Below, one piece after another: positions 1-40,106 of a stretch of 40,106 nucleotides of DNA. The stretch is from Oscillibacter sp. ER4. Its GTDB lineage: Bacteria; Bacillota; Clostridia; Oscillospirales; Oscillospiraceae. The stretch's first letter is position 1. Every line of letters starts with the position of its first letter. The stretch is from assembly GCF_000765235.1 (NCBI RefSeq), contig NZ_JPJG01000016.1, forward strand, positions 1-40,106, given 5' to 3'. Made by a program: the position numbers and the translations under genes. Below the pieces are notes generated by a model. That model was given only the letters and a program-made list of their open reading frames with translations. It searched no databases and had not been told where the DNA came from.

Positions 1-912
1 GATCGAGGCGGCGGAGACATAGTAGATCGAGCCCGCCTCGGCCTCGTCCGCGCCCTGATAGAAGACGCTGCCGTCGGGCTCAAGGCGCAGCGTGCCGTAG
101 ACCTCTTTGATAATGGTGCTGCCGGAGGAGTCGGTGTAGCCGCTTTCCGTGTGGGGGTTGAACTCCGCAAGGCGCAGAAATGCCGCCTGATCGGTGAGGG
201 CATTGCTCGCCGAGAGCGTGTAGCGCTGCGGCGGTTCACTGAAAATGAGCGTGTAGGGCGAGAGCTGAGAGAACTCGCCGGAGAGCGAGAACGCAAAATC
301 TGTGCCGTTGCCATCGAGCGAGGCAAGCGCTTCGCGCAGTGTCGCGCTGCTTATCGACGTCCGGCTGACAAAAAAGCCCTGATTGGCGTCCTGTAAGTAG
401 AGCGTTGCGCCGTTTTCCGCGGGGCAGAGCACAAGCCGCGTGACGCGCAGGAGCGAGGACTCCGGCGCGTCGTTGACGCCGAGAATGCGGCTGAGCACTT
501 CGAGCGGCGTGGGGGCCTCCAGATCGAGGTAGATGCTGCTCGCGTGCAGTGCGGTGAGCAGCTTTTCACCGCTGCACGCTTCATAAGTGGTAGCAGAGCC
601 AAGCGCCTCGCCGAAAAACGTGCCGGCGAGCTCAAAATCTGTGTCAAGCGTCGTGATGGCGCTGAGCCCGTAGCGGGCGTATTCGTTCGTGAACACCACG
701 CGCACGGGGAGCGCGAGCTCGGTCAGATCGGTGGTGACGGCGGTATCGGTCGAGGTGTCGCCCGCGAGCCAGTCCTGCGCGAGCTCGTAGGGCGTCTTGC
801 CCGCAAGGTCGCCGACAAGCGGCGTCTGGATCAGAAGCAGCACGGCGGTAACGGTCAAAACGGCGATCGCGGCGTTTTGCAGATGGCTCATGAGCGTGGC
901 GTTCTTATTCAT
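1..912 (-). CDS. YycH-like regulatory protein of the WalRK system, 3' end cut by window edge
   Basis: The reading frame opens at an ATG at 912-910 and stays open for 304 codons to the left edge, so the C-terminus is missing. The first 50 codons give a short basic N-terminus, a single hydrophobic segment (about residues 13-32, QNAAIAVLTVTAVLLLIQTP) and then a long extracytoplasmic domain. It directly follows walK, with which it overlaps by 8 bp (walK stop at 907-905). In Firmicutes the gene after walK is normally yycH, whose membrane-anchored product tunes WalK activity, and the topology fits. The sequence itself is too divergent for me to confirm YycH by motif, so the name rests mainly on position and topology. 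Confidence 0.7.
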   Translation of the reverse strand, partial: MNKNATLMSHLQNAAIAVLTVTAVLLLIQTPLVGDLAGKTPYELAQDWLAGDTSTDTAVTTDLTELALPVRVVFTNEYARYGLSAITTLDTDFELAGTFFGEALGSATTYEACSGEKLLTALHASSIYLDLEAPTPLEVLSRILGVNDAPESSLLRVTRLVLCPAENGATLYLQDANQGFFVSRTSISSATLREALASLDGNGTDFAFSLSGEFSQLSPYTLIFSEPPQRYTLSASNALTDQAAFLRLAEFNPHTESGYTDSSGSTIIKEVYGTLRLEPDGSVFYQGADEAEAGSIYYVSAASI

Positions 913-2686
913 GGGAATCCTCCCCGCCGATAGGCTGGGTGATGGGCAGCTCTAAGCGGACGGTCGTGCCGGGGCCGAGGCGGTCAACGAGCGTGAGCGA
1001 GCCGTGGTGACGCTGGACGATCTCCGTCGCGATGGAAAGGCCGAGGCCTGTGCCGCCGGATTCGCGCGATCTTGCTTTGTCGACGCGGTAGAAGCGCTCG
1101 AAAATGCGGCTGCGGTCGGCCTCGGGAATGCCGATGCCGTCGTCCGCGACCTCCATCCAGACAGTTTCGCCCTCGCTGCCCGCGGTGACACGGATGTGGC
1201 CGCCGTCGGGCGTGTACTTGACGGCATTGCTGAGGACGTTGAGCATGACCTGCTCGATGCGGCCGCGATCGCCCATGATGAGCGGGAGATTTTCGGTATA
1301 GTCGTGCGTGAGCTCGTGCTTGTGGCGGCGGGCCTCAAGCTCCGTCGAGCGGAGCACGGAGTCGATGGCGGCGGAGAACGGAAAGCGCGCCATATTCATC
1401 TCGCTGCGGCCGGAGTCAAGGCGCGAGAGCGTCAGAAGGTCCTGCACGATGTGGGTCATGCGGTCTGTTTCGCTGATGACGACATCGAGGAAGTCGTTTT
1501 CCGTCTCGCGGCTCAAGTCGTCGCCCGCCCCGCGGATGGTCTCGGCATAGGAGCGGACATTGGTGAGCGGCGTGCGGAGCTCGTGGGAGACATTGGCGAC
1601 AAATTCCTTGCGGCGCTCCTCGGTCTTGCGGTGCTCGGTCACATCGTGCAGCACGATGAGAACGCCGCCGCTCTCCTCATCGGAGAAGGGAGCGAAGTAG
1701 AGCTCCACGCTGCGCTCGCCGACAGTGAGCTCGCCCTCAACATAGTCGCTGCGCTGCATGGTGATGACATGGGAAAACGGGCAGATGGATTCAAACAGCT
1801 CGCTGTACACGCACTCGTCCGCCGTGCGGCCTAAGAGCTCGCACGCGGCGGGGTTGCAGTGGATGAGCTTGCCGCTGCCGTCGTAGGCGACGACGCCATC
1901 GCTCATGTGGAGAAACAGCGTGTCGAGCTTGTTGCGCTCGTTCTCCACGGCTTCGAGCGTGGAGTGGAGCACGGACGCCATGTCGTTGAATGTGGTGGTC
2001 AGAACGCCGATCTCGTCCGTCGATTCGACGGCGAGCGTCTCGTCAAAGTCGCCGGTCGCGATGCGCTCGGCGCCCTCGGTCAGTTTTTCAATGGGGTCGA
2101 TCATGGTCTTGGCGAGCAGGAACGACAAAAGCACCGAGACGAGAAGACCGACGAGCAGTGCTTGCAGAATGATGAACAGCAGCTCAGAGTTCAGCGACGA
2201 GACCGTGGTGCGACTGTCGCGGATGTAGATGATGAAGCTGTTGTCGCCACCGGAGATGGGGATGGCAACATCCATATAGCTTGCGGCAAGGTCGCTGTGA
2301 TCGCCGACCTCGCCGTTGCGCGCGGTGAGGATATTTTCCGTCTGCCCAAGCAGCTGGCCGTCCTCGTTGCTCGAAGCAAGCACCTCGCCGCTGCGGCCGT
2401 CGAGAACATAGTAGTTGCGGTTGCGCGAGTCAATGCTCAGTGTGCCGGAGTAGGCCTCGAGCATCGTTTGCAGGCGCGCGGCGCCGTCCTCCTGCGCGGC
2501 CTCTTCGCGCAGTGAGCTCACGAATGCGGCGTTGGACTCGCCGAACACTTCGCTCATCTGCTCGTAAAAATCGTCAATATAGAAGTTCGTGACGCTGGTC
2601 ATCAAAAACGCGCCCACCACCGCCATCAGCGAGGTGACGAGCAGCAGCATGATCATCACGAGCTTCATATGCAGGCTGCGGAACAT
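905..2686 (-). CDS. walK: Sensor histidine kinase WalK (VicK/YycG)
   Basis: 593-residue membrane sensor kinase that phosphorylates WalR to control cell-wall metabolism in low-GC Gram-positive relatives. Visible order: TM1 at about 8-30, an extracytoplasmic sensor of about 135 residues, TM2 at about 168-192, HAMP at about 193-245, a PAS domain at about 250-350, HisKA with the phospho-accepting His368 in FVANVSHELRTPLTN, and HATPase_c with the N box around Asn487 (LSNAVKYTPDG), the DDGIGI motif at 515-520 and GGTGLGL at 544-550. All catalytic motifs are intact. An AAAGGAG ribosome site precedes the ATG. walR lies 36 bp upstream and a yycH-like gene overlaps its end, the conserved order of this operon. 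Confidence 0.93.
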   Translation of the reverse strand: MFRSLHMKLVMIMLLLVTSLMAVVGAFLMTSVTNFYIDDFYEQMSEVFGESNAAFVSSLREEAAQEDGAARLQTMLEAYSGTLSIDSRNRNYYVLDGRSGEVLASSNEDGQLLGQTENILTARNGEVGDHSDLAASYMDVAIPISGGDNSFIIYIRDSRTTVSSLNSELLFIILQALLVGLLVSVLLSFLLAKTMIDPIEKLTEGAERIATGDFDETLAVESTDEIGVLTTTFNDMASVLHSTLEAVENERNKLDTLFLHMSDGVVAYDGSGKLIHCNPAACELLGRTADECVYSELFESICPFSHVITMQRSDYVEGELTVGERSVELYFAPFSDEESGGVLIVLHDVTEHRKTEERRKEFVANVSHELRTPLTNVRSYAETIRGAGDDLSRETENDFLDVVISETDRMTHIVQDLLTLSRLDSGRSEMNMARFPFSAAIDSVLRSTELEARRHKHELTHDYTENLPLIMGDRGRIEQVMLNVLSNAVKYTPDGGHIRVTAGSEGETVWMEVADDGIGIPEADRSRIFERFYRVDKARSRESGGTGLGLSIATEIVQRHHGSLTLVDRLGPGTTVRLELPITQPIGGEDSHE

Positions 2687-2722
2687 AGCAGGAGACTCCT
2701 TTCCCGGAAAAGTGCGCGCAAC

Positions 2723-3433
2723 TTACGCCTGCGCGGAGAAATAATAGCCCACGCCGCGGCGCGTGAGGATGTAGGCCGGCGCGGCGGGGTTGTCCTCGAT
2801 CTTTTCGCGCAGGCGGCGGACGGTGACGTCCACCGTGCGCGCGTCGTCGCCGACGTAGCCGTAGTTCCAGACCTGCTCCATCAGGTCGACGCGGGAGAAG
2901 ACCTTGCCGGGGTGGCTGGCGAGGAACGTCAAAAGCTCATACTCGCGCTGTGTGAGGTCGATGGGCACGCCGTTTTTGCGCACCTGAAAGCTGTCGGTGT
3001 TGATGGTGATGCCGCCGCCGGCGCTCATGGCGTTGTCCTCCGCCGCGGGAGCGGAGAGCATCGTTGTGCGGCGGATGTTCGCCTTGACGCGCGCGAGCAG
3101 CTCGCGCATGGAAAAGGGCTTGGTGATGTAGTCGTCCGCGCCGATCTCAAGGCCCAAGATCTTGTCCTCCTCCTCTTCGCGCGCGGTCAGGATGATGACG
3201 GGGACGTTGTCGCCCTCGGCGCGCAGCGCGCGGCAGACGTCAAAGCCCATCATTTTGGGCATCATCACGTCGAGAAGAATGAGGTCGGGCTTTTTCTCAC
3301 GCGCCATGGCAAGGCCCGCCTCGCCGTCGTAGGCCTCGAGCGTGTTATAGCCCGTACGCTGGAGGTTGAAGCGGATGATATCGACGATGTTTTTCTCGTC
3401 CTCGACAATGAGGACGGTCTTCTTCTGTTCCAT
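2723..3433 (-). CDS. walR: Response regulator WalR (VicR/YycF)
   Basis: 236-residue OmpR/PhoB-type response regulator. The receiver domain has the acidic pair Glu11/Asp12, the phospho-accepting Asp55 in LILLDVMMPKM, and the conserved Lys in DYITKPFS. The C-terminal winged helix shows LTQREYELLTFLASHPGKVF and the recognition segment DVTVRRLREKIE. Its start overlaps the stop of the upstream nudix gene by 1 bp (TGATG), so translation is probably coupled. It is followed 36 bp later by walK. OmpR-family regulator plus WalK-type kinase plus yycH-like gene makes WalR the natural assignment; a PhoP-type paralog is the alternative. Confidence 0.9.
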   Translation of the reverse strand: MEQKKTVLIVEDEKNIVDIIRFNLQRTGYNTLEAYDGEAGLAMAREKKPDLILLDVMMPKMMGFDVCRALRAEGDNVPVIILTAREEEEDKILGLEIGADDYITKPFSMRELLARVKANIRRTTMLSAPAAEDNAMSAGGGITINTDSFQVRKNGVPIDLTQREYELLTFLASHPGKVFSRVDLMEQVWNYGYVGDDARTVDVTVRRLREKIEDNPAAPAYILTRRGVGYYFSAQA

Positions 3434-3996
3434 CAGTTCTCTTTCTCCTGTCTCTCTTTTTGCGCTGTGCGCAGGGCGTGGACCTTGAGGATACCGCAGA
3501 CGGTCTTCGCATCTTCAATCTCGCCGCGCATGACGCGTGCGAGCATGTCGGAAAACGGCGCGCGGCAAAGCTCTAAAAACTCGTCCTCGTCAGGATTCTG
3601 CTCACCGAAGGTCAGACCCTCGGCAAGATAAAGGTGCAGCACCTCGCTGTAGCAGCCGGGGGAGACGAGGAGCTTGCCGAGATTCGTCATGCGCTTCGGC
3701 GTTGCGCCCGTTTCCTCCTTCAGCTCACGCAGCGCGGCCTCATCGGGGTCCTCTCCACGTTCCAGTTTCCCTGCGGGAATTTCCTCAAGCACACGGGAGA
3801 AGACGTAGCGGTACTGCTTCACGGTGAGCACGTTGTCGTTTTCGTCAAGAGCGACGATGGCGACACCGCCGGGATGCTCGGCGACCTCGCGCACGCTCGT
3901 TCTGCCGTTTGGCAGGAGCACGTCGTCGCGGTAGATATGCAGAATTTTTCCCTCGTAGATCGTCTCGCGGGAAAGCTGGCGTTCGGTCAGATCCAT
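3433..3996 (-). CDS. Nudix hydrolase, ADP-ribose pyrophosphatase type
   Basis: 187 residues. The Nudix box is complete around residues 76-98 (GKLERGEDPDEAALRELKEE plus TG), giving the GX5EX7REUXEEXGU pattern that binds the divalent metal. The surrounding sequence (VKQYRYVFSRVLEEIPAGKLE) is typical of ADP-ribose pyrophosphatases (NudF type), which split ADP-ribose to AMP and ribose 5-phosphate. An AGGAGGC ribosome site lies 9 bp before the ATG. It is the first gene of the walRK operon and overlaps walR by 1 bp. Substrate is inferred from family only. Confidence 0.9.
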   Translation of the reverse strand: MDLTERQLSRETIYEGKILHIYRDDVLLPNGRTSVREVAEHPGGVAIVALDENDNVLTVKQYRYVFSRVLEEIPAGKLERGEDPDEAALRELKEETGATPKRMTNLGKLLVSPGCYSEVLHLYLAEGLTFGEQNPDEDEFLELCRAPFSDMLARVMRGEIEDAKTVCGILKVHALRTAQKERQEKEN

Positions 3997-4054
3997 GATA
4001 AAACTGCCTCCTGAGTGCGGCGGATCGCCGCCAAAGCATGGGATAGATACTAAA

Positions 4055-4063
4055 ATTATAGCA
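4055..4063 (-). promoter_or_regulatory. Extended -10 promoter for the nudix-walRK operon
   Basis: On the minus strand the sequence TGCTATAAT reads as an extended -10 element (TG-N-TATAAT). The candidate -35 at 4083-4078 (TAGAAT, 17 bp away) is weak, as is common with extended -10 promoters. It lies about 60 bp upstream of the nudix ATG. Confidence 0.6.
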
Positions 4064-4159
4064 CGGCGGCGGGCGGAATTCTACTATAAATTAAAGTGGA
4101 TGGGCAGAATAGAGCGGAATGCGGCGTTTTTTCGAATTGTTACGTTTTTGTGACAGCCC

Positions 4160-4188
4160 TTGTGCTGGGCGAAAAAGTATGCTACACT
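4160..4188 (+). promoter_or_regulatory. Promoter of smpB
   Basis: TTGTGC at 4160-4165, a 17-bp spacer and TACACT at 4183-4188 preceded by TGC (extended -10). It sits 31 bp upstream of the smpB start codon and diverges from the walRK promoter. Confidence 0.55.
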
Positions 4189-4218
4189 ATCATAGAAGCG
4201 CAAAGGAGGCGATGTGCC

Positions 4219-4683
4219 GTGGCGGAGAAAAAGGGGATAAAAATCGCGGCGCAGAACCGCAAGGCGTTCCACGACTATTTTGTCGAAGACCGCTACGAGG
4301 CGGGCATCGAGCTCAAGGGCACGGAGGTCAAGTCCATCCGCGCCGGCACGCTCAACCTGAAAGACAGCTATGTCATCGTCAAAAACGGCGAGGCGAACGT
4401 GCTGTCGATGCACATTTCGCCCTACGACAAGGGCAATATCTTCAACCATGACCCCGACCGGCCGAAGAAGCTCCTTCTGCACAAGCGCGAGATAGGCAAG
4501 CTCTATTCGCTCATCAAGCAGGACGGCTACGCGCTGATCCCGCTGAGCGTTTACTTCAAGGACGCGCGCGTGAAGGTCGAAGTCGGTGTGTGCAAGGGTA
4601 AGAAAAACTACGACAAGCGCGAGGACGCCGCCAAGCGTGACGCCAAGCGCGAGATCGACCGCGCGATGAAAGCGCGGAGATAA
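4219..4683 (+). CDS. smpB: SsrA-binding protein SmpB
   Basis: 154-residue tmRNA-binding protein that delivers tmRNA to stalled ribosomes. Recognisable stretches are [40 protein letters not shown], and the lysine/arginine-rich C-terminal tail ([11 protein letters not shown] through MKARR) that reads the empty mRNA channel. I chose the GTG at 4219 because AAAGGAGG at 4202-4209 sits 9 bp upstream and the protein then begins [13 protein letters not shown], as in relatives. A frame extended to 4096 would run through the promoter and is rejected. It is followed 11 bp later by a cyclophilin and then by ssrA, its RNA partner. Confidence 0.95.
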
Positions 4684-4694
4684 GGAGAGAAATT

Positions 4695-5216
4695 ATGGCA
4701 AATCCGATCGTGACCATCGAAATGGAAAGCGGCGCGGTGATGAGCGGCGAACTCTATCCAGAGATCGCGCCCAACACCGTCAACAACTTCATCGCGCTGG
4801 CAAACTCCGGTTTTTACGACGGCGTGGTGTTCCACCGCGTCATCCCCGGCTTTATGATCCAGGGCGGCGACCCGGACGGCAACGGCACAGGCGGCCCCGG
4901 CTACGAGATCAAGGGTGAATTTTCCGCCAACGGCTTCAAGAACGATCTTAAGCACACGCTGGGCGTTCTCTCGATGGCGCGCACGATGATCCCCGACAGC
5001 GCGGGCAGCCAGTTTTTCATCATGGTGGCCGACGCGCCGCACCTTGACGGTCAGTATGCGGCGTTTGGTAAGATCACCGAGAATGCGCAGGCCGCTGTGG
5101 ACATCTCCCGCGTGAACCGCAACATGTACAACGACATGCCGAAAAAGCCACAGGTCATCAAGACCATCCGCGTGGATACGCAGGGCGTTGACTATCCCGA
5201 GCCGGAGAAGATGTAA
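4695..5216 (+). CDS. Peptidyl-prolyl cis-trans isomerase, cyclophilin type
   Basis: 173-residue single-domain cyclophilin that accelerates cis-trans isomerisation of prolyl bonds. It carries the family motifs FYDGVVFHRVIPGFMIQGGD, GTGGPGYEIKGEF, LGVLSMART, SAGSQFFIMVADAPHLDGQY and AAFGKI. There is no signal peptide, so it should act in the cytoplasm. AAGGAGAG precedes the ATG. It lies between smpB and ssrA and is probably co-transcribed with smpB. Confidence 0.95.
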   Translation: MANPIVTIEMESGAVMSGELYPEIAPNTVNNFIALANSGFYDGVVFHRVIPGFMIQGGDPDGNGTGGPGYEIKGEFSANGFKNDLKHTLGVLSMARTMIPDSAGSQFFIMVADAPHLDGQYAAFGKITENAQAAVDISRVNRNMYNDMPKKPQVIKTIRVDTQGVDYPEPEKM

Positions 5217-5262
5217 TTTCATTTCCTTTTGCTTTCGCATACCTGACGGGTTTCCCGTATTC

Positions 5263-5285
5263 GCGGCGCACTTGTCGTGCGCCGC
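5263..5285 (+). other. GC-rich hairpin just upstream of the tmRNA 5' end
   Basis: GCGGCGCAC (5263-5271) and GTGCGCCGC (5277-5285) form a perfect 9-bp stem with a 5-nt loop, ending 6 nt before the mature tmRNA 5' end. No T-tract follows, so it is not an ordinary terminator. It could mark a processing site for precursor tmRNA made by read-through from the cyclophilin gene. Confidence 0.45.
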
Positions 5286-5291
5286 TCACAC

Positions 5292-5638
5292 GGGGGCGTA
5301 CCGGTTTCGACGGGGGTGTGGAGGCAGGATAAGCGGGCAGAGGCGCCTGGCCTCTATAAAACGGGTAACTTATAAATTAAAGAACAACAACGAAGTTGCT
5401 CTCGCTGCCTAAGTAGGCGGCCGTCTGAACCGGAGAGGCCACGGACCGGGGAAGGCGTCGTAAACGTGGCGTCCGTGAGGCGGGAAAGAGTTGACCTGCC
5501 CACGCATCATGACTCTACCAAAGCGTAAGGTCCGTCAGGTGTCCTTGCGCGGGGGGAATGTTTAAATCCTGACTGCGCCCGGAGAAAGTCCTGTTAAAGT
5601 GCTTTCGGACGCGGGTTCGACTCCCGCCGCCTCCACCA
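5292..5638 (+). ncRNA. ssrA: Transfer-messenger RNA (tmRNA)
   Basis: 347 nt. The 5' end GGGGGCG pairs with CGCCTCC before the discriminator A and an encoded CCA at 5636-5638, making a 7-bp acceptor stem. The TTCGACTCCCGCC segment near the 3' end is the T arm, and GTACCGGTTTCGACGG at 5297-5312 is the conserved tRNA-like 5' part. The mRNA-like frame ends at TAA 5410-5412 and encodes a proteolysis tag ending KNNNEVALAA, whose ALAA end is the normal ClpXP/ClpAP signal. The exact resume codon cannot be fixed by eye. smpB lies 0.6 kb upstream. The 3' end is a common integration site, and degraded foreign DNA starts right after it. Confidence 0.95.
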
Positions 5639-5647
5639 AAACAATAT

Positions 5648-5685
5648 AATCCGAACCTTTATCCAATCGGAGATGGGTTCGGATT
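5648..5685 (+). terminator. Probable ssrA terminator
   Basis: AATCCGAACC (5648-5657) and GGTTCGGATT (5676-5685) form a perfect 10-bp stem with an 18-nt loop starting 10 nt after the tmRNA CCA. The following TATTGTTTATAT is only moderately U-rich, so efficiency is uncertain. Confidence 0.55.
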
Positions 5686-5725
5686 TATTGTTTATATCGA
5701 GGAAATTGAAGATTGGTAAACGCAA

Positions 5726-5762
5726 AACCGGGAGGACTGCCGAACATGGCAATCTTCCCGGT
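5726..5762. terminator. Hairpin in the ssrA-proximal scar
   Basis: Two 16-nt arms (from 5726 AACCGGGA and to 5762 TCCCGGTT) pair along their whole length with two G-U pairs around a 6-nt loop. On the minus strand just before it a frame ends in an acidic/basic tail (AFAEWKEKKEAAAKDST, stop near 5773). The hairpin may therefore be the terminator of a lost minus-strand gene, of which only this C-terminal stub (about 5773-5860) is left. Confidence 0.4.
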
Positions 5763-5861
5763 TCGTTTATGTAGAATCTTTCGCCGCAGCTTCTTTTTTC
5801 TCTTTCCATTCGGCAAATGCCCGCTTGCCCTCATCGCTTTCATAATAATGGTTGCATTTCC

Positions 5862-6737
5862 ATGGTAAATGATAAAGTAACGATTAGCGAACAATGTGTA
5901 CATTGCGCGCAATGTCATAAAGTTGAAAAGGGCTGTTTGGTTTATAAGTCCTTAGAAATGCCAAAGGGAGGTTTATCGATGTCTGCAAATAAAAGCCTTA
6001 ACTGCTATTCACATCACGCTCCAAAAGCTGACTGGTTTAAGCAGTACTTTGAGTACAAAAATGATTTTGATCAGAAGCATTCTCTGGGTTCACAGATGTA
6101 CAGCTTTTTCAAGCGCTTTCTGAGAGATTCAGAGTTGCTTGATGAAGGTGGATTTAGCAGGACTGCTCAAATAATTGATAAGATTGGTTTGGACGAGCCT
6201 GCCGCATGGGGCATCATGCTCACAAACTTATCTTATACGCCTCAAATCAACTGGTTTGTTAAGCGGATGAATATGGGAGAAACCTACAGCAAAGAGTACA
6301 CACTTTCTTTGCTTGTACAGGATGGTGCAAAAGAAAGCTGGGTAAATGATATCTGGAGTTCGTTTGGTAGGTTCGTTGAATTGCCTTTCAACGAAGTTGG
6401 TATGGGACACGCATATAAAGAAAAGAATCGGGTTGTATCTATTACAAGATCTCCTTGGGAGTACCCGGAGCCTCTTGTCGTTCTCTACTCTCTCTATAAG
6501 TTTGCAGAGGCGTGCGATGGTTACTATCAGTTCACATTGACACGTCTCCTGAATCATGATATTGACAGTGATGGCGTAAGCCCGACGGAGATTTTCGGAA
6601 TTGACAGAGATAAGATGGAGAAGATTCTCAACGGCCTGAGCGTAAACTATCCGGAGTTTATCAACTGCTCGTTTACGATTGACCTGGACAACATTTGTAA
6701 ACCCGATGCTTCAGGTCACAAACGAAGACCGGGTTGA
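5862..6737 (+). pseudogene. 3' fragment of a PAPS-reductase/DUF4007 gene (BREX type 4 BrxP-like)
   Basis: The frame from 5862 starts with a four-cysteine Fe-S motif (CVHCAQC plus a Cys 7 residues on) and continues in frame into a domain that matches DUF4007 as I know it (HHAPKADWFKQYFEYKNDF, WGIMLTNLSYTPQINWFV, SPTEIFGIDRDKMEKILNGL, INCSFTIDLDNI). Such a cluster followed by DUF4007 is what I recall at the C-terminus of the phosphoadenosine-phosphosulfate-reductase proteins of BREX type 4 (BrxP). The entire catalytic reductase domain is absent. After DLDNI the frame runs into CKPDASGHKRRPG and stops, which looks like a deletion junction near 6700. GC content is below that of the flanking chromosome. 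An internal AAAGGGAGG before the ATG at 5980 might allow a DUF4007-only product. Domain names are from memory. Confidence 0.55.
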
Positions 6738-7420
6738 AGGAATACAGAACTTGCCTGCATTTATTGAAACTACAGATGCTGATACTTTGCATGTGAAAAC
6801 AAAGCATCATCCTGAGGAATATCCCTATGCACTATTTAGGATATCCGAGGAAGCGAATCCATATGATGCCTTGTGCCGTATTGATCAGTCCACCGAAGCG
6901 ATGACCAAAGACATGGGTACAGATGAGCAATGGGCCTATGCTCTTACTCTCCTGCAGGAACATGGAGATTGGGTCAACGCCATAAATCACGAGATTGGTT
7001 TGTACAGCAATCTGGAATTGTTTATCAATGCTTCACAGGACTATACCGACGCGAAGAAATGGCTATATTTCATTGCTCTTAAACGGTTTGGTGCTAAAAA
7101 CGAGTGCCTCGATCGGGCGAGCCAGAAGGCACATGCTTATGAAGAACTTGTCCATTGGGTTGTTCGCGGTCTTGTAGATTTAGACTGCAAATCGCCTGAT
7201 TTCTGGAAGTTGTACGATTGCCGCAAGGCTTTATTAAATCAGATGGAAGTTTCTGATGATGAAGTTCTCGATTATTGCAGATATATCAAATGCAAGAAGA
7301 GGGATGCTCTGTATTATCTTACGGACTCGCACAGACTTGAGAAGGAGCTTATTCTGGAATGTATCGCCGATTATTCAGGAAGCTTCTCATATGCAGAGAG
7401 CCTCATGGGAGCAATCCCGT
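6698..7420 (+). pseudogene. Gene fragment, possibly BREX PglZ (region before the phosphatase domain)
   Basis: An open frame one register off from the DUF4007 fragment begins abruptly at about 6698 (FVNPMLQVTNEDRVEGIQNL) without a ribosome site and runs through a helical region (EEANPYDALCRIDQSTEAMT, WAYALTLLQEHGDWVNAINH, KKWLYFIALKRFGAKN, FWKLYDCRKALLNQM, EKELILECIADY). It has neither start nor natural end: near 7420 it runs into unrelated DNA before the HNH gene. In BREX type 4 the order is brxP, brxC, pglZ, brxL, so deletion of brxC would place a pglZ piece here, and the style resembles the helical part of PglZ. I see no phosphatase motif, so the name is an inference. Confidence 0.4.
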
Positions 7421-7454
7421 GGGGCTTTTCTCATGCCCGGATGGAGGTGAACAG

Positions 7455-7814
7455 ATGCCAAGAAGACCAAAGCGCCCCTGCTCCTATCCCGGCTGCCCCA
7501 AGCTGACAGACGGCAGATTTTGCGAGGAACACGCCAAGCTGGAGGCTCAGCGATATGAGAAATATGACCGCGCCACGGAAACCAAGCGCCGGTACGGTCG
7601 GGCATGGAAACGCATCCGCGACAGCTACGCCGCTGCCCATCCGCTGTGCGAACTGTGTCTGAAGGAAGGCCGATATGTCAAAACGGAGGAAATTCACCAC
7701 ATCAAGCCGCTGTCTGAAGGCGGTACACACGCGCGGGAGAATCTGATTGCTCTCTGCAAGCCGTGTCATGCCAGAATCCACGCGGAACGCGGTGACAGAT
7801 GGCACAACCGGTGA
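7455..7814 (+). CDS. Phage-type HNH endonuclease
   Basis: 119 residues. An N-terminal zinc-ribbon-like part (CSYPGCPKLTDGRFCEEH) and an HNH core with CELC, EIHHIKPLSEGG, ENLIALCKPCHARIH. These provide the two CxxC pairs that bind structural zinc and the His-Asn-His nuclease residues. This is the small HNH protein usually found just before the terminase genes in tailed-phage packaging modules. GGAGGTG at 7443-7449 precedes the ATG at 7455. No terminase follows, so it is a lone prophage relic inside the scar. The frame looks intact. Confidence 0.85.
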   Translation: MPRRPKRPCSYPGCPKLTDGRFCEEHAKLEAQRYEKYDRATETKRRYGRAWKRIRDSYAAAHPLCELCLKEGRYVKTEEIHHIKPLSEGGTHARENLIALCKPCHARIHAERGDRWHNR

Positions 7815-8104
7815 CCCCAGGGGCGGTCAAAATTTCCCTCAAGGAAAAGTGAAACCATTCCGCCGAGAAATGAAACCCTGTGAAACCTTTTGAAACCGTA
7901 TCAAAATTGTCGTACGAAGCCAAACAGGTATTGGACGAACACCTATTTCTTCAGCGGCGGCTTCGCCGTGAAGTGTTCGCTCTGATCCACAACAGAAAAG
8001 CGCCGTCTTGGAAGTGATCCCGAGACGGCGCTTTTTCTATATTTCTGAAGCGTTCTAAAACTATACATCTGTATACCTTCAATGCTAAGGAGGGGGGTGC
8101 TGTG
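7815..8104 (+). other. Noncoding prophage/element debris
   Basis: 290 bp after the HNH gene without a convincing gene. It starts with a phage-like intergenic run (AGGGGCGGTCAAAATTTCC), contains four copies of TGAAACC within 7847-7900, and a short frame ending EVFALIHNRKAPSWK (stop near 8018) that looks like the tail of a lost gene. It ends with a terminator and an A/T-rich stretch. Confidence 0.5.
7999..8036 (+). terminator. Intrinsic terminator
   Basis: AGCGCCGTCT (7999-8008) pairs with AGACGGCGCT (8023-8032), followed by TTTT. It closes the short frame ending at about 8018 within the scar. Confidence 0.7.
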
Positions 8105-8185
8105 ATGACTTTCCTGTATATGAATCTCAAAAAAGGAGTACTGCGGTATTCCCTCATTTTCAAACTCGATTTAACCAAGGAATAA
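8105..8185 (+). CDS. Possible 26-residue peptide gene
   Basis: ATG at 8105 preceded by AAGGAGG at 8087-8093 opens a 26-codon frame (begins MTFLYMNLKKGVLRYS) ending at TAA 8183-8185. The ribosome site is strong but spacing is a little long (11 bp). I do not recognise the peptide. It lies in the AT-rich end of the scar, just before the junction at 8222, and may be a leftover of a mobile element. Confidence 0.35.
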   Translation: MTFLYMNLKKGVLRYSLIFKLDLTKE

Positions 8186-8222
8186 AAAAGAAGATATGAA
8201 GTAATCAAACTAAAGAATCTGA

Positions 8223-8762
8223 ATTCTAACGGCCTATGACTGGGCGGACATCGAGCAGGAGGCGCGCGAGGCAGGTGTGACGGCGTTCTTCTCCATGCCG
8301 CTGTTCATGTCCGAGCTGCGCGACGTGCTCTCGCAGCCCTACCGCGTGAAAAAGGAGGAGACGCCCGCGTCGCCGTACTGCTTTGAGGGCAAAAAGGTCC
8401 TTCTGGTTGAGGACAATCTTCTCAACCAAGAGATCGCGCAGGCAATTTTGCAGGACGCGGGTTTCACGGTCGATACCGCGGACGACGGCGACGTCGCCGT
8501 CGAGCGTTTGCAGGACTCGAAGCAGGGCGAATTCGATCTGGTGCTCATGGACATCCAGATGCCGAAGATGGACGGCTACGCCGCCACGCGCCAGATCCGC
8601 ACGCTGCCGAGCGACGCTGCCAACGTGCCCATCGTGGCGATGACGGCCAACGCCTTTGAAGAGGACAAGCAAAAAACCATCCGCGCGGGCATGAACGCCC
8701 ACATTGCCAAGCCCATCGAGGCAGGGCGGCTGATGGAGACGCTCTCGCACATCCTGACATAA
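8223..8762 (+). pseudogene. 3' part of a hybrid histidine kinase / double-receiver protein, 5'-truncated
   Basis: The frame begins in the middle of a receiver domain: ILTAYDWADIEQEAREAGVT and SMPLFMSELRDVL are the beta5/alpha5 end of a first receiver (the usual Lys in SKPL is Met here). A complete second receiver follows: KKVLLVEDNLLNQEIA, phospho-accepting Asp in LVLMDIQMPKMDG, Thr in VAMTAN and Lys in HIAKPIE. Such tandem receivers sit at the C-terminus of large hybrid sensor kinases. The codon before the homologous part is a stop (8220-8222), so the kinase front is gone and the join is exactly at the edge of the low-GC scar. A GTG at 8277 could start a 161-residue product, but no ribosome site is evident. 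Confidence 0.8.
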
Positions 8763-8765
8763 AAG

Positions 8766-8803
8766 AAAGGATCCCGAAAGTTCAACTTTCGGGATCCTTT
8801 TTG
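8766..8803. terminator. Bidirectional terminator between the kinase fragment and the VWA gene
   Basis: Perfect 15-bp stem: AAAGGATCCCGAAAG (8766-8780) with CTTTCGGGATCCTTT (8786-8800), loop TTCAA, then TTT. It lies between two converging genes and serves both. Confidence 0.9.
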
Positions 8804-10555
8804 TCAGCTGCTGAGTTCGCGAATTTCGTCCTGAATGAGCCGGCCCGCCGCGGCGGCGAGCTGGTCGATGCGACGAATGCGCGCAAGGTCGCGGCCATAG
8901 ATGGCGTTCGCGGCGGGAACGCTCGCGTTTTCGCCCATGAAGACGGCCGCGACGCGGATGCCCTGCGCGCGTAGGGCGCGCACCTCCTCCGCCGTGTCAT
9001 CGACGCCGATCTGCCCGTCGTAGTCGCGGCTGAGCGGGACTTTGCCGCTCGGCAGAATTTTGTGGCTGTCGTCGGGTGAGGCGTCGGTCAGCAGGATGAG
9101 CAGATGCTTTTCCGCGGGTGCGGACTTGATGAGCTCGCCCGCGCCGCGCAGCGCGAGCCCATCGCGGTTCCAGCCCGCGGCGAAGTAATTGAAGACATTG
9201 CGCTCGCCGTTCTTGTCGCTAAAATCCTTCAAAATGCGCAGCACTGTGTAGCCGCGCAGGCTGCAAAAGCTCGTCACGCGCACGGGGATGCCGCAGGAGG
9301 CAAGACTCTTGGCCAGAATGTAGCCTTGAATGGCGATGGCCTCTTGACAGTGCAGGCGCGAGGCCGAGGCGTCGAGCATCAGATCGACGGCAAAGCCGGG
9401 ACGGCTCTCCTCGTCGCTGCGTAAAAATACGCGGTCGTCGTGCAGCACCGGTTCGCGCCAGACCTTGGTCCCGTCCAGCCAGCCCTGACGGGCGGGGATG
9501 CGCTCGGGCTGCTGGTGGACGAGCAGGCAGTTTCGAATTTGTTCGCTCAGGCGCGCGAGCGCGCTCTGATGCAGGTCGAGGTCGTGTGCGAAGGCGGCGC
9601 GGTTCAGCCTGGCCTGTTCCTCGGCCTGCTCGTAAAGACGCTGCGTGTCCGCGCTGATGAGCTGGTTCGACGCGCTCGCGCCCCTTGTGAACCACAGGTG
9701 GCAGCCCAGGTGGTTGCCGGTGCAGAGCTGCTGCTCGATGCGCGTGAGCTTGTCGGGCGAATAGATGCTGCGGCCGAAGCAGCGCTCGATGTAGCCGCGG
9801 TCCTCCGTTTCGTGCTCGTTGGAGCGCAGACGCGCGCGCAGCGCGTTCGAGACCTTGACCATGCCGTTTTCGCCCGGCATGGCGGAGCGGCCGATGGTCA
9901 GATCGTCCGTGCGGACGATCTCGGTCGGCAGGAGCTTGGTGAGAAGCGGTGCCCACTTGTCGTCAAAGTGCAGCTGGAACCCGCCTTTTTTATGCACCGT
10001 GCCATCGAATTGCAGGTATTTTTCAAACGCCGCGCGCACGGCGATCTCAAGCTCCGCGGCGTTCATCGTGCCGGGGCAGGCGAGCGCTTGCGCGAGCCCC
10101 TTTTCCCACGGGGCGAGAATGGGCGGCTTTTGCCCGAGGATCGTCTTCCAGCGGTCGGACTGCACGGCGTAGACAAGTTGGTTTTTCTCCATCCACTCCT
10201 GCCGCGAGAGCTGGTATTCCGACGCGAAAAACTCCTCCGCGTGCGTGCGGCGGAGATCGGCGAGCACAGGGCGCTCGGGCAGTTCCTTTTCATACGCCGC
10301 GTTCTCGAGCGCCAGCCAGCACAGCTCGTCGAAAACGTTCTGCCGCGCGTCGCCCGCCCAGTAGGCAAAGAGACGCTTTGGCATCTTGTCGCCGAACCAC
10401 TTGTGCACAAGGCCGATGACGCAGTTCATGTAAAAGTCCGGCTCGCCGTTTGATTTGAGCGCTAAAAACTGCGGCTCGAACTGATAGTCCCCGCTCGACG
10501 TCCAGACGAGGTTGATGGCGCGGCGCTGCTGGGCGGAATAGCTTGACGTCTCCAT
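8804..10555 (-). CDS. VWA-domain protein partner of a MoxR-type ATPase (NorD/CobT-like)
   Basis: 583 residues from the ATG at 10555. A helical N-terminal two-thirds is followed by a C-terminal von Willebrand factor A domain. It has the metal site DASAS at about residue 390 (VDLMLDASASRLHCQ) and a second acidic motif LLTDASPDD at about 490. Proteins with this layout work with MoxR/NorQ/CbbQ AAA+ ATPases to remodel or insert metal into a target enzyme. The ATPase gene lies immediately upstream with a 1-nt gap, so the two are translationally coupled. I preferred this ATG over one 30 bp earlier, which would overlap the ATPase gene. No target enzyme lies beside the pair. Confidence 0.8.
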   Translation of the reverse strand: METSSYSAQQRRAINLVWTSSGDYQFEPQFLALKSNGEPDFYMNCVIGLVHKWFGDKMPKRLFAYWAGDARQNVFDELCWLALENAAYEKELPERPVLADLRRTHAEEFFASEYQLSRQEWMEKNQLVYAVQSDRWKTILGQKPPILAPWEKGLAQALACPGTMNAAELEIAVRAAFEKYLQFDGTVHKKGGFQLHFDDKWAPLLTKLLPTEIVRTDDLTIGRSAMPGENGMVKVSNALRARLRSNEHETEDRGYIERCFGRSIYSPDKLTRIEQQLCTGNHLGCHLWFTRGASASNQLISADTQRLYEQAEEQARLNRAAFAHDLDLHQSALARLSEQIRNCLLVHQQPERIPARQGWLDGTKVWREPVLHDDRVFLRSDEESRPGFAVDLMLDASASRLHCQEAIAIQGYILAKSLASCGIPVRVTSFCSLRGYTVLRILKDFSDKNGERNVFNYFAAGWNRDGLALRGAGELIKSAPAEKHLLILLTDASPDDSHKILPSGKVPLSRDYDGQIGVDDTAEEVRALRAQGIRVAAVFMGENASVPAANAIYGRDLARIRRIDQLAAAAGRLIQDEIRELSS

Positions 10556-10556
10556 G

Positions 10557-11528
10557 TCAGTCGGTGAACAGGCGGCTGCGGTCAAGCTTTGCGGGGATGC
10601 GCGCAGCGATCACGTCGCGGATCAGGCTCTGCTCGTAGGCGTCGAACGCCTTATTTGTGATGCCCATGTCAAGCGCGCGGCTCGCGCCGATGCCGCGGCG
10701 AATGAGGCGCAGCGCATCCAGAAGACCGCGCAGGTCGAGCGCCTTTTCGGAAATTTCTGCGTTTTCGCACTTTTTCTGCAGATCAAGGAATAGCTGCGCA
10801 AACTGCTCTTTGTACTTCTTTTCAAGCGTTGGAAATTCGTCGCCAAGCAGGCGCACAAGGCCGTCCTGGTCGATAGACGGCATCTGGATGACGACAAAGC
10901 GCGACGTGAGCGCTTCGTTCAGCTCGCGTGTGCCGGCATAGCCGTAGTTCATCGTGCCGATGAAGCGCGCGGCGGGATCGACCTCCACGCGCTCGTAGCC
11001 GGGAACATCGATGGCGCGGCGGAAGTCGAGCGTCGCGTGCAGTACAGCAAGCGCCTCATTTTTTGCCATGTTGATCTCGTCGAGCACACCGAAGCCGCCG
11101 TGCTTTGCGCAAAGGTACACGGGGCCGGGGCGGAAGCGGACCTCGCCGCCCTCGAACGTGTCCATGCCGATGAGGCTCGCGGCGTCCATGTTCACGTGGA
11201 ACGACACGTCCCATGCGGGACGGGCGAAGACCTGGGCGAGGTTTTCCGCCAGCACGTTTTTGCCCGTGGCCTTGCTGCCCGCGAGCAGCAGATTTTCCCC
11301 GCACAAAATGGCGGCGACCGCCGCCTCCCACACGTCTTTGCCATAATAATGATACCGCGGCTGCGGGATGCGGTTTTGCAGCTCCGGCGGCGTCGGATAC
11401 TGCGCGTTAAATTCACGAATGCCATCCAAAAGGTCGGGACTCAGCCCCTCCTGTTTCAAAAAATCCAACAAATCGATCACTCTTTCTTGCCATGTGCACT
11501 GCACGTTCTTTTTTTCGGTCATCATCAT
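10557..11528 (-). CDS. MoxR-family AAA+ ATPase (CbbQ/NorQ-like)
   Basis: 323 residues. Walker A reads AGSKATGKN at about 83-91, Walker B GFGVLDEIN at about 145-153, followed by RFIGTMNYGYAGTRELNEAL (sensor 1 region) and SRFVVIQMPS. This matches the AAA+ group that pairs with VWA proteins to activate metalloenzymes. Walker A ends in Asn where Thr or Ser is usual. The start is uncertain: ATG triplets at 11528, 11525 and 11522 all lack a clear ribosome site. The VWA partner follows after 1 nt. The upstream region holds a 9-bp inverted repeat (11551-11581). Confidence 0.85.
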   Translation of the reverse strand: MMMTEKKNVQCTWQERVIDLLDFLKQEGLSPDLLDGIREFNAQYPTPPELQNRIPQPRYHYYGKDVWEAAVAAILCGENLLLAGSKATGKNVLAENLAQVFARPAWDVSFHVNMDAASLIGMDTFEGGEVRFRPGPVYLCAKHGGFGVLDEINMAKNEALAVLHATLDFRRAIDVPGYERVEVDPAARFIGTMNYGYAGTRELNEALTSRFVVIQMPSIDQDGLVRLLGDEFPTLEKKYKEQFAQLFLDLQKKCENAEISEKALDLRGLLDALRLIRRGIGASRALDMGITNKAFDAYEQSLIRDVIAARIPAKLDRSRLFTD

Positions 11529-11550
11529 AACACGGAAAAGGCGGTTTGCA

Positions 11551-11581
11551 AGTGGTTTTTGAAATTTTTTGCAAAACCACT
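11551..11581. promoter_or_regulatory. Inverted repeat upstream of the MoxR-VWA operon
   Basis: AGTGGTTTT (11551-11559) and AAAACCACT (11573-11581) are perfect 9-bp arms around 13 A/T-rich bases, 23 bp upstream of the first possible start codon. It could be an operator or an mRNA hairpin; I found no clear -10/-35 pair with it. Confidence 0.35.
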
Positions 11582-11589
11582 GCGGGGTG

Positions 11590-12170
11590 GGTCTCCTGCG
11601 CCGCGCAGGGGAGCGGTTAAGGGGGATATTCTCTCACGTGAGAGAATATCCCCCTTACACCCCCAAGAGAACGCAAGGGGCTCTGCCCCTTGACCCCGCC
11701 ATTGCAAGCGAGCAGCTCGAAGAGGTGCGATGCTTGCCGATTGCACTGCCCATAGCGCGGCGTTGCCGCGTTTAGAGCTGCAAGACGACTTGCCTCTGCT
11801 TCTACTATCCGCTGCCGCTCTGCCTGTCTCGTAGTAGTGCAGACTAATTTCCGTCTACCGGAGCACTCATCAATGCGGCGAGCGCAGCAATGCCGCGTTC
11901 CGCACGCAGTCTGCCGCCGAGGGAACGTCACTCGCGCCTCACGATAGTAAGGCGCGGTTGCGAGTTGCCACGGCTCGCAGAAGATTCATGGCGAAGCCAT
12001 GTACACTGCACCCGATTCCGCAGGCTGAGCAGTTCTTCAAGATCGAGACTGCCAATGTCGGGGGTTGAGAGGGACTCCCCTCGCGTTCTCTTGGGGGATC
12101 TAAAGAGGGCCATTCTCTCACGTGAGAGAATGGCCCCCTTTGTCCGCACCCTGCGGGTACGCAGGGAATA
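11590..12170. repeat. Noncoding palindrome-ended inverted-repeat element (MITE-like)
   Basis: About 580 bp with no credible gene. Its two ends are inverted copies of each other over more than 100 bp. Each end holds, from outside inwards, a GC-rich hairpin (near 11595-11612 and 12150-12168), a long palindrome centred on CTCTCACGTGAGAG (perfect over 40 bp at 11618-11657; perfect over 30 bp at 12107-12136), the block CCCCCAAGAGAACGC (11663-11677, inverted at 12080-12097), an AGGGG-rich stretch, and CATTG...GAAG. The middle is GC-rich and unstructured by eye. The architecture suggests a non-autonomous mobile element or a dispersed structured repeat. No transposase or clear target duplication is visible. 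Confidence 0.75.
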
Positions 12171-12206
12171 GGAAAACGGCGCTTGCGCCGCATTGCAAAA
12201 TGCGTA

Positions 12207-12235
12207 TTGACAAAATATGACGTTATCCATATAAT
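12207..12235 (+). promoter_or_regulatory. Consensus sigma-A promoter of the PRTase-codB operon
   Basis: TTGACA (12207-12212), a 17-bp spacer and TATAAT (12230-12235): both hexamers are perfect consensus, the best promoter in the window. Transcription should start near 12242, giving an mRNA that begins about 26 nt before the leader peptide. Confidence 0.92.
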
Positions 12236-12240
12236 GTCAT
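12217..12240. promoter_or_regulatory. Palindromic operator-like site over the -10 box
   Basis: ATGAC-g-TTAT-ccat-ATAA-t-GTCAT is a 24-bp inverted repeat with 9 of 10 positions paired per arm, covering the -10 element. A protein bound here would block RNA polymerase, so it is a plausible repressor site. The repressor is not identified. Confidence 0.5.
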
Positions 12241-12267
12241 AAGTTGAAAAAAGGGAGGCCACCTGCT

Positions 12268-12327
12268 ATGCTGCTGAAAAAACGCAACAAATGTCATTTC
12301 GCTTCCCTTTTTGTTTTTCATATTTAG
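12268..12327 (+). CDS. Leader peptide of the PRTase-codB operon (19 codons)
   Basis: ATG at 12268 follows GGGAGG at 12253-12258 with 9-bp spacing and opens MLLKKRNKCHFASLFVFHI, stop TAG 12325-12327. The second half of the frame is very U-rich in the RNA (12298-12325 includes CCCTTTTTGTTTTTCATATTT). The stop codon lies 6 nt before the 5' arm of an intrinsic terminator. A ribosome finishing this frame would cover that arm and prevent the terminator from folding. This is the layout of the enterobacterial pyrBI leader, where low UTP stalls polymerase in the U-rich part and lets the ribosome catch up. Function is inferred; no leader of this kind is known to me in this group. Confidence 0.65.
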   Translation: MLLKKRNKCHFASLFVFHI

Positions 12328-12333
12328 TATATG

Positions 12334-12370
12334 GACCATCTGTCGATTATTCGACAGGTGGTCTTTTTTT
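12334..12370 (+). terminator. Attenuator terminator before the PRTase gene
   Basis: GACCATCTGTCGA (12334-12346), loop TTAT, TCGACAGGTGGTC (12351-12363), then seven T (12364-12370). The 13-nt arms pair with one mismatch-type G-U/A position. It lies between promoter/leader peptide and the PRTase ribosome site (AGGAGGAG 12371-12378), so it must be bypassed for the operon to be expressed. CCACCTG in the leader ribosome-site region (12260-12266) can also pair with CAGGTGG in the 3' arm. Confidence 0.9.
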
Positions 12371-12384
12371 AGGAGGAGAGAGCG

Positions 12385-13482
12385 ATGATCGAAAATTGGA
12401 AGGACGTTCAGATCGTGCCGGAGTTCTGCGATCAGGGCGTGGACTGCTACCGGCTGGAGGGAGGGCACTTCCTCAACGAGTATTACATTGTCTCAGAAGC
12501 CGAGACGCGAAAGCTGATGAACCATCCGGAGGTGGTGGGCTACGAGGTGTACGCCTCGCTCGTGACGGCGACCTCGCAGATGATGTACTACCTGAAGGAG
12601 AAAAAGAAAATCACGTCGGCGAATATCCTCTCGATCCTGCGAGGAGCCTTGAACTACCCGCTGGAGGAGAGCTGCTACAAAGAGCACATCCGCGTCCACG
12701 ACATCAGCTTTATGTCGAGCGAGCGCGTTTTTGAAAACGGCGAGATGAGGGGCCTTGAGATCAAATACTGCAAGCTTGCCACCGTGCCGAACAGCACGCT
12801 GCTGATCGGCGACATCATCGCCTCCGGCGAGACGCTTGTGAACTGCCTGCGCTATGTGATCGACTATTACCGCAAGCAGGGGGCCAAGCTACGCAACATC
12901 GTGCTCTTCACGATCGGCGGCACGCAGGGCGTCGAGATCCTGGAAAAGCTGACGCAGGAGATCCGCATGTACTGGCCGGGCTTTGAGGGATTTGTCACGG
13001 TGTATTACGAGGGCATTTTCAGCTGCTATGAAGAGGGAAACAGGGGCGTTTCCGGTATCAACCGCGCGCTGATCGACTTCTACTGGAAAGGCGGCATCAT
13101 TGCCCCTGCCTTCCGTCGCGAGACGCTCTCGATGCAGAATCCCCTTTTTGAAAAGTGCACGATCTACGACGGCGGCGCCCGCCGCTACGAGATCCACGAG
13201 CATATTGAAGAGGTGCTCGAATTCTGGAACGGCATCTTAGAGCGCGCCGACAGCATCGACAAGCAAGCGCTGCTCGAGGAAAAGCTCGGGCATCCGCTGC
13301 CGATCTCCTACGAGGACTGGCTGAAGGACTGCCACTACGAAAAGCTGGACAAAAAGACGACGCGCTGGCTCTATCAGCAGGAGCGCGGCTTTGTGGAGGG
13401 CATGCGCGATGTCTCGCTGAAGGAGATCGCGCGCCAGCGGATCGATGAGTTCACCACGACCCTGAGAAAGTATATCCTTTAA
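12385..13482 (+). CDS. Phosphoribosyltransferase-like protein beside a CodB-type permease
   Basis: 365 residues. The segment TLLIGDIIASGETLVNC (residues 138-154) has the shape of a PRPP-binding motif of type I phosphoribosyltransferases (hydrophobic strand, then acidic residue, then a Ser/Thr-Gly-x-Thr loop), and ILSILRGALNYPLEESC (81-97) resembles the RGG loop that follows the first strand. The usual two acidic residues are reduced to one (GD rather than ED/DD). The last 150 residues match nothing I recognise. The gene is the first structural gene behind a promoter, leader peptide and terminator, and lies 30 bp ahead of a cytosine-permease-like gene. A role in pyrimidine or other nucleobase salvage is therefore likely. 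Exact substrate unknown. Confidence 0.6.
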   Translation: MIENWKDVQIVPEFCDQGVDCYRLEGGHFLNEYYIVSEAETRKLMNHPEVVGYEVYASLVTATSQMMYYLKEKKKITSANILSILRGALNYPLEESCYKEHIRVHDISFMSSERVFENGEMRGLEIKYCKLATVPNSTLLIGDIIASGETLVNCLRYVIDYYRKQGAKLRNIVLFTIGGTQGVEILEKLTQEIRMYWPGFEGFVTVYYEGIFSCYEEGNRGVSGINRALIDFYWKGGIIAPAFRRETLSMQNPLFEKCTIYDGGARRYEIHEHIEEVLEFWNGILERADSIDKQALLEEKLGHPLPISYEDWLKDCHYEKLDKKTTRWLYQQERGFVEGMRDVSLKEIARQRIDEFTTTLRKYIL

Positions 13483-13512
13483 AAAATTTATAGATCAGAG
13501 AGGACAGAACGC

Positions 13513-14751
13513 ATGAAGAATGAAAAGACGGTAGTGGATATTGACTACGCAGAGGCGATCGTGCCGAAAAGCGCCCGACGCGGCATCGTGACCATGTTTA
13601 TGATCATGCTGGGCTTCACCTTTTTCTCCGCGAGCATGTGGGTGGGACAGCAGTTGGCGGACGGCCTGGATTTTCAGGGCTTCGTCGTGTCGATGATCGT
13701 CGGCGGTGTGATCCTGAGCCTGTACACGGGACTTTTGGGTTATGTGGGCGCGGAGACGGGCATGAGCCTCGACCTTCTGGCCCGCAAGGCGTTTGGCGTC
13801 AAGGGTTCGTATCTGCCCTCGGCCATGATCTCGTTCACGCAGATCGGCTGGTTCGGCGTGGGCATAGCCATGTTTGCCATTCCGGTCGCCAACGAGCTGC
13901 TGGGCGGCAGCAAGACGGCGGAGTGGGCGCTGGTGATCGTTGCCGGTATCTGCATGACGGCCTCGGCCTACTTTGGCATCAAGTCGCTCACGATCGTCAG
14001 CTATATCGCCGTCCCGATGGTGGCGGTACTGGGTACGGTCGCGATGATCCTCGCCGTCATGCGCGGCGACGGCACGATCGTCGATCAGTTTGCCAAGTCC
14101 AGCGGCACGCTGACGGTGATCGGCGGCGCGGGACTGGTCGTTGGCTCGTTCGTCTCCGGCGGCACGGCGACGCCGAACTTCTCCCGCTTTGCCAAAAGCG
14201 GCAAGGTGGGCGCCATCACAACGGTGATCGCGTTCTTCATCGGCAACTCTCTGATGTTCTTCTTCGGCGGTGTCTCGTCGGTCTATGTGGGCGGCAACGA
14301 CATCTTCGAGGTGATGATCAACCTCGGCCTGTTCTATCTCGCCATCCTGGTCCTAGGCCTGAACATCTGGACGACGAACGACAACGCGCTCTATTCCGCG
14401 GGCCTCGGCCTTGCCAACATCTTCGGCCAGAAAAAGAAGCCCATGGTGCTTGTCTCCGGCATCATCGGCACGGTGCTCGCCGTCTGGCTGTACTGGAACT
14501 TCTGCGGCTGGCTGAACATCCTGAACTGCACGCTGCCGCCAGTGGGTATCATTCTGGTGCTCGGCTACTTCCTGAACAAGGAGAAATATCAGGACGTGGA
14601 GGTCAGCGAGACGGTCAACTGGTTCGCGGTGATCGGCGTGGTGCTCGGCGCGGTGGTAGCAAATCTGGTGCACTGGGGCATCGCCTCGATCAATGGCATG
14701 GTGGTCGCCGCGGTGTGCTACTTGATCGGCCGCGCGGTGGAGAAGAAGTAA
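13513..14751 (+). CDS. Cytosine/nucleobase permease, NCS1 family (CodB-like)
   Basis: 412 residues with about 12 hydrophobic segments. It starts with a cytoplasmic tail, then RRGIVTMFMIMLGFTFFSAS, the NCS1-type loop GLLGYVGAETGMSLDLLARK (matching the Gly-rich loop after helix 2), AFGVKGSYLPSAMISFTQIGWFGVGIAMF, and WTTNDNALYSAGLGLANIF in the helix 8 region. These features match the CodB subgroup of nucleobase:cation symporters, which import cytosine. It is 30 bp downstream of the phosphoribosyltransferase gene and shares its attenuated promoter. A strong terminator follows. Substrate could be another base such as a purine. Confidence 0.87.
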   Translation: MKNEKTVVDIDYAEAIVPKSARRGIVTMFMIMLGFTFFSASMWVGQQLADGLDFQGFVVSMIVGGVILSLYTGLLGYVGAETGMSLDLLARKAFGVKGSYLPSAMISFTQIGWFGVGIAMFAIPVANELLGGSKTAEWALVIVAGICMTASAYFGIKSLTIVSYIAVPMVAVLGTVAMILAVMRGDGTIVDQFAKSSGTLTVIGGAGLVVGSFVSGGTATPNFSRFAKSGKVGAITTVIAFFIGNSLMFFFGGVSSVYVGGNDIFEVMINLGLFYLAILVLGLNIWTTNDNALYSAGLGLANIFGQKKKPMVLVSGIIGTVLAVWLYWNFCGWLNILNCTLPPVGIILVLGYFLNKEKYQDVEVSETVNWFAVIGVVLGAVVANLVHWGIASINGMVVAAVCYLIGRAVEKK

Positions 14752-14784
14752 AAAAGCGTAATTTCCACCCCAAATAACAGAACA

Positions 14785-14820
14785 AAAGCCCATCAGCTCG
14801 TCGAGCTGATGGGCTTTTTC
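14785..14820 (+). terminator. Terminator of the PRTase-codB operon
   Basis: AAAGCCCATCAGCTC (14785-14799) pairs with GAGCTGATGGGCTTTT (14803-14818), loop GTC, followed by T residues. Perfect stem of about 15 bp; it can also serve the converging minus-strand operon. Confidence 0.9.
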
Positions 14821-14841
14821 CTTTGCATGAAGTGCAGAAGA

Positions 14842-15030
14842 TCACTTCGTGCTTGCCGCGTAGAGCATGATCGCCGTCAGCGTGATATAGACCGCGCAGG
14901 CCGCGGCGATCACAGCGCAGAGTGCGATGCAGGCGACGCGAAGCGTTCTCTTTTGCCGGAGCTTTCGCGTCGAGAGCACGACGCCCGCGATGGACAGAAA
15001 AAACAGCAGTATCGCGACCCAAAGCTGCAT
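14842..15030 (-). CDS. Small two-helix membrane protein, last gene of the lipoprotein/DUF3137 operon
   Basis: 62 residues with two hydrophobic helices (about 3-20, WVAILLFFLSIAGVVLS, and about 33-56, ACIALCAVIAAACAVYITLTAIML) joined by a basic loop (TRKLRQKRTLR), so both ends should face outside. GGAAGGAG lies 8 bp before the ATG, supporting a real gene. It starts 16 bp after the stop of the upstream DUF3137 gene. I do not recognise a family. Confidence 0.75.
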   Translation of the reverse strand: MQLWVAILLFFLSIAGVVLSTRKLRQKRTLRVACIALCAVIAAACAVYITLTAIMLYAASTK

Positions 15031-15046
15031 ACGACCGCTCCTTCCT

Positions 15047-15925
15047 TCACTCCGCCGCGGGGCGGAAGACGTCGATCATGTCGGTGTACCACTTGAGCTC
15101 GCGGGTGAAGCGGCGGCGCAGCGCGTCGGGCGGCTCCTTGCCCTTGCCGACGTCGAAAAAGCCTCGGCCGCTGTGTACGGCGAGGTACAATGTCCCATCA
15201 GAATGCAGGCTGACGGAAAAATCGCTGAAAGCGGTGTTGGTGAGCGCAAGGATGCGCTCCATGCGGCTGGGATTCAAAAAGCGCAGCACCCAGTCGGCAT
15301 CATCGCAGCTCAGGTTGAAGTGCTTGTTGAAATCTTCATAGTCCGTCTTGATCGTTTTGGCGCGGAAAAGCTTGTCGAGCTTGCCGCGCGGCCAGAACAT
15401 GAGGTCTGCGGGGTACGTTTTGCCGAGCTCACAGGCCATCCACTGACCATTGTAGACCACGCGCTCGGCGGACTCCAGCAAGTCGTTGTTTTCGTTGCGG
15501 TATTCGTCCACATCCGTCAGCGTGACAGTGCAGAGCTCGGACGTAAGGCCGCGGTAGGTGAAGTCGATGCGGCCGCTGGCGCTGTCGTAGACGTATGACG
15601 GCAGCGGAATGTTTGAACCCTTGATATCCACAAGGTTTTGCTTTCCGATGGGCTGCACGTCTTCAAAATTCGCGTTCATGATCTCCGGCACGAGGGACTC
15701 AAAGACCGCTTTTCCGGCGGCCTTCTGGTGCTTGTTCAGAACGCCCTGCCCCAGCAACGCGACGACGATGCCGATGACCGTCAGCGCCGTGACCGAGGTG
15801 AAAATACCGATCGCCGTCGCGGCGCAGCCAATCACCGTGAGGAGCTTGCCGCGGCCGCCGCCTCGCTTGCCGTTTTGCAGCTCGCGCGCGAGCTGTTCGT
15901 CTGTCATTGTTTGATTTTTTTCCAT
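15047..15925 (-). CDS. DUF3137-like membrane protein (second copy)
   Basis: 292 residues from the ATG at 15925, chosen because AAAGGATG precedes it and the longer frame would overlap the upstream gene. Residues 1-20 are polar (TDEQLARELQNGKRG). Two close hydrophobic segments follow (LLTVIGCAATAIGIFTSVTALTVIGIVVALL), then a soluble domain with the DUF3137 style (FEDVQPIGKQNL, YDSASGRIDFTYRGL, CTVTLTDVDEY, FNLSCDDADWVLRFLNPSRM, LYLAVHSGRGFFDV). It is a paralog of the gene just upstream, 14 bp away. DUF3137 proteins have no established function; here the set lies with three lipoproteins. Confidence 0.7.
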   Translation of the reverse strand: MEKNQTMTDEQLARELQNGKRGGGRGKLLTVIGCAATAIGIFTSVTALTVIGIVVALLGQGVLNKHQKAAGKAVFESLVPEIMNANFEDVQPIGKQNLVDIKGSNIPLPSYVYDSASGRIDFTYRGLTSELCTVTLTDVDEYRNENNDLLESAERVVYNGQWMACELGKTYPADLMFWPRGKLDKLFRAKTIKTDYEDFNKHFNLSCDDADWVLRFLNPSRMERILALTNTAFSDFSVSLHSDGTLYLAVHSGRGFFDVGKGKEPPDALRRRFTRELKWYTDMIDVFRPAAE

Positions 15926-15939
15926 CGTATCATCCTTTC

Positions 15940-16860
15940 TCAGTCCCGCGCCGCAAAAAGAGCGGTGTTTTTCAGCAGAAGATCCAGCGTTTCCTCCATT
16001 GCGTGCAGCGACGCGCAATAGCTGCGGCGCAGGGCGTCAAGGTCGCGCAGGTCTACATTACTGGCAACGGCGGCAAAGCCATAGTCTGTTTCCACCGCCA
16101 GCGAGAGCACCCGGCCTTCCCAGCGGAAGCCCAAAAGCTGTCCTTCGACGCGCTGCCTGAACTCGTTCATCAGCTCCATAAACTGCGGGGCAAGAAGGGA
16201 GAGGGCATCCTGCTCCGGCTCTGCTGTGACGCAGAAGCATCGGTCAAACAGCGCATTGCCCGTCGCTGCGCCGCGCGGACTGTCCTCCGTCCTTGCGTTG
16301 ACGAGGACGGGGGAGGGGGCGGGCGTCTGCGTTTCGCAGCGCAGCACGAGGCCTTTGAATACCATCTCGTGGCAGGTCTCATAGCCTTCGTGACCGCACC
16401 CTCGCTCATACACATGGTCCAGCCGCACATTGGCGGCGGAAAAATGCACGCCGCGATAATCGCCCTCATGGAAATTCTCAACCGTACATTCCTCCCACTG
16501 ACCGTCCAGCAGGTGGAACGTCCGGAGAAACGACTCGTCAACGCACATTTCCGGTGTGTGCATATCCGGGCCGAAGGCCTTTTCCCATTCCGCACGGAAA
16601 AAGTCTCCAAACTGCTCCTGTATCAGGGCCTGGAGCTTCTTTTGCGCGCTGCCGCCCAAAAAGACCGCGCAGCAGACGCCGCCGAAGAACAGCACCCCCG
16701 TCAGGATGGCCTTGAGCGCGGTGTCCTGCACGGCAAAGTACGAGACCGTGCCGCTCAACACGCCAAAAAGGCCCACCAGGATCCAGACGCGCGACATTTT
16801 CTGATAGTGCCCGAGCTTTTTCGAAAGCTCGGCGTCGCTGAGTTTTCCTCTTCCTGTCAT
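15940..16860 (-). CDS. DUF3137-like membrane protein (first copy)
   Basis: 306 residues from the ATG at 16860 (AGGATGG ahead; an in-frame ATG 7 codons earlier is possible). A polar N-terminus (SDAELSKKLGHYQKMSR) is followed by two hydrophobic segments (VWILVGLFGVLSGTVSYFAV and AILTGVLFFGGVCCAVFLG) and a cytoplasmic-looking domain with DUF3137 features (LDGQWEECTVENFHEGDYRG, EMVFKGLVLRCETQT, FDRCFCVTAEPEQDALSLL, LLGFRWEGRVLSLAVETDYGF). Same layout as the next gene, so the pair probably arose by duplication and may form a heteromer. Spacing to neighbours is 28 bp upstream and 14 bp downstream. Confidence 0.7.
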   Translation of the reverse strand: MTGRGKLSDAELSKKLGHYQKMSRVWILVGLFGVLSGTVSYFAVQDTALKAILTGVLFFGGVCCAVFLGGSAQKKLQALIQEQFGDFFRAEWEKAFGPDMHTPEMCVDESFLRTFHLLDGQWEECTVENFHEGDYRGVHFSAANVRLDHVYERGCGHEGYETCHEMVFKGLVLRCETQTPAPSPVLVNARTEDSPRGAATGNALFDRCFCVTAEPEQDALSLLAPQFMELMNEFRQRVEGQLLGFRWEGRVLSLAVETDYGFAAVASNVDLRDLDALRRSYCASLHAMEETLDLLLKNTALFAARD

Positions 16861-16888
16861 TTCACATCCATCCTTTATCATGGCGTTT

Positions 16889-17818
16889 TCAAATATCCCA
16901 GGTGTCCATCCAGTTTTCGCCCCAGTCGTCAGCGGGATCATACGGCGCTTCGGGGATCCAGCCCGCGGGATAGACGAGACCGTCTTCGTCGTGGTAGGCA
17001 AGGCCGTCGTCGCCGATGGTATAATCGTTGCCCAGAAGGTAACGGTTCACACCGTCGTAGTACCAGATATAGAAGGTGGAGTATTCGTCTTCGTAAAACT
17101 CCGCGTTTTCCATGTCCGTGTAGGTGTAGAAGTCGGCGTTGCGGTAGAAGACACCGTCAAAGTGCTGATCGTCCCCGTAGCGGCCAAAGCGTTCGGCGGA
17201 GAGGGTGAAGCTATTGCCGTCGTCGCTGGGGCAGAGGTAGGCGCGCGTTCCGTTGTCGTAGAGGTAGAGGCCCATGCCCTCGCCCTCGTCGTTCATCGTG
17301 CCGCTCATGGAATAGTCCGGTGAGCAGGCGATGTACTGCATGAGGGACCAGTCGATGACGATGGTCTCGCCCAGGGCGTTCTGCCACATGCCGTCCCAGT
17401 TGCTTTTATCCCACTCGACGATCTCCGCCTCGTCGTCGCGGAGGAAGGTGTGGCGGTGGATGGTGAGCCCGCTGCCCTCGCCGTTCTGGTTCGGTAGCAG
17501 CACGCCGTCGTCGCGCAGGAGAAAATTGTAGAGAAAGCCGTTGAAAAAGATCATCGGCCGGCCGCTCGCCTCGGACAATTCAAATTCTCCGCGCCCGCCG
17601 AGACCCCAGCCGGTGCGGTAGGCATAGAAGCCCTCCTCACTGTCAAAGTACAGTTTCGAGGTGCCGTCGATGCTCCACATCCCGTCGAGAAATTCCATGT
17701 CCATGACGGTCTCATAGCCGCTTTGCGGATCATCAGAGCTGCTGTCGCCGCAGGCGGTCAGGCTCAGCAGGAGCAGCAGCGCGAGCACGAGCGGCAGAAG
17801 ATACGTTCGGTGCGTCAT
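16889..17818 (-). CDS. Lipoprotein, acidic, third of three in the operon
   Basis: 309 residues from the ATG at 17818. A signal peptide MTHRTYLLPLVLALLLLLSL ends in the lipobox LTAC (Cys at about residue 24), then GDSSSDD spacer. The mature part is rich in Asp, Tyr, Trp and Gly with repeated short beta motifs (MWSIDGTSKLYFDSEEGFYA, MWQNALGETIVIDWS, DGVFYRNADFYTYTD), which suggests a beta-sheet fold of repeated units. No known domain recognised. Lies 16 bp after the preceding lipoprotein gene. Confidence 0.8.
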   Translation of the reverse strand: MTHRTYLLPLVLALLLLLSLTACGDSSSDDPQSGYETVMDMEFLDGMWSIDGTSKLYFDSEEGFYAYRTGWGLGGRGEFELSEASGRPMIFFNGFLYNFLLRDDGVLLPNQNGEGSGLTIHRHTFLRDDEAEIVEWDKSNWDGMWQNALGETIVIDWSLMQYIACSPDYSMSGTMNDEGEGMGLYLYDNGTRAYLCPSDDGNSFTLSAERFGRYGDDQHFDGVFYRNADFYTYTDMENAEFYEDEYSTFYIWYYDGVNRYLLGNDYTIGDDGLAYHDEDGLVYPAGWIPEAPYDPADDWGENWMDTWDI

Positions 17819-17834
17819 GCTGTTCACCGCCTTT

Positions 17835-18911
17835 TTAGTAGCAAATGCTGAAAAACAGCGTGTTGTAGGGGTCGACAAGGTCAGTGTCCATGATGCTCGT
17901 CTCGGGCGCGATGCTATCAAGCTGCATCCGTCTGGCGCAGTCCTTATAGTTGTCGAGTTGTGGCGTGGCGGCGAAGACCAGCCCGTCGTAATCGTCGGGC
18001 AGGTAGACCATGTAGCTCTTGGTCAGCACCATCGCCCAATCGCTGACGTTGTACTGCCAGTCGGTCGAGTAGGCGAATTCGATGAGGTATTCGTTGCCGT
18101 TATAATTGACGGTATGAACATAGTAGTTGTCGCCGCGCTGGCTGTTGCCGTAGGCGGTGGCGGCGGTGAACCACATGCCAGTGTAGTAGTCGTAGAGCTC
18201 GCTGTCGGTGTTGGTGATGTACTGCTCGGTGAAGTACGGGATGGAGCTCTCGGGAATGTAGCAGATGGCGTCAAACTGAATCTCGCGGATGCCGTCGTGC
18301 GACTGGTCGCTGTGCTTCACGACCTCCCAGTAGCAGTCATTTCTCTCATAGCCGTCGCCAAGGCCGGAGTAGCAGGCAACACCGTTTTCCAGAAGATAAG
18401 TGCCCGTGTTGACCGCAGCGTTGATCTGTAAGCCGTTGTCAGAGAAATAGGGCGTGTCGGTCAGGTCGGTCTGCACGCCGTTTTCGTGGAAGTAGGAGTA
18501 ATCCGGCTCAAAGACATAGTGCTCGTCGGCATCCCAGAACCAGACCATCTGCGTTGTGCTCATGTCGGCGTGCTGGAACGTCACGACGACGTCGCTCTCG
18601 CCGTCGCCGGTGATGTCGTCGAATGAGATGTCAAAGCCTGTGCCATCGTCGTTCGCGTCCTCGACCGTCACGGGGAAGGACACGCTGTCGAAAAGCTCCT
18701 GCTCGGGCTCGTCGCGGTAGAACGCCGCGCTCTCGGGTCCTACGGTGACGAGAACCTTGACGCTGCCCTCGCCCTCGTGCGTGATGGTGCCCTCGGCGGC
18801 GACCACGCCGCTCGCGCGCCAGTCGTCGCCCGTGATGTCATCGCTGCTGTCGCCGCAGGCGGTCAGGCTCAGGCAGAGCAGAACCGCAAGGAAATGATGG
18901 AAAGCTTTCAT
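17835..18911 (-). CDS. Lipoprotein with acidic calcium-loop-like motif, second of three
   Basis: 358 residues from the ATG at 18911 (MKAFHHFLAVLLCL, lipobox LTAC); AAGGGAG is 8-10 bp upstream, favouring this over an ATG 7 codons earlier. After the lipid-anchored Cys come Asp/Ser-rich residues. A region DANDDGTGFDISFDDITGDG followed by ESDVVVTFQ resembles the Asp-rich loops of FG-GAP/VCBS beta-propeller repeats or EF-type calcium sites. The rest is aromatic- and Asp-rich without recognised domains. Probably anchored on the outer face of the membrane. Spacing to neighbours 35 and 16 bp. Confidence 0.8.
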   Translation of the reverse strand: MKAFHHFLAVLLCLSLTACGDSSDDITGDDWRASGVVAAEGTITHEGEGSVKVLVTVGPESAAFYRDEPEQELFDSVSFPVTVEDANDDGTGFDISFDDITGDGESDVVVTFQHADMSTTQMVWFWDADEHYVFEPDYSYFHENGVQTDLTDTPYFSDNGLQINAAVNTGTYLLENGVACYSGLGDGYERNDCYWEVVKHSDQSHDGIREIQFDAICYIPESSIPYFTEQYITNTDSELYDYYTGMWFTAATAYGNSQRGDNYYVHTVNYNGNEYLIEFAYSTDWQYNVSDWAMVLTKSYMVYLPDDYDGLVFAATPQLDNYKDCARRMQLDSIAPETSIMDTDLVDPYNTLFFSICY

Positions 18912-18946
18912 CTTCTTTTCTCCCTTCTTCACTTTTTCAAAACGGC

Positions 18947-19708
18947 TTACTCAAGGCGTTCGTAGTAGTCGTTCTCGCCGCCCCACACGATGGAATCGGT
19001 GTCAAAAAGCGTGAATTCATAGGTGACGTCCTGATACGTCGTGGAAACGGCATAGTACACGTCGTCTACATCGGTCGGGGCCGAGATAAAGCCGCCGTCG
19101 ACCTCGGTCGTCTCCGCGCCGGGCGCGCGCTCGTAGAGACCCCAGAGACCGCCGCTGCTGTCGATGTAGATGTAGCTGTCGGCGTCGAGATCACCGTCCA
19201 GATACCAGATGCCCGCAAGGTAAGAGAGATCGACCGAGCTGTCGCTGCTGTTGTAGTCTTCGGCCTGCGCGTCGAACTCCTCAAGGCTCATTTCGTAGGT
19301 GAACGAGCCGAGCGAATAGATGTTCACGCTGCTGCCGTCGGCGGAGAACTGATAGGCGACGCCGTCGTGCTCGTTGTAGGCGTAGATGCAGTCATAGTCC
19401 GCGTCGTACTGCAAATAGCCGCTGGTGGCGAGGTCGTCGTTGCTGCCGATGCGCCAGCGCGAACCGTTGGTGTCGATGATGAGATAGTCGAAGTCCGTGC
19501 CGCTGTCGGGCAGATAGTAACCTTCGAAAGCGCTGTAATCATAGCTGTCGTAGCTTTCCTTGACAAAGCCGTCGATCGTCGACGGGACATTGGAGTCGTC
19601 GCCGTAGTCTGTGTAGTCGCCGGAGTCGTCGCTGCCGCAGGCGGCGAGGGCGAGGCAAAGGATCAGTGTCAGGGTGCAAAGGGCAAGGTGCTTACAAGCG
19701 TTTTTCAT
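18947..19708 (-). CDS. Lipoprotein, Asp/Tyr/Ser-rich, first of three
   Basis: 253 residues. Signal peptide MKNACKHLALCTLTLILCLA with lipobox LAAC (Cys about 24). The mature protein is extremely acidic (GSDDSGDYTDYGDDSN) and has two similar halves containing short beta motifs with D-T/S-x-G-x-x-W/G (YLIIDTNGSRWRIGS and YIYIDSSGGLWGLYE), suggesting an internal duplication. No catalytic motif. It starts 35 bp after the DUF2442 gene. Confidence 0.8.
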   Translation of the reverse strand: MKNACKHLALCTLTLILCLALAACGSDDSGDYTDYGDDSNVPSTIDGFVKESYDSYDYSAFEGYYLPDSGTDFDYLIIDTNGSRWRIGSNDDLATSGYLQYDADYDCIYAYNEHDGVAYQFSADGSSVNIYSLGSFTYEMSLEEFDAQAEDYNSSDSSVDLSYLAGIWYLDGDLDADSYIYIDSSGGLWGLYERAPGAETTEVDGGFISAPTDVDDVYYAVSTTYQDVTYEFTLFDTDSIVWGGENDYYERLE

Positions 19709-19743
19709 GTTGATCTCCTCTCAATTTTCAAAAATCGGCGCGC

Positions 19744-19989
19744 TCAGTGCGCCCGTTCCGCCATGGACAGAATTTCGTCATGGCTCAGCTCCACGTTGTC
19801 GAAGCGGACAAAGATGCCGTTCGTCATGGCGCTGTTCCACACCGCGGGATCGGCAAGCGGGCGGAAGCGGAGCTTGTCGAGATACGGCTTCATATCGAGC
19901 AGCAGGCGGCTGCCGGAGATGAAATCCACCCGGAGAATGTAGTCCGGGAGCGGTATGACGGCTGAGATGTATTTTCGGTACAAAGGCAT
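19744..19989 (-). CDS. DUF2442 domain protein
   Basis: 81 residues from the ATG at 19989 (GGAGGGGAGG immediately upstream). The sequence IPLPDYILRVDFISGSRLLL followed by DMKPYL, FRPLADPAVW, GIFVRFDNVELSHDEI matches the DUF2442 pattern (ligand-binding-like beta domain with the pdy-L-v-F-dG and D-x-pyl elements). DUF2442 proteins often act with DUF4160 partners in toxin-antitoxin-like pairs, but no DUF4160 gene is present. Here it is the first gene of the lipoprotein/DUF3137 operon and could be its regulator or sensor. Confidence 0.75.
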   Translation of the reverse strand: MPLYRKYISAVIPLPDYILRVDFISGSRLLLDMKPYLDKLRFRPLADPAVWNSAMTNGIFVRFDNVELSHDEILSMAERAH

Positions 19990-19999
19990 TCCTCCCCTC

Positions 20000-20042
20000 C
20001 GGAAAATAAAAGATCCACCGTACAGCCATTGTACGGTGGATC
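20000..20042 (-). terminator. Terminator/attenuator between the LuxR gene and the lipoprotein operon
   Basis: GATCCACCGTACA (20012-20024) and TGTACGGTGGATC (20030-20042) form a perfect 13-bp stem with a 5-nt loop, and on the minus strand it is followed by TTTTATTTT. It ends the LuxR-type gene, but lies only 22 nt before the DUF2442 start and just after the LuxR stop. Read-through or a promoter in 20043-20125 would make it an attenuator of the downstream genes. Confidence 0.85.
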
Positions 20043-20125
20043 GGAAAGAGTTGGTATTAACCAAAGGTTAGATAATTTCTTAGGAATATCAATGCAAAAT
20101 AGGCGTGCTGCGTCCTTGCTGTGCC

Positions 20126-22627
20126 TTAGCTCTTCGGCGCGGCGAGCTCGGCGAGCCGTTTGCGCTTGGTGCGCACGTCGCCTGTGATGAGAAGCTTGGA
20201 ATAGATCTGATTGATGTACTGCTTCACGCTTCCCTCGGACAAAAAGAGCTGCTCGGCGATCTCGCGGTTGCTCAGGCGTTTGGCGACGAGCGCGGCGATG
20301 GCGCTTTCGCGCTCGGTGAGGCCCGCGAGGGCGGCGGGATGGGAGCCTTCCGCACGCTTTTCGCCGCAGCGGCGCACAAAGTCCTCGCCAAGCGGTGTGA
20401 CCGTCCGGACAAACGCGGCAAATTTCGCACCCACGCCGCGCGTGAGCGCCGTCTTGAGATAGCGGTAATTTTCGACAAACGGCAGATAGAGCGCGTCCGG
20501 CTCCGCCGCGGCGAGGGCAGAGATCAAAAGTTCGTCTGCCGTCTCGCGCTTGCCGAGCATTTCGTAGGCCGCGGCGGTCTGAAGGCGGATGTGCAGCGCG
20601 ACGAGCGCATAGTGCATCGCCTCGCACATACCGAGCAGCGCTTCGCTGTGGCCAATGACCTTGGCATATTCGCCCTGGGCGAGGTAGACCTGATTTTCGA
20701 TAAGCTCCATCATCGGCTTTCCGGGCGCGAGGAAGTGGATGGAGGCGAGTTGATGCTCGCGGAAGACCGCGGGAATTTTTTCGGGCAGTCCCAGCAGCGC
20801 ATAGTAATAGGCGCAGGAGCTTTGCAGAATGTTGAGCCACGCGACGTTGTGCTGCTGCAGCAGCGCCTCGCGCCGCAGCTCAAAGGACTCGCGCGGCGTG
20901 AAAGAAGTGCAGAGCGAGAGCCGCCAGGCGAGAAAGTCGCAGCACAGGGCCATGTTTTCCTGCCCGTTGCCGTCAATCTGCGCATAGGCGCGCTCGAGCA
21001 TGATCTGCGCGTCGGCAAAGCCGGCGCGCATGAAGTCGGCCTCCGCGCGCATGATGGTCTCAGCGCCCTGCCCGTGGCCGTTTGTGATCTTATAGTAGTG
21101 CGGCATGCACTCGTCCATCTCGGTGAGCTCGCTCTGGAGTTCGCCGGACGCGCGGTAAAACATCATCAGCACCGACGGCGAGCCGAACGTCCAGCCCCCG
21201 CTTTTCTGGATGCTGATGGCGGGGCGCGACATCTGCGCGCTTGCGCTGCGGTGCAGGCGGCTCATCGCGGAGATGTCGTTGTACATCAAAAAGCTCATGA
21301 TGAGGTCGCACTCGCCGAGAAGGTCGCCGCGCTCGCTCTCCGGCCAGTCGGGGTGTTCGGTGATCGCGGCGAGCAGCAGCTCCTTGAGCTCGAGCATCTT
21401 TGGGATCTGCCGCCAGTTGAACATGCTGCGCATCAGAACGAGGAGCGAAAGCGGGTGCTCCTTGAGCGTTTCGACCGGGCAGCGGGCGATGAAGTCGAGC
21501 ACCTGCTGCGCGCCAAGCGACGTGAGCAGGATGCCCGCGTCGCGCTGGATGACGCGCAGCGCCGCGTCGTAGTTTTTGGCAAGACAGTAGAATTTGAGCG
21601 CATGCAGATATTGCCCATGCGTTTTGTACCACTCGCCATATCTATTATGGTAAACTGCCTGCCGCCGCGGCTCCATCGTGTGGAACGTGCGCTCGGCGCA
21701 GTCCTTCATCATGTGGTGGAAGCGGAACGTTACGCCGTCCGGCAGGCACTTGACAAAGGCGTTCTGCTCGGTCAACGTCTGTAAGATCGTAGCGGCGTTT
21801 TTGCTGCCGGTGACGGCTTCGGCCATCTCGACGGTGAATTCGTCCGCAAGGCTCATGACGGCCAAAAATTCGCGCCGCTTTGACGGCAGCGGGTCGATCA
21901 TCGCGGCGGAGAACATCGCGTAGATATCCGAGCTGCGGCTCGGCAGCTCGCCGCGCTCGTGCAGCGTGCGGAGATTTAAGTAAATGGCCGAGAACCACCC
22001 CTCGCTCGAATAGAGCAGCGATTCAATCTGCGCGTCCGAGAGCTCCGTGCCGCAGCGGTGGGCGTAGATCGAGAGCTCCGTGTGGTTGAGGCGCAGCTGC
22101 TCGGCGCCCACGGTGTAGAGCCTGCCGCCAAGGCGCAGAATCTCCTCCGCGGGCAGGAAGCGGTCGCGGCTTGCGACGATCAGGTGAACGTTTTCGGGCA
22201 GGCGGTTCGTCAGCGTGCAGAGAAAGGCGGGCACGCGGTTGTCGGTCAAAAGGTGAAAGTCGTCGATGAAAATATAGCAGGGCCGCTTGCCCGCGAGCGC
22301 GTGGCAGAGATCGTCCGTCAGGAGGCTTTCGCCCGCGGCGTCGTCGGGGCAGGGGTAGGCGCGCAGAAAGTCGAACCCCGTGTGGGAAAAGGCCTCCTGC
22401 ACGCTCTTCCAGAAGATGGCCAGATTGTCCGAATACACGCTGATACGCACAACGGCGGCTTCGTCGAGCTTGGCGCGCTCTAAAAGATACCAGTTCACCG
22501 CCGTCGTCTTGCCGTAGCCCATCGGCGCGATCACGGTTGTGAGCGCGCAGCGCGAGATCGGGCGCAGGCACTCCTGCAGGCGCTCGGATATGTAGACGGT
22601 GTTCAAATTCCAGCTTCGCTTCGGCAT
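20126..22627 (-). CDS. MalT-like ATP-dependent LuxR-family transcriptional regulator
   Basis: 833 residues. An N-terminal STAND NTPase has Walker A APMGYGKTT (34-42) and Walker B CYIFIDDFHLLTD. A long helical TPR-like arm fills the middle (about 330-740). The C-terminal LuxR/FixJ helix-turn-helix reads LTERESAIAALVAKRLSNRE followed by IAEQLFLSEGSVKQYINQIYSKL. This is the layout of MalT-type activators, which multimerise with ATP and an inducer to turn on nearby genes. GGAGG lies 9 bp upstream of the ATG. The genes just downstream (DUF2442, lipoproteins, DUF3137) are its likely targets; many paralogs exist in gut clostridia, so the inducer cannot be read. Confidence 0.88.
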   Translation of the reverse strand: MPKRSWNLNTVYISERLQECLRPISRCALTTVIAPMGYGKTTAVNWYLLERAKLDEAAVVRISVYSDNLAIFWKSVQEAFSHTGFDFLRAYPCPDDAAGESLLTDDLCHALAGKRPCYIFIDDFHLLTDNRVPAFLCTLTNRLPENVHLIVASRDRFLPAEEILRLGGRLYTVGAEQLRLNHTELSIYAHRCGTELSDAQIESLLYSSEGWFSAIYLNLRTLHERGELPSRSSDIYAMFSAAMIDPLPSKRREFLAVMSLADEFTVEMAEAVTGSKNAATILQTLTEQNAFVKCLPDGVTFRFHHMMKDCAERTFHTMEPRRQAVYHNRYGEWYKTHGQYLHALKFYCLAKNYDAALRVIQRDAGILLTSLGAQQVLDFIARCPVETLKEHPLSLLVLMRSMFNWRQIPKMLELKELLLAAITEHPDWPESERGDLLGECDLIMSFLMYNDISAMSRLHRSASAQMSRPAISIQKSGGWTFGSPSVLMMFYRASGELQSELTEMDECMPHYYKITNGHGQGAETIMRAEADFMRAGFADAQIMLERAYAQIDGNGQENMALCCDFLAWRLSLCTSFTPRESFELRREALLQQHNVAWLNILQSSCAYYYALLGLPEKIPAVFREHQLASIHFLAPGKPMMELIENQVYLAQGEYAKVIGHSEALLGMCEAMHYALVALHIRLQTAAAYEMLGKRETADELLISALAAAEPDALYLPFVENYRYLKTALTRGVGAKFAAFVRTVTPLGEDFVRRCGEKRAEGSHPAALAGLTERESAIAALVAKRLSNREIAEQLFLSEGSVKQYINQIYSKLLITGDVRTKRKRLAELAAPKS

Positions 22628-22668
22628 GGCGTACCTCCAAGACAGTTTTGACCGGGGGCTTTTCTTTC

Positions 22669-22697
22669 AAGATATCATACGCCGCGTTTTTTGGCAA
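22669..22697 (-). promoter_or_regulatory. Promoter of the MalT-like regulator gene
   Basis: On the minus strand TTGCCA (22697-22692), a 17-bp spacer and TATCTT (22674-22669), preceded by TGA (extended -10-like). Lies 42 bp upstream of the start codon. Confidence 0.55.
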
Positions 22698-22740
22698 CTA
22701 TGAGAAAAAAGCGGCTGAATGAATGCGGCATCTGATAAAA

Positions 22741-22775
22741 AAGTACCCTGAACGGTTCGTTCAGGGTACTTTTAT
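22741..22775. terminator. Terminator of mnmE
   Basis: AAGTACCCTGAACG (22741-22754) and CGTTCAGGGTACTT (22758-22771) pair perfectly around a GTT loop, with A-rich and T-rich flanks (TTTT on the plus side; TTTTTTATC on the minus side). Confidence 0.85.
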
Positions 22776-22787
22776 TGAAATAAGCTC

Positions 22788-24176
22788 TTATTTTCCGACG
22801 CAGAAGCGCTCGAAGATGCGCGCGACCATGTCCTCGCGCGCGGTGCGGCCCGTGAGCTCGCCGAGGGCGTTTTCCGCCTGCTCTACTTCCGTGAGTACAA
22901 CGTCGGGCGTCATGCCGCTTTGGAGCGCGTCCTTCGCCGCACGGACGCTATCAAGCGCGCGGCGGATGGCGTCGGCCTGACGGGCGTCTGTCACGAGGGA
23001 CGTATCGCCTTTCGGCGCGGGGTAAAGCGTGCGGATCGCCGCTTCCAGCGCTTCGAACCCCTCGTGCGTCACGCTTGAGAGCGAAATAATCGCCTCCGGC
23101 GTGCGCCAGTCTTTGTCGGGGACAATGCCTGCCCCGCCGCCGAGGTCGGATTTTGTCAGCAGCAGCAGCCACGGCTTGCCGCTTTTCGCGGCAAGTTCCA
23201 GCGGAGCAAGCATTTCTGCTGCCCGCGCCTCGGATGCCGGCAGTCCCGTGCTGCCGTCCAACAGCGCGAGGATCAGATCAGCGTCCTCGACCGCTTTTTT
23301 CGATCGCTCGACGCCGAGCTGTTCGACGAGATCGTCCGTCTCGTGTAGACCCGCCGTGTCGATGAGGCGCAGCAGCACGCCGCCGACCGTCGCCTTTTCC
23401 TCCACCGTGTCGCGCGTCGTGCCCGCGATGTCTGTGACGATGGCACGGTCAAAGCCGACGAGCGCGTTCAAAAGTGAGCTCTTGCCTGCGTTCGGCGCGC
23501 CAATGATGGCGGTCGCGACGCCGTTTTTGAGCACTTTCCCGCGTGCGAACGTGCCGAGAAGATCAGAAAGCGTCTCTTCACAGCATAAAAGCGTGCGCTC
23601 GGTCTCCTCGCGCGAGAGGTCTTCAATGTCCTCGTCGGGGTAGTCGACGACGGCGTAGAAACGGCTCGAAACGTCGAGCAGCTTGTCATAAACACTTTCG
23701 ATCGGGCGGCGCAGCGCGCCGGAGAGCTGGGCCGCGGCATTGCGCGCGCTCTCCGCCGTCTCGGCGTCGATGAGGTCGATGACTGCCTCAGCCTCGGTGA
23801 GGTCGAGCTTTCCGTTCAGGAACGCCCGCTGCGTGAATTCACCGGGCCGCGCCTGCCGTGCGCCCGCGGCAAATGCCGCTTGCAGCACCTCGCTCAGTAC
23901 GACCGGCGAGCCATGGCAGTGGAGCTCAGCGCTCTCCTCGCCCGTGTAGCTGTGGGCGGCGGAAAAACAGACCGCCATGCCGCGGTCGAGCAGCGTGCCG
24001 TCCGCCGAGCGGATGTCGCCATAGGTCATGCGGCGGTACGGAAGCGCTTCGACCGCCATGCCGCTTGCGGGTGTGAACAGCGCGGCGAGCACGCGCCGCG
24101 TCTCCTCTCCGCTCAGGCGCACGATGCCGATGGCCGACGGGCTTTGCGCCGTGGCGATGGCTGCAATGGTTTCCAT
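22788..24176 (-). CDS. mnmE: tRNA uridine-5-carboxymethylaminomethyl modification GTPase MnmE (TrmE)
   Basis: 462 residues, full length. An N-terminal folate-binding domain (1-115, including MTYGDIRSADGTLLDRGMAV and SYTGEESAELHCHGSPVVL), a helical domain, and an inserted G domain with G1 GAPNAGKSS (226-234), G2 GTTRDT, G3 DTAG (273-276) and G4 TKSD. The C-terminal CxGK motif (FCVGK) carries the catalytic cysteine. With MnmG it makes the cmnm5 modification of wobble U34 in tRNAs. Here mnmG is not adjacent. AGGA lies ahead of the ATG. Confidence 0.96.
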   Translation of the reverse strand: METIAAIATAQSPSAIGIVRLSGEETRRVLAALFTPASGMAVEALPYRRMTYGDIRSADGTLLDRGMAVCFSAAHSYTGEESAELHCHGSPVVLSEVLQAAFAAGARQARPGEFTQRAFLNGKLDLTEAEAVIDLIDAETAESARNAAAQLSGALRRPIESVYDKLLDVSSRFYAVVDYPDEDIEDLSREETERTLLCCEETLSDLLGTFARGKVLKNGVATAIIGAPNAGKSSLLNALVGFDRAIVTDIAGTTRDTVEEKATVGGVLLRLIDTAGLHETDDLVEQLGVERSKKAVEDADLILALLDGSTGLPASEARAAEMLAPLELAAKSGKPWLLLLTKSDLGGGAGIVPDKDWRTPEAIISLSSVTHEGFEALEAAIRTLYPAPKGDTSLVTDARQADAIRRALDSVRAAKDALQSGMTPDVVLTEVEQAENALGELTGRTAREDMVARIFERFCVGK

Positions 24177-24277
24177 GACCGTTTCCTCGCTTTTCCTTGA
24201 TTTTGCCCAAAGTATACCACAAAGACGAAAAAATGAAAAGGGGCGCGGCTGCGCCCCTCACTGATTTGAAAATTACA

Positions 24278-24415
24278 TCAAGTCAAAAGAAAATAAAGCT
24301 GGCTGAGCAGCACGACACTCTCGCATACGCAGATGATCTTAAAATTGCGCGTGCTCATGCTGCCCTTTTTATACTCATCAAGGCTGAAATATATCGTAAG
24401 TGCGGCCGCTATCAT
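24278..24415 (-). CDS. Small one- or two-helix membrane peptide
   Basis: 45 residues from the ATG at 24415 (MIAAALTIYFSLDEYKKGSM then STRNFKIICVCESVVLLSQL). Two hydrophobic stretches are separated by a charged loop. A strong GAGGAGGG lies about 28 bp further upstream, just after the stop of the DUF6054-like gene. The frame continues open through it (GQTTYIYVIT), so a non-ATG start (for example ATT) nearer that site is possible. No family recognised. Confidence 0.5.
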   Translation of the reverse strand: MIAAALTIYFSLDEYKKGSMSTRNFKIICVCESVVLLSQLYFLLT

Positions 24416-24455
24416 CGTTATGACATAAATGTACGTCGTTTGTCCCTCCTCAAAA

Positions 24456-24812
24456 TCAAGATCTGATTTCCTCAAAGCCGAGCTTCGCCAAAACCTTGGC
24501 GACCCTGCGCGCAAAATCCTGATTGGCGCCCAGACTGATGTTCATAAGGCCCTCGCCGCCTCCGGTGCCGATGATCGTCGCCTGCTGGACTTCTCCGGAG
24601 TCGATGATCTGCACTGTGCTGACGGCCATGCTGCCGTTTCTCATATAGTACCGCTCCAGAATGAGCAGCAGCACTTTGACGCCGTTCACCTCCGACATCT
24701 GCTCCAGAGACAGCTCGGCAACATCGCCCTTGAAATCATCGAGAATGCTTTTGGATACCTCCGCCAAGTCGGTCTCCGACCCGCGCTTCATTTTGATGAT
24801 CGCAGAACTCAT
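24456..24812 (-). CDS. DUF6054-like small protein
   Basis: 118 residues from the ATG at 24812 (GAGGA 7 bp upstream). Sequence IIKMKRGSETDLAEVSKSIL, then NGVKVLLLILERYYMRNGSM, AVSTVQIID, and TGGGEGLMNISLGANQDFAR ending VAKVLAKLGFEE. The order of elements (short helix, strand with RYY-like motif, strand, GGG(E)G loop, C-terminal helix) matches the DUF6054 group found widely in clostridia. Function unknown. A small membrane peptide gene follows it. Confidence 0.65.
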   Translation of the reverse strand: MSSAIIKMKRGSETDLAEVSKSILDDFKGDVAELSLEQMSEVNGVKVLLLILERYYMRNGSMAVSTVQIIDSGEVQQATIIGTGGGEGLMNISLGANQDFARRVAKVLAKLGFEEIRS

Positions 24813-24939
24813 GCTGTTTCCTCGCTTTCTCATTTTATCTCTCGTTTGGTTTTCGCCGCCCGCGTCCGCGATGCGCTCAACAGCGCCGCAGCCTGCCGGC
24901 GCAAAAAAGAGACCATCACAAACAGAACGACAGATCTTT

Positions 24940-25335
24940 TCACTGCTTGGCTTTCGTTTCCTCCACCGTCCACGGCAGGAAAATCGGGAATATCTCAATC
25001 ACAAAGTGCGGCTCCTGAATATCGTCGTCCGGGTGGGACTGCGCGAGGCGGACCTCGACGTCATTGGCATCCTTGACCGTCGCGGTGGCAAAGCCCGCTT
25101 CTGCGCCGAAGACGAGGTACTGCGGCCCGATGTACGGCATCCGGCCATCTTCATCCAGTTCGAGCGGCATCGTTTCAAACGGCTTCGCGATGTCGACACC
25201 GAGCGTTTGGAGATACGCCGTCACGGCAGGATAGGCCTTCGCGGCCTCTTTTACATAGTTGCGGCAATAGGCGCAGCCGCACAGGTCAGACTGCTTAAGC
25301 TCGCGATAAAATTGTTTCGTTCGCTCGATATCCAT
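24940..25335 (-). CDS. Conserved protein of unknown function with CxxC motif
   Basis: 131 residues. N-terminal part FYRELKQSDLCGCAYCRNYV carries a C-x-C-x-x-C cluster that may bind metal, then AYPAVTAYLQTLGVDIAKPF, PYIGPQYLVFG, and a C-terminal FVIEIFPIFLPW. I have the impression of a family recurring in Firmicute genomes but know of no function. AAAGGGGTGG lies ahead of the ATG. It lies 127 bp upstream of the DUF6054-like gene on the same strand. Confidence 0.7.
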   Translation of the reverse strand: MDIERTKQFYRELKQSDLCGCAYCRNYVKEAAKAYPAVTAYLQTLGVDIAKPFETMPLELDEDGRMPYIGPQYLVFGAEAGFATATVKDANDVEVRLAQSHPDDDIQEPHFVIEIFPIFLPWTVEETKAKQ

Positions 25336-25403
25336 CGGCGTTCCACCCCTTTCACCGGTTTGCTTTCGTATTATATCATACAGGAAATTTGGCCCGCAAG
25401 CGG

Positions 25404-25433
25404 AAAAGCAGCGCCGAAAGGCGCTGCTTTTTT
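25404..25433 (+). terminator. Intrinsic terminator
   Basis: AAAAGCAGCGCC (25404-25415), loop GAAA, GGCGCTGCTTTTTT (25420-25433). A 12-bp stem with a T tract on the plus strand and TTTT on the minus strand; it closes the gltS/PAP2 remnant transcription unit on the minus side. Confidence 0.85.
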
Positions 25434-25467
25434 GATGCGGAGGGGATGGACTTACAGTGGGAGGGAT

Positions 25468-25590
25468 TCAGTTGACCGTCAGCAATTTGTGCCGGTCCAG
25501 CAGGCGGTTCCCATAGTGGAAGACCAGCTCGCCGATGACGACGCCGAGCACCGCCGCGGCGAGGACATCGCTCGGGAAGTGGACGTACAT
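25468..25590 (-). pseudogene. C-terminal remnant of a PAP2-family phosphatase
   Basis: A 40-codon frame from the ATG at 25590 reads MYVHFPSDVLAAAVLGVVIG then ELVFHYGNRLLDRH. R/M-x-Y-x-H-(F)-P-S-D followed by a glycine-rich helix is the last catalytic motif (C3, with its His) and final membrane segment of PAP2 phosphatases. The KxxxxxxRP and PSGH motifs are absent, so the gene is 5'-truncated. It follows the gltS stop by 4 bp, and the deletion end seems to lie there. Confidence 0.7.
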
Positions 25591-25594
25591 GGTC

Positions 25595-26818
25595 TCACCT
25601 CGACGTCCACCAGCCGATGTTGGCGGCAATTAGAACGGCATTGAAGAAGTCAATGAACATGCCGCCGACCATCGGGATGGCAAAGTACGCCACCGGCGAA
25701 GGACCGTATTTCTTCGTCACGACCTGCATGTTGGCCATGGCGTTCGAGGTTGCGCCCATGGCGAAGCCGATGAAGCCCGCGGTCATAACTGCCGCATCGT
25801 AATTACGGCCCATAACGCGAAAGACAACAAAGTAAGCAAAGAGAACCATCACCACACACTGCAGCAGCAGGCATACGATCATCGGCAAGGCGAGGTCGAT
25901 CAGCTCCCAGAGTTTCAAGCCTGCGAGCGCCATAGCGAGGAAGATGGAGAGAAACATATTACCCATTGTGTCGATCTCCTCGGCGGGATATTCAGTATGT
26001 GCGCCGTCCATCACATTGCGAACGACCACGGCGACGAGCATCGCGCCGATGTACGCAGGAAAGGTCAGATTTGTCAGTGCCGTGAGCCACACGCTGACTT
26101 GATTTCCGATGCCGACCGCCAGCAGGAGCAGCATGAAGCCCTTGACAAAGCGAGGGCTGTTTGTGATAAAACGCTCGTCTTCACTCGCCACATCAGTGGC
26201 AAGGCCGACGCCCTGTGTGCCGCCGATGGCAGTCATCGTCTCTGGGTGCAGATTATGTTTTTCAATCAAGCGGCGTGCTGTCGGGCCACCCATCAGCGAG
26301 CCGGCTACAAGGCCGAATGTCGCCGCCGCGATGGAAACGACGCTGCCGCCGACCGCACCCGCGGCCTCAAGGTCGGGGCCGAACGCCGCCGCCGTGCCAG
26401 GGCCGCCGACCAGAGCGATGGAGCCGCAGCCGATACCGAGCAGCGGATCGCGCCCGAAGAGCGCCATCACGCCGCCGCCAAGGAAGTTTTGCAGCGGGAT
26501 CATCACAATGGAGATGGCAAGGCACAGGATGACAGCTTTGCCGCCCTTGAGCAGCGCGGGGATACTGACCGTGAAGCCGACGGTGGTGAAGAACATGATC
26601 ATAAAAACGGTTTGCAGCGTCGCGTCGAAGTTGATGGACACGATGCCCGTGGAATAGAGAATGCAGTTGAGGATGGAAAAGCACAGTCCGCCGACCAGCG
26701 GAGCGGGGATGCAGTAGCGGCTGAGCAGCGAGACCTTGTCGGTGATGACGCCGCCCAGCCAGAACAGGAAAGCGCCCAGAGCAACAGCGTGGTAGATGTT
26801 GAGTTCGATCGTCAGCAT
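25595..26818 (-). CDS. gltS: Sodium/glutamate symporter GltS
   Basis: 407 residues from the ATG at 26818 (GGAGGAATCATT directly upstream; a longer frame to 26890 lacks a ribosome site). About 10-12 hydrophobic helices. Two halves each contain the GltS re-entrant loop motif: GGPGTAAAFGP near residue 147 and GATSNAMANMQ near residue 363. These lie beside the Na+ and glutamate sites of the ESS family. It imports glutamate with sodium. The upstream region is AT-rich with paired inverted repeats. The end of the gene is directly followed by a PAP2 remnant. Confidence 0.93.
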   Translation of the reverse strand: MLTIELNIYHAVALGAFLFWLGGVITDKVSLLSRYCIPAPLVGGLCFSILNCILYSTGIVSINFDATLQTVFMIMFFTTVGFTVSIPALLKGGKAVILCLAISIVMIPLQNFLGGGVMALFGRDPLLGIGCGSIALVGGPGTAAAFGPDLEAAGAVGGSVVSIAAATFGLVAGSLMGGPTARRLIEKHNLHPETMTAIGGTQGVGLATDVASEDERFITNSPRFVKGFMLLLLAVGIGNQVSVWLTALTNLTFPAYIGAMLVAVVVRNVMDGAHTEYPAEEIDTMGNMFLSIFLAMALAGLKLWELIDLALPMIVCLLLQCVVMVLFAYFVVFRVMGRNYDAAVMTAGFIGFAMGATSNAMANMQVVTKKYGPSPVAYFAIPMVGGMFIDFFNAVLIAANIGWWTSR

Positions 26819-27342
26819 AATGATTCCTCCTTTTATGTGTCCGGTTCGGCGCGCGGCAACCACATACCACTCTGCCGCGTACCCTTTCAATCAGCAGTCT
26901 AATCCGGAATCGCGAAAAGTAGTTGTTAAATTCAGTCAAATGAGATAATTTCCGCATCTCAACCGATAAAAATATTGCGAAAATGTATGATTTGACTGTT
27001 TAAAATACATAAATATCAATAAAAAGTTTAGAAAACGCTCAAAATGTGTGAAAGAGGAAAATAAAACCAAACGGGAAATTGATGCACTGTACCGGCATGA
27101 AACGCATCTGCGTTTATACGAATGAGGTTCACGGCAACAAAAAAGGAAATAAGGAGCACGGCTGCACAGCCGTTGGAAGCGGCTCGGGCGGAATTGACCG
27201 CCGTTTTCGAGATTCGATAGAATTTGCACGTGCCGTTTTCGAATCTTTATACAGTCCGACATGAAATCGCGCTTGCAGAACCGCGGGGAACGCTGTAAAA
27301 TAATAGACAATATCGGTCAATTATCGACAAGGAGTATTCATT
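26819..27342. other. AT-rich divergent intergenic region (gltS / DAHP synthase)
   Basis: 524 bp with no credible gene. CAGTCAAAT (26933-26941) and ATTTGACTG (26990-26998) are perfect 9-bp inverted arms 48 bp apart, with a small GAGAT/ATCTC hairpin (26942-26960) between them. This could be the gltS control region, although I see no clear promoter hexamer pair on the minus strand. A 16-bp palindrome ACGGCTGCACAGCCGT lies at 27158-27173, and promoters for the DAHP synthase gene follow. Confidence 0.5.
27194..27252 (+). promoter_or_regulatory. Tandem promoters with direct repeats before the DAHP synthase gene
   Basis: Two promoter-like pairs: TTGACC (27194) with TAGAAT (27218-27223, spacer 18) and TTGCAC (27224) with TTATAC (27247-27252, spacer 17). 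The 11-bp sequence GCCGTTTTCGA occurs in the spacer of each (27200-27210 and 27232-27242), 32 bp apart, that is about three helical turns. This suggests a regulator binding both promoters. Confidence 0.45.
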
Positions 27343-28377
27343 ATGCAGCAAAATGCAAAATTCATCCGTAAACTGCCCATCCCGATGGACATTAAAAAAG
27401 AGTTCCCCGTCACGGAAGAGGTCGCCAAGGTGCGTGAGGCGCGTGTGGAAGAGATGCGCGCGATCCTCGACGGGTGTGACAGCCGCCTGATGCTCATCAT
27501 CGGCCCCTGCTCTGCCGACCGCGAGGACAGCGTAATGGACTATGTCTGCCGCCTCGTCCCCCTGCAGGAAAAGGTCAAGGATAAGATCCTGATCGTCCCG
27601 CGCATCTACACGAACAAGCCGCGCACCAACGGCTCGGGCTACAAGGGCATGCTCCACCAGCCCGACCCGAGCAAGAAGCCCGACATGCTCGAGGGCATCA
27701 TCGCCATCCGCCGTCTCCACACCCGCGCGGTGCAGGAGACCGGCTTTGCCTGTGCCGACGAGATGCTCTATCCCGAAAACTACCGCTATCTGTCTGATAT
27801 TCTGGGCTATGTCGCCGTCGGCGCGCGCTCGGTTGAGAACCAGCAGCACCGCCTCGTCGCGAGCGGTATTGATGTGCCCGTCGGCATGAAGAACCCCACG
27901 GGCGGCGACTTGAGCGTGATGATGAACTCCATCTATGCGGCGATGGGCGACCACACGTTCCTCTACCGCGGCTGGGAGGTCGAGACCGCGGGCAACCCCT
28001 ATGCCCACGCCATCATGCGCGGCTATGTGAACGAAAAGGGCGACAGCCGCCCCAACTACCACTATGAAGACCTGGTGCAGCTGCACAAGCTGTACGCGGA
28101 AAGGGGCATCAAGAACCCCGCCTGCATTGTCGACTGCAACCACGCCAACTCCGGCAAGCAGTATTTGGAGCAGATCCGCATTGCGAAGGAGGTCCTGCAC
28201 TCCAAGCGCCACTCGAATGACATCAACGCGCTCGTCAAGGGCCTGATGATCGAGAGCTACATCGAGGACGGCAACCAGAAGATCAGCGAGGGCACCTACG
28301 GCAAGAGCATCACCGACGCCTGCCTCGGCTGGGAAAAGAGCGAAAAGCTCGTGCTGGAGCTGGCTGATTTGCTGTAA
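27343..28377 (+). CDS. 3-deoxy-7-phosphoheptulonate (DAHP) synthase, class I
   Basis: 344 residues, the AroF/G/H-type class I alpha enzyme that joins phosphoenolpyruvate and erythrose 4-phosphate at the entry of the shikimate pathway. Motifs: IIGPCSADRED, RIYTNKPRTNGSGYKG (PEP binding KPR), GARSVENQQHR, GMKNPTGGDLSVM, ACIVDCNHANSGKQ, and C-terminal EGNQ-like EDGNQKI. The N-terminal extension with LPIPMDIKKEFPV is that of the feedback-inhibited AroFGH group. AAGGAG is 9 bp ahead of the ATG. It is alone in its transcription unit, with tandem promoters upstream and a strong terminator after it. Confidence 0.95.
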   Translation: MQQNAKFIRKLPIPMDIKKEFPVTEEVAKVREARVEEMRAILDGCDSRLMLIIGPCSADREDSVMDYVCRLVPLQEKVKDKILIVPRIYTNKPRTNGSGYKGMLHQPDPSKKPDMLEGIIAIRRLHTRAVQETGFACADEMLYPENYRYLSDILGYVAVGARSVENQQHRLVASGIDVPVGMKNPTGGDLSVMMNSIYAAMGDHTFLYRGWEVETAGNPYAHAIMRGYVNEKGDSRPNYHYEDLVQLHKLYAERGIKNPACIVDCNHANSGKQYLEQIRIAKEVLHSKRHSNDINALVKGLMIESYIEDGNQKISEGTYGKSITDACLGWEKSEKLVLELADLL

Positions 28378-28402
28378 ATCAGCGTACGATAAAATGGAAA
28401 AA

Positions 28403-28442
28403 CTCCCACGGTTCCGGTATTACCGGAACCGTGGGAGCTTTT
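28403..28442. terminator. Terminator between DAHP synthase and tex
   Basis: Perfect 16-bp stem CTCCCACGGTTCCGGT (28403-28418) / ACCGGAACCGTGGGAG (28422-28437), loop ATT, followed by CTTTTA on the plus strand and preceded by AAAA, so usable from both converging genes. Confidence 0.9.
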
Positions 28443-28463
28443 ATGTCAACTGCAGGACGAAAC

Positions 28464-30623
28464 TTATTTCGCCTGCTTCATGGAGAGGCTGATGCGCTTT
28501 TTCTTTTCATCCACTTCCAGCACGACGACCTTGACGACGTCGCCGACGGACACGACCTCGGACGGGTGCTTGATGAACTTGTTCGACACCTGCGAGATGT
28601 GGACAAGTCCATCCTGATGCACGCCGATGTCCACGAACACGCCGAAGTCGATGACGTTGCGCACCGTGCCGGTCAGCACCATGCCGGGCTTCAGGTCCTT
28701 CATCTCAAGCACGTCCGTGCGCAGGATGGGCTTGGGCAGCTCGTCACGCACGTCGCGTCCGGGCTTTAAAAGTTCGCTCATGATGTCACGCAGCGTGGGA
28801 AGGCCCACGCCGATCTCCGCTGCGGCCTTTTCTTCGCCGTAGGTCTTGATGCGCGCGGGAAGGTCGGAGAGCTTCCCCTCCTTTACGTCCGCGAGCGTAT
28901 GACCCGAGAGGGCAAGGAGCGCCTTGGCGGCCTCGTAACTCTCGGGGTGGACGGCGGTGTTATCAAGAACGCTCTTGCTCTCCGGCACGCGCAGAAAGCC
29001 CGCGCACTGCTGGAAGGCCTTGGGGCCGAGCTTTGGCACTTTCTTGATCTGCGCGCGTGAGGTGAACGCGCCGTTCTCCTCGCGGTACGAGACGACATTT
29101 TTCGCCGTTGTGCCGTTCAGGCCCGCGACGCGCTGCAAAAGTGACGGCGACGCCGTGTTGATATCCACGCCGACGGCGTTGACGCAGTCCTCGACCACGC
29201 CGTTCAGCGCCTCGTCGAGCTGCTTTTGCGGCATGTCGTGCTGATACTGCCCCACGCCGATGGCCTTGGGGTCGATCTTCACGAGCTCGGCAAGCGGGTC
29301 CTGTAATCTCCGCGCGATGGACACGGCAGAGCGGAGGTTCACGTCGTACTGCGGGAATTCCTCGGCGGCGAGCTTGCTCGCCGAGTACACGGACGCGCCC
29401 GCCTCAGAGACAATCATGTAGCTCACGTGCGCACCGCCCTCGTTCACCTGACGGATGAGCTCGACGGCCATCTGTTCGGTCTCGCGGCTGGCCGTGCCGT
29501 TACCGATGGCGATGTGCTCCACACCGTGCTTTTTGATGAGCGTTGCCAGCGCGGCGATGGCTTCATTTTTCTGCCGCTCGCCGTAGGTCGGGTAGACCAC
29601 GGCGGTATCGAGCACCTTGCCTGTGCCGTCCACGACGGCGACCTTGCAGCCCATGCGGTAACCGGGATCAAGGCCCATCGTGACCTTGCCCTTGACCGGC
29701 GGCTGCATCAAAAGCGGCTTTAAGTTGAGCGCAAACTGGCCGATGGCACCCTCGTCTGCCTGCTCAGTGAGCTGATTTCGCACCTCGCGCTCGAGCGAGG
29801 GGAAGATGAGACGGTCGTAGGCGTCCTCGGCGGCGGACTTGACGAATTCCATGGCGGCGGAGCCGGGCTTCACGACTGCACGGCGCAGCAGCGGGAGCGC
29901 CTGCTCGCGGTCGAGCGCGACGGTGACTTTCAAAATGCCCTCTTTTTCGCCGCGGTTGATGGCGAGCACCTGATGCCCCTGCAAGCGGGCGACAGACTGC
30001 GTAAAATCGTAGTATAGGCGATAGACGCTGTCGTCCTCGGTCGCGGCCCTGCTCACAAGCTGGCCCTGACGGGAAATGAGCGCGCGAAGGCTCTTGCGGA
30101 TGGCGGCGTCGTCAGAGATCTGCTCAGCGATGATGTCGCTCGCGCCCTGCAGGGCGTCCTCGACCGTCTCGACGCCCTTTTCGGGGTCGACAAAGTCGCG
30201 CGCGGCCTCCTCGGGCCGCGGGCAGTCACGCTCCTGCGCGAAGAGCAGCGCGGCGAGTGGTTCAAGGCCCTTTTCCTTCGCCATCGTGGCGCGGGTGCGG
30301 CGCTTTTGCTTGTAGGGGCGGTAGAGGTCTTCGACCTCGGTGAGCGTTTTGGCGCTGTCGATGGCGGCAGCGAGCTTATCGGTCAGCTTGCCCTGCTCGT
30401 CGATAGACTTTTTCACCGCTTCGCGGCGCTCTTCAAGACCGCGGAGGTATTGGAGCCGCTCTTCGAGCGTGCGCAGAGAGGTATCGTCCATTGCACCGTG
30501 GAGCTCCTTGCGGTAGCGGGCGATGAAGGGGATGGTGTTGCCCTCGTCGAGCAAGCGCACGACGTTTTCAACGTGCCGGGGGTCTTTGCCGAGCTCGGCG
30601 GCAAGGGCCTGAATGAGATCCAT
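28464..30623 (-). CDS. Tex-family RNA-binding transcription accessory protein
   Basis: 719 residues, full length. N-terminal Tex domain (VVRLLDEGNTIPFIARYRKE is diagnostic), a YqgF/RNase H-like domain beginning TMGLDPGYRMGCKVAVVDGT, helix-hairpin-helix repeats (VGVDINTASPSLLQRVAGLN, KKVPKLGPKAFQQCAGFLRV), and a C-terminal S1 domain (GMVLTGTVRNVIDFGVFVDI, then VHISQVSNKFI and SLSMKQAK). Tex proteins bind nucleic acid and act on transcription elongation and recycling. AAAGGAA lies 7 bp before the ATG; a promoter is visible upstream. Confidence 0.95.
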   Translation of the reverse strand: MDLIQALAAELGKDPRHVENVVRLLDEGNTIPFIARYRKELHGAMDDTSLRTLEERLQYLRGLEERREAVKKSIDEQGKLTDKLAAAIDSAKTLTEVEDLYRPYKQKRRTRATMAKEKGLEPLAALLFAQERDCPRPEEAARDFVDPEKGVETVEDALQGASDIIAEQISDDAAIRKSLRALISRQGQLVSRAATEDDSVYRLYYDFTQSVARLQGHQVLAINRGEKEGILKVTVALDREQALPLLRRAVVKPGSAAMEFVKSAAEDAYDRLIFPSLEREVRNQLTEQADEGAIGQFALNLKPLLMQPPVKGKVTMGLDPGYRMGCKVAVVDGTGKVLDTAVVYPTYGERQKNEAIAALATLIKKHGVEHIAIGNGTASRETEQMAVELIRQVNEGGAHVSYMIVSEAGASVYSASKLAAEEFPQYDVNLRSAVSIARRLQDPLAELVKIDPKAIGVGQYQHDMPQKQLDEALNGVVEDCVNAVGVDINTASPSLLQRVAGLNGTTAKNVVSYREENGAFTSRAQIKKVPKLGPKAFQQCAGFLRVPESKSVLDNTAVHPESYEAAKALLALSGHTLADVKEGKLSDLPARIKTYGEEKAAAEIGVGLPTLRDIMSELLKPGRDVRDELPKPILRTDVLEMKDLKPGMVLTGTVRNVIDFGVFVDIGVHQDGLVHISQVSNKFIKHPSEVVSVGDVVKVVVLEVDEKKKRISLSMKQAK

Positions 30624-30681
30624 AAAATGTTCCTTTCGTATATCGGGCGCCGAAGCGGCGCGGTCAAGTGAATCAGCAATG

Positions 30682-30741
30682 TCCGCCCGAAAGCGGGCGG
30701 AACGTAAAACTCATTATACCGCATCGTGCGGCAATGCGCAA
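30682..30741 (-). promoter_or_regulatory. Promoter and 5' hairpin of tex
   Basis: On the minus strand TTGCGC (30741-30736), a 17-bp spacer and TATAAT (30718-30713). Transcription would start at about 30706, putting the 8-bp hairpin TCCGCCCG/CGGGCGGA (30682-30701, loop AAAG) at the very 5' end of the tex mRNA, where it may stabilise it. Confidence 0.6.
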
Positions 30742-30799
30742 AGCCTTTTGCACGGAAAAAAGGCGGAGGATCGGCGCGACGGCTGGGGCTTTACATTCT

Positions 30800-30885
30800 G
30801 CCGCTTTGACGGTAAAATACGACGCAGCGTTCAAAGGCATCGAATGCTTCGCTTTGCCGCTCAAAGGCGGCATTTTTCAGCAAGA
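30800..30885 (+). promoter_or_regulatory. Structured leader with competing hairpins before the DUF4430 gene
   Basis: A short terminator-like hairpin TGCCGC/GCGGCA (30855-30872) is followed by TTTTT. Upstream, GCCGCTTTGA (30800-30809) can pair with TCAAAGGCGGC (30861-30871), which contains the 3' arm of that hairpin, so two exclusive foldings are possible. That is how attenuators and riboswitches work, but I find none of the conserved boxes of the cobalamin or TPP riboswitch. Confidence 0.4.
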
Positions 30886-30900
30886 GAAGGAGAAAACAAA

Positions 30901-31299
30901 ATGCAGAAGAAAAACAACAAAGGCGTCATCGCCCTCATCATCGTGCTTGTGCTGGCGGCTGCCGCGCTCGTCATTTGGCAGACAAACAAGCTGGAGACGC
31001 AGCAGGGCGGTAAGGAGATCACCGTCAACGTCGACCACCTGAACGGCGACGACACGACCTTCACCATCCACACCGACGAAGAGTACCTGCGCGGCGCGCT
31101 CGAGCAGGAAGACCTCATCGAGGGCACAGAGAGCGAGTACGGCCTCTATGTGCTGACTGTGGACGGCGAGACCGCCGACGAGAGTGAGCAGCAGTGGTGG
31201 GGCTACAGCGTGAACGGCACGTTCGCTGAGCTCGGTGTGGACAGCCAGCCCATCGCGGACGGCGATGTGTACGACTTCGTGCTGAATGTCGGCTGGTAA
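30901..31299 (+). CDS. Membrane-anchored DUF4430 protein
   Basis: 132 residues from the ATG at 30901, with AAGGAG 8 bp upstream. An N-terminal membrane anchor (GVIALIIVLVLAAAALVIW, about 8-26) is followed by an extracellular DUF4430 domain (YLRGALEQEDLIEGTESEYG, YVLTVDGETAD, WWGYSVNGTFAELGVDSQPI, DGDVYDFVLNVGW). DUF4430 is related to the C-terminal domain of cobalamin-carrier proteins and is often encoded beside ECF transporter S components, as here. It may capture a vitamin-like ligand. The next gene starts inside its last codons. Confidence 0.85.
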   Translation: MQKKNNKGVIALIIVLVLAAAALVIWQTNKLETQQGGKEITVNVDHLNGDDTTFTIHTDEEYLRGALEQEDLIEGTESEYGLYVLTVDGETADESEQQWWGYSVNGTFAELGVDSQPIADGDVYDFVLNVGW

Positions 31300-31810
31300 G
31301 TCCGCAAGACTCAGCATCCGCGAGATCGCGGAGCTGTCGCTTTTCTGCGCGCTGATGGTCGCGGGCAAGGAGTGCCTGCGCCTTATCCCGAACGTGCATC
31401 CGGTCACGCTGCTGCTGCTTTTGGCCACGGCGGTGTACGGCGCGAAGGCGCTTTATCCGGCGTTCGGCTTTGCCCTGCTCGAGATCGCGCTCTACGGCGC
31501 GGGGCTTTGGAACCTGATGTATCTCTACGTCTGGCCGATCGTCGTGCTTGCCGCGCTGCCGTTTCGCAGAAGCGAGAGCCGCGCATTTTGGGCGGCCATC
31601 GCGGGGCTGCACGGGCTGTGCTTCGGCGCGCTGTGCGCCATTCCGTATTTTTTCATCGGCGGATGGCAGATGGCGTTTTCGTGGTGGGTCTCGGGCATCC
31701 CGTATGACGTCATCCACTGCGTGTCAAATACGGTCCTTGTCTTCGTGCTCTTCCCGCCGCTGCGGCGCGCACTGGAGCGCGCGAAGAAAACGTCGGGCGG
31801 AAGAGAATAG
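31286..31810 (+). CDS. ECF-transporter S-component-like membrane protein
   Basis: 174 residues, about five or six hydrophobic helices (ELSLFCALMVAGKECL, VTLLLLLATAVYGAKALYPA, GFALLEIALYGAGLWNLMYL, WPIVVLAALPF, FWAAIAGLHGLCFGALCAI, VIHCVSNTVLVFVLFPPL). Size, helix count and the small-residue-rich N-terminal helix match substrate-binding S components of energy-coupling-factor transporters. Its ATG overlaps the DUF4430 gene by 14 bp, which argues for co-function. No ATPase or T component genes are adjacent, so it would use a shared module encoded elsewhere. A strong terminator follows. Start assumed from coupling; ribosome site weak. Confidence 0.75.
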   Translation: MSAGKSARLSIREIAELSLFCALMVAGKECLRLIPNVHPVTLLLLLATAVYGAKALYPAFGFALLEIALYGAGLWNLMYLYVWPIVVLAALPFRRSESRAFWAAIAGLHGLCFGALCAIPYFFIGGWQMAFSWWVSGIPYDVIHCVSNTVLVFVLFPPLRRALERAKKTSGGRE

Positions 31811-31811
31811 C

Positions 31812-31845
31812 AAAAAGCACCTGCCTTCAAGGCAGGTGCTTTTTG
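31812..31845 (+). terminator. Terminator of the DUF4430/ECF-S operon
   Basis: AAAAAGCACCTGCC (31812-31825), loop TTCAA, GGCAGGTGCTTTTT (31831-31844): perfect 14-bp stem with T tract in both directions. Confidence 0.92.
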
Positions 31846-31876
31846 TCTGGTCGTGTCGCTTTTCAGCGTATAAGTG

Positions 31877-32308
31877 TCAGAACAGCGTTTCCTCGTCCTC
31901 GGAGAACAGCCGGTCGTTGACGGCGAAAAGGTCCATGCCATGCAGCAGCCCGTAAATGATGATCGCGTTACGCCGGACCTTGGGATAGAGCTCGGCGAGG
32001 CCGCACAGGCGCAGAAGCTCCTGCGTCTCCTTGAGCGAGGCGCTCAATCCAAAGCACAGGCACAGCATGCGGCTGCGCGAGGGATTGCGCCGTCCCGCAA
32101 AAATCTGGTGCAAGTATATTTCGCTCATGCCGGACTGCTTGGCGAGCGCGGCCTTGGAAAGACCCTTCTTTTCAAGCATTTCGTTGAGTCGCGCCACGGC
32201 GCTTGCCGAGGAGAAGTTGTCCTCGTTTGCCGCAAGAAATGTCGTCAGATCAGGGGCGTCCATCAGCTCGCTGCGCAGATCGTCAGTGTTTCTTCGCTCC
32301 ATCTTCAT
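31877..32308 (-). CDS. XRE-family helix-turn-helix protein
   Basis: 143 residues from the ATG at 32308 (second ATG at 32302 also possible). A polar N-terminus is followed by an HTH domain (LNEMLEKKGLSKAALAKQSG, MSEIYLHQIFAGRRNPSRSR) and a C-terminal tail (RRNAIIIYGLLHGMDLFAVN) with an acidic end. It is likely a DNA-binding regulator. It is divergent from the kinase / zinc-ribbon gene pair and may control it; the 109-bp gap between the starts is AT-rich (TATAATAATC). Confidence 0.8.
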   Translation of the reverse strand: MKMERRNTDDLRSELMDAPDLTTFLAANEDNFSSASAVARLNEMLEKKGLSKAALAKQSGMSEIYLHQIFAGRRNPSRSRMLCLCFGLSASLKETQELLRLCGLAELYPKVRRNAIIIYGLLHGMDLFAVNDRLFSEDEETLF

Positions 32309-32417
32309 CCATCTTCCGCCTTTACAAAAATTCAAAGACAACATATAATAATCCTCAATTATTTTACATTTTTTGACATGGGAAAACAATATGCTGGCTG
32401 CATAGGGTGTGAAATTT

Positions 32418-33119
32418 ATGACGCTGTACGAGAGCTTTTTGGAGGCTGTGACAACCGAATACGACACGCTCCGCGTGCTGAAGCAGAGCCCGCGCGGGAC
32501 TGTCTCCGTCGTGCGGCATAAGAAAAGCGGCACGTGCTATGTCTTCCGCCGCTACAGCGGCAGCGGCGAGGTCTATCGCCGTCTGCTGCCGGTGCTGTGC
32601 CCGCATCTGCCGCAGATCATGGAAGCGGAGCAGGACGGTCAAACCGCTGTGCTGGAGGAGTATGTGCAGGGCGACACGCTCGCAGAGCTTCTGATGGGGG
32701 CACGGCTCACGGAGAGGGAAGCGCGGCAGGTCACGATGCAGCTCTGCCAAGCGCTGCATGTGCTGCACTCGATGGGCGCGGTGCACCGCGACGTCAAACC
32801 GGAAAACGTCATCCTGCGCGGCAGCGACGCCGTGCTCATCGACTTTGACGCCGCGCGCATCTACAAGGACGAGTCCGAGAGCGACACGCAGGTGCTCGGC
32901 ACGACGGGCTTTGCCGCGCCCGAGCAGTACGGCATCTTCCAGTCCGACGAGCGGGCGGACATTTTTTCGCTCGGCGTGCTGCTCAATATCATGCTTACGG
33001 GCAAGCACCCCTCGCGCGAGATGGCGGCGGGGAAAATGGGCCGCATCGTGCGCAAATGCACGATGACCGCGCCGGAGCAGCGCTATCAGAGCGCGCGAGC
33101 GCTGATGGAGGTGCTGTGA
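32418..33119 (+). CDS. Small Ser/Thr protein kinase-like protein
   Basis: 233 residues, cytoplasmic, only a kinase domain. It has the catalytic loop HRDVKPEN (123-130) with catalytic Asp, EEYVQGDTL hinge, APEQYG, and DIFSLGVLLNIMLTGKHP. Two standard residues differ: the ATP-anchoring Lys in the VAIK position appears as Arg (YVFRR, about 41-45), and the metal-binding DFG reads DFD (142-144). I chose the ATG at 32418 with AGGGTG 8 bp upstream; a GTG at 32409 is possible. The zinc-ribbon membrane protein gene follows after 1 nt. This kinase could phosphorylate or regulate that partner, or work by binding only. Confidence 0.85.
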   Translation: MTLYESFLEAVTTEYDTLRVLKQSPRGTVSVVRHKKSGTCYVFRRYSGSGEVYRRLLPVLCPHLPQIMEAEQDGQTAVLEEYVQGDTLAELLMGARLTEREARQVTMQLCQALHVLHSMGAVHRDVKPENVILRGSDAVLIDFDAARIYKDESESDTQVLGTTGFAAPEQYGIFQSDERADIFSLGVLLNIMLTGKHPSREMAAGKMGRIVRKCTMTAPEQRYQSARALMEVL

Positions 33120-33120
33120 G

Positions 33121-34395
33121 ATGAATTTTGAGGAAAAGCGCTGTCCGCATTGTGGCGCGCTGCTTGTCGAAAACGCTTCGTTCTGCCCCTACTGTGAAAG
33201 CGTGCTGATCGAAAAGCGCCCTGCGGAAATGCCAAAGCCGAAACGCCGCAGGCGCATCACCGCGGCGCTCCTGCTGGCGGCGATATTGGTGGTGACATTG
33301 ACGGCGGTTGGATTTGCCAACCGAGGAAAGATCATCGACGCGCAGGGCGCGGAGCTTACCTACGAAGCGGACGGACAGACATTCCATCTGGCGCTGAGCT
33401 TTGAATCGCAGGGAGGCGCGCCGTTTTTCGGCCAGCCGCTTTTCACCGTAGAGGTCCGCGAGGATCAGGTGCGCGGCCAGGTGTCGAGCTCCCACGTTTT
33501 TGTCGACAATGGCGGCGGCGTGGACAAGAAGAATGAATTTCTCGCCCTTGTGGATCACTACGAGGTGACGACCACGCCGTGCGATGGCATCACTCTTTTG
33601 CAGATCGACGAGACGTTCCTCCCGACGAACTCCAATGCGGCGATCGAGGCCATCCCGAGCTATCACACCGAGCAGCTCAAGGAGGGGGAGGGCAACGTCA
33701 TCTGGACGATCTACCTCAAAAACGGCGACACGCTGCGCCTGCGCCACACAGCCAAGATCACGCGCGTCCCGGTCGTGACGCTGACCGAAAATGACTACCC
33801 GATGGCGACGGTCGACGATCTGAACGCGCTGCTCGACACCCTCGCGCACGAGGCGGATCGAAAGTCAGTCTACATTTTGCAGCTGACCGCGGTGACATAC
33901 GAGGGCGGTCTGACGGTGAAAAATTTCTGCTGCGATCTGGTCGGCAGCGAGGGCGGCACGACCTTCACCGGCACGGTGACGATCGCGACGCGCGGCATTC
34001 ACCCCTCAAACATCACGAACGTCCGCTTTATGGGCGACGGCACGGGCATCGGCCTTTCCGCGAGCGAAGGAGCATTCCTGCACCGCTGCACGTTTGAAAA
34101 CTGGGAGATCGGCGCTTACGGCGGCCTCGGCAGCTGGGTCAACGCCACGGGCTGCACGTTCCGCGGCAACGGCGTGGGGCTGTGGCTCGACAACCGCGGC
34201 GGCGCGACGTGCTCGGGCAGCTACTATGGCGACAGCGTGTACGAAGACAACGGTACCGCCGTGCGCATCGCCGCGATGCCGGGCACAGAGACACTGGATT
34301 TCAATAACTGCATGTTCCGCGGCAACGGGGTAAATGTCGAAAACACGGCGGGATACGCCGTCGACCTCTCGCAGATCGTAACGGCGGACAATTAA
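33121..34395 (+). CDS. Zinc-ribbon, single-TM protein with extracellular beta-helix
   Basis: 424 residues. N-terminal zinc ribbon with two CxxC pairs (CPHCGALLVENASFCPYC, 8-25), a basic stretch (PKPKRRRR), one TM helix (about 45-66, TAALLLAAILVVTLTAVGFA), then an outside part. It has about 150 residues of beta-rich sequence, then a right-handed parallel beta-helix (YEGGLTVKNFCCDLVGSEGG, HRCTFENWEIGAYGGLGSWV, NATGCTFRGNGVGLWLDNRG, LDFNNCMFRGNGVNVEN). It is linked to the kinase gene by a 1-nt gap (TGAGATG), so inside-to-outside signalling is a reasonable guess. Terminator follows. Confidence 0.8.
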   Translation: MNFEEKRCPHCGALLVENASFCPYCESVLIEKRPAEMPKPKRRRRITAALLLAAILVVTLTAVGFANRGKIIDAQGAELTYEADGQTFHLALSFESQGGAPFFGQPLFTVEVREDQVRGQVSSSHVFVDNGGGVDKKNEFLALVDHYEVTTTPCDGITLLQIDETFLPTNSNAAIEAIPSYHTEQLKEGEGNVIWTIYLKNGDTLRLRHTAKITRVPVVTLTENDYPMATVDDLNALLDTLAHEADRKSVYILQLTAVTYEGGLTVKNFCCDLVGSEGGTTFTGTVTIATRGIHPSNITNVRFMGDGTGIGLSASEGAFLHRCTFENWEIGAYGGLGSWVNATGCTFRGNGVGLWLDNRGGATCSGSYYGDSVYEDNGTAVRIAAMPGTETLDFNNCMFRGNGVNVENTAGYAVDLSQIVTADN

Positions 34396-34400
34396 AGAGA

Positions 34401-34433
34401 AAAAGGAGGAAACGCGACGTTTCCTCCTTTTTT
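34401..34433 (+). terminator. Terminator after the kinase / zinc-ribbon operon
   Basis: AAAAGGAGGAAACG (34401-34414) with CGTTTCCTCCTTTTTT (34418-34433), loop CGA. Strong stem and T run. Confidence 0.92.
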
Positions 34434-34456
34434 GCAAAGGGTATGCTCCCAGCATA

Positions 34457-35938
34457 TTGTTTTCCCGCACGGAAGCGTTTCGTCTTATTTCGGGGACAGG
34501 CGGCAGAGATGATACAACTTACAGCATAGAAGAGACTGTTGTGTCAGCAATGAAAGAGGCAGGCTATGAGTTCAGAGTGCTGGTGCATCCTGCTGGTGGC
34601 AATGAAAACTATCCGACAAGTGAGACGGTGAGCATGGAGAGCCAGTCTTCCGACCATGGAAAGGTGGGGCTGGATTGGACACATCTCTACTATGGAGATC
34701 CGTCGACTGCGGGCTCGTGGGTTTACGAAGCGCAGCTTGTGAAAACAGAAAATGGTACAAAAACAGTAGTGGCCCGCAGCTTCAGCTTGGATACGTTCCA
34801 AAGAATGGACAGAAAGCGCATGGAACTGAGCGGCAGTTTGGACAACATCAACGACGCTATTGCTGAGGAACTGGCGTGTTATTCAGAAGTCGGGGAGTAT
34901 GAGCTGCCGACGATCGAGTTTGTTCTGCCTGCGGGCACGATCACAGGACAGATCATTATTCCTGAGACAAAGTGCTTCGTCGGCCTCATGGGCGCCGGCG
35001 CTGACGAAGGCGTGATCTCCACTACGATCAAGGGCGGCGTCAAGCTTGAGGGCGCAGATTGCGACTTTGAATCGATTCATTTTGTTGGTGCGGGCAAAGA
35101 TCAGAAAAAGTGGAGTGATGGTTCTCCCAATGCGGCTGCTTATGGATGGGGAGAAGGCCTTCCGCGTAATTGCGTTCTTGAGGACTACTATTGTGCAATC
35201 GGCAGCGAAGACCGCTCTTCGTGGGCCGCTAACCGGTCTGTATTCCGCAATAACCATATTGGAATTCGGATGTCGGCGACCGGTGGCGGCAACCTTCAAA
35301 TGCTCGGCAACTGGTTTGTCGGCAATGATACTGCGGTACAGGTGGACGTGTGCGACCAGCCGTCGCTTCTCGAAAGTTCTGGAAACCGTTTTGTGAACAA
35401 CGGCTATGACATGGTAAATAATTCCGGCAAAACGATATGGATGTCGCAGAACTTCTTCTACCACGATTATGATGCGACAGACAGCGAAGCTGAGTGGAAT
35501 CCTATCTTGTGGGAGCAGGAAGAGGTCAAAGGAGAGGACGACAAAACTGTCGTCATTTTGCAGCTGAAGCACGACGGTGAGAATGGTGCGGTTATTGCAG
35601 GAAATGATGCGCCAGAGTTTACAATTATAGAGGACTACAATCATGATCCGGAGTACTTTAACTTCCTGCCGTGGTTTGACGGAAACGATAAGACACTGGC
35701 CTACCCGCTTGCCAGAACTCAGAATTGCAATACATTCTTTCGTCCGAATTACCGTGATAAAAGCTGCCCGTCATGGCAATCGCTGGACGATCTCTACTAC
35801 CCCTCCTACGTGCAGCAAGGCGTGACTATCAGCGAGAACGAGTTGGATGGGCTGCGCTTCAGCTCCTACGACAGCGAGACTGACACGGCGGTCGGCACGT
35901 TTGAGTTCAGCGCTTCGGTCGCTGAGACGGAAAATTGA
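34457..35938 (+). pseudogene. Beta-helix surface protein gene lacking its 5' end
   Basis: A 493-codon frame begins at TTG 34457 without ATG, ribosome site or signal peptide. The first 30 codons (to about SIEETVVSAMKE) look arbitrary; recognisable beta-rich sequence starts at about EFRVLVHPAGGNENYPTSET. The middle is a parallel beta-helix (IEFVLPAGTITGQIIIPETK, KGGVKLEGADCDFESIHFVG, VLEDYYCAIGSEDRSSWAAN, HIGIRMSATGGGNLQMLGNW, RFVNNGYDMVNNSGKT), related to the beta-helix of the gene before it. The end is followed by GAGGAGG and an SLH protein gene 11 bp on. I read it as an S-layer-associated protein that lost its N-terminus and promoter. An ATG at about 34550 could give a cytoplasmic stump. Confidence 0.65.
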
Positions 35939-35949
35939 GGAGGCGGCAT

Positions 35950-36861
35950 ATGAAAAAGTTACTTTCCTTTCTCCTGGCGCTGACGCTGTCGTTGAGCCTT
36001 GCGACCTTCGCGCTGGCGGACGATAACGGCGGCAGTTCCGCGCAGTTCGACCCTGAGGTGACCGTGGAGGAAAACGGCAGTACGATGACCGTTACATTGA
36101 GCAGTAAGGGTGCAAACGATGAAATTCTGGCATCGAAACGACCCACGCTGACGGTGGCCTGCGACTATGCGCGCGCAGTCGTTACCGATCCGAACGGTGT
36201 TCGGATCGAATCTACCCTCACAGACGGAAAGATCAGCTTCACCGTCACAATGGGCGGCAGCTATACGATCACGAGCCTCGGCACGTCCGCGCCCTCGCCC
36301 AAGCCCGCGGAGGACGGTAAGACCGACGAGCCGCAGCCAGACGACGGGAATTATGTCAACCCCTATCCCGACGTGCAGGCGGGTGACTGGTACAGCGGGG
36401 CCGTGCAGTTCGTCACCGAGGAAAAGCTGATGACCGGCACGGGCAAGGGCTTTGAGCCGAACGCCGCCACGACCCGCGCGATGCTCTGGACGATTTTGGC
36501 CTGCATGGACGGCGCGGACACGAACAGCACGGGTGCGTGGTATGCCGCCGCGCAGGATTGGGCGGTCAAGCATGGCGTGTCCGACGGCACGAGCCCGGAC
36601 GGCAAGATCACGCGCGAGCAGCTCGCGACGATGCTCTACCGCTACGCGCAAAGCCGCGGCTTGGTCAAGGCCGATGTGCAGGGTGATCTGAGCGCGTTTA
36701 CTGACAGCGCGAGCGTCAGCCCCTACGCGGCCGAGGCGATGTGCTGGGCCGTCGGGGCGGGCATCGTCAACGGTATGGACGGCAAGCTGAACCCGCAGGG
36801 GGAGGCGACCCGCGCGCAGATGGCGACGATGCTGATGCGCTACGCAAAGCTCGCTGCATAA
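35950..36861 (+). CDS. Secreted S-layer homology (SLH) domain protein
   Basis: 303 residues from the ATG at 35950 (GAGGAGG 9 bp upstream). Signal peptide MKKLLSFLLALTLSLSLATF with a cleavage site ALA-DD. A short beta domain follows, then a Pro/Asp linker (PSPKPAEDGKTDEPQPDDGN) and three SLH repeats (PYPDVQAGDWYSGAVQFVTE, LMTGTGKGFEPNAATTRAML; WYAAAQDWAVKHGVSDGTSP; FTDSASVSPYAAEAMCWAVG, IVNGMDGKLNPQGEATRAQM). SLH repeats hold proteins to cell-wall polymers. It lies in the same unit as the truncated beta-helix gene, which may have been its partner. Terminator follows. Confidence 0.93.
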   Translation: MKKLLSFLLALTLSLSLATFALADDNGGSSAQFDPEVTVEENGSTMTVTLSSKGANDEILASKRPTLTVACDYARAVVTDPNGVRIESTLTDGKISFTVTMGGSYTITSLGTSAPSPKPAEDGKTDEPQPDDGNYVNPYPDVQAGDWYSGAVQFVTEEKLMTGTGKGFEPNAATTRAMLWTILACMDGADTNSTGAWYAAAQDWAVKHGVSDGTSPDGKITREQLATMLYRYAQSRGLVKADVQGDLSAFTDSASVSPYAAEAMCWAVGAGIVNGMDGKLNPQGEATRAQMATMLMRYAKLAA

Positions 36862-36881
36862 AGCGAGAACAAAATGAAAAG

Positions 36882-36917
36882 GGAGTTCCTCTTGAAGGTA
36901 AGAGGAACTCCTTTTTT
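36882..36917 (+). terminator. Terminator after the SLH gene
   Basis: GGAGTTCCTCTT (36882-36893), loop GAAGGT, AAGAGGAACTCC (36900-36911) and six T. It lies just before the end of the converging crp/fnr gene. Confidence 0.9.
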
Positions 36918-36924
36918 GCAAAAT

Positions 36925-37587
36925 TCAGATATTCAGCACGAAGTGCTCTTTATGATAGTCCAGAAGCCCTTCCTTTTTCATTTTTCCAAGCTCGAGCGAC
37001 AGTCCGCTGCGCTCAACGGCGAGAAAGTCCGCGAGCTGCTGGCGGGAGAATGGGATGTCGAACTCGACCGCGCCGCGTCGCTGCGCCTCGGCGGAGAGAT
37101 AGGACATGAGCTTGGCGCGCGTCGTGCGCTGGGCGATGTGCGTGAGTTTTTCATTGAGCAGCAGGTTTTTTCCCGCAAGGTCGCTCAGAAGGTTTCGGAT
37201 GATGCGGCTGTGGTGCGCGCAGGCGGCGGGACAGACCGTCAAAAGGCGCTTGACGTTCAAAAACAGCACCGTTGTCGGCGTTTCGGTCACGACGCTCACA
37301 TTGGAGACACTGTTTGGCGCGCAGGCGAAGGCCGCGGCGTAGGTCTGCCCCGGTGCGGTGCGGGAGAGAATGTTGCGGTTGCCCCAGATATCCTCCTGCA
37401 CGACGAGCGCGCAGCCGGAGAGCACCATGCCGATCTCCTCGACCGTGTCACCGGGATGAAGGAGAAACATGTCCTTGGGGAATTGCTCGGCCTTTGCCGC
37501 AAGGCAGGTGAGCATCGCATCGAGCTCGTCCTCCGTGACGCCGGAAAAGAGCGGCGAGGCGGCGAGAATGGGAAAAAATTCTTTCAT
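36925..37587 (-). CDS. Crp/Fnr-family regulator (HcpR-like by context)
   Basis: 220 residues from the ATG at 37587 (AAAGGCG 7 bp upstream). N-terminal cyclic-nucleotide-binding-like beta barrel (LFSGVTEDELDAMLTCLAAK, FLLHPGDTVEEIGMVLSGCA, APGQTYAAAFACA) and a C-terminal winged helix (FSRQQLADFLAVERSGLSLE, LGKMKKEGLLDYHKEHFVL). There is no Fnr-type cysteine cluster at the N-terminus. It diverges from a ferredoxin-hcp operon. In clostridia and sulfate reducers Crp/Fnr proteins called HcpR activate hcp and frdX under nitrosative stress, so that role fits. A palindrome lies in the shared promoter region. Other Crp/Fnr functions remain possible. Confidence 0.85.
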   Translation of the reverse strand: MKEFFPILAASPLFSGVTEDELDAMLTCLAAKAEQFPKDMFLLHPGDTVEEIGMVLSGCALVVQEDIWGNRNILSRTAPGQTYAAAFACAPNSVSNVSVVTETPTTVLFLNVKRLLTVCPAACAHHSRIIRNLLSDLAGKNLLLNEKLTHIAQRTTRAKLMSYLSAEAQRRGAVEFDIPFSRQQLADFLAVERSGLSLELGKMKKEGLLDYHKEHFVLNI

Positions 37588-37601
37588 AAGAAACGCCTTT
37601 C

Positions 37602-37615
37602 GTTGAAAATTCAAC
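37602..37615. promoter_or_regulatory. Palindromic Crp/Fnr-type operator
   Basis: GTTGAA-AA-TTCAAC: a perfect 6-bp inverted repeat around AA, centred at 37608.5, in the divergent region of the Crp/Fnr gene and the ferredoxin gene. It resembles the GTTGA-type half-sites of Crp/Fnr proteins. Its centre is about 41.5 bp before the expected start of the ferredoxin transcript. Confidence 0.6.
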
Positions 37616-37637
37616 CGACTTGCTGGCCGCATTCTAC

Positions 37638-37643
37638 TATAAT
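37638..37643 (+). promoter_or_regulatory. -10 element of the ferredoxin-hcp operon
   Basis: A perfect TATAAT with no acceptable -35 box 16-18 bp upstream (CCGACT there). An activator-dependent promoter is expected, in agreement with the Crp/Fnr palindrome at -41.5. The start site should lie near 37650, only 10 nt before the AAGGAGG ribosome site. Confidence 0.65.
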
Positions 37644-37671
37644 ACGCTTGAAAACGCAAGGAGGTATTGCA

Positions 37672-38385
37672 ATGAAACGGAGAATCATTGAGATCGATCA
37701 AAATAAATGCAACGGCTGCGGCGCCTGCGCCGCGGCGTGCCACGAGGGCGCTATCGCCATGGTAAACGGCAAGGCGCAGCTGATGCGCGACGACTACTGC
37801 GACGGCCTGGGTGACTGCCTGCCGACGTGCCCGACCGGCGCGATTTCCTTTGTCGAGCGCGAGGCCGCGGCCTACGACGAGCAGGCGGTGCTTGAAAACA
37901 AGCAGAAGAAAATGCAGAAGGAGGGGATGACACTGCACCACAGCTGTCCCGGCATGCAGCTCAAGACCTTTGCGCACAAGGCGGCATCTGAAACGGCGGC
38001 TCCTGCTGCGCAGGAGAGCCAGCTCTCCCAGTGGCCGGTGCAGATCAAGCTCGTGCCCGTGAACGCGCCGTACTTCTCCGGCGCAAAGCTGCTCATCGCG
38101 GCGGACTGCACGGCGTACGCCTACGCGGCCTTCCACGAGAAATTCATCAAGGGCCACATTACGCTCGTCGGCTGCCCGAAGCTCGATAGCGTGGATTACA
38201 GCGAAAAGCTGACCGAGATCATCGCAAAAAATGACATCAAGAGCGTGACGGTCGTGCGAATGGAGGTCCCGTGCTGCGGCGGGCTCGAGCACGCGGCAAA
38301 GACCGCGCTGCAAAATAGCGGTAAATTCATCCCCTGGCAGGTCGTGACGATCTCGACGGACGGGAGAATACTGGATACGATTTGA
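37672..38385 (+). CDS. 4Fe-4S ferredoxin-like protein (FrdX type, partner of Hcp)
   Basis: 237 residues from the ATG at 37672 (AAGGAGG 8 bp upstream). The N-terminal 2x[4Fe-4S] part has CNGCGACAAACHEG and a second cluster CDGLGDCLPTCPTG. A linker with QKKMQKEGMTLHHSCPG follows, then a C-terminal domain with FSGAKLLIAADCTAYAYA, LVGCPKLDSVDYSEKLTEII and RMEVPCCGGL. This protein normally sits beside hcp in clostridia and is the presumed electron donor for the hybrid cluster protein. It is 46 bp upstream of hcp. Transcription is probably activated by the divergent Crp/Fnr protein. Confidence 0.9.
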   Translation: MKRRIIEIDQNKCNGCGACAAACHEGAIAMVNGKAQLMRDDYCDGLGDCLPTCPTGAISFVEREAAAYDEQAVLENKQKKMQKEGMTLHHSCPGMQLKTFAHKAASETAAPAAQESQLSQWPVQIKLVPVNAPYFSGAKLLIAADCTAYAYAAFHEKFIKGHITLVGCPKLDSVDYSEKLTEIIAKNDIKSVTVVRMEVPCCGGLEHAAKTALQNSGKFIPWQVVTISTDGRILDTI

Positions 38386-38431
38386 GTCATCCTATGATCG
38401 ATAAGACCACAGAATGAGAAGGATTTTTTCG

Positions 38432-40027
38432 GTGGACAACAAGATGTTTTGTTTTCAGTGCGAGCAGGCGGCGCACTGCACGGGCTGCACCGGCAGCGCG
38501 GGTGTGTGCGGAAAGAGCGCCGAGACGGCAAATTTGCAGGACGAGCTGACCGGCGCACTCATCGGCCTTGCCCGCGCTGCGGACGGCAGCCCCGGCGTGA
38601 ACGAGGGCACATGGAGCCTCATCATCGAGGCGCTTTTCACCACGCTCACGAATGTGAACTTTGACGAAGCGGCCATCCGCGATGTGACTGCATGCGTGAA
38701 GGCGGAGAAGAGCCGTCTTGTGCCGGACTGCGCGTCCTGCATGTCGCCCTGCGGGCACAACAATGACTACGATGTCTCGCGGCTCTGGACGGAGGACGAG
38801 GACATCCGCAGCCTCAAGTCGCTTATCCTGTTCGGTATCCGCGGCATGGCGGCGTACGCCTACCACGCGATGGTGCTGGGCTATACGGACGGCGAGGTCA
38901 ACCGCTTTTTTGCCAAGGCATTGTTTGCCATCGGCGAGGACTGGGGGATGGATGACCTGCTCCCCCTTGTGCTGGAGGTCGGCGAGAAAAACTACCGCTG
39001 CATGGCGCTGCTCGACAAGGCCAACACGGAGACCTACGGCACGCCAGAGCCGACCACCGTGCCGCTGACGGTGGAAAAGGGACCGTTCATCGTGGTTTCC
39101 GGCCACGACCTGCACGACTTGAAGCGCCTGCTCGAGCAGACGGAGGGCAAGGGCATCAACATCTATACGCACAGCGAGATGCTGCCCGCGCACGGCTACC
39201 CGGGCCTTAAAAAGTATGCCCATCTCAAGGGCAATTTCGGCACGGCGTGGCAGAACCAGCAAAAGGAATTTGCCGACATCCCTGCGCCCGTACTATTCAC
39301 CACGAATTGCCTGATGCCGCCGAAAGCGAGCTATGCCGACCGCGTGTTCACTACGGCGGCGGTCTCATATCCGGAACTCAAGCATATCGGCGCGGACAAG
39401 GACTTCACGCCGGTCATCGAAAAGGCGCTGGAACTGGGCGGCTATGCCGAGGATAAGGCATTCACTGGCATCAACGGTGGCAGCACGGTTACGACGGGCT
39501 TTGCCCGCGGCGCGGTGCTGGGTGTGGCTGACAAGGTGGTTGAGGCCGTCAAGTCCGGCCGGATCCGTCACTTTTTCTTAGTCGGCGGCTGCGACGGCGC
39601 GCGCCCCGGCAGGAACTACTACACGGAATTCGTCAAGCAGACGCCGCCCGACACCATGGTGCTGACGCTGGCCTGCGGCAAGTTCCGCTTCAATGACTTA
39701 GATCTTGGCACGGTGGCGGGGCTGCCGCGCATCCTGGACATCGGCCAGTGCAACGACGCTTACAGCGCCATCCAGATCGCGCTGGCGCTCGCCGACGCCT
39801 TTGGCTGCGGTGTGAACGAGCTGCCGCTTTCGATGGTGCTCTCGTGGTACGAGCAGAAGGCGGTGTGCATCCTGCTGACGCTGCTGTATCTCGGCATCAA
39901 GGACATCCGCCTCGGTCCGACGCTGCCGGCGTTCCTCTCGCCGAACGTGCTCGACTACCTTGTCAAGAACTTTGGCATCGCGCCCATTACGACGCCAGAG
40001 GAGGACCTGAAGGCCATTCTGGGGTAA
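38432..40027 (+). CDS. hcp: Hydroxylamine reductase / hybrid cluster protein
   Basis: 531 residues. I chose the GTG at 38432 because AAGGA lies 9 bp upstream and the protein then starts MDNKMFCFQCEQ, as in relatives; an ATG at 38444 is possible. The N-terminal Cys motif (C7, C10, C19 region, C26: CFQCEQ, CTGCTGSAGVCGK) holds the [4Fe-4S] cluster. The hybrid Fe-S-O cluster ligands lie in GHDLHDL, HSEMLPAHGYP, TTNCLMPP, FLVGGCDGARPGRNYYTEF, VLTLACGKFRF and EQKAV. This reduces hydroxylamine and NO, protecting against nitrosative stress. Full length, no missing key residues seen. Follows the ferredoxin gene; terminator after it. Confidence 0.96.
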   Translation: MDNKMFCFQCEQAAHCTGCTGSAGVCGKSAETANLQDELTGALIGLARAADGSPGVNEGTWSLIIEALFTTLTNVNFDEAAIRDVTACVKAEKSRLVPDCASCMSPCGHNNDYDVSRLWTEDEDIRSLKSLILFGIRGMAAYAYHAMVLGYTDGEVNRFFAKALFAIGEDWGMDDLLPLVLEVGEKNYRCMALLDKANTETYGTPEPTTVPLTVEKGPFIVVSGHDLHDLKRLLEQTEGKGINIYTHSEMLPAHGYPGLKKYAHLKGNFGTAWQNQQKEFADIPAPVLFTTNCLMPPKASYADRVFTTAAVSYPELKHIGADKDFTPVIEKALELGGYAEDKAFTGINGGSTVTTGFARGAVLGVADKVVEAVKSGRIRHFFLVGGCDGARPGRNYYTEFVKQTPPDTMVLTLACGKFRFNDLDLGTVAGLPRILDIGQCNDAYSAIQIALALADAFGCGVNELPLSMVLSWYEQKAVCILLTLLYLGIKDIRLGPTLPAFLSPNVLDYLVKNFGIAPITTPEEDLKAILG

Positions 40028-40037
40028 AACTGAAACG

Positions 40038-40070
40038 TACCGGCGGGCATTTTGCCCGCCGGTATTTTTT
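40038..40070 (+). terminator. Terminator of the ferredoxin-hcp operon
   Basis: TACCGGCGGGCA (40038-40049) and TGCCCGCCGGTA (40053-40064), loop TTT, then six T (40065-40070). Perfect 12-bp stem. Confidence 0.93.
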
Positions 40071-40106
40071 GCAGAGAAAGGAACGCAAAAATTAAGCGTG
40101 ACTTTT

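Follow-up and report, generated by a model that had tools for sequence, protein, structure and literature searches.

A candidate ribosome-gated attenuator with a self-closing leader ribosome site ahead of a phosphoribosyltransferase-like gene and codB in Oscillibacter sp. ER4

The leader region of Escherichia coli pyrBI combines a leader ORF, a U-rich tract and an intrinsic terminator, the ORF being longer than the one described below and extending through the terminator. PyrR-dependent attenuators, which act by way of the RNA-binding protein PyrR, also place pyrimidine genes of Bacillota under terminator control. In pyrBI, pausing is reported to couple the leader peptide (PMC4824070). In Bacillus subtilis, tlrB (yxjB) has a leader peptide and an intrinsic terminator, and the account of that terminator identifies no overlapping antiterminator; the timing of polymerase matters, leader translation is described as having to begin before completion of a hairpin that would also inhibit the leader, and the authors conclude that NusG-dependent pausing contributes to induction, inferring that the leader thereby gains time to be translated (PMC6851288). 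The vmlR leader, as reported, has a uORF within its first stem-loop, a terminator downstream and TTNTTT pausing (PMC9226507).

The locus described here lies in a 40,106-nt stretch of Oscillibacter sp. ER4 DNA, the whole of which is called the window, and by analogy its closest logic appears to be that of tlrB and pyrBI. It runs, 5' to 3', from a promoter through a purine-rich ribosome site, a leader ORF, a terminator and another ribosome site to a gene for a 365-aa protein and codB (Table 1). The leader ORF, the U-rich tract of the window, the intrinsic terminator and the pyrimidine-related operon are shared with pyrBI; in contrast to pyrBI, a hairpin formed with the leader ORF is able to shut off the leader's ribosome site, the U tract is not conserved, the genes and the phylum differ, and the leader has 19 codons and ends before the stem. 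Whereas the signal in tlrB is tylosin stalling at RYR and the tlrB hairpin closes the site of the structural gene (as reported in PMC6851288), the present leaders have no conserved arrest motif and precede a nucleobase operon. The uORF of vmlR is a tripeptide with a single-stranded ribosome site, and an antiterminator was proposed there (PMC9226507), whereas none is supported here. Among titles and abstract openings on pyrimidine leader peptides, pyrBI-type control, codB or cytosine-permease attenuators and clostridial uORF attenuators, with most subscription journals outside the scope, a leader of this kind was undescribed. If true, a nucleobase operon under ribosome-gated attenuation would be out of the ordinary for a Clostridia-type bacterium, because pyrimidine genes there are usually controlled through PyrR. 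It would also be unusual because polymerase is reported to outrun ribosomes in B. subtilis (PMC9226507), a report that speaks against taking leader coupling for granted in the window's lineage.

Table 1. Features of the operon and its leader in the window.
Feature	Position	Strand	Details
Promoter, sigma-70-type	12207..12235	+	TTGACA-17-TATAAT; 12/12 consensus matches
P1 hairpin, 5' arm	12248..12259	+	Includes leader Shine-Dalgarno GGGAGG (12253-12258)
Leader ORF	12268..12327	+	MLLKKRNKCHFASLFVFHI, 19 codons followed by TAG; equivalents in L002, L003, L004, L011, L066, L068
P1 hairpin, 3' arm	12301..12312	+	Pyrimidine-rich anti-Shine-Dalgarno within leader ORF
U-rich run	12308..12325	+	Possible pause site for polymerase; TTNTTT matched once (TTGTTT, 12311-12316); run not kept in L002, L066, L068
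Intrinsic terminator	12333..12370	+	Stem-loop 12333-12364, T run 12364-12370
Ribosome site of first structural gene	12371..12384	+	AGGAGGAG, starting at 12371
Gene for 365-aa orphan protein	12385..13482	+	ATG at 12385; PRPP-loop-like motif (TLLIGDIIASGETL); codB next in 14/14 loci
codB, NCS1 cytosine permease	13513..14751	+	
Stem-loop after operon	14784..14818	.	Terminator-like on the minus strand; overlapping shorter one on the plus strand

The first-pass annotation had described the promoter, the 19-codon leader with its own GGGAGG, the stop beside the terminator and the structural ribosome site after the T tract, and all of these were confirmed at 12207-12385. Between 11500 and 15200, five sites score as promoter-like (shuffle mean 1.2), this promoter among them; the rest match at 9/12 positions. 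Promoters were scored by program in the window only, and transcription is expected to start near 12241-12243. TTGACA and TATAAT are also visible by eye upstream of the leader in L068. The leader stop of the window lies 5 nt before a 14-pair stem with an outer G-U pair, or 6 nt before its 13-bp core, the spacing that the first-pass annotation had given. The U-rich second half that had been noted was borne out as well, with 61% U in the second half of the stretch running from leader start to terminator stem. Upstream of the promoter, at 12107-12142, a long hairpin (GGGCCATTCTCTCACGTGAGAGAATGGCCC) followed by CCTTTG is perhaps the terminator of the upstream unit.

A peptide-pattern scan of 84,980 species genomes, of a kind that finds close relatives only, gave 11 loci; with L066 and L068, added by whole-genome searches, the total was 14 distinct loci including the window. 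Repeats of known loci (L001, which is the window by coordinates, L013, L044, L065 and L067) were not counted. The leader is present in 7 of the 14 (window, L002, L003, L011, L004, L066 and L068), and inspection of the upstream sequence by eye showed it to be absent from L005-L010 and L012, the contig of L005 holding only 159 nt upstream. Two changes account for this distribution on the protein tree; shuffles averaged 5.0, with 2/500 as low, and near-copies help this clustering. The row nearest the window is L002 (Agathobaculum butyriciproducens DSM 100391), the closest relative, with 88% identity in the phosphoribosyltransferase-like protein; L068 joins L003/L011 and L066 joins L004, these last two forks having modest support (84-87%).

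All seven leaders have an ORF of 18-24 codons behind a purine-rich site, an intrinsic terminator, and a stop that lies 1-8 nt before the terminator stem or inside it, as in L003. In body shuffles, such stop placement occurred with frequencies of 0.086, 0.108, 0.585, 0.114, 0.076, 0.302 and 0.105 for the window, L002, L003, L011, L004, L066 and L068, respectively; the product without the near-copy L003 is 2.6e-6, for a 12-nt limit that was set after inspection of the first five leaders. The peptide sequence is not kept, except that the start is followed by Leu in 6/7. Over the second leader half, the fraction of U is 0.61 in the window, 0.48 in L003, 0.50 in L011 and 0.39 in L004, and it falls to 0.29, 0.16 and 0.12 in L066, L002 and L068, which lack the U-rich tract though they retain leader ORF and terminator. 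TTNTTT occurs in two leaders, those of the window and L004. Comparison of the leader in relatives, which the first-pass annotation had suggested, thus showed a frame of similar length and a kept stop-terminator spacing but a U run lost in three of them. Relatives with the terminator and without the tract had been named there as refuting the proposal, and L002 is such a relative, so that the proposal fails as far as a conserved U tract is concerned. Much of the U tract in the window is complementary to the purine-rich ribosome site of the same leader, and this explains both the tract's pyrimidine-rich look and its replaceability by other sequences.

This layout is rare in control DNA. A control scan of both strands of 583,138 bases, with the repeat loci L001, L013 and L044 left out, gave 86 terminator-like sites, of which 19 lay directly ahead of an ORF; among those 19, a leader ORF ending at the terminator was found only in the window, L003 and L011, together with a doubtful 10-codon case in L042. 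The scan undercounts: the L002 and L004 terminators, with two or more mismatches in the stem, escaped it. In L007 (3890-3990), a terminator-like hairpin before the phosphoribosyltransferase-like gene lies directly behind a possible extended -10 promoter seen by eye, and the control scan found no leader ORF ahead of it. Similar short terminator-like hairpins (GGCAGGCGTTT(T)CGTCTGYC) precede a 191-codon ORF on the reverse strands of G604 and G610 (L041 and L027).

In all seven leaders, the Shine-Dalgarno/start region pairs with the second half of the leader. This hairpin, P1, was not part of the first-pass account and is able to close the leader ribosome site. Its helix sequences differ between lineages, to the point that the arms of the window (AAAAAGGGAGGC with GCTTCCCTTTTT) and of L066 (GAGGCAG and GTATGCTG with CTGTCTC and CAGCATAC) are wholly different. 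P1 is statistically supported across the leader set and is weak in the window alone under stricter controls. Against 500 body shuffles, p-values for the pairing were 0.044, 0.020, 0.008, 0.004, 0.010, 0.004 and 0.006 for the window, L002, L003, L011, L004, L066 and L068, respectively (Fisher without L003, 1.4e-7). The first five leaders were the basis for proposing P1; L066 and L068 came to light later. With synonymous recoding, a stricter null, the corresponding values were 0.174, 0.144, 0.024, 0.024, 0.106, 0.012 and 0.036; four of the seven are under 0.05, the window not among them, and the Fisher value without L003 is 5e-4. By folding energy alone, six leaders reached p under 0.05 and L066 had p 0.090. 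When leader bodies were swapped, the own body was best in 4/7 rows (p 0.010), the exceptions being the window, L002 and L068. The P1 of the window was not significant in whole-sequence shuffles (z -1.23, 35/300 as stable) or in an arm-to-arm duplex test (p 0.063 and 0.103), and a rougher measure of Shine-Dalgarno pairing, used previously on five leaders, gave for L002 a value that 61/300 shuffles reached. Ahead of the tail indel, six pairs of P1 differ between the close relatives L003 and L011; four of these remain paired and two do not.

We propose a ribosome-gated transcription attenuator with a self-closing leader ribosome site, set by a race between polymerase and ribosome, and give this reading about an even chance of being correct. 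Translation-coupled attenuation, as the first-pass annotation had it, is the best reading of a leader ORF, an adjoining or internal stop and a terminator in 7/7 leaders, together with an E. coli construct in which moving the stop from 28 to 5 bp before the terminator is reported to have lowered termination from ~90% to under 10% (PMC4824070). A ribosome translating the 19-codon leader would end 5-6 nt before the terminator and stop its hairpin from folding, and with the terminator blocked polymerase would continue into the phosphoribosyltransferase-like gene and codB. The second half of the leader, once transcribed, would pair with the leader Shine-Dalgarno and start, and with P1 closed no ribosome would load and the terminator would form. 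Because P1 would shut the leader once its 3' arm is made, the switch would amount to a race of ribosome loading against polymerase, in which a slow or paused polymerase would leave the leader site open longer and turn the operon on.

The nature of the slow-down may be read from the bases that polymerase has to add. For a polymerase footprint of 14 nt, the closing arm of the window, with the 14 nt that have to be added before it emerges from polymerase, amounts to 26 nt, of which 16 are U and 5 are C; a shortage of pyrimidine nucleotides would therefore be the likeliest cause; NusG pausing at TTGTTT would perhaps add to it in the window. Polymerase adds 54 nt, including 22 U, between clearance of the Shine-Dalgarno and clearance of the closing arm. 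By the same geometry, a polymerase in the U run of the window would still hold part of the P1 3' arm, so the leader would stay open. Counted over the closing arm and the 14 nt, five leaders have U as their commonest base, but A takes its place in L002 and C in L068. With other bases dominating in these two, one nucleotide is not the common signal; the signal may be pyrimidines in a broad sense, the speed of polymerase in general, or one that depends on the species. We infer, then, that the leader is translated, that the race takes place and that it answers to such a signal. The seven leaders make up a natural test set, with one plan, different sequences, and members with and without a U tract.

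The UTP sensor proposed in the first-pass annotation would work as in classic pyrBI: low UTP would cause a pause in the U tract, the ribosome would catch up and block the terminator, and P1 would be a pause hairpin or unimportant. The order of parts is the same, the tract is present in the window, L003 and L011 and less so in L004, and P1 followed by nearby U-rich DNA resembles a hairpin pause; however, the pause tract is not conserved, and the rows that keep leader ORF and terminator without it are spread over the tree beside tract-bearing ones. We consider this account unlikely. Quite unlikely, in our judgment, is a ribosome-state or antibiotic-responsive leader of the vmlR/tlrB kind, in which slowed or stalled leader ribosomes would block the terminator. 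The parts are similar in the reported B. subtilis leaders (PMC9226507, PMC6851288), and R/K-X-R/K, a motif named in the second of these reports, was seen by eye in the leaders of the window, L002 and L068; but it is missing in L003, L011, L004 and L066, it lies in the window at codons 4-8, distant from the terminator, and no resistance genes follow downstream.

Chance could also be at work, with a fixed partial terminator, a chance ORF and a chance hairpin, given that a purine-rich ribosome site pairs readily with any pyrimidine tract. Three controls give weak results for the window by itself, good pairing is frequent with swapped bodies and half of the loci have no leader, but ORF, stop placement and P1 agree in 7/7 leaders and such layouts are rare in the control scan, and we hold a coincidence of this sort to be quite unlikely as well. 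Least probable of the alternatives, in our estimate, is a trans-acting protein that would bind P1 and set the switch, perhaps the phosphoribosyltransferase-like protein itself. The first operon gene looks phosphoribosyltransferase-like, and PyrR is both a uracil phosphoribosyltransferase and the pyr operon regulator (NF003548 description). The helix of P1 is kept, but no sequence or loop common to the seven leaders was seen by eye, the PyrR-loop core is absent, and the RF00515 score of 20.3 bits against a cut-off of 54 reflects a two-hairpin resemblance. RF00515 is weak as a negative, nothing having been found with it in G603, which has a PyrR gene (NF003548). A terminator-like hairpin stands before that gene (L019, reverse strand), yet G603 shows no RF00515 element genome-wide, and the model may be weak for such lineages.

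A PyrR attenuator was rejected. In agreement with the first-pass annotation, which had found no PyrR-binding loop, the core of that loop is absent from 12241-12385; a leader ORF is present, and no PyrR occurs among the seven PF00156 hits in G000 (98% complete), namely hpt, upp, xpt, comF (below its cut-off), a ribose-phosphate diphosphokinase, purF and an adenine-phosphoribosyltransferase-type protein. An antiterminator formed by the 3' half of the leader with the terminator was rejected in five leaders (p 0.96, 0.82, 0.59, 0.64 and 0.74); one formed by the leader 5' arm was suggestive in five leaders (p 0.07-0.28) and not with seven (Fisher 0.34). Pairing of the leader 3' half with the ribosome site of the structural gene (p 0.14-0.56) was likewise discarded, as were an amino-acid attenuator, the seven peptides sharing by eye no run of one codon kind, and a riboswitch, there being by eye no conserved unpaired core and no Rfam match of the leader at cut-off.

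As for the operon itself, which had been described as phosphoribosyltransferase-codB, codB is securely identified (NF008241 for cytosine permease; 424.2 bits, above the cut-off of 326), while the name of the first gene rests on a motif. The 365-aa protein has no match in NCBIfam and none in Pfam at E 0.001; its resemblance to Pfam PRTase-CE was weak (E 0.0064; 16.8 bits, cut-off 27), and PF24390 gave a weak match in 7/12 rows at E up to 10. I-G-D-I-I-A-S-G-x-T is invariant in 12 aligned rows. In hhalign, the motif falls on the loops of upp and PyrR at a probability under 1%, pyrE aligned elsewhere than the motif (0.3%), and the unrelated hutI scores 0.2%. The AlphaFold model (pLDDT 60) gave no PDB match at E 0.001 and no usable Foldseek matches, and a PDB search by sequence returned no match with the single protein at E 1 or with the profile at E 10.

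G000 already has upp. NF006685 (PRK09230.1), which we take to be cytosine deaminase, was not found at E 1e-10 in any of the 12 carrier genomes searched (G000, G603-G611, G1126 and G1494), the genomes of L009 and L010 being left out. G000 is 98% and G1494 77% complete, and most of the other ten are MAGs by title. Among the control genomes, 4/14 matched, including E. coli, one of the four over the cut-off; a genome without NF006685 is thus no rarity, 10/14 controls lacking a match, and the search covers this family and not yeast-type deaminases. PF07969 was set aside as a probe for being too broad. A cytosine permease without the NF006685 deaminase, beside a phosphoribosyltransferase-like protein, is the picture expected of a cytosine phosphoribosyltransferase pathway. 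That the gene encodes the missing enzyme (cytosine + PRPP -> CMP), always paired with codB and under a pyrimidine-sensing race leader in the window and its neighbours, is in our view unlikely; the guess rests on the PRPP-loop motif and names a candidate, not a finding. The operon offers a testable candidate for an enzyme described as not known in any organism (PMC8842674, PMC8497467), and as a phrase, cytosine phosphoribosyltransferase was found among 5.39 million open papers only in these two. The PF00156 hits of G000 include no orotate phosphoribosyltransferase, whereas one was seen by eye in G603 (L040); pyrE may be missing from G000 or may fall in the 2% not covered. If pyrE is truly absent, the cell would depend on pyrimidine salvage.

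In all 14 loci, codB lies downstream of the phosphoribosyltransferase-like gene, truncated at the edge of the contig in L003 and L012. The gene pair was found in none of 17 other congeners, 0/199 relatives sampled from the family, none of 390 other members sampled from the class and 0/397 from the phylum, samples that overlap in part; the order sample had it in 2/393 others, one being the genome of L002 again. Among relatives of carrier genomes, it occurred in 0/59 others for G610, 0/79 for G603 and 1/199 for G605, and a plasmid search gave no match. Carrier records are titled Bacillota, Clostridia and Spirochaetales, and the distribution is hence rare and patchy. In the window (12385-14751) and its 13 relatives, the two genes are always paired in otherwise different surroundings, across two phyla, and the pair seems to move as a unit. 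Elsewhere in the window, a tmRNA gene lies at 5292-5638 (RF00023, 144.9 bits).
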